Source: Prevotella sp.
GTDB lineage: Bacteria; Bacteroidota; Bacteroidia; Bacteroidales; Bacteroidaceae
Length of the DNA: 27,180 bases
Assembly: GCA_017541365.1 (NCBI GenBank)
Contig: JAFXZF010000051.1
Coordinates: forward strand, 1-27,180
Direction of reading: 5' to 3'
In this document: piece after piece, positions 1 to 27,180 of the stretch
Layout of the letters: the number at the start of each line of letters is the position of its first letter
Position numbering within the stretch: the first letter of the stretch is position 1
Position numbers and translations under genes: made by a program
The notes under the pieces: generated by a model
Told to the model about the DNA's origin: nothing
Database searches by the model: none
Seen by the model: only the letters and a program-made list of their open reading frames with translations

Positions 1-145
1 CTCCTTCCTCTGCTCCCTTGTCGGGTGCTGTGACAGGAGTGGTGGGATTGAGCACCTCGGCATATACCTTAGGAGCTATGAGTGATGTCATGCCCACCGT
101 GATGAGCAGTGCCAGGATGTGGTATTTCAGTTTGTTTATATTCAT
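1..145 (-). CDS. Lytic transglycosylase, MltD-like, N-terminus only (partial)
   Basis: Only the first 48 codons are in the window. The reading frame opens with ATG at 145 and runs off the left edge without a stop. The visible peptide starts MNINKLKYHILALLITVGM and continues to a probable cleavage region near APKVYAE, so it is a typical signal peptide followed by a Pro/Thr-rich linker. No catalytic domain is visible. The identification rests on gene order: in Bacteroidales the parA-parB-DUF5683 block is usually followed by a LysM-containing murein transglycosylase of the MltD type, which cleaves peptidoglycan in the periplasm. It starts 41 bases after the DUF5683 stop, so the four genes probably form one operon. 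What is seen is a secreted protein; the enzyme name is inference. Confidence 0.5.
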   Translation of the reverse strand, partial: MNINKLKYHILALLITVGMTSLIAPKVYAEVLNPTTPVTAPDKGAEEG

Positions 146-186
146 GTATAATAATTGTTTGTCTTCTTTAACTTCTCAAAACTTCT

Positions 187-876
187 CTAAAACCTCAATG
201 CCCCGTGCACTCCTATTGCTGAGTTCTCCAGTCTGTTGCTGCGACTATCGTTTATCACTGCAGGCTCAATCTCGAGGCTGAGGTCGTCTGATATGTCAAA
301 TTTCGACAGTGAGGCATCGACGTATGCATCGATTATCGACAATGCGTACACCCCTATAGCTACGAATATGCTGAGGTCTCGCCATCGGCGGTATTTGTCT
401 TTTCGTTTTTTGAAGACGTTCTGGTACCAGTCCTTGTTCGTGTCGTCTATCTCCACTCCAGGGGGCAGTAACTTGTCGTAGCTTGTTGTCGTGTCGTCGT
501 TATCTACGAGGTCTTCGAGCGCCTGTTTGTAGTCTTGGTACATCTGGTTGTTCCATCTTATGGCGTATGCGCATCCCAGAAATCCTCCATACACTATGGG
601 CAGTTTCCAGAACTTGCGGTTGTATATCTGTCCGCCTCCAGGTATCAGTGCCCACCACACCGCTTTCTTGGGGTCGGGTGTCCACGTTGTCCAGTCTCGT
701 TTCTGTTTTGTCACCTTTTTCTCCACCCTCGCTATGGTGAGTGAGTCGGCTTTTGTGAGCGGTGCCGTATCGTGAGTGCTGCTGAGCAGTGCCATGCTGT
801 CCTGCTGTGCTTCTGCGCCGATGGTGGCGAGTAGCATCATCACGGTGAGCAGTATGTGTCGCAGAGTGTCTTTCAC
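187..876 (-). CDS. DUF5683 domain membrane protein
   Basis: A 229-residue protein with an N-terminal signal peptide (MKDTLRHILLTVMMLLATIGAEA), then a charged stretch leading to the conserved core WTPDPKKAVWWALIPGGGQ, which is the hallmark of the DUF5683 family in Bacteroidetes. A hydrophobic segment follows (about residues 85-105) and a second lies near residues 170-188 (LSIFVAIGVYALSIIDAYVD). The protein is therefore probably anchored in the inner membrane. Its function is unknown. It sits 8 bases after the parB stop and just before the transglycosylase gene, a conserved arrangement that suggests a link between chromosome partition and the cell envelope, but this is only context. The family call is strong; no biochemical role can be assigned. 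Confidence 0.85.
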   Translation of the reverse strand: MKDTLRHILLTVMMLLATIGAEAQQDSMALLSSTHDTAPLTKADSLTIARVEKKVTKQKRDWTTWTPDPKKAVWWALIPGGGQIYNRKFWKLPIVYGGFLGCAYAIRWNNQMYQDYKQALEDLVDNDDTTTSYDKLLPPGVEIDDTNKDWYQNVFKKRKDKYRRWRDLSIFVAIGVYALSIIDAYVDASLSKFDISDDLSLEIEPAVINDSRSNRLENSAIGVHGALRF

Positions 877-884
877 CTTGCCGC

Positions 885-1793
885 CTACTTCATCTTGTCA
901 AAGAGTATCATGAGTCTTTCCAGCTCCTCTTCGTTAGCAAAAGGTATGGTGATTTTTCCGCTTCCCTTTGCCGAACACGTCATCTGTACCTTGGTGCCCA
1001 TGAGTGTTGCCATACGCTGTTTCAGCACCTCGTACTCCTGTGGCAGTCGTGATGCGCCGCCCTTCACGGTCTTTCCGCCTATCTTGACGTCGTCGCCGTT
1101 TTTCAGGGTGTTGACGATTTCCTCCACCTTGCGTACGGAGTAGTCGTTCTTCATTATCTCTCTGAACACCTTTATCTGCTGCGATGGCGAGTCGAGGGCC
1201 AGCAGTGCTCTGGCGTGTCCCATGTCGATGTCTTTTTTCTGCAGCGACAGCTGTATCTGTGCCGGCAGTCGGAGCAGTCTGAGGTAGTTGGCTATTGCCG
1301 CACGGCTTTTTCCCACGCGTTCCGATACCTTCTCCTGTGTCATGCCGTCGCTCTCCAGCAGGTGCTGGTATCCCAGTGCTATCTCTATGGCGTTGAGGTC
1401 TTCGCGCTGTATGTTTTCCACCAGCGCCATCTCCATCACGTTCTCGTCCGTTATGGTACGTATATATGCCGGTATGGCGGTCAGTCCCACCATCTGCGAT
1501 GCTCTCCATCGTCTCTCGCCGGCTATTATCATATACTTTCCGTCAGCCTCCTGTCTCAGTGTGATAGGCTGTATGATGCCTATCTCCTTGATTGATGCCG
1601 CCAGTTCCTGTAACGCCTGTTCGTCGAAGTCGCGACGTGGCTGGTTGGGGTTCGCCACTATGAGGTCTATGGGCACCTCGTTGATGGTCGATGACCCCTG
1701 AGTGCTCACCTCCTCTGTTGATATCAAAGCATCGAGGCCGCGTCCCAGTGCGCTGCCTTTGCTTCCAGTGTTATATTTCTTGTGTACTGCCAT
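885..1793 (-). CDS. parB: Chromosome partition protein ParB (Spo0J)
   Basis: This is the 302-residue centromere-binding CTPase that loads on parS sites and recruits SMC; it acts with ParA in origin segregation. Visible parts, in order: the N-terminal ParA-contact motif GRGLDALIS (residues 18-26); the ParB/sulfiredoxin-like nucleotide-binding core with PNQPRRDFD (49-57), GERRWRAS (92-99) and ENIQREDLN (126-134); a helix-turn-helix around TQEKVSERVGKSRAAIANYL (152-171); and a C-terminal dimerisation segment ending in FDKMK. Length is normal for a Bacteroidetes ParB. The ATG at 1793 lies one base from the parA stop, so the two are translationally coupled. I saw no obvious parS palindrome in the window but could not scan for it exhaustively. 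Confidence 0.97.
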   Translation of the reverse strand: MAVHKKYNTGSKGSALGRGLDALISTEEVSTQGSSTINEVPIDLIVANPNQPRRDFDEQALQELAASIKEIGIIQPITLRQEADGKYMIIAGERRWRASQMVGLTAIPAYIRTITDENVMEMALVENIQREDLNAIEIALGYQHLLESDGMTQEKVSERVGKSRAAIANYLRLLRLPAQIQLSLQKKDIDMGHARALLALDSPSQQIKVFREIMKNDYSVRKVEEIVNTLKNGDDVKIGGKTVKGGASRLPQEYEVLKQRMATLMGTKVQMTCSAKGSGKITIPFANEEELERLMILFDKMK

Positions 1794-1794
1794 G

Positions 1795-2571
1795 TTACTT
1801 CTCTCTGCTTACTATTTCCTTTGCCAACTGCAAGTAGTTCTTTGAGCCCGTCGCATCAGCGTCATAGAGTATTACGGGCAGACCGTGGCTGGGGCTCTCC
1901 GATAGTTTCACGTTGCGTTGTATCACCGTCTTGAACACCAGTTCCTGGAAGTGTCTCTTCACCTCGTCATATATCTGGTTGGCGAGTCTCAGGCGGTTGT
2001 CGTACATGGTGAGGAGAAATCCCTCTATCTCCAGTTTCGTGTTAAGCTTCGTCTTGATGATTTTTATCGTGTGCAGCAGTTTGCCTATGCCCTCCAGTGC
2101 GAAGTACTCACACTGCACGGGTATTATCACCGATGTGGCGGCTGTCAGTGCATTGACGGTGATTAGTCCCAGCGACGGCGCACAGTCTATGAGTATGTAG
2201 TCATAGTCATAGCGTATGGGCTCCAATAGTTCGCGGAGCACCTTCTCGCGGTTGGGCACCTTGAGCATCTCTATCTCCGCTCCCACGAGGTTTATGTGGC
2301 TCGGTATGATGTCGAGTCCGCTGATGTCGGTGGTATATACGGCATCGCGCACATCGGCATGGTTTACCAGACACTCGTATATCGAGCAGTCTATCTCCTG
2401 TATGTTTACTCCCAGTCCGCTCGATGCGTTGGCCTGTGGGTCGGCATCGATGAGCAGCACCGATTTCTCCAGTGTGGCGAGCGATGCCGCCAGGTTGATG
2501 GCAGTCGTTGTCTTGCCCACTCCGCCTTTCTGGTTTGACAGTGCTATTATTTTCCCGCCTTTCTTTTTCAT
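1795..2571 (-). CDS. parA: Chromosome partition ATPase ParA (Soj)
   Basis: A 258-residue deviant-Walker ATPase that binds DNA and drives ParB/parS segregation. The P-loop KGGVGKTT is at residues 15-22 with the signature Lys15 just before it. LLIDADPQANASSGLG holds the A' Asp, and YILIDCAPSLG is the Walker B region. I chose ATG 2571 (MKKKGGKIIALSNQ) although the frame stays open up to 2667. The shorter start matches the family N-terminus, and a good minus-strand -7 box lies at 2634-2641, inside the longer frame, which would put the 5' end of the mRNA downstream of the longer start. parA is the first gene of the parA-parB-DUF5683-transglycosylase operon. Confidence 0.96.
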   Translation of the reverse strand: MKKKGGKIIALSNQKGGVGKTTTAINLAASLATLEKSVLLIDADPQANASSGLGVNIQEIDCSIYECLVNHADVRDAVYTTDISGLDIIPSHINLVGAEIEMLKVPNREKVLRELLEPIRYDYDYILIDCAPSLGLITVNALTAATSVIIPVQCEYFALEGIGKLLHTIKIIKTKLNTKLEIEGFLLTMYDNRLRLANQIYDEVKRHFQELVFKTVIQRNVKLSESPSHGLPVILYDADATGSKNYLQLAKEIVSREK

Positions 2572-2633
2572 TGTATCGTGTATTCTGTTTATTCTTGCTT
2601 GTGGTATAGGGCAGTTTACCCCATAATACATTG

Positions 2634-2641
2634 CAAAGTTA
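2634..2641 (-). promoter_or_regulatory. parA operon -7 box (TAACTTTG)
   Basis: Read on the minus strand this is TAACTTTG, an exact match to the Bacteroidetes sigma-ABfr -7 consensus TAnnTTTG. It lies about 63 bases upstream of the preferred parA ATG at 2571. No clean TTTG -33 element is seen at the usual distance. Confidence 0.6.
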
Positions 2642-2733
2642 CTATTTTTTTCTGAGAAAAGTGGCATTTCTCATTATTTATATACATTTTTTATCATTTT
2701 TCTCAACTTTTTCGCTAACTTTTGTTCCTCTCC

Positions 2734-2764
2734 TTTCATCTTTCGACTTTTATTTGTATCTTTG
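2734..2764 (+). promoter_or_regulatory. Promoter of tRNA-Arg (TTTC-N19-TATCTTTG)
   Basis: TATCTTTG at 2757-2764 matches the -7 consensus. A near-consensus TTTC lies at 2734-2737 with a 19-base gap. The tRNA 5' end is 18 bases downstream of the box, which suits a short 5' leader. Confidence 0.65.
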
Positions 2765-2781
2765 CAATTTGAAAATATCAT

Positions 2782-2854
2782 GCGCCTGTAGTTCAACGGA
2801 TCAGAATAGGAGATTCCGGTTCTCCCGATCTGGGTTCGATTCCCAGTGGGCGTA
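2782..2854 (+). tRNA. tRNA-Arg, anticodon CCG
   Basis: The cloverleaf folds by eye. The acceptor stem pairs GCGCCTG with TGGGCGT (G-U pairs at both ends). The D arm pairs GTTC with GAAT. The anticodon stem GGAGA/TCTCC closes the loop TTCCGGT, so the anticodon is CCG, reading Arg codon CGG. The T arm pairs CTGGG with CCCAG around TTCGATT. The discriminator base is A at 2854 and the CCA tail is not encoded (the next bases are CTG), as is common in Bacteroidetes. It has its own promoter and stands alone between parA and the nuclease gene. Confidence 0.95.
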
Positions 2855-2855
2855 C

Positions 2856-2884
2856 TGACAATTGACAGTTGACAATTGACAATT
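2856..2884 (+). repeat. Degenerate tandem repeat, unit TTGACAA
   Basis: Four tandem copies of a TGACAATT/TTGACAGT-type word start two bases after the tRNA and run to the upstream region of the nuclease gene. The same word recurs after comF at 9240-9272 and, altered, at 3686-3723. The repeat also creates in-frame TTG codons that extend the nuclease frame artificially. Confidence 0.7.
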
Positions 2885-2904
2885 ATCGTATCGTAGAGCA
2901 AAGC

Positions 2905-3681
2905 GTGAAGGCAAAGACATTCATAGTGGCCATGACGTCGCTGTTGGCAGTAATAGCCGCCAGCGCCTGTATCTTCTCCAGTACTGACAGCAAGGAGAAC
3001 GATAGAGCATTGCTCATGCAGCGAGGTAAGCAGGAAGGGCAGTTGCTGCATCGCTATGCCTACGTCACGTCATACAACAAAGACACCCGCCTGCCCAACT
3101 GGGTGGCGTGGTATCTCACCAAAGACCATACCTACGGTCCCCATAAACGCAAGGGACTGCAGTTTGAGGAGGATACCGATGTGCCCACACCTCGCGCCAC
3201 ATATCTCGACTATATGCAGAGCGGATACAGCCGCGGACACATGTGTCCCTCGGGCGACAACAGGTGGAGCCAGCGCGCACAGCAGGAGTCCTTCCTCTAC
3301 ACCAACTGCTGCCCACAGCTCTACAGCCTCAATGCAGGCGACTGGAACGACCTCGAGATACGCTGTCGTGAGTGGGCAAAGGCATACGGCAAGATATATA
3401 TCGTCTGCGGCCCCGTGCTCTTCAATAAGAAACATCGCACCATAGGCAAGAACAAGGTGGTGGTGCCCGAGGCATTCTTCAAGGTAGTGCTATGTATGGA
3501 GGGCACACCCAAAGGCATAGGCTTCATCTATCGCAATGAGGAGACAAAGAAACACATCACCTCCTACATCAACACCATCGACCAGGTGGAGCGCATCACT
3601 GGCATCGACTTCTTCCCCTCCCTGCCCGACGATGTCGAGAAACGGGTCGAAGCACAAGCCGACATCAGTGAATGGAAGTGA
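2905..3681 (+). CDS. Secreted DNA/RNA non-specific endonuclease (beta-beta-alpha-metal)
   Basis: A Mg-dependent nuclease of the NUC1/EndA family, probably exported. From a GTG start at 2905 it has 258 residues. The frame opens 12 codons earlier at TTG 2869, but those codons are repeat sequence. The N-terminus KAKTFIVAMTSLLAVIAASAC looks like a signal peptide with a possible lipobox Cys at residue 22. The active-site region is YSRGHMCPSGDNRWS, with the general-base His at about residue 112. SFLYTNCCPQ, SLNAGDWNDLE supply the metal Asn (near 143) and the conserved Glu. The usual DRGH Asp is Ser here, a change I believe also occurs in other Bacteroidetes members. Likely roles are scavenging of extracellular nucleic acid or degradation of NETs or biofilm DNA; this is inference. 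Confidence 0.88.
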   Translation: MKAKTFIVAMTSLLAVIAASACIFSSTDSKENDRALLMQRGKQEGQLLHRYAYVTSYNKDTRLPNWVAWYLTKDHTYGPHKRKGLQFEEDTDVPTPRATYLDYMQSGYSRGHMCPSGDNRWSQRAQQESFLYTNCCPQLYSLNAGDWNDLEIRCREWAKAYGKIYIVCGPVLFNKKHRTIGKNKVVVPEAFFKVVLCMEGTPKGIGFIYRNEETKKHITSYINTIDQVERITGIDFFPSLPDDVEKRVEAQADISEWK

Positions 3682-3685
3682 TATG

Positions 3686-3723
3686 AATGATAGTTGACAA
3701 GTTAACAAGTTGACAAGTTGACA
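3686..3723 (+). repeat. Degenerate tandem repeat, unit GTTGACAA
   Basis: Four near-copies of AGTTGACA/AGTTAACA directly follow the nuclease stop codon. They are related in sequence to the repeat at 2856-2884. The rest of the gap to frr (3724-3814) shows no clear promoter box. Confidence 0.6.
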
Positions 3724-3814
3724 GCTGAGGCACTCAGGAACACGAATGTGATGAGCCTTAGCGAATACCGTCTTAAGTCCTTAATCCCTTTAACTCCTAA
3801 AGAATAAAAACAAC

Positions 3815-4375
3815 ATGATCGACGTAAAACAAACACTCAGCGACGCAGAGGAGCGCATGGAGATGGCAGCCATGTTCCTCGAAGACCAGCTCTCACACAT
3901 CCGAGCAGGACGCGCCAACGTAGCCATCCTCGATGGCATCAAGGTAGAGTCATACGGCATGATGGTGCCACTCAACCAAGTAGCTAACGTGAGCACACCC
4001 GATGCACGTACCATAGCCATCAAGCCATGGGACAAGAAGGCGATACGCGACATCGAGAAGGCCATCATCAACTCCGAGGTAGGCATCACCCCCGACAACA
4101 ACGGTGAGGTAATCCGTCTCGCCATACCACAGCCCACGGAAGAGCGCCGTCGCGAACTCTCCAAGCAGTGCGCCAAGATAGCCGAGAAGGCAAAGATAGA
4201 GGTGCGCAACGTGCGTGGCGACATCAAGGACAAGCTTAAGAAAGCTGTCAAGGAAGGACTCTCCGAAGACCTTGAGAAAGACGCCGAGGGCGACCTCCAG
4301 AAACTTCATGACAAGTTCATCGCCAAACTCGACACCCTCCTCGAGGAGAAGAACAAGGAAATCATGACTGTGTAG
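3815..4375 (+). CDS. frr: Ribosome recycling factor
   Basis: A 186-residue protein of the usual RRF length (about 185). With EF-G it splits post-termination 70S ribosomes. Family blocks are clear: the N-terminal helix ending in [19 protein letters not shown], then [61 protein letters not shown], and the C-terminal helices with [16 protein letters not shown] 3815 gives the standard N-terminus ([15 protein letters not shown]). It is followed after 35 bases by rsgA, another ribosome-linked gene. The gap is filled by a tandem repeat, so co-transcription is plausible but not proven. Confidence 0.97.
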
Positions 4376-4413
4376 TTCACAGTTCGCAGTGCACAGTGCA
4401 TAGTTCACAGTTG
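4375..4413 (+). repeat. Tandem repeat, unit AGTTCACAG, reaching the rsgA start codon
   Basis: Four or five near-copies of the word AGTTCACAG/AGTGCACAG fill the whole frr-rsgA gap. The first copy begins at the last base of the frr stop codon. The last copy provides the TTG used as the likely rsgA start. Confidence 0.7.
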
Positions 4414-5439
4414 AAAGGACTGGTAATAAAAAATACAGGCTACTGGTACACAGTGCTCACCGACGATGGCGCTACGGTTGACTGCAAGGTGAAAGGCAAC
4501 TTCCGCCTCAAGGGCATCCGTAGCACCAATCCCGTTGCCGTGGGTGACAGGGTGGTTGTTAACGATAACCTTAACCCTAACGTTAACGATAGCGGAGGCT
4601 ATTGGATTACTGGCATTCTCGACCGCAAGAACTACATCATCCGCAAGGCATCCAACCTCTCCAAGCAGAGCAGCATCATTGCCGCCAACGTAGATCAGGC
4701 GATGCTCATCGTCACCATACGCCAGCCCGAGACCTCCACCACCTTCATCGACCGCTTCCTAGCCTCTGCCGAGGCATACCGCGTGCCCGTCATTCTCGTC
4801 TTCAACAAGGTCGATATCCTCGACGACGACGAGCGCCGCTACCTCTCCATGGTGCAGCAGCTCTATGAGAATATAGGCTATCAGTGCCTCGTCGTTTCAG
4901 CCACCGAGGGCACAGGGCTCAGCGAGCTTCAGTCGTCCCTCCAAGGCAAGATAACACTCCTCTCAGGCAACAGCGGAGTGGGCAAATCCACCCTCATCAA
5001 CGCCATCATCCCTGGTGCCAACCTCCGCACCGCCGACATCAGCGATGCCCACGGACAAGGCATGCACACCACCACCTTCTCCGAAATGATACCACTACCT
5101 CCCCTCTCTAACGAAGTGGGAAGAGTTTCTGCCCCTCGGGAAACGAGGAGACTGGAGGGAAGTTGGTCGGGGGTGAGTCTTGGTGGGTATCTCATCGACA
5201 CCCCCGGCATCCGTGGCTTCGGCACCTTCGACATCGAGCCCCACGAGCTTACCTCCTATTTCCGCGAGATATTCCAGTTCTCCAAGGACTGCCGCTTCTC
5301 CGACTGCACCCACACCCACGAACCCGGTTGCGCCGTCCTTCAGGCAGTAGAAGACCACTACATCGCCCTCTCCCGCTACCAGAGCTACCTCTCCATGCTC
5401 GAAGACAAGGATGAGGGAAAATACCGCAAGCCAGAATGA
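4411..5439 (+). CDS. rsgA: Small-subunit biogenesis GTPase RsgA (YjeQ)
   Basis: A circularly permuted GTPase that checks late 30S maturation. From TTG 4411 it has 342 residues and begins [13 protein letters not shown], the usual Bacteroidetes start; the frame also allows GTG 4396. Order seen: OB-fold (to about residue 75), G4 FNKVDIL, G5 SATEGTG, G1 [11 protein letters not shown], switch [12 protein letters not shown]3 DTPG, then the zinc knuckle [14 protein letters not shown]. Two stretches look inserted: residues 50-61 ([12 protein letters not shown]), coded by a TTAACG array, and residues about 230-257, coded by an 83-base repeat element between switch I and DTPG. Both keep the frame. The 3' end overlaps mnmA by four bases (ATGA), indicating translational coupling. 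Confidence 0.95.
4559..4591 (+). repeat. TTAACG-type array inside rsgA
   Basis: Units TTAACGA, TAACCTTAACCC, TAACG and TTAACGA follow one another inside the OB-fold coding region. They encode the Asn/Asp-rich stretch [11 protein letters not shown]. The same hexamer array is in mnmA at 6346-6365 and 6409-6448. Confidence 0.7.
5098..5180 (+). repeat. 83-base interspersed repeat element inside rsgA
   Basis: The element opens with CCCCTCTCTAACGAAGTGG and closes with GGTCGGGGGTGAGTCT, the same two ends as the shorter element in mnmA at 5557-5602. Between them it has an extra segment with a CCTCG/CGAGG hairpin (5134-5138 with 5144-5148). It is read in frame as PPLSNEVGR...WSGVSL, replacing what should be a short turn before GGYLIDTPG. 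Confidence 0.8.
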
Positions 5440-6569
5440 AAATAGCTCTTCTCCTCTCAGGCGGCGTCGATTCCGCCGTAGCAGCCAATGAACTCGTGTC
5501 CAGAGGACACAAGCCCGACTGCTTCTACATACGCATAGCACCACAAGAAGATGCTGCTCCCCTCTCTAACGAAGTGGCAAGAGAGGGGTCGGGGGTGAGT
5601 CTCGACCTCGACTGCACCGCCGAGGAAGACATCGAGATGGCATCCGCCGTAGCACGCCGCTATGGGCTGAACTTCGAGATTATAGACTGTCATAAGGAGT
5701 ACTGGGAGCACGTCACCCGCTATACCATGGAGAAGGTCCGTGCAGGCCTCACCCCCAACCCCGACGTCATGTGCAACCGCCTCATCAAGTTCGGCGCCTT
5801 CCACGAAAAGCGCGGCAAGGACTATGACCTTATCGCCACGGGCCACTATGCCCAGACGGAGGTTGACACAGAGGGACGCAAATGGCTCTGCACCTCCCCC
5901 GACCCCGTCAAGGACCAGACCGACTTCCTCTCGCAGCTCTACTCCTGGCAGTTAGAGAAAGCTATCTTCCCCATCGGCCACATGATGAAAGACGAGGTGC
6001 GCCGCATCGCCGAGCGCGAGCATCTCATCAATGCCCACCGTAAGGACTCGCAGGGCATCTGTTTCCTTGGCAAGATCAACTACAACGACTATATAAAGAA
6101 GTACCTCGGTGAGAACCCTGGCTTGGTCATCGACATCGAGACAGGCAAGAAACTCGGCATGCACAAGGGACTGTGGTTCCACACCATCGGACAGCGCCAC
6201 GGCCTCGGCTTCGGCGGCGGTCCCTGGTTCGCCGTCAAGAAAAACCTCAAGAAGAACATCCTCTTCGTCTCCCGCGGCTACGACCCCCAGTCCGCCTACA
6301 AGCAGGAGTTCAAGATCCACGGCATCAACTGGCTCACCCTCCCCATTAACGTTAACGGGAACGTCACTATCAAAATCCGCCACACCTCCGACTACATCCC
6401 GGCAGTAATTAACGTTAACGCTAACGATAACTCCCCAAATAACTCCCCAAGCTGTGAGTACGTGGTACGAACAGAAATCCCTCTCCACGGCGTCGCCCCA
6501 GGTCAGTTCTGCACCATCTACGATGCCCAGCACCATCGCTGCTACGGCTCAGGCGAGATTGCATTGTAA
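5436..6569 (+). CDS. mnmA: tRNA-specific 2-thiouridylase MnmA
   Basis: Makes the s2U34 modification in tRNA-Lys, -Glu and -Gln using ATP and a sulfur carrier. The 377-residue frame has the PP-loop [12 protein letters not shown] at its start, [19 protein letters not shown], the first catalytic Cys in [34 protein letters not shown], the second catalytic Cys in [14 protein letters not shown], the C-terminal beta-barrel, and GVAPGQFC near the end. Three stretches appear repeat-derived: residues 41-56 ([16 protein letters not shown], before the AEEDIE block), about 304-311 (INVNGNV) and 325-338 ([14 protein letters not shown]). They lie in surface or linker positions, so the enzyme is probably active. 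It overlaps rsgA by four bases. Confidence 0.95.
5557..5602 (+). repeat. 46-base interspersed repeat element inside mnmA
   Basis: A palindromic core CCCCTCTC (5559-5566) pairs perfectly with GAGAGGGG (5581-5588) around a 14-base loop containing AACGAAGTGG. It is followed by TCGGGGGTGAGTCT. Both ends match the element at 5098-5180 in rsgA and are read in the same phase (PLSNEV and SGVSL). Confidence 0.85.
6346..6365 (+). repeat. Short TTAACG array inside mnmA
   Basis: TTAACG, TTAACG and GGAACG in tandem encode INVNGNV in the C-terminal beta-barrel region. Confidence 0.55.
6409..6448 (+). repeat. TTAACG / TAACTCCCC array inside mnmA
   Basis: Units in order are TTAACG, TTAACG, CTAACG, ATAACTCCCC, AAATAACTCCCC. 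They encode [14 protein letters not shown]. The TAACTCCCC unit also forms the intergenic array at 15261-15291. Confidence 0.75.
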
Positions 6570-6579
6570 ATATATAAAA

Positions 6580-6608
6580 GTGGTATGTGCATATTTTGCA
6601 CCAACCAC
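6580..6608 (+). terminator. Hairpin after mnmA, possible terminator
   Basis: Eleven bases after the mnmA stop, GTGGT (6580-6584) and GTGCA (6587-6591) pair with TGCAC (6597-6601) and ACCAC (6604-6608). The result is a 10-bp stem with a 2x2 internal loop and a TATTT loop. There is no run of T after it, so it may be an mRNA 3'-end stabiliser rather than an intrinsic terminator. Confidence 0.45.
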
Positions 6609-6619
6609 ATGTTTAGAAT

Positions 6620-6692
6620 GTTTAGAAAAGTTAGAAAGATTTACCCGCCCGTGTAAGACAAGAGAGCCTGCACGGGTGAGTTGTTTCTAAAC
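6620..6692. repeat. Nested inverted repeat between mnmA and rplS
   Basis: Outer arms GTTTAGAAA (6620-6628) and TTTCTAAAC (6684-6692) enclose inner arms CCCGTG (6648-6653) and CACGGG (6671-6676). A second direct copy of GTTTAGAA sits at 6611-6618. The region 6570-6745 holds no gene; besides this and the preceding hairpin I see nothing in it. Confidence 0.5.
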
Positions 6693-6744
6693 GAAACTGT
6701 CAAGTAAAAAAAATGGTGTAAATCATCACTTTAATGAGGATTTT

Positions 6745-6776
6745 CTTGCGAGGTTCAAAAAAATGTTGTACCTTTG
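6745..6776 (+). promoter_or_regulatory. rplS promoter
   Basis: TACCTTTG at 6769-6776 matches the Bacteroidetes -7 consensus. A CTTG at 6745-6748 stands at about the right distance (20-base gap) for the -33 element. Transcription should begin near 6782, giving a leader of about 115 bases. Confidence 0.7.
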
Positions 6777-6782
6777 CAGGCG

Positions 6783-6898
6783 CTTTTCAAAAAAAAGCAC
6801 CGTGAGCCTGCTTAGGCAAACATGAAAACCGTAACCGCTGGCGCCGACCAAGTTGCGTACTATTATTCAACGTTATTTAAACCAAATTTTTAAAAGAA
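6783..6898 (+). promoter_or_regulatory. rplS 5' leader, possible autoregulatory region
   Basis: A leader of about 115 bases precedes rplS, long for a single ribosomal protein gene. It contains a small GCCT/AGGC hairpin (6806-6809 with 6814-6817), a self-complementary GGCGCC (6840-6845), and a short ORF (6822-6893). Ribosomal-protein leaders often bind the encoded protein; whether this one does is untested inference. Confidence 0.35.
6822..6893 (+). CDS. Possible 23-codon leader ORF upstream of rplS
   Basis: ATG at 6822 opens a frame of 23 codons reading [19 protein letters not shown] and a few more residues, with its TAA at 6891-6893. It ends five bases before the rplS ATG, so a ribosome finishing it could restart on rplS. 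It lies wholly inside the predicted leader transcript. There is no homology I recognise and no strong ribosome binding site. It may be chance. Confidence 0.25.
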
Positions 6899-7264
6899 AT
6901 GGATTTAATCAAAGTTGCTGAAGAGGCATTTGCAACTGGTAAGAAGTTCCCAGAGTTTAAGGCTGGCGACACCGTAACCGTTGCGTACAAAATCATCGAG
7001 GGTTCTAAGGAGCGTATCCAGCTCTACCGCGGAGTGGTAATCAAAATCTCTGGACACGGAGACAAGAAGCGCTTCACAGTGCGCAAGATGTCTGGCACAG
7101 TAGGTGTGGAGCGTATATTCCCTATCGAGTCACCAAACATCGACTCTATCGAGGTGAACAAGGTGGGTAAGGTACGTCGCGCTAAACTGTACTACCTCCG
7201 TAACCTCACTGGTAAGAAGGCTCGCATCCAGGAGAAGCGTGTCGTTGCTGCCAAGGCTGAGTAA
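6899..7264 (+). CDS. rplS: 50S ribosomal protein L19
   Basis: A 121-residue protein that sits at the 30S-50S interface. Conserved blocks: [54 protein letters not shown] and [22 protein letters not shown]. The length is normal, with a short basic tail. The ATG at 6899 is preceded by an A-rich stretch (TTTTTAAAAGAA), the usual Bacteroidetes initiation context. It is monocistronic, with its own promoter and a strong terminator after it. Confidence 0.98.
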
Positions 7265-7291
7265 GATGAAAATTGCAAGACTAAAGCAAAA

Positions 7292-7329
7292 AGAAAAAGG
7301 TCCAAACATCGTTTGTTTGGACTTTTTTT
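7292..7329 (+). terminator. rplS intrinsic terminator
   Basis: GTCCAAAC (7300-7307) pairs perfectly with GTTTGGAC (7315-7322) around a 7-base loop, followed by seven T residues (7323-7329). An A-rich run precedes the stem, lengthening it. Confidence 0.92.
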
Positions 7330-7381
7330 GTGACTTTGAGTAAGTTATAATGCACCCGGCAAAAAAAATAAATAAATTTAT

Positions 7382-7412
7382 TTTGTCATTTGCCCTCGTT
7401 TTTGTAACTTTG
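7382..7412 (+). promoter_or_regulatory. galE promoter (TTTG-N19-TAACTTTG)
   Basis: TTTG at 7382-7385 and TAACTTTG at 7405-7412 are separated by exactly 19 bases, a full match to the Bacteroidetes housekeeping promoter. The galE ATG is 28 bases further on. Confidence 0.85.
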
Positions 7413-7440
7413 CAAAAATATATATATAAAATACGCACTC

Positions 7441-8451
7441 ATGAATATACTGCTCACTGGCGGCGCCGGATATATAGGCAGCCATACGATAATAGAACTG
7501 GACAAGGCGGGACACTCGGTGGTGGTGGTGGACAACCTCACCAACTCCAATCCCGTGGCGCTGCAGCGCGTGGCGGCGATAATAGGCAAGGAGGTGCCTT
7601 TCTATGAGGCTGATGTGAGAGACCGCAAGGCGATGGAGAGGGTGTTCGAGGAGAACAGACTTGACGCCGTGATACACTTCGCAGGTCTGAAGGCAGTGGG
7701 CGAGAGTTGCGAGAAACCGCTGGAGTACTATGAGAATAACATGAACGCTACTTTTGTGCTTCTTGACGTGATGCGCCGTAATGGGTGCAAGAACATCATA
7801 TTCTCATCGAGCGCCACGGTGTATGGCGACCCTGCCGTAATCCCTATCACGGAGGACTGCCCGAAGGGTCACTGCACAAACCCCTACGGACAGACGAAGT
7901 CTATGCTCGAGGAGGTGCTCATGGACGTGCAGAGGGCTGACACGGAATGGAACGTGGTGCTGCTGAGATACTTCAACCCCATAGGGGCTCACCCATCGGG
8001 CACGATAGGGGAGAACCCTAACGGCATACCTAACAACCTCATGCCGTACATCACGCAGACGGCAGTGGGGAAGAGAAAGGAGCTGGGCGTGTTTGGCAAT
8101 GACTATGACACTCCTGATGGCACGGGGGTGAGAGACTATATACACGTATGCGACCTGGCGGCAGGACATGTGGCTGCGCTGAAGGCGATAGAGCAGAAGA
8201 AAGGGCTCGCGATATACAACTTGGGAACGGGACACGGATACTCGGTGCTCGACGTGGTGAACGCCTTTGTGAAGGTGAACGGCGTCAACGTGCCGTACGT
8301 GATAAAGCCACGAAGGGCGGGAGACATCGCAACGTGCTACTGCAACCCCGCTAAGGCGAAGGCGGAGCTGGGATGGGTGGCACGCTATGGCATAGAGGAG
8401 ATGTGCCGCGACTCGTGGAACTGGCAGAAGAACAACCCGGAGGGGTATTGA
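7441..8451 (+). CDS. galE: UDP-glucose 4-epimerase
   Basis: A 336-residue short-chain dehydrogenase-type enzyme that interconverts UDP-glucose and UDP-galactose with bound NAD. The Rossmann motif GGAGYIGS is at residues 7-14, DNLTNSNPVAL follows the second strand, and VIHFAGLKAVGES is present. The catalytic triad region is SSSATVYGDP (122-130) with Tyr149 and Lys153 in NPYGQTK. NPIGAHPSG, RDYIHVCDLA and NLGTGHGYSV are typical of true GalE rather than UDP-hexuronate epimerases. It starts a long plus-strand run into comF and the polysaccharide block and so may supply UDP-Gal to it, besides the Leloir pathway. Confidence 0.96.
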   Translation: MNILLTGGAGYIGSHTIIELDKAGHSVVVVDNLTNSNPVALQRVAAIIGKEVPFYEADVRDRKAMERVFEENRLDAVIHFAGLKAVGESCEKPLEYYENNMNATFVLLDVMRRNGCKNIIFSSSATVYGDPAVIPITEDCPKGHCTNPYGQTKSMLEEVLMDVQRADTEWNVVLLRYFNPIGAHPSGTIGENPNGIPNNLMPYITQTAVGKRKELGVFGNDYDTPDGTGVRDYIHVCDLAAGHVAALKAIEQKKGLAIYNLGTGHGYSVLDVVNAFVKVNGVNVPYVIKPRRAGDIATCYCNPAKAKAELGWVARYGIEEMCRDSWNWQKNNPEGY

Positions 8452-8505
8452 TAATTGACTGTTGGTAGATAAGAGATGAGAGATAATAGATGATAGATGA
8501 GATGA
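8452..8505 (+). repeat. Degenerate tandem repeat between galE and comF
   Basis: After the galE stop come TAATTGACTGTTGG-type words and then five near-copies of AGATGAGA/TAGATGA/GATAGATGA. The repeat contains both candidate ATG starts of the comF-like gene (8490 and 8502), so its true start is uncertain. Confidence 0.6.
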
Positions 8506-9254
8506 AGTATAATCTGTTCTCTATAATCTGTAATCTATTCAACCTGTTGCTGCCACGCTACTGTGCGGGTTGTGGGACGAGACTGACAGCAGGGGAACAG
8601 AGGCTGTGTCTGGGATGTCTGGTGAGGATGCCACGCACGTGGCTGTGGAGGGAAGCGGAGGACAATGCGCTGGCAAAGACATACTGGCGACGCACTGGCG
8701 ACACGGAGGTAGAGAGAGTGGTGGCACACCTCTCGTACATACCTGACGGGATGGTGAGCAACATCGTGGGGGCGATGAAATACAGGGGCAACAAGAGGCT
8801 GGCACGCTACATGGGACAGCTGATGGCGGAGGAAATGACGACGACGGGGGTATTTGACGGCATAGACTGCCTGGTGGCGGTACCTATAACGCCATGGAGA
8901 AGAATGACGAGGGGATACAACCAGGCTGAACAGCTGGCAAAGGGGGTGAGCAGGGTGACGGGACTGCCCGTCAAAGGAAAAGTGCTGAGGAGGGTGACAT
9001 TCGAGACGTCGCAGACCTGCCTCGCCGGAAATGAGAGGGAGGAGAACGTGACAAGGGCATTTGCACTCAACACAAGGCACGCCAGCAAACTGCAAGGCAA
9101 GCACGTGATGCTCATAGACGACGTGATAACGACAGGGGCAACGACAAGGGCATGTGCCACACTGCTCGCAGAGATACCCGACGTAAGGGTGAGCATACTC
9201 GCCCTGGCTACGGCGAAGCGCAATGTACAGTGCGTAAATATAATTGACAATTGA
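8502..9254 (+). CDS. ComF-family phosphoribosyltransferase-like protein
   Basis: From ATG 8502 this is a 250-residue protein. It begins with a hydrophobic stretch and a zinc-finger-like part, YCAGCGTRL and LCLGCLVRMP, typical of ComF. The PRTase half has KYRGNKRLARYMG, VAVPITPWRRMTRGYNQAEQLAKG, and the PRPP-binding loop VMLIDDVITTGATTRACA. In transformable bacteria ComF acts late in DNA uptake, with links to single-strand DNA handling; in Bacteroidetes the role is unproven. An ATG at 8490 would add four residues, but both starts lie in repeat sequence. The last residues (NIIDN) are encoded by the start of the next TTGACAATTGA repeat, so the C-terminus may have been redrawn by it. Confidence 0.9.
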   Translation: MKYNLFSIICNLFNLLLPRYCAGCGTRLTAGEQRLCLGCLVRMPRTWLWREAEDNALAKTYWRRTGDTEVERVVAHLSYIPDGMVSNIVGAMKYRGNKRLARYMGQLMAEEMTTTGVFDGIDCLVAVPITPWRRMTRGYNQAEQLAKGVSRVTGLPVKGKVLRRVTFETSQTCLAGNEREENVTRAFALNTRHASKLQGKHVMLIDDVITTGATTRACATLLAEIPDVRVSILALATAKRNVQCVNIIDN

Positions 9255-9272
9255 TAATTGATAATTGACAAT
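9240..9272 (+). repeat. Tandem repeat, unit ATTGACAATTGATA
   Basis: Four tandem copies of an ATTGACA/ATTGATA word begin within the last codons of the comF-like gene and continue into the gap before the export gene. They are close in sequence to the array at 2856-2884. Confidence 0.7.
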
Positions 9273-9309
9273 TTTACAGACGAAAATAGAAAACAAATAT
9301 ATAAATTAG

Positions 9310-10113
9310 ATGAAAAAGATTATCAAGACATTGGCACTCGCCACGATGATAGTGATGGCGATGTCGGCATGTAAGGGCGCAAAGGAAGTGGCTTACTTCC
9401 AAGATGTCGCCAACAAGGACACGGTGCTGCTGACAGCACTGGCACAGACACAGCGAGTACAGAGTGGTGACAAACTGCTGATAGTGGTGCACAGCCGCGA
9501 CCCACAGCTCGCCACCCTCTACAACACTCCTATCATAGGCACAAGGGTGGGAATGGATAACACAGGGGGACGCGCGCAGTCAACGATGGCATACACCGTG
9601 GACTCCAACGGACAGATAGACTTCCCCGTACTCGGCAAACTGACCGTGGCAGGACTGAAGCGCGAGGAGGTGGCTGAGATGGTGCAGGCACGCCTCATCA
9701 GTGAGAACCTCTGTAACGACGCCGTAGTGATGGTGGAGCGCGACAATGCGTATGTCAACATACTGGGAGAGGTGGCACACCCAGGACGCTACGCCCTGAC
9801 AAAGGACAACATGACGGTGCTCGACGGACTGGGCATGGCGGGTGACCTCGCCATACAGGGTAAGCGCGTCAACGTGATGCTCATACGCAACGGCAAGGGA
9901 CAGGCCAACACCTACCAGATAAACCTCAACGACCTGAGCAAGACGGTGAGCAGCCCCGCATACTACCTGCAAGAGGGCGACGTGATATACGTGGAGCCTA
10001 ACAACTACCGCAAGCGCCAGACTACCGTCAACGGCAACAATATGCTCTCTACGGGATTCTGGATATCGGTGGCTTCGCTGATAACATCGGTGGTGAGCCT
10101 CGCTACCCGATAG
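9310..10113 (+). CDS. Polysaccharide export lipoprotein, Wza-like (SLBB)
   Basis: An outer-envelope polysaccharide export protein of 267 residues. The N-terminus MKKIIKTLALATMIVMAMSAC is a lipoprotein signal with the lipobox Cys at residue 21. The Poly_export domain covers VQSGDKLLIVVHSRDPQLATL through IDFPVLGKLTVAGLKREEVAEMV. One SLBB domain follows, from AYVNILGEVAHPGRY to YLQEGDVIYVEPN. A single hydrophobic segment closes the protein (FWISVASLITSVVSLA), as in many Bacteroidetes members. It is 68 bases upstream of the Wzc-like kinase, its normal partner in the export complex spanning the periplasm. No promoter is visible directly upstream, so it may be read from galE or comF. Confidence 0.92.
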   Translation: MKKIIKTLALATMIVMAMSACKGAKEVAYFQDVANKDTVLLTALAQTQRVQSGDKLLIVVHSRDPQLATLYNTPIIGTRVGMDNTGGRAQSTMAYTVDSNGQIDFPVLGKLTVAGLKREEVAEMVQARLISENLCNDAVVMVERDNAYVNILGEVAHPGRYALTKDNMTVLDGLGMAGDLAIQGKRVNVMLIRNGKGQANTYQINLNDLSKTVSSPAYYLQEGDVIYVEPNNYRKRQTTVNGNNMLSTGFWISVASLITSVVSLATR

Positions 10114-10181
10114 AGAGTGACGCACAGCACACCTTATATATATAGTAGAAAACGTACATAGACACGCACATATAGACAAAA

Positions 10182-12650
10182 ATGGAGAATAACAATACTC
10201 AGAACAAAACGGTGACCGTGCAGGAAGGCAGCAATACGGTAAACCTGAAGGACCTGTACAGCATATGCCTGCAAAACTGGTGGTGGTTTGTGGTATCGGT
10301 ACTGGTATGCCTCACCATAGCATCGTACTATCTGCTCACTACTCCTAACACCTACTCACGCAAGGCGACGGTGATGATCAAGGAGGACAACAACCGCAAT
10401 ACGCGTACCTTCGCAAGCCAGTTGAGCAACATGGGTTCGATGAACATGTTTAATGCCACGAGTGACGTCAACAACGAGTTGATATGCTTCCAGAGCCCCG
10501 CGCTGATACTCGAGGTGGCGAAGCGTCTGCACATGGACTACAACTATACGAGGAAGGGATTCTTCCAGGACGTGACATTGTATGACACCACACTGCCCGT
10601 GACGGTAAACATACCTGGACTGCTGGACAGCCAGGGAGTGACATTTACCATGACACTCAAAGGCAGCGAAGTGGAGATATCGGAACTCGAGTCGGTACGC
10701 GATGGCAAGAAGATAGAGAGCCGAGAGACATATAAAGGCACAGTGGGAGGCAACGTGAAGACCCCTGTGGGCACCATAGAGGTGAGACCTACGGCGTACT
10801 TCACCCCCAAGACGGAGAAAAACGAGATACAAGTGACGAGATACCCCCTGCTCGTAGCTCTCGGCAAGTGCCAGAGTAAGCTCAATATTTCGATGAGCAA
10901 CAAGATGTCGGCTGTGCTCGATATAACATGCAACGACGTGAACAAACGCAGGGCAGAGGATATCATCAACACCCTCATAGCCGTATATAACGAGGCATGG
11001 GTGAAGGATAAAAACCAGATAGCCGTGGCTACCAGCAATTTCATAGGGGAGCGACTCAAGATGATAGAGCAGGAGCTGGGCAACGTGGATAACAGCATTT
11101 CGACATACAAGAGCCAGAACCTCATGCCAGACCTCGCACAGACGACATCGCTGGCGATACAGCAGGCTACCATGTCGGACAACAAGGCTCGTGAGTATAA
11201 CAACCAGCTCTACATGGCACGTTATATCAAAAACGCACTGCAGAGCAACGGAGCAAAGCATAGCCTCATGCCTGCCAATACAGGAATAAGCGACGGAGCA
11301 GTGGAGAGGATGCTGCAGAGCTACAACACCATGGTGCTGCAGAGAAACAGCCTGGTGACAAACAGTTCGGAGAGCAACCCACTGGTGCAGGACCTCGACA
11401 AACAACTCGAGAGCATGAAGGCATCAATCATCAGCGGACTCAACAACACGATAACAAACCTCTCTACGCTCTTAAGAAGCGAACAGGGCAATGCTGCACA
11501 GAATACGGGCAAGATAGCTCAGAGCCCCGTACAGGCTAAGAACCTCCTCTCTATAGAGCGACAGCAGAAAATCAAGGAGAACCTCTACCTTTACCTGCTC
11601 CAGAAGCGTGAGGAGAACGAGCTGAGCCAGGCATTTACGGCATACAACACGCGTATCATAACTCCTCCTATGGGAGGCAATGCCGCTACATCGCCACAGA
11701 AGGGCAAGATACTGGGTATAGCACTCATACTGGGACTGCTCATACCAGTGGCTATACTCTACATACGCGAGATGCTCAATACCACCGTACGTGGACGCAG
11801 AGACCTGGAAGCACTCACAGTGCCATACATAGGCGAGATACCACAGTACCAGACCAAGGAGATGATGAAGAAGCACCGCTTCAGCTGGTTCCGTAGGGTG
11901 GACAACTCACTGGGATACAAGATACTCGTAAAGCCACGTAGCAGAAACATAATCAATGAGGCATTCCGCGTGATAAGGACCAACCTCGAGTTTATGATAA
12001 ACAGCACGGGCAAGGATACGAAGGTCATCATGGCAACGAGCTTCAACCCTGGATCGGGAAAGACATTCCTGCTCTCAAACATCGCCGCAAGTTTCGCCAT
12101 AAAGGATAAGAAGGTGGTGGTGATAGACCTCGACCTGAGACGTTCCAGCATGGGAGAGTACGTGGGCAACCCATCGAAGGGTATAGCAGACTACCTGGCA
12201 TACAAGACAGACGAGTGTCCAGTAGTACCTGTACAGGGTACCGACAACATGTCGATAATACCTGTGGGCTCTATACCTCCTAACCCAACGGAACTGCTCT
12301 ACAACGAGCGACTGGAGGAACTCATCGCCAAACTGCGCAAGGAGTACGACTACGTATTCATAGACTGTCCGCCAGTGGATATCGTTGCCGATACTACCAT
12401 CATAAGCAAGTGGACGGACATGAGCATATTCGTGATACGTGCCGAACTGCTCGAGCGTGAGATGTTGCCGATGATACAGTCTTACTACGATGATAAGAAG
12501 TTCAACAATATGACAATACTCCTCAACGGCACCTCCAACGGGCATGGACGCTATGGCTACCACTACGGATACAGCCGCTATGGCAGTCAGGGCTACGGAT
12601 ATGGTTCGAGCAACGGCTATGGCTATGCCGTAGAAGACGACGAGGAGTAG
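10182..12650 (+). CDS. Wzc-like polysaccharide co-polymerase and tyrosine autokinase
   Basis: An inner-membrane protein of 822 residues that controls chain length and export of surface polysaccharide. The Wzz domain starts with a first membrane helix (residues about 30-52, WWWFVVSVLVCLTIASYYLL). A long periplasmic coiled region contains NQLYMARYIKN and leads to a second helix near 508-530 (GIALILGLLIPVAILYI). The cytoplasmic BY-kinase has Walker A FNPGSGKTF (about 622-630), Walker A' VVVIDLDLRR (645-654) and Walker B YVFIDCPPVD (724-733). The tail from about 786 is a Gly/Tyr cluster with nine Tyr (RYGYHYGYSRYGSQGYGYG...), the autophosphorylation sites. The PHP phosphatase downstream would reverse this. 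The domain order of Gram-negative Wzc is complete. Confidence 0.95.
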   Translation: MENNNTQNKTVTVQEGSNTVNLKDLYSICLQNWWWFVVSVLVCLTIASYYLLTTPNTYSRKATVMIKEDNNRNTRTFASQLSNMGSMNMFNATSDVNNELICFQSPALILEVAKRLHMDYNYTRKGFFQDVTLYDTTLPVTVNIPGLLDSQGVTFTMTLKGSEVEISELESVRDGKKIESRETYKGTVGGNVKTPVGTIEVRPTAYFTPKTEKNEIQVTRYPLLVALGKCQSKLNISMSNKMSAVLDITCNDVNKRRAEDIINTLIAVYNEAWVKDKNQIAVATSNFIGERLKMIEQELGNVDNSISTYKSQNLMPDLAQTTSLAIQQATMSDNKAREYNNQLYMARYIKNALQSNGAKHSLMPANTGISDGAVERMLQSYNTMVLQRNSLVTNSSESNPLVQDLDKQLESMKASIISGLNNTITNLSTLLRSEQGNAAQNTGKIAQSPVQAKNLLSIERQQKIKENLYLYLLQKREENELSQAFTAYNTRIITPPMGGNAATSPQKGKILGIALILGLLIPVAILYIREMLNTTVRGRRDLEALTVPYIGEIPQYQTKEMMKKHRFSWFRRVDNSLGYKILVKPRSRNIINEAFRVIRTNLEFMINSTGKDTKVIMATSFNPGSGKTFLLSNIAASFAIKDKKVVVIDLDLRRSSMGEYVGNPSKGIADYLAYKTDECPVVPVQGTDNMSIIPVGSIPPNPTELLYNERLEELIAKLRKEYDYVFIDCPPVDIVADTTIISKWTDMSIFVIRAELLEREMLPMIQSYYDDKKFNNMTILLNGTSNGHGRYGYHYGYSRYGSQGYGYGSSNGYGYAVEDDEE

Positions 12651-12765
12651 TTCACAGTTCTCAGTTCATAGTTATCGTAGTCACGAAGTGACGTATCGTA
12701 GGAGCTTTAGCTCCATTTCGTAGCGAAGCGTATCGTTTTCGTACGAACAAAGTAAGTTGAAAAAG
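12651..12765 (+). repeat. Modular repeat: TCGTAG words alternating with mini-hairpins
   Basis: The gap after wzc starts with AGTTCACAGTTCTCAGTTCATAG words. Then TCGTAG occurs three times (12675-12680, 12696-12701, 12718-12723), separated by TCACGAAGTGA (12681-12691), GGAGCTTTAGCTCC (12701-12714) and GCGAAGCG (12723-12730). The same hairpin words recur at 21277-21322 with a different spacer word. No promoter box is visible. Confidence 0.7.
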
Positions 12766-13476
12766 ATGTTTTTCTGGAATTCATCCATAAAGGTTTCTGA
12801 CAGTGGAGTGCTGAAAGGCTACACTGACCATCACTGCCACCTGTTGCCAGGTGTAGATGACGGTGTGCAGAAACATACTATGACCATAGACCTCCTCAAC
12901 CTCATGATGCAGCATGGGGTCAGGGAGGTATATTTTACTCCCCACGTGATGGAGGACATGCCCAACACCCCAGAGACACTGCGTAAGGTGTATGACGAGG
13001 TCATGGAGATGATAGCACAGGAGCCATGCGGGGAGATGACGATACACCTGGCGGCGGAGAACATGCTCGACAACTTTTTCGACATTGCACGTGCCAAACA
13101 GCTGCCTCTGCCAGACAACCACCTGCTCGTGGAGACAAGTTACTTCACTCCGCCATACAATATGAAGGGTATGCTGCAGGAGATAATGGCAAGTGGCATA
13201 TACCCCATGCTGGCACACCCCTGCCGCTATCAGTATATGGGTGAGAAGGATTATGAAGAACTTCGTGAGATGCGCATCCGTTTCCAGCTCAATATCCCAG
13301 CTGTCAGCGGACTGTATGGAGGGGAGGTGCAGAAAAAATCCTTCTGGCTACTCGACCACCACTACTACAGCATCACGGGTACCGACACCCATTCGCTGAA
13401 GCAGTATCAGGCATTTCTCGATACCAAACTGCCACGCAAGCGCGTCAAGCAACTCGAGAAACTTTTGGATAATTAG
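12766..13476 (+). CDS. PHP-family protein-tyrosine phosphatase, YwqE/CapC-like
   Basis: A metal-dependent phosphatase of 236 residues from ATG 12766 (a TTG three codons earlier is possible). Metal-binding motifs of the PHP fold are present: DHHCHLLPGVDDG (21-33), YFTPHVM, AENMLDNFF (Glu of the third motif), LVETSYFTPP, YPMLAHPCRYQYM and the closing TGTDTHSLKQY. This matches the CapC/YwqE/CpsB family, which dephosphorylates the tyrosine tail of BY-kinases. Its position right after the Wzc-like gene supports this as its substrate. The product is probably cytoplasmic; no signal peptide is present. The usual motif has DIH or DMH where this has DHH, a conservative change. Confidence 0.92.
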   Translation: MFFWNSSIKVSDSGVLKGYTDHHCHLLPGVDDGVQKHTMTIDLLNLMMQHGVREVYFTPHVMEDMPNTPETLRKVYDEVMEMIAQEPCGEMTIHLAAENMLDNFFDIARAKQLPLPDNHLLVETSYFTPPYNMKGMLQEIMASGIYPMLAHPCRYQYMGEKDYEELREMRIRFQLNIPAVSGLYGGEVQKKSFWLLDHHYYSITGTDTHSLKQYQAFLDTKLPRKRVKQLEKLLDN

Positions 13477-13612
13477 AAATTAGGTAATCATAACTTTCAA
13501 TTCTCAATTTTAAATTAACATAAATGAACTATCGTGCAAATGAGAGCAGAGTAAAGCTTGCTTTGACTATGCCGAGTGCAGCCGATAGTGCATGGTAAAA
13601 CGAAGTTTTAAC
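13477..13612 (+). repeat. Intergenic region with nested hairpin element before rfbA
   Basis: The first part has AT-rich words of the AATTAGAAATTAGG / TTTCAATTCTCAATTTTAAATT kind. Then CTATCG (13529-13534) pairs with CGATAG (13583-13588), enclosing a perfect AAAGC/GCTTT hairpin (13553-13557 with 13560-13564). AAAC/GTTT (around 13599-13609) forms one more small hairpin just before the start codon. From memory, similar AGAGCAGAGTAAAGCTTGCTT elements are frequent between genes in Prevotella and Bacteroides. I cannot verify copy number. Confidence 0.55.
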
Positions 13613-14518
13613 ATGAAGGGAATAGTTTTAGCAGGAGGTAGCGGCACACGCCTATATCCTATCACAAAGGGCATCTCAAAGCAGTTGATGCCTATCTACG
13701 ACAAACCGATGATATACTACCCAATATCGGTGCTGATGTTGGCTGGCATAAGGGAGATACTCATCATCTCCACACCTTTCGACCTGCCTGGCTTCAAGCG
13801 TCTGCTGGGCGACGGCTCTGACTACGGCGTGCACTTCGAGTATGCCGAGCAACCCTCGCCAGACGGTTTGGCACAGGCCTTCACCATCGGCAAGGACTTT
13901 ATCGGCGACGACTGTGCCTGCCTCGTGTTGGGTGATAATATATTCCAAGGCATGGGCTTCCCCAAGATGCTGCGTGAGGCTGTGCGTACGGCTGAGGAGG
14001 AGAACAAGGCGACGGTGTTCGGCTATTGGGTGAACGACCCCGAGAGATACGGCGTGGCAGAGTTTGATAAGGAGGGCAACTGCCTCTCCATCGAGGAGAA
14101 ACCTGCTGAGCCAAAGTCCAACTACGCTGTGGTGGGCTTGTACTTCTACCCCAACAAGGTGGTTGACGTGGCAAGCAAGATACAGCCATCAGCACGTGGA
14201 GAATATGAGATAACAACCGTCAACCAATGGTTCCTCAAGGACAAGGAACTGAAGGTGCAGACGCTCGGCAGGGGCTTCGCATGGCTCGATACAGGCACAC
14301 ACGACTCTCTCTCTGAGGCTTCCACATATATCGAGGTGCTTGAGAAGAGACAGGGCCTCAAGGTGGCATGTCTTGAGGGTATAGCCTACCGCAAGGGATG
14401 GATAGACGAAGAGAAGATGCGTCAGCTCGCTCAGCCTATGCTCAAAAATCAGTATGGACAGTATCTGCTCAAGGTAATCGACGAGGTGAAGCGTTACGGC
14501 AACGATAATCTGGACTAA
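13613..14518 (+). CDS. rfbA: Glucose-1-phosphate thymidylyltransferase RfbA/RmlA
   Basis: Makes dTDP-glucose from dTTP and glucose-1-phosphate, the first step to dTDP-rhamnose and other deoxysugars. From ATG 13613 ([18 protein letters not shown]) it has 301 residues, slightly longer than typical RmlA. The frame continues upstream to 13592 but the family starts here. Motifs: the nucleotide loop [79 protein letters not shown] and [11 protein letters not shown]. No rfbB, C or D follows, so the rest of the pathway lies elsewhere. One base separates its stop from the next nucleotidyltransferase. Confidence 0.95.
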
Positions 14519-14519
14519 G

Positions 14520-15263
14520 ATGAAAACGATAGTTATAGCAGCAGGATATGCCACAAGGTTGGGAGAGTTGACGAAGAACTTCCCCAAACCATTGTTAAAA
14601 ATAGGTGACTCTACGATACTCGGCAGGATGCTCGACGACATAGACTGCATCGCCGACATAGATGAGCACATCGTGATAACCAACCATAAGTTTGCCTCCA
14701 TCTTTGAGGACTGGGCAAAGGAGCAGCACTACACCAACCCCATCACCATAGTCGATGATGGTACGGAGACCAACGACACACGTCTTGGTGCTGTGTGCGA
14801 CCTCCTCTTTGCTATGGACAAACTCCATATCGATGATGACATGCTCGTGGTAGCAGCTGACAACCTGCTCTTCTTCTCATTCAAGGACTTTGTCGATTTT
14901 GCTAAGACCAAAGATGCTTCATGCATCATGTGCCACGAACAGCCCTCCATCGAGAAACTGCAGCGTACTGGCGTAGTGGTGCTTGACGCTGACAACAAGG
15001 TCATCAATATGGAGGAGAAACCTCAGGAGCCAAAATCGCACTGGGCAGTGCCACCGTTCTATATATATATGAAGAAGGACCTCGACCTCGTGCGCCACTC
15101 CGTGGAGAACGGATGTGGCAAGGATGCTCCAGGCAATCTCGCCCACTATATGGTGGACAATGCCACCATGTATGCGTGGTCTATGAATGGCGGTCGCTTT
15201 GACATAGGAAGTCTTGATACCTACTACGAGGCTTGTGAGAAATACGGAGTAAAGAACCCTTAA
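14520..15263 (+). CDS. Sugar-phosphate nucleotidyltransferase, specificity unknown
   Basis: A 247-residue NTP_transferase-fold protein. The loop IAAGYATRLGELTKNFPKPLL is the sugar-nucleotidyltransferase signature in a variant form (AGYATRL instead of GGxGTRL). DDMLVVAADNLLFF holds the metal-binding Asp, VINMEEKPQEPKSHWAVPPFYIY matches the RmlA/GlmU-type acceptor site, and GRFDIGSLDTYYEA closes the active site. It is too short for the hexapeptide repeats of GlmU. It is wedged between rfbA and a galacturonokinase-like gene, so it may activate the sugar-1-phosphate that kinase makes, for example to UDP-GalA. The substrate is inference. Its TAA stop is the first unit of the following TAACTCCCC repeat. 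Confidence 0.88.
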   Translation: MKTIVIAAGYATRLGELTKNFPKPLLKIGDSTILGRMLDDIDCIADIDEHIVITNHKFASIFEDWAKEQHYTNPITIVDDGTETNDTRLGAVCDLLFAMDKLHIDDDMLVVAADNLLFFSFKDFVDFAKTKDASCIMCHEQPSIEKLQRTGVVVLDADNKVINMEEKPQEPKSHWAVPPFYIYMKKDLDLVRHSVENGCGKDAPGNLAHYMVDNATMYAWSMNGGRFDIGSLDTYYEACEKYGVKNP

Positions 15264-15291
15264 CTCCCCTCTAACTCCCCCTTAACTCCCC
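15261..15291 (+). repeat. TAACTCCCC tandem array
   Basis: Three copies of TAACTCCCC (15261-15269, 15272-15280, 15283-15291) with 2-base spacers fill the gap. The first copy includes the stop codon of the preceding gene. The same unit is found inside mnmA at 6428-6448. Confidence 0.8.
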
Positions 15292-15300
15292 ATAAAAAAT

Positions 15301-16446
15301 ATGGAATATCAATATCACATTTTCGCCCCATATCGTGTGTGCCCATTGGGTGCGCATGTTGACCACCAGCACGGACTGGTCAGTGGTTTCGCCATCAATA
15401 AGGGTGTTGACCTGTGGTTTAATGTCAGGGATGACGCTCAGGTAAATCTCGTCAGCAAGTCCTTCGAGGGTGAGGTGCATATCGACCTGATGCGCCGTAC
15501 AGAGATACGTGAATACACCTGGGGCGACTATGCACGTGGCGCCAAGTACGCCCTGCGCAAGCGTTTCGAGTTGATACATGGCATCGACGGCATGTTGCAA
15601 GGTAGCCTGCCTGTTGGCGGACTGAGTTCGTCAGCCGCCGTCTTGATAGCATACGTCATGGCTTACGCTAAGGCTAACGGTATCAAGCTACAACCTTTCG
15701 AGGTGGTGCAGATAGCATCGGAGGCAGAACGTGAATATATAGGTCTCAACAATGGACTTCTCGACCAGAGCTGTATAGCCCTGAGCAAGAAGGACCACCT
15801 GCTGTTTCTCGACTGTGACAGCAACGACTACCGCCTTATCCCTAAGAATTCCGCTATGCCCGAATTTGAGATAGGCATTTTCTTCTCTGGTCTCACGCGC
15901 TCACTCGTCAATAGCGACTACAACCTGCGTGTGTATGAGTGTAAGACGGCGGCATGGAATATCCTTGCATATCAAAACCAGCCCCTCAAGACATTCGACA
16001 AAACATTCCTGCGTGATATTCCGAAAGATCAGTTTGAGAAGACTCGCGACATGATGCCGCTGCGCTTTGCCAAGCGTGCCGAGCATTTCTACTCAGAGTA
16101 TCGCAGAGTGCGTCAGGGTGTTACGGCATGGGAGAGTGGCAATCTGCAACTCTTTGGCAAACTGAGCTTCGACTCCTGCGAGTCGTCAATGAACAACTAC
16201 GAATGTGGTTCGCCAGAGCTCATCTCCATATACAAGATTATGCGCCAGCTCCCTGGTGTATATGGCGGTCGCTTCTCTGGGGCTGGTTTCAAGGGCGCCG
16301 TCATTGCCCTCGTTGACCCACAGCACAAGGAGGAGATAGAAAAGGCGCTCACAGAACAGTATCTTGCACAGTTCCCTGAGTACGAGCAGACCTTCAAAGT
16401 CTTCTGGGTGAAGCCCGATGAAGGGGCAAGGTTTGTGACCCCATAA
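15301..16446 (+). CDS. GHMP kinase, galacturonokinase/galactokinase-like
   Basis: A 381-residue sugar-1-kinase of the galactokinase superfamily. The substrate signature is APYRVCPLGAHVDHQHG (residues 9-25) instead of RVNLIGEHTDYN of true galactokinase. The ATP loop is PVGGLSSSAAV (104-114). The catalytic Asp is Asp155 in NGLLDQSC. Motif 3 is GVYGGRFSGAGFKG. Several blocks (PLGAHxDHQ, INKG, FEGEV, YARGAKYAL, YNLRVYEC, KRAEHFYSE, NNYECGSPEL) resemble, from memory, plant galacturonokinase more than GalK. I therefore favour galacturonate to galacturonate-1-phosphate, but galactose or another sugar remains possible. Neighbours are a nucleotidyltransferase before and a UDP-hexuronate 4-epimerase after, which fits a uronate activation role. 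It is cytoplasmic. Confidence 0.85.
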   Translation: MEYQYHIFAPYRVCPLGAHVDHQHGLVSGFAINKGVDLWFNVRDDAQVNLVSKSFEGEVHIDLMRRTEIREYTWGDYARGAKYALRKRFELIHGIDGMLQGSLPVGGLSSSAAVLIAYVMAYAKANGIKLQPFEVVQIASEAEREYIGLNNGLLDQSCIALSKKDHLLFLDCDSNDYRLIPKNSAMPEFEIGIFFSGLTRSLVNSDYNLRVYECKTAAWNILAYQNQPLKTFDKTFLRDIPKDQFEKTRDMMPLRFAKRAEHFYSEYRRVRQGVTAWESGNLQLFGKLSFDSCESSMNNYECGSPELISIYKIMRQLPGVYGGRFSGAGFKGAVIALVDPQHKEEIEKALTEQYLAQFPEYEQTFKVFWVKPDEGARFVTP

Positions 16447-16455
16447 ATCCCACTC

Positions 16456-16505
16456 GGAATATCAGAATACTCAGAATACTTTGGCAATCAGAAAAATCAG
16501 AAAGA
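16456..16505 (+). repeat. Degenerate tandem repeat, unit AATCAGAATAC
   Basis: Near-copies GGAATATCAGAATAC, TCAGAATAC, CAATCAGAAA and AATCAGAAA occupy the whole gap between the kinase and the epimerase, ending at the ATG of the latter. Confidence 0.65.
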
Positions 16506-17588
16506 ATGTTACAATACAACGTAAATCTTGAAGGCAAGTGCATCCTCGTGACGGGTGCTGCCGGCTTTATCGGTTCCAACCTTGTGAAGCGCATATTCAC
16601 AGACGTGAAGGACGTCAAGGTAATCGGCGTTGACAATATGAACGATTATTATGACGTAAACATAAAGAAAGAGCGCCTCGAGCAGATCAAGGTGCAGGTG
16701 AAGTCACTCAGTCATGCTGACGATGCCTTCGTCTTCATCGAGGGCAATATAGCTGACAAACCACTCATCGACAGCATCTTTGCCGACTACAAGCCTGCCG
16801 TAGTGGTAAACCTCGCAGCTCAGGCTGGCGTACGCTATTCCATCACCAATCCTGGTGCCTACATAGAGTCAAACCTCGTGGGATTTTACAACATCCTCGA
16901 GGCTTGCCGCAACAATGAGGTGGAGCACCTGGTATATGCGTCGTCATCATCAGTGTATGGCAGCAACAAGAAAGTACCATACTCCACAGAAGACAAGGTG
17001 GATAATCCCGTATCGCTCTATGCAGCCACCAAGAAGAGCAACGAACTCATGGCGCATGCCTATTCCAAACTATACAACATTCCCTCTACGGGTCTGAGGT
17101 TCTTCACCGTCTATGGTCCTGCCGGACGACCAGACATGGCTTACTTCGGATTTACCAACAAACTGCGTGAGGGCAAGACCATACAGATTTTCAACTACGG
17201 CAACTGCAAACGTGACTTCACCTTTGTCGATGACATCGTAGAGGGCGTAGTGCGCATCATGCAACACGCACCAGAGAAGCAGAACGGCGAGGATGGACTG
17301 CCTATACCACCTTATAAGGTGTACAACATCGGTAACAACTCGCCTGAGAACCTCCTCGACTTTGTCACCATACTGCAGGAGGAACTCATCGCTGCCAAGG
17401 TGCTACCTGCCGACTATGACTTTGAGGCACATAAGGAACTTGTGCCCATGCAGCCAGGTGATGTCCCAATCACATACGCTGACACCACACCGCTGGAGCA
17501 GGACTTCGGTTTCAAACCCGCCACACCCCTGCGCCAGGGACTTCGTGCCTTCGCCCAGTGGTATGCGGGGTACTACGGTACGCTTTAA
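16506..17588 (+). CDS. UDP-glucuronate 4-epimerase-like (CapI/GAE type)
   Basis: A 360-residue extended SDR enzyme. The Rossmann motif GAAGFIGS is at 17-24 and the GAE-type signature GVDNMNDYYDVNIKKERL at 41-58. SSSSVYG is at 146-152, with catalytic Tyr172 and Lys176 in SLYAATKKSNELMAH. TGLRFFTVYGPAGRPDMA and KRDFTFVDDIVEGV are hallmarks of the CapI/WbpP-like UDP-hexuronate epimerases, as is the C-terminal block VYNIGNNSPENLLDFV. The enzyme should interconvert UDP-GlcA and UDP-GalA for capsule or LPS. It follows the galacturonokinase-like gene by 59 bases, making a UDP-uronate module with the nucleotidyltransferase. It is cytoplasmic and NAD-dependent. Exact substrate is from family knowledge only. 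Confidence 0.9.
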   Translation: MLQYNVNLEGKCILVTGAAGFIGSNLVKRIFTDVKDVKVIGVDNMNDYYDVNIKKERLEQIKVQVKSLSHADDAFVFIEGNIADKPLIDSIFADYKPAVVVNLAAQAGVRYSITNPGAYIESNLVGFYNILEACRNNEVEHLVYASSSSVYGSNKKVPYSTEDKVDNPVSLYAATKKSNELMAHAYSKLYNIPSTGLRFFTVYGPAGRPDMAYFGFTNKLREGKTIQIFNYGNCKRDFTFVDDIVEGVVRIMQHAPEKQNGEDGLPIPPYKVYNIGNNSPENLLDFVTILQEELIAAKVLPADYDFEAHKELVPMQPGDVPITYADTTPLEQDFGFKPATPLRQGLRAFAQWYAGYYGTL

Positions 17589-17636
17589 TTATCAACTATC
17601 AACTATCTGGGGAAACCCCTCCGTTTCTTACTTTTG
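17586..17636 (+). promoter_or_regulatory. Repeat, small hairpin and possible nagB promoter
   Basis: After the epimerase stop come TATCAACTATCAACTATC words (about 17590-17607) and a tiny GGGG/CCCC hairpin (17609-17612 with 17616-17619). TACTTTTG at 17629-17636 fits the -7 consensus TAnnTTTG and is 45 bases from the nagB ATG. No good -33 element is seen. Confidence 0.5.
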
Positions 17637-17681
17637 GTAGCAGGTCCTCAGAACTAATCTCTAACTAATAACATAAAAAGT

Positions 17682-18473
17682 ATGCGAGTAATTATCGAAC
17701 CGACCTACGACGCCCTGTCAAAATGGGCTGCAAACTACGTAGCAAACCGTATCAAGGAGGCAAACCCAACGCCTGAGAAGCCCTTCAAGTTGGGCTGTCC
17801 TACTGGTTCTTCACCTCTCGGACTCTACCGTGAGCTCATCAAGAAGTGCCAGGCAGGTGAAATATCCTTCCAGAATGTCATCACATTCAACATGGATGAG
17901 TATGTGAAGCTTCCAGAGGAACATCCAGAGTCTTATCATTCCTTTATGTGGAATAATTTCTTCAACCACATCGATATCAAGAAGGAGAACGTGCATATCC
18001 TCAACGGTAATGCCGAGGACCTCGTCAAGGAGTGTGAGGAATATGAGAAAGCTATTGAGGCAGCAGGCGGCATCGACCTCTTTATGGGCGGTGTAGGTCC
18101 TGATGGTCACCTGGCGTTCAATGAGCCTGGCTCATCACTTGCCAGCAAGACACGTATCAAGACTCTTACCACTGACACTATACATGCCAACAGCCGTTTC
18201 TTCGAGGGCAACCTCGACCTCGTGCCAAAGCAGGCTCTCACCGTCGGCATCGGCACAGTGATGGCTGCAAAGGAGGTGCTCCTCGTATGCAGTGGCCACA
18301 ACAAGGCACGTGCCCTCAAGCACTGCATTGACGGATACATATCACACAAGTGGACATCGTCCATGCTCCAGATGCACCCACATGCTATCGTGGTGTGTGA
18401 CGAGGCTGCATGTGATGAACTCACCGTGGGCACTTACAAGTACTATCTCGATAAGGAACGTGGTAACTTGTAG
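17682..18473 (+). CDS. nagB: Glucosamine-6-phosphate deaminase
   Basis: Converts glucosamine-6-phosphate to fructose-6-phosphate and ammonia; hexameric and cytoplasmic. The 263-residue length matches E. coli NagB (266). Active-site residues fall at the same numbers: Asp72 in FNMDEY, and Asp141, His143 and Glu148 in GPDGHLAFNEPGSSL. The phosphate loop GCPTGSSPLGLY and the FEGNLDLVPKQALTVGIGT block are also present. The gene probably has its own promoter and ends at a strong bidirectional terminator shared with alaS. It links amino-sugar catabolism to the sugar-nucleotide genes upstream, though it need not be part of that operon. Confidence 0.97.
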   Translation: MRVIIEPTYDALSKWAANYVANRIKEANPTPEKPFKLGCPTGSSPLGLYRELIKKCQAGEISFQNVITFNMDEYVKLPEEHPESYHSFMWNNFFNHIDIKKENVHILNGNAEDLVKECEEYEKAIEAAGGIDLFMGGVGPDGHLAFNEPGSSLASKTRIKTLTTDTIHANSRFFEGNLDLVPKQALTVGIGTVMAAKEVLLVCSGHNKARALKHCIDGYISHKWTSSMLQMHPHAIVVCDEAACDELTVGTYKYYLDKERGNL

Positions 18474-18510
18474 AGTATAAAGAATAAAGTATAAAGTATA
18501 AGGTATAAAG
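18474..18510 (+). repeat. Tandem repeat, unit AGTATAAA
   Basis: About four near-copies of AGTATAAAG/AGAATAAAG/AGGTATAAAG directly follow the nagB stop codon and lead into the terminator. Confidence 0.75.
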
Positions 18511-18511
18511 A

Positions 18512-18535
18512 AAGGGCACTCAATTGAGTGCCCTT
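18512..18535. terminator. Bidirectional terminator between nagB and alaS
   Basis: AAGGGCACTC (18512-18521) pairs perfectly with GAGTGCCCTT (18526-18535) around AATT. It is T-rich on one side (ATTTATTTTA) and A-rich on the other, so it can stop both the nagB (plus) and alaS (minus) transcripts, which converge here. Confidence 0.88.
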
Positions 18536-18542
18536 ATTTATT

Positions 18543-21158
18543 TTATGCCGTTGCCAGTTCTACGACCTTATCCACAGCGGCTTTCAGTCCGTCATGGTTC
18601 TTGCCGCCGGCAGTAGCGAAGTGAGGCTGTCCGCCTCCGCCGCCCTGTATCAGTTTGCCAGCCTCGCGAACCATCTGTCCGGCATTCTTGCCCTCTTTCA
18701 CGAGGTCGTCAGACAGTGCCACAGTGAGGTTTGGTTTGCCGCCCTGGGCACAACCTATAGCTACTACCAATTTCTCGGTGAACTGTGCACGCAGTTGGAA
18801 TGCCATATCCTTGGCATTTTGCGCATCGATGGGCAGTACGCCTGCCATAACCTTTACGCCGTTCACGTCCTTGGCGTTCTTTATCAGTTCGTCCTTATAC
18901 TGTCCAGCCTTCTGCGCCTTAAACTCATCCACCTGTGCCTGCAGTTCCTTATTCTCGGCTATTGCCTTCTCGATGGTCTGCATCAGGTTTGGTGCGTTGT
19001 TGAACAGTGCTTTGAGGTCGTTGATGAGGTCCTGCATCTTGTCGAGCATCTCGTCAACCTTAGCACCAGTGATAGCCTCTATGCGGCGCACACCTGCAGC
19101 TATCGAACTCTCCGATACAATGCGCACCATGCCTATCTGGCCTGTTGCCTTGGCATGACAGCCACCGCAAAACTCCACAGAGTTGCCAAACTTCACCACG
19201 CGTACCTTGTCGCCATATTTCTCACCAAAGAGAGCTATGGCGCCCAGTTGCTTCGCCTCCTCTATCGGAGTATCACGAAATTCCTGCAGAGGTATGTTCT
19301 GGCGTATGCGGTCGTTAACTATATGTTCCACCTCTCTTATCTGTTCAGGTGTCACCTTTTCGAAGTGTGAGAAGTCGAAGCGCAATCCCTCGGCTGTCAC
19401 CAGTGAACCCTTCTGCTCCACGTGGTCGCCCAGCACCTCGCGCAGTGCCTCGTCTATCAGGTGCGTACAGGTGTGGTTGCTCTCTATGGCAGCACGGCGG
19501 TCAGTATCCACGCACGCCATAAACTCGGCATCCACATTCTCAGGAATCCTGTCCACGATGTGTATTGCCACACCATTTTCCTTCTTTGTGTCGAGCACCT
19601 TTATCTCTTCGTTTTCTGATACGAGTACGCCAGTGTCGCCTACCTCGCCACCCATCTCGCCGTAGAACGGTGTCTGGTCGAGTATCATCTCATACGCAGT
19701 GCCTTTCTTCTGCTTCACCTCGCGGTATTTCACGATGTGGCAAGGGTATTCCGTGTAGTCGTAGCCCACGAAAGTACTCTCCGCCTCGGAGAGCACTTGC
19801 CAGTCTCCCAGCTTCACCTCAGCGGCATTGCGGGCACGGTTTTTCTGTTGCTCCATGCACTTGTTGAAACCATTCTCGTCGAGTGTCATGCCCTGTTCGC
19901 GGCATATCAGTTCGGTGAGGTCGAGAGGGAAGCCAAAGGTGTCGAACAATGTGAACGCCTTGTCGCCGGCTATCTCCGTCTTGCCATTCGCCTTTGTCTC
20001 GTTGATTACCTCCTGCAGCATCACGATACCCTTCTCCAAAGTACGCAGGAAAGAGCTCTCTTCCTCCTGCATCACCTTCATGATGAGTTTCTGCTGAGCT
20101 GGCAGTTCGGGGAAGGCGTCGCCCATCTCTGCCACCAGCGTAGGCACCAGTTTGTAGATAAATGCTTCCTTCTGTCCGAGGAAGGTGTAGCCGTATCTCA
20201 CTGCACGGCGCAGTATGCGGCGTATCACGTAGCCCGCTTTGGCATTTGATGGCAACTGTCCGTCGGCTATGGCAAACGCTATAGCTCTGAGGTGGTCAAC
20301 TATGACGCGCAGTGCGATATCCTTTTTCTCATCGTCGCCGTACTTACAGCCAGCCATATCGGCCATTACCTTGATGAGGGGCTGGAATACGTCGGTATCG
20401 TAGTTTGATGTCTTGCCCTGCAGCGTGCGCACCAGTCGCTCGAAGCCCATACCCGTGTCGATAACCTTGGCAGGCAGACCCTCCAGTGAGCCGTCAGCCT
20501 TGCGGTTGAATTGCATGAACACCAGGTTCCATATTTCTATCACCTGTGGATGATCCTTGTTGACAAGGTCTTTGCCAGGCACTTTTGCCTTTTCCTCTGC
20601 CGAACGTGAATCCACGTGCAACTCCGAGCATGGACCGCAAGGACCTGTGTCGCCCATCTCCCAGAAGTTGTCGTGCTTGTTGCCGTTTATAATATGGTCT
20701 TTGGGCAGGAACTTTTCCCATATCGCTGCTGCCTCGTCGTCGCGAGCCAGTCCCTCGTCAGGTGCTCCCTCAAATACGGTGGCATAGAGGTCCTTTGGGT
20801 CTATCTTGAGCACATCAACGATGTACTCCCACGCCCATGATATCGCCTCCTTTTTGAAGTAGTCGCCAAACGACCAGTTGCCCAGTATCTCAAACATGGT
20901 GTGGTGGTACGTGTCATGTCCCACCTCCTCCAGGTCGTTGTGCTTGCCCGATACACGCAGGCACTTCTGCGTGTCAGCCTGTCGGCGGCACTTTGGAGTG
21001 GCATTGCCCAGTATGATGTCCTTAAACTGGTTCATACCAGCGTTGGTAAACATCAGTGTAGGGTCATCCTTCACTACCATAGGTGCAGAAGGCACTATCA
21101 AGTGCTCCTTGCTCTCAAAGAATCTCTTGAACGATTCGCGTATTTCTTTTGCTGTCAT
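18543..21158 (-). CDS. alaS: Alanyl-tRNA synthetase
   Basis: Class II synthetase of 871 residues from ATG 21158 ([19 protein letters not shown]). An ATG at 21179 would add seven residues, but it sits in the predicted -7 box. Seen in order: [15 protein letters not shown], the motif 2 region [21 protein letters not shown], the tRNA-recognition and motif 3 region with GMGFERLV, the editing domain with zinc ligands [11 protein letters not shown] (near 557-567) and [13 protein letters not shown] (near 662), and the C-terminal DHH-associated C-Ala domain with the Gly-rich [14 protein letters not shown]. Length and motifs are complete. It is divergent from the Dpm1-like gene and convergent with nagB. 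Confidence 0.98.
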
Positions 21159-21176
21159 AATTTCGGAATTTTCGTG

Positions 21177-21184
21177 CAAAATTA
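21177..21184 (-). promoter_or_regulatory. alaS -7 box (TAATTTTG)
   Basis: On the minus strand this reads TAATTTTG, a match to TAnnTTTG, 18 bases upstream of the chosen alaS start. The transcript would therefore have a very short leader. Confidence 0.55.
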
Positions 21185-21224
21185 ATAAATTAATTTCATT
21201 TAACCATAAAAAACGTCCTTTTTC

Positions 21225-21255
21225 TTGTTCACGTAATGGAATTTGCGTAATTTTG
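21225..21255 (+). promoter_or_regulatory. Promoter of the Dpm1-like gene
   Basis: TTG at 21225-21227 and TAATTTTG at 21248-21255 are 20 bases apart, matching the Bacteroidetes promoter. It diverges from the alaS promoter, with about 85 bases between the gene's ATG and the box. Confidence 0.6.
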
Positions 21256-21276
21256 CGCTTGTAAACAGAAAATAAA

Positions 21277-21322
21277 CTTGAACCAGCGAAGCGACTTGAA
21301 CAGTGCTTTAGCTCTCTTGAAC
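21277..21322 (+). repeat. Modular repeat: CTTGAAC words alternating with mini-hairpins
   Basis: CTTGAAC occurs at 21277-21283, 21295-21301 and 21316-21322. The intervals contain AGCGAAGCG and TGCTTTAGCT, the same short hairpin words that separate TCGTAG units at 12675-12730. It lies in the 5' leader of the Dpm1-like gene. Confidence 0.7.
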
Positions 21323-21340
21323 TTTTGACCCTTTTAACTC

Positions 21341-22081
21341 ATGTCCGACAGTATTATAATCATCCCGACATACAACGAGAAGGAGAACATAGAGAAAATC
21401 ATCCGTGCCATCTTCGCCCTCCCCAAGGCGTTTGACATCCTCGTCATCGATGACGGCAGCCCCGACGGCACGGCAGAGATAGTGAAAAGGATGCAGGGGG
21501 AATTAGAGGGCCTTTTCTTGTTGGAGCGTTCAGGCAAACTTGGTCTTGGTACTGCCTATATCATGGGCTTCAAGTGGGCACTGGAGAGAGACTATCAGTA
21601 CATCTTCGAGATGGATGCCGACTTCTCCCACGACCCCAAGGACCTGCCACGCCTCTACAGCGCCTGTGCCGACGAGGGTTATGACCTCGCCATCGGTTCA
21701 CGCTATGTCAGTGGCGTCAACGTGGTCAACTGGCCTATCGGCAGGGTGCTCATGTCATATTTCGCATCAAAATACGTCAAACTCGTCACAGGCTTCAATA
21801 TTCATGATACTACGGCAGGTTTTAAGTGCTACCGTCGCCGTGTGCTTGAAACTATCGAACTCGACAAGATACGTTTCAAGGGCTACGCCTTCCAGATAGA
21901 GATGAAATACACTGCCTACAAGATAGGCTTCAAGATTAAGGAGGTGCCCGTCATCTTCGTCAATAGGGTAGAGGGTACCAGCAAGATGTCTGGTGGCATC
22001 TTCGGCGAGGCATTCTTCGGCGTCATGCGCCTCCGCCTCGATGGCTGGTTCCGCCAGTACCCCAGGTTGCCGATTGTTTAA
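21341..22081 (+). CDS. Polyprenol monophosphomannose synthase-like GT2 (Dpm1 type)
   Basis: A 246-residue family 2 glycosyltransferase that moves a sugar from a nucleotide sugar to a polyprenyl phosphate at the cytoplasmic membrane face. Seen: IIPTYNEKENIEKI (8-21), VIDDGSPDGT (35-44), the RSGKLGLGTAYIMGFKWAL block, the DXD motif MDADFSHDP (91-99), SRYVSG, HDTTAGFKCYRR, and the C-terminal VPVIFVNRVEGTSKMSGG. This is the length and motif set of the single-domain Dpm1/Ppm1 group, without C-terminal membrane helices. The lipid-linked sugar could feed protein O-glycosylation or lipid modification; mannose is the family default, not shown here. The Nudix gene follows after eight bases, so the two share an mRNA. 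Confidence 0.93.
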   Translation: MSDSIIIIPTYNEKENIEKIIRAIFALPKAFDILVIDDGSPDGTAEIVKRMQGELEGLFLLERSGKLGLGTAYIMGFKWALERDYQYIFEMDADFSHDPKDLPRLYSACADEGYDLAIGSRYVSGVNVVNWPIGRVLMSYFASKYVKLVTGFNIHDTTAGFKCYRRRVLETIELDKIRFKGYAFQIEMKYTAYKIGFKIKEVPVIFVNRVEGTSKMSGGIFGEAFFGVMRLRLDGWFRQYPRLPIV

Positions 22082-22089
22082 TACATATT

Positions 22090-22623
22090 ATGGACAACAA
22101 GGATGAGATATTCCCCATTGTTGACGAAGGCGGAACGGTATTAGGTTCTGCCACGAGAGGTGAGTGTCATGGCGGTAGCATGTTGCTTCACCCCGTGGTG
22201 CACCTCCATGTCTTCAACAGCAGGGGAGAGATATACCTGCAGCGACGCCCCGCTTGGAAGGATATACAACCAGGGAAATGGGACACCGCCGTGGGTGGCC
22301 ACATAGACTATGGCGAAACGCCCGAGGAGGCTCTCATGCGTGAGGTACGTGAAGAACTAGGCATAGAGGCTTTCACTCCCGAAGTTGTTGACAAGTATGT
22401 TTTTGAGAGCCAGCGTGAGAGGGAGTTGGTGTATGTTCACCGTACCACCTACGATGGAGAGATACACCCTTCCACCGACGAACTTGACGGCGGGCGCTTC
22501 TGGACTATGTCCGAAGTGCGTGACGCAATGGGCAAGGGTGTGCTGACCCCCAATTTTGAAAGTGAATTCAGCCGCTGTTTTGGTGATATGTCAGTTTTTT
22601 GCCCCTGTCACTTTACACTTTGA
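22090..22623 (+). CDS. Nudix hydrolase, IPP-isomerase-like branch
   Basis: A 177-residue Nudix protein. The Nudix box runs from Gly70 to Ile92 (GHIDYGETPEEALMREVREELGI), with all the expected Glu and Arg residues. The flanking N-terminal part (EIFPIVDEGGTVLGSATRGECH) and VHLHVFNSRGEIYLQRRPAWKDIQPGKWD match the branch that includes Idi type 1 and YfcD-like enzymes. The substrate is not predictable; a pyrophosphate-linked nucleotide or metabolite is likely. It is cytoplasmic. The C-terminal tail after LTPNFESEFSRCF is short and ends in a Phe/Cys-rich stretch. It is co-transcribed with the Dpm1-like gene. Confidence 0.9.
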   Translation: MDNKDEIFPIVDEGGTVLGSATRGECHGGSMLLHPVVHLHVFNSRGEIYLQRRPAWKDIQPGKWDTAVGGHIDYGETPEEALMREVREELGIEAFTPEVVDKYVFESQRERELVYVHRTTYDGEIHPSTDELDGGRFWTMSEVRDAMGKGVLTPNFESEFSRCFGDMSVFCPCHFTL

Positions 22624-22866
22624 AAGCATATTTTTAAGCACCTTAAAGGATATCTTTTGGGGGGCATAAAGTTGCCCTTTTAGCACCTTAAAGTTATCCT
22701 TTTCCAAGATAACCCATTATTTAACATCGGTTAAGATTTAGTGTCACGAAAACTCTGAAATAATGAGCAAAGTGTCAGAATCTGACCTGCCGGGCAAAAT
22801 CTATGCAAAACAAGATAAATTTCGCCCGAAAAGTTCGTATGTTATATAATTGCCATCACTAAGATA
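22624..22866. repeat. Intergenic region with paired AGCACCTTAAAG repeats
   Basis: Between the convergent Nudix and tautomerase genes, AGCACCTTAAAG occurs at 22637-22648 and again at 22682-22693. Each copy is followed by a TATCTTTT/TATCCTTTT stretch. GTTATC (22693-22698) pairs with GATAAC (22708-22713) to form a small hairpin, which could act in termination. The rest of the region (22720-22866) shows nothing clear. Confidence 0.5.
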
Positions 22867-23106
22867 TTAAGATAAGGTGTCATATTTCTTCTTGCCGTTG
22901 AGTATGAGCATTTTGTCGGCATTGGGAATGATTTCGGTATTTTCTACTTTCTCTACCCAATCCTCAGGGGATATTTCCTCAATAGAGATGCTGATGGCTT
23001 CAGGAACGCATCCCCAGTTATCCACGAAGGCTTTGTTGATAGCCTCTACTACTTTCTCTTTTGTTGCTTGATCCTTTGGATAAGCCTTAATTCTGATGTA
23101 TGGCAT
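22867..23106 (-). CDS. 4-oxalocrotonate tautomerase family enzyme
   Basis: A small protein of 79 residues from ATG 23106: MPYIRIKAYPKDQATKEKVV. The catalytic Pro becomes N-terminal after removal of Met, the defining feature of the tautomerase superfamily. SISIEEISPEDWVEKV matches the second half of the beta-alpha-beta unit. The frame stays open to 23187, but the longer version has no Pro1 and overlaps the predicted -7 box at 23154-23161, so I reject it. The substrate is unknown. It is divergent from the exported nitroreductase gene and shares the duplicated promoter region 23143-23277. Confidence 0.9.
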   Translation of the reverse strand: MPYIRIKAYPKDQATKEKVVEAINKAFVDNWGCVPEAISISIEEISPEDWVEKVENTEIIPNADKMLILNGKKKYDTLS

Positions 23107-23153
23107 AATTCTGTTTTGTATTAATATTGTTAACATATACCATGTTCTAAATG

Positions 23154-23161
23154 CAAAGTTA
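23154..23161 (-). promoter_or_regulatory. Tautomerase -7 box (TAACTTTG)
   Basis: Exact consensus on the minus strand, 48 bases upstream of the ATG at 23106. The palindrome ACGAAAAATTCGT starts at its upstream edge, where a regulator could block the promoter. Confidence 0.65.
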
Positions 23162-23267
23162 CGAAAAATTCGTGTAAGCGAACACAAAGTGGAAGCTTTT
23201 TATTTTGTTGAGCGTAATATTTTATGTATTAAATGAGCAAAATGCAAAATAAATAAAAAGAAATTAG

Positions 23268-23275
23268 TATCTTTG
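23268..23275 (+). promoter_or_regulatory. Nitroreductase -7 box (TATCTTTG)
   Basis: Exact consensus on the plus strand, 35 bases upstream of the ATG at 23311. The -33 position is AT-rich without TTTG. Confidence 0.65.
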
Positions 23276-23310
23276 CAAAAAACTATAATAAAATCATAAT
23301 CACCTCGGAA

Positions 23311-23943
23311 ATGAAAAAGACTGCTTTGACACTTTTGGCATGCGCCATGACACTTTGCTCTATGGCACAGAAGACTATCATCGAATTGCCTGCACCAGAC
23401 AAATCGCTGAGTATGACACTGATGGAAGCTCTTCAGCAGCGTCACTCTACATGGATACATACCAGCAAGGCTGTCAGTGACGAGGAGCTGTCAACTTTAT
23501 TGTGGGCAGCATCGGGCATCAACCGACCTGAAAGCGGACGACTGACGGCACCATCGGCTATCAATGCGCAGGACATACAAGTGTATGTGATGCGACAGGA
23601 TGGTACCTACTTGTATAATGTACAGAAGCACCAGCTGGATAAGGTCAACGATAAAGACCTGCGTGAGGCAGTCTGTGGACGTGATGCACGACCCAAGGTA
23701 GCACCTGTCATGCTCCTGTTGGTCAGCAATATGGATAAATTTGGAGATAGGTCTGAGGAGGCAAAACGTGCTATGGCACCCATAGATGCTGGTTACGTTT
23801 CGCAAAACATCTGTCTGGCATGCACCGCACTGGGATTGAACACCGTACCACGCATGACGATGGACAAACCCACACTGATTAAGGAGCTTGGGCTGAGCGA
23901 CAGCCAGATGCCACTGGTTGATCACCCAATAAGCAAACCATAG
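23311..23943 (+). CDS. Exported nitroreductase-fold protein (SagB-type)
   Basis: A 210-residue FMN-binding nitroreductase-fold protein with an N-terminal signal peptide (MKKTALTLLACAMTLCSMAQ). That is unusual for a flavoenzyme but frequent in this Bacteroidetes subgroup. Family blocks: LMEALQQRHSTWIHTSKAVSDEELSTLLWAASGINRP (the RRSxR-like FMN site), SAINAQDIQVYVM, APVMLLLVSN, DAGYVSQNICLACTALGLNTVPRM, and the closing LGLSDSQMPLVDHPI. The electron donor and substrate are not evident. It is followed after 32 bases by the TIGR04076 gene, forming a two-gene unit under the copy A promoter. Confidence 0.85.
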   Translation: MKKTALTLLACAMTLCSMAQKTIIELPAPDKSLSMTLMEALQQRHSTWIHTSKAVSDEELSTLLWAASGINRPESGRLTAPSAINAQDIQVYVMRQDGTYLYNVQKHQLDKVNDKDLREAVCGRDARPKVAPVMLLLVSNMDKFGDRSEEAKRAMAPIDAGYVSQNICLACTALGLNTVPRMTMDKPTLIKELGLSDSQMPLVDHPISKP

Positions 23944-23975
23944 ACGAAGGCATGCGAAGATTATTTTAAAGTAGG

Positions 23976-24278
23976 ATGAACAAAGTACGAATCATAGCAA
24001 TACGCCAGACACTCTATCCTGACCTAATGGCAAAGTATGAGAATCCTATTGAGCATGCATGCGATGTCAGGGAAGGTCAAGAGTGGATTTCTGTTGATGG
24101 CAAACAACCAGAAGGATTATGCCCTGCAGCATGGCATTCCATGCATGAGTTTGTCGAGAATCTTGCCAGAGGCGAAGGCAACTTCTATGATGGTTGGATG
24201 CAGAACCCCATGAGCGCTATGATTAGCTGCAACGATGGGTTCCGTCCCTTCAGTTTCTATATGGAAACTATCAATTAA
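23976..24278 (+). CDS. TIGR04076 family protein
   Basis: A 100-residue protein that resembles the TIGR04076 family. It opens KVRIIAIRQTLYPDLMAKY, has the central VREGQEWISVDGKQPEGLCPAAWHSM, a glycine-rich GEGNFYDGWMQNP and the closing ISCNDGFRPFSFYME. Two Cys near the middle (HACDV and LCPAAW) and one in ISCNDG are typical, suggesting metal or redox chemistry, but the family has no firm function. It has no signal peptide. Its position behind the nitroreductase hints at a related redox task. Confidence 0.7.
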   Translation: MNKVRIIAIRQTLYPDLMAKYENPIEHACDVREGQEWISVDGKQPEGLCPAAWHSMHEFVENLARGEGNFYDGWMQNPMSAMISCNDGFRPFSFYMETIN

Positions 24279-24427
24279 GCAACTATGAAAGTAAAGATAC
24301 AGACGTCATCGTAAAGTTTTATTACTCCATCTGGTTGGTGTAATTCTAACAAGAGATCCTCTCAGTCTATTGTCATACTAAATGTTTTAACTCTAATGTG
24401 TATTTTCCCGAATGCAGTGATGCGATG
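24279..24427. other. Intergenic gap between convergent genes
   Basis: A stretch of 149 bases between the TIGR04076 gene (plus) and the AlkZ-related gene (minus). I see no hairpin with a T run, no promoter box and no ORF of note. Confidence 0.5.
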
Positions 24428-25093
24428 TTATCCTATCAGTCTCTGTATTTGCCTGTCAGTGGCATGAGGCTGCAGCTGTCTGATGTGCCCGACAATGAGG
24501 TTGTATGATTCCTCTGCTGTATGATCGGTTTGACACTTTTCAATTCCCAGAAGCTCCTCTGGAGTGGTGAGCAACGACCATCCCCAACCGTATTCATTGC
24601 CATGCCTGTCATGGGGATATACAAAGTCCTCTGTCACTACGTAACATCCCATCTGCAGTCGAGTGATGTAGCCATCAAACTTGCTGCGCATTTTTGTACC
24701 ATTAAAGCCACATAGGGCTCTTAGCTCGCGTGTTATTGCGCTCCCTTCTGTTTGCAGGGTCTGTAGTATGGTGTCTTCTATGGAACCCTCCTGAGGTCGT
24801 GGATTTTTGCTCCTACGGTAGTTGTAGAAGTCTGGCCACCACCTCTTGCTTATGAACCCCGCCTTGTTGTTGAAAAACTTGCCATAGACACATCCTCCCT
24901 CAGTTACTATGGGACCTTTCCATTTCCACAACGGCCAGTCCCATCCTCCCTCAGGAAATACCACATATCGACAATCGTCAGCAACCACCTCTTCTGCGGA
25001 ATAGCCCACAACGCCGCTGTTCAGCAGGGGTAGGAACCCCACCTGCTGAATGTATTCTATCAGTCCTGCTGCCGAATATATCTCCTCTTGCAT
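24428..25093 (-). CDS. AlkZ-related winged-helix protein
   Basis: A 221-residue protein related to the group often annotated AlkZ-related (distant from the DNA glycosylase AlkZ/YcaQ). Visible blocks: AAGLIEYIQQVGFLPLLNSGVVGYSAEE, WDWPLWKWKGPIVTEGGCVYGKFFNNKAGFISKRWWPDFYNYRR, a helical segment ITRELRALCGFNGTKMRSKFDGYITRLQMGCYVV that looks like a winged helix, and YGWGWSLLTTPEELLG. Conserved Trp and acidic residues suggest a small DNA-binding or enzymatic fold, but I cannot name an activity. It is divergent from the exported flavodoxin gene and uses the copy B promoter region. Confidence 0.6.
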   Translation of the reverse strand: MQEEIYSAAGLIEYIQQVGFLPLLNSGVVGYSAEEVVADDCRYVVFPEGGWDWPLWKWKGPIVTEGGCVYGKFFNNKAGFISKRWWPDFYNYRRSKNPRPQEGSIEDTILQTLQTEGSAITRELRALCGFNGTKMRSKFDGYITRLQMGCYVVTEDFVYPHDRHGNEYGWGWSLLTTPEELLGIEKCQTDHTAEESYNLIVGHIRQLQPHATDRQIQRLIG

Positions 25094-25121
25094 AGAATTT
25101 TTATCTTCAATGTTCCAGATG

Positions 25122-25129
25122 CAAAGTTA
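25122..25129 (-). promoter_or_regulatory. AlkZ-related gene -7 box (TAACTTTG)
   Basis: Identical to the box in copy A, 28 bases upstream of the ATG at 25093, with the same palindrome at its upstream edge. Confidence 0.6.
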
Positions 25130-25236
25130 CGAAAAATTCGTGTAAGCGAACACGAAGTGGAAGCTTTTTATTTTGTTGAGCGTAAGAATTTTATGCATTA
25201 AATGGGCAAAATGCGAAATAAATAAAAAGAAATCAT

Positions 25237-25244
25237 TACCTTTG
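25237..25244 (+). promoter_or_regulatory. Flavodoxin -7 box (TACCTTTG)
   Basis: Consensus -7 box 40 bases upstream of the flavodoxin ATG at 25285. It differs from copy A only in the two variable positions and flanks, so both promoters appear functional. Confidence 0.65.
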
Positions 25245-25284
25245 CAGTCAGGAACTAAAATCTATAAACATGACATTATAAATT

Positions 25285-25839
25285 ATGAAGAGAATCGCTA
25301 TCATTATCTGCGCTTTGGCTGCAATATGCATGACAGCCTGCGCACAGCAGAAACAAAAAGAACACAAGAAAGCAAAAACCTTGGTGGCTTACTTCTCAGC
25401 GTCTGGTGTTACCAAAGTTGCTGCAGAGAAACTGGCAGAGGTAACAGGTGGAGACATCTATGAGATACAGCCCAAAGTGCCTTATACTGATGCCGACCTT
25501 GACTGGCATAACAAGAAGTCACGTTCGTCAGTAGAAATGGCTGACCCTGCATCACGTCCAGCCATCAAAGGCAAGGTGGAGAAACTGAACGATTACAATA
25601 CCGTGTTTATTGGCTATCCCATCTGGTGGAACACGGCACCAACCATCATCAACACGTTCATCGAGGCTAACAATCTGAAAGGTAAGAAAGTTGTTCCCTT
25701 CTGCACCTCAGGTAGTAGCAGCATCAAGAAGTCAGCTGAAGACTTGAAGAAAGCCTACCCCATCCTGAAATGGAGAGAGGGCAAAAGGCTCAACGGAATT
25801 TCCAAAAAGGAATTACAATCTTGGATAAAAGGATTGTAG
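25285..25839 (+). CDS. Exported flavodoxin-family lipoprotein
   Basis: A 184-residue flavodoxin_4-like protein with a lipoprotein signal: MKRIAIIICALAAICMTAC, lipobox Cys at 19, then a basic linker. The FMN-binding start is TLVAYFSASGVTKVAAEKLAE (residues 32-52), and GGDIYEIQPKVPYTDADLDW follows. YNTVFIGYPIWWNTAPTIINTFIE is the second FMN loop, and CTSGSSSIKKSAEDL the third. The fold is complete. An exported flavodoxin needs a periplasmic electron source, which makes the paired exported nitroreductase 1.3 kb upstream, with the same promoter region, a natural candidate partner. That pairing is inference. Confidence 0.9.
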   Translation: MKRIAIIICALAAICMTACAQQKQKEHKKAKTLVAYFSASGVTKVAAEKLAEVTGGDIYEIQPKVPYTDADLDWHNKKSRSSVEMADPASRPAIKGKVEKLNDYNTVFIGYPIWWNTAPTIINTFIEANNLKGKKVVPFCTSGSSSIKKSAEDLKKAYPILKWREGKRLNGISKKELQSWIKGL

Positions 25840-26116
25840 GCTTTACTCTGTCAATTTTGGCTTCGTCCATATCAATGATATTACCGCCACATACATACCT
25901 GTAGGAACTTTTAGTATTCGATGATATGTTAGAGATTTTGATATAAGGTGAATCAGCCTTCAGATACGTATTGTCTTACCCTGAAAAACGTTGAATAATA
26001 AACAACGTTTTTCAGGGTAAGACATTAATCTATATTCTAGATTATATTTAGTTAATTGTTTGAAGAATTGATTTGTTATTCTTAGATAACAACTGTTGTT
26101 CCGCTGGTAGCAAATA
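25840..26116. terminator. Convergent intergenic region with a perfect 21-bp hairpin
   Basis: GTCTTACCCTGAAAAACGTTG (25973-25993) and its exact complement (26003-26023) form a 21-bp stem with the 9-base loop AATAATAAA. It stands between the convergent flavodoxin and acetyltransferase genes and probably ends both transcripts. No T run of note follows on the plus strand. The rest of this 277-base stretch holds no feature I can support. Confidence 0.7.
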
Positions 26117-26749
26117 TCAGCATGTAATTTTTTTCAGCCTATTAATCTCTTCCTGCAGATTGGCAAGGAACTTTCCTGCGTGAGCACCATCCATCTGTGT
26201 GTGGTGGAATTGGAAAGAGATGGGTAGTGTGGTTTTTAGCCAGCCTTTATGGAATCTGCCCCATGCCAGAAAGGGATTGTTGTATTGACCTGAATACTGA
26301 TTGATTATACATTCAAGTTCGGTGTGTGGTATGGCAGAGGTTCCTATAATCATATAATCATCAAGCGATGTATTCTCGCAAGATTGTGATGCTTTGTCAG
26401 TTAGTTCCAGATAGGATGAATTGAATCGTCTGATGTCATCTGAGAAAGGTATGTCGCACGTACTTAATCCACCATTTTTATTCTGAACGATGACATTGAG
26501 AGCCAGTTTGCTGTATCGGAACAATTTGTCTTTCTGGGGCAACATGTAAAACTCCTCTATTCGGTTGGCTGCCTTGCCTATGCACCAGCATAATAGCACA
26601 TTGAACTTGATTCCTGTCTTATGACTCATCTTTAGCAAACGGCTGACATTAAATGTCTTCACAAATGTCACCATTGGTTGTGGCGATGACATCCACAGAT
26701 TGAATGCCTCGCCCCTGCTTGTTTCCTGAGGATTGACTTCCTGTTTCAT
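26117..26749 (-). CDS. CatA-like O-acetyltransferase (chloramphenicol acetyltransferase fold)
   Basis: A 210-residue protein from ATG 26749 (MKQEVNPQETSRGEAFNLWM), close to the 215-220 residues of type A CAT. An A-rich tract before this ATG supports it; earlier ATGs at 26779, 26788 and 26797 are possible, the last two overlapping the upstream gene. The active-site motif is HHTQMDGAH near residue 182 (family HHxxxDGxH) with the catalytic second His. MVTFVKTFNVSRLLKMSHKTGIKFNVLLCWCIGKAANRIEEFYML is the usual N-terminal half. The acceptor is unknown; many chromosomal members do not confer chloramphenicol resistance, so I would not call it a resistance gene. It follows the thioesterase gene in the same direction, 31 bases from its stop. 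Confidence 0.85.
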   Translation of the reverse strand: MKQEVNPQETSRGEAFNLWMSSPQPMVTFVKTFNVSRLLKMSHKTGIKFNVLLCWCIGKAANRIEEFYMLPQKDKLFRYSKLALNVIVQNKNGGLSTCDIPFSDDIRRFNSSYLELTDKASQSCENTSLDDYMIIGTSAIPHTELECIINQYSGQYNNPFLAWGRFHKGWLKTTLPISFQFHHTQMDGAHAGKFLANLQEEINRLKKITC

Positions 26750-26780
26750 TTCTTTTATATGTCCAACTATTGTCACCATG

Positions 26781-27180
26781 CTATTCATCTTCAACATCGC
26801 AATGCAGGAATCCCATCTCCGCAGCTTTCTCCTGAGGCATCAGGAAGTAGATGGCTTCACCCTCATTACATAGTTCACCCTTGGAATTGGTAATCTCAGC
26901 ATGGATATAGACAAGATTTCTTACTTGTTTATCTACCTTCGCCTTGATGGTCAACACAGGCTCGGTTGTAGGGATGGCTTTCTTAAACTTCACATTCAAC
27001 TGGACGGTGTAGCCGCTGGTCTGTAACTTTCTCGTAACCACCCATCCGCATACTTCGTCTATCAGCGTACTGAGTATGCCGCCGTGCATGGTGTTCACCC
27101 ATCCCTGATAGTTCTTTTCGGGATGCCAGTTACTCACGATATAATCTCCATCCTCGTAGAACTCCATGTGAAGTCCTATA
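26781..27180 (-). CDS. PaaI/hotdog-fold thioesterase, C-terminal part (partial)
   Basis: The frame is open to the window edge: ahead of the first ATG (27167) the codons read IGLH, which in this family precede MEFYEDGD, so the true start is beyond 27180. The visible 128 residues plus these have WHPEKNYQGWVNTMHGGILSTLIDEVCGWVV, the hotdog signature with the HGG motif and catalytic acidic residue, then YTVQLNVKFKKAIPTTEPV and a C-terminal beta-sheet. It probably cleaves acyl-CoA thioesters in the cytoplasm. The stop TAG at 26781 is followed closely by the acetyltransferase gene, so both may form one transcript. Confidence 0.88.
   Translation of the reverse strand, partial: IGLHMEFYEDGDYIVSNWHPEKNYQGWVNTMHGGILSTLIDEVCGWVVTRKLQTSGYTVQLNVKFKKAIPTTEPVLTIKAKVDKQVRNLVYIHAEITNSKGELCNEGEAIYFLMPQEKAAEMGFLHCDVEDE

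Follow-up and report, generated by a model that had tools for sequence, protein, structure and literature searches.

A REP-type palindrome read in frame in rsgA and mnmA of Prevotella, and a candidate link to DUF559 nuclease genes

Results

Why would two adjacent genes for unrelated proteins hold the same piece of DNA, read in frame in both? The question is raised by the window, a 27,180-nucleotide stretch of a Prevotella contig. Its rsgA gene (small-subunit-dependent GTPase A, 4396 to 5439) and mnmA gene (tRNA 2-thiouridine synthase, 5436 to 6569) were identified from their open reading frames, homologues and PDB matches (1u0l and RsgA chains for the former; 2hma and 2der for the latter). An earlier note had claimed a shared repeat element in frame in the two, and this is confirmed: the same REP-type palindrome, with an exactly shared start and tail, lies within both open genes. 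Both genes and both element copies are on the forward strand.

Sequence comparison places copy A, a long form of 80 nt with an inner hairpin, at 5101 to 5180 in rsgA and copy B, a short form of 44 nt, at 5559 to 5602 in mnmA; both ends are those given previously, while the starts had been put at 5098 and 5557. The opening stretch CCCCTCTCTAACGAAGTGG occurs exactly at 5101 to 5119 and 5559 to 5577, at no other site of the whole window with up to three mismatches, and in none of 100 shuffles. The 3' tail TCGGGGGTGAGTCT is matched exactly at 5167 to 5180 and at 5589 to 5602, and a third match with two mismatches (10087 to 10100) is of the kind expected by chance. Copy B consists of a left arm CCCCTCTCT (5559 to 5567), a 12-nt loop, a right arm AGAGAGGGG (5580 to 5588) that is by sequence and fold its perfect complement, and a 14-nt one-sided tail; its arms are 9 bp long, not 8 bp as first described. 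The general anatomy is a hairpin, CCCCTCTC to GAGAGGGG, followed by the one-sided tail YYGGGGGTGAGKCT. Copy A had been taken for an expanded version with an inner hairpin, which is right as to the long form, but it is no one-off: its inner module (AAGAGTTTCTGCCCC to GGGAAACGAGG) recurs, mutS2 included, in genomes G003 (L082, L088 and L132) and G186 (L195, L205 and L206), with a weaker match at L201. The window copies are all single, inverted pairs being known from other genomes, and an Rfam search of the window matched no curated RNA family at the element, the sole match being a tRNA at 2782 to 2854.

Both copies encode the peptide PLSNEV(G/A)R...SGVS. Their common phase, pointed out before, is real; since stop codons leave only one of the three forward frames open in either copy, it is weak and not independent evidence.

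Alignment with RsgA homologues predicts a translated insert of 28 residues (codons 235 to 262, 5098 to 5181) where near-identical proteins have Gly-Val, a net gain of 26 residues. The empty site reads MIPL-GV-GGYL in P0122 to P0124, which are 99% identical to the window's RsgA, and in P0125 (97%); P0121, listed with a contig of 25,471 bases, has the same insert as the window's protein, and in locus L001 this position of rsgA is occupied by a short copy. It had been supposed that homologues of both proteins have only a short turn at the insertion points. For RsgA this did not hold in general: the loop is longer and of other sequence in about half of the 20 homologues aligned. In 1u0l three residues lie between the aligned stretches at this point. 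Being long and variable in many homologues, the loop is a tolerant site and not a fixed short turn.

In MnmA the predicted translated insert comprises 16 residues (codons 41 to 56, 5556 to 5603), compared with QED-A-DLDCT in empty homologues, and among 25 informative homologues the peptide was present in four, a short turn in 20 and another extension (EGEQGSGMSG) in P0039. At the DNA level the mnmA element was found in the window, L001 and L003 and was absent from the 76 other fetched loci with a readable site. Of the homologues with the peptide, the two whose DNA was readable, L001 and L003, both carry the repeat. For P0125 (RsgA site empty) and P0001 (MnmA site filled) the longest contig is given as 23,572 bases in each case; they probably represent one strain, presumably sharing that contig, with one insert and not the other. 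The AlphaFold models, shallow and of low quality, had mean pLDDT values of 57.6 and 59.2.

The element is far from confined to the window: when 200 genomes of the genus were sampled, 126 carried it, compared with three of 200 (10 matches in all) for a reversed-pattern control. Copy number ranged from 0 to 55 in eight genomes searched, six of which were positive. Inverted pairs with their tails outward, resembling REPINs, were frequent; their span was 1 mod 3 in nine of 16 pairs from GTCT-type genomes and not in the other seven, and was mixed in G008 and G138, and no weight is placed on this spacing. Target-site duplications were sought by eye in the fetched loci and none was established.

The usual view places most REPs outside genes. 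In the present counts a copy was taken as intragenic when at least 60 open codons stood on both sides of it, coding status being taken from open frames and family matches. On this basis 35 of 49 copies in G001, G003 and G186 (the window's tail type) were intragenic, compared with three of 67 in G008 and G138, which have a sister tail (Fisher p=5.7e-15); G186 was chosen after its pair spacing had been seen, and 21 of 28 copies were intragenic without it. Random positions in G001, G003 and G186 fell in open frames at rates of 0.61 to 0.77, about equal to those of the element copies. The division of coding placement by tail type is not clean, because G004, which has the window's tail type, lay below random (6/17 against 0.61) and in-frame pairs occur in sister-tail genomes as well (L302 and L305 to L307). 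Copies were therefore not mainly extragenic in G001, G003 and G186, were mixed in G004 and G006 (three of seven intragenic in the latter) and were mainly extragenic in G008 and G138. Host genes include metH, mutS2, feoB, gldK and those for GluQRS, a DEAD helicase and an ABC-F protein. MutS2 of G003 and G186 carries about 50 extra residues immediately ahead of the Walker A strand, and these are absent from the 28 other homologues aligned. The same kind of ABC-2 permease was seen with a REP pair in frame at both L302 and L306.

A RAYT was rejected as mobiliser, as a search for the Y1 transposase (PF01797) gave no match in six element-bearing genomes (G001, G002, G003, G004, G006 and G008). Among the eight genomes searched, Y1_Tnp matches occurred only in G005 and G007, both without the element, and inverted repeats were present at one of five Y1_Tnp loci. 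The tail is GGGGGTGAGTCT in place of the GTAG tag.

Genes of the DUF559 family (Vsr-like, PD-(D/E)XK) were by contrast closely associated with such repeats. Counting inverted repeats at scores of at least 30, 28 of 30 Prevotella DUF559 genes lay between inverted repeats, mostly REP hairpins, and two did not, compared with 0/29 for mnmA, 0/30 for mutS2 and 3/600 for random windows. Inverted repeats were present at 15 of 16 loci of a second Prevotella set and at 16 of 28 DUF559 loci phylum-wide. In H. loescheii G008 the REP at the DUF559 gene is the one that is also dispersed through that genome. DUF559 was matched in 93 of 126 element-bearing and 28 of 74 element-free genomes (p=6.5e-7, phylogeny uncontrolled), and 68 of the 138 genomes with fewer than 10 copies have a match. 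DUF559 was also found in frame inside LeuRS, PriA, a DegT aminotransferase, ABC-F, MetH and others; 10 of 14 such long-frame cases had inverted repeats, with ABC-F L370, epimerases L373 and L375 and LeuRS L368 below the threshold. When 18 stretches between REP pairs were examined together with L184, DUF559 was found in L295 and L184.

Discussion

We consider it probable, at roughly 0.7, that a REP-type mobile element was inserted as DNA into rsgA and mnmA, where it is predicted to be translated in tolerant loops, and that the element is linked to DUF559. Under this account a palindromic element would have landed as DNA in both genes, intragenic survivors being those with a net length divisible by three and an open frame. 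It would then be translated as an extra peptide in tolerant loops, making splicing unnecessary, and the inserted segments would presumably stay in the mature RsgA and MnmA. A DUF559 nuclease, not a RAYT, may recognise the REP hairpins and drive their spread, single and paired REPs being putative non-autonomous derivatives of the DUF559 unit. We take the window copies for small, coding representatives of a REP/DUF559 system in which DUF559 is the putative mover.

The alternative that survives best, though we think it unlikely, accepts the in-frame insertions and makes DUF559 a passenger, REP pairs being favoured landing or recombination sites while the REPs themselves spread through slippage during replication, through gene conversion or by means of a transposase that escaped notice. 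Loci L311 to L356 include no DUF559 gene between REPs with exactly the window's GTGAGTCT, as a passenger would allow; the nearest units have GGGGGTGGGTCT tails with a different hairpin (L340 and L354), others have the GTGAGGC sister REP (e.g., L346 of G008 and L343 of G364), other repeats flank DUF559 in G003, G004 and G186, and G001 and G002, drafts that may be incomplete, gave no match. Nine of the 62 genomes with at least 10 copies likewise have no DUF559 match, and according to PMC3733652 CGTC-type REPs apparently have no dedicated transposase. However, the repeat varies from one DUF559 locus to another while the two arms within a locus match, which would demand more than one common landing site, and inverted repeats are almost absent around mnmA and mutS2 and in random windows. 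The association also extends to plasmids in Cyanobacteriota, Deinococcota and Alphaproteobacteria, where six of 10 DUF559 loci fetched from 39 matches have inverted repeats, the other four being borderline or having none.

That the element goes untranslated, through ribosomal bypassing or removal at the RNA or protein level, appears improbable. Hairpin DNA in conserved genes, once just before a Walker A strand, might indeed harm the protein, but in each of the two window inserts the length is divisible by three and the frame is open.

Still less credible is a conserved functional peptide (a tag, degron or binding motif) to which the likeness in DNA would be secondary. Both window copies do yield the same peptide, but close homologues are without it, and the same DNA is read as PLSxREGxGVSL, PLSKRGAGGES, DSPPAPLSERG or RLTPNPSLxERG in different proteins, at least four combinations of frame and strand being used. 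Such use of different frames and both strands indicates that DNA has moved and not a peptide module; homology of a protein module was rejected on the same ground. An assembly artefact or chimera has next to no chance of being the explanation, for although most of the genomes are metagenome-assembled and repeats are easily misassembled, P0121 carries the same RsgA insert, and the mnmA site is likewise filled in L001 and L003, which come from different assemblies.

The proposed insertion of translatable mobile DNA has precedents. The earlier note had likened the element to the Rickettsia palindromic elements, in another phylum, and the dispersal and in-frame copies seen here support an interspersed palindrome of that kind that adds peptide segments. 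According to the account of Ogata and Claverie's work in PMC3733652, these elements (RPE-4 and RPE-6 of R. conorii among them) are palindromic repeats dispersed in the genome, many of them in frame in unrelated genes where they add tens of residues. The Bacteroidota element differs in its sequence, its inverted-pair layout and its linked DUF559 nuclease family; the analogy is drawn for the way of working and not for descent.

In mechanism the element stands nearest to REP/REPIN elements, and inverted REP pairs are tied to a DUF559 nuclease gene in this genus. Like the REPs served by RAYTs (TnpA-REP), the element has a short hairpin and a one-sided tail and occurs singly and as inverted pairs with tails outward; as in a REPtron, a nuclease gene stands between two REPs in Prevotella DUF559 loci. 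Unlike them, its tail is GGGGGTGAGKCT and neither GTAG nor CGTC, the linked enzyme is DUF559, and the copies of G001, G003 and G186 are not depleted from genes. The RU small mobile sequences of enterobacteria, as portrayed in PMC2759123, carry ORFs and are also non-autonomous, intragenic and able to supply coding sequence, but belong to another sequence family and host group. VsrA of Caulobacter shares the Pfam domain (DUF559) of the REP-flanked genes; PMC12907096 reports a DNA damage response dependent on VsrA and sets VsrA in mismatch repair tied to cytosine methylation, and the word 'palindromic' occurs nowhere in the text of that paper. Among the literature matches listed, nothing dealt with REPs of Prevotella or with palindromes in Bacteroidota coding sequence, and no title among the papers matched for DUF559 concerned REPs.

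Inteins and homing endonucleases also place a nuclease gene in frame inside housekeeping proteins. The in-frame DUF559 cases differ from these in that Pfam matches reveal no splicing domain and the flanking hairpins lie in the open frame. We tentatively suggest, at somewhat less than even odds, a novel mobile element: a DUF559 gene set between inverted REP hairpins, which it would move with and multiply, the hairpins and at times the whole nuclease gene being translatable in frame in housekeeping proteins without splicing, with RAYT-less REPs as its footprint across several phyla. Under that suggestion, the hairpins would be represented in RsgA, MnmA and MutS2, and the nuclease as well in LeuRS, PriA and MetH.

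Gut and rumen genomes that carry REPs in genes at about the random rate would have in them an active supply of new protein segments, and the filled and empty alleles of near-identical strains make direct comparison possible. Through the DUF559 link, a single small enzyme and a single hairpin would suffice for a direct test of how REPs spread without a RAYT. For annotators there is also a warning, as translated mobile DNA can be the origin of bacterial protein segments like SPLSKRGAGGES or LTPNPSPKGEG.

REP copies in rsgA and mnmA

The rsgA (4396-5439) and mnmA (5436-6569) ORFs, which overlap by four bases, each contain a REP, a short palindromic hairpin with a one-sided tail. The earlier note took the two copies for one element, and indeed the start CCCCTCTCTAACGAAGTGG and the end TCGGGGGTGAGTCT match exactly in both genes. 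The mnmA copy (5559-5602) has 44 nt with arms of 9 bp, and the rsgA copy (5101-5180) has 80 nt and encloses an inner hairpin. Both are read in the same phase, as had been noticed, but this is required rather than informative because each copy has just one open forward frame.

Both segments are insertions. Four RsgA proteins 97-99% identical to that of the window (P0122-P0125) lack the insert and read MIPL-GV-GGYL at the site, and P0127 (91%) is likewise empty; P0121 (99%) is filled, and P0126 (90%) holds a short form. The window is Prevotella-like, the closest loci fetched being from Prevotella assemblies such as those of yak reticulum (L001) and roe deer rumen (L002). A 39-nt version occupies the identical rsgA point in L001. 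In the PDB homologue 1u0l, three residues separate the aligned stretches there. The MnmA peptide occurs in four of 25 informative homologues (P0001, P0002, P0003 and P0005), which exclude P0004 as it begins downstream of the site. At the DNA level, the mnmA element was found in L001 and L003 and was absent from 76 others of the 80 fetched loci, the anchors having landed on an unrelated stretch in two (L061 and L076); L039 bears another insert, LSPKGRSVAGN. Since P0125 (RsgA empty) and P0001 (MnmA filled) each list a longest contig of 23,572 bases, which we infer to be one contig, one strain probably has the MnmA insert without that of RsgA.

The expectation that homologues have only a short turn held for 20 of the 25 MnmA proteins, the exceptions being the four with the peptide itself and P0039 with a different extension. 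It did not hold generally for RsgA, where about half of the aligned homologues have long loops of other sequence. Among the loci in which the loop anchors (TTTFSEM and IDTPGI) were found, L055, L076 and L080 hold other REP-like palindromes and L022, L035 and L069 tandem-type repeats instead. This loop of rsgA is therefore a hot spot, in which different Prevotella lineages hold unrelated repeats.

Other repeats were also observed. A second type, TAACGTTAACG, lies in frame in rsgA (4556-4600) and mnmA (6347-6363 and 6410-6430), at points of length difference among homologues. Short AT-rich tandem repeats of the TGACAATT, AGTTGACA and CAGTTCACAGT types occur near gene ends (2856-2884, 3692-3723, 4372-4411, 9231-9273 and 12647-12672), and comparable ones lie inside the rsgA loop of some relatives. 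Two intergenic repeats of about 145 bp (23135-23277 and 25103-25246), 90-91% identical, each precede an ORF (starts 23311 and 25285, respectively). A 25-bp inverted repeat at 25969-26027 (96% complementary, arms 9 nt apart) is perhaps a terminator.

Dispersal and genic placement

The search of relatives that had been proposed showed a widespread repeat, not confined to the window: 126 of 200 genomes sampled from the genus carry it with at most two mismatches, compared with three genomes (10 matches in total) for a reversed control pattern. Eight relatives hold 14, 1, 12, 16, 0, 9, 0 and 55 copies. The GTCT-tail pattern with one mismatch was found in 182 of 398 genomes; GGCT copies can enter this count as well.

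Copies were scored as intragenic when at least 60 open codons lay on each of the two sides. Among genomes of relatives, this applied to 12/15 copies in G001, 9/13 in G003, 14/21 in G186, 6/17 in G004, 3/7 in G006 and 2/2 in G283, and, for the sister tail type, to 0/10 in G138 (10 of 18 places scored) and 3/57 in H. loescheii (G008). Random positions in the same stretches were intragenic at 0.48-0.90. Pooled by the GTGAGTCT tail, 35/49 copies (G001, G003 and G186) vs 3/67 (G008 and G138) were intragenic (p=5.7e-15), the pooling being our choice and partly post hoc: G186 was chosen after its matches had been listed, and leaving out G004, also GTCT and intermediate, favours the genic-placement reading. 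Dropping G186 leaves 21/28. In-frame pairs also occur in sister-tail genomes, in an ABC-2 permease (L302, L306) and next to methyltransferase (L305) and succinyl-CoA ligase (L307) domains.

The sense strand of the element gives PLSxREGxGVSL and PLSKRGAGGES, and the antisense DSPPAPLSERG and RLTPNPSLxERG. Copies often form inverted pairs within a single frame, their tails pointing outward (e.g. DSPLTPLLERGEQLQ...NAYSSPLSKRGAGGES), and the rsgA module forms the long arm of some, there read on the opposite strand. In MutS2 of G003 and G186 such a pair adds about 50 residues directly ahead of the Walker A strand ILIISGPNAGGKS; it is absent from the 28 other aligned homologues (the query gene, L245, not counted), a few of which have short unrelated extensions there. 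A tblastn search with this MutS2 found two other long G186 frames, 70-71% over the insert. The 20 host frames scanned matched metH, mutS2, GluQRS, feoB, a DEAD-box helicase, ABC-F, a ModF-like ABC protein, gldK and a sodium symporter; three (L136, L139, L148) gave no family, and other matches were weak or partial.

A candidate mobiliser

The Y1 transposase of the RAYT family (PF01797), which mobilises GTAG REPs, was matched in none of six genomes with the element that were searched; its matches lie in G005 and G007, both without the element. Reading the stretches between REP pairs revealed a gene for DUF559, a Vsr-like nuclease domain, between inverted REPs in L295 and L184. DUF559 matched in 121 of the 200 genomes, in 93/126 element-bearing vs 28/74 element-free ones (p=6.5e-7, uncorrected for kinship). 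Inverted repeats scoring at least 30, mostly REP hairpins as judged by eye, flank it at 28 of 30 loci (best returned, one per genome), compared with at most 26 for shuffled flanks and 25 for distal stretches, and with 0/29 mnmA loci, 0/30 mutS2 loci and 3/600 random windows in the same loci. The two arms of a locus agree, while sequence varies between loci. Inverted repeats were likewise scored at 15/16 loci of a second set (sharing L337 with the first), 16/28 phylum-wide and 6/10 plasmid loci of other phyla (10 fetched of 39 matches). On Pseudanabaena (L357, L365) and Deinococcus proteolyticus (L366) plasmids, DUF559 lies between long inverted repeats, REP-like by eye, and in L365 within a longer annotated gene.

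The analysis shows a physical link between REP and DUF559, beside the insertion, in-frame retention and spread of the element. DUF559 may cut or copy REP hairpins, and single REPs and pairs would derive from the REP-DUF559 unit. The H. loescheii DUF559 gene (L346) bears the same REP as the dispersed copies; none of the DUF559 loci L311-L356 holds a unit ending in precisely the GTGAGTCT tail, a weak point of this mechanism. A DNA damage response of Caulobacter, reported in PMC12907096 as strictly dependent on the DUF559 protein VsrA, fits a nuclease action.

DUF559 also lies in frame inside longer genes, in cases selected for long frames: LeuRS (L368, L369, and L383 from a phylum-drawn genome), PriA directly ahead of GITSSGKTE (L376), a DegT aminotransferase (L372), ABC-F (L370), an epimerase (L373; L375 by eye), MetH between two B12-binding domains (L396, phylum-drawn), an SF1-type helicase shortly past GPPGTGKT (L367), a GAF protein (L377) and the N-terminus of an amino-acid kinase (L374). 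Frame length alone was not counted as insertion because some DUF559 matches in frames above 1000 aa could be normal helicase-nuclease architectures. Repeat scores reach at least 30 in 10 of 14 long frames, including L369, L372 and L376, and fall below it in L368 (28), L370 (17), L373 (20) and L375 (22); the phylum-drawn L396 and L383 score 35 and 15. A complete REP-nuclease-REP unit in frame is therefore supported for L369, L372, L376, L396 and some others, and is not claimed for every case.

Relation to known elements

Intragenic REPs are listed for several species in PMC3733652, which equates R. conorii repeats with the Rickettsia palindromic elements RPE-4 and RPE-6. RepRanger defines REPs as rarely overlapping coding regions, and the word Prevotella is absent from that paper (PMC12306157). 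In-frame REPs are already known in other groups, and the coding REP of Prevotella adds a variant to these. The literature searched, by listings, held no account of this element or of a DUF559-REP link, and the unit could be a new kind of element.

In L121 the element occupies the opening codons of a frame with a match to GldK, a T9SS lipoprotein, and L204 (G186), with an FGE-sulfatase domain, appears similar by eye. If an upstream start is used, the element supplies part of the signal region of these GldK-like frames.
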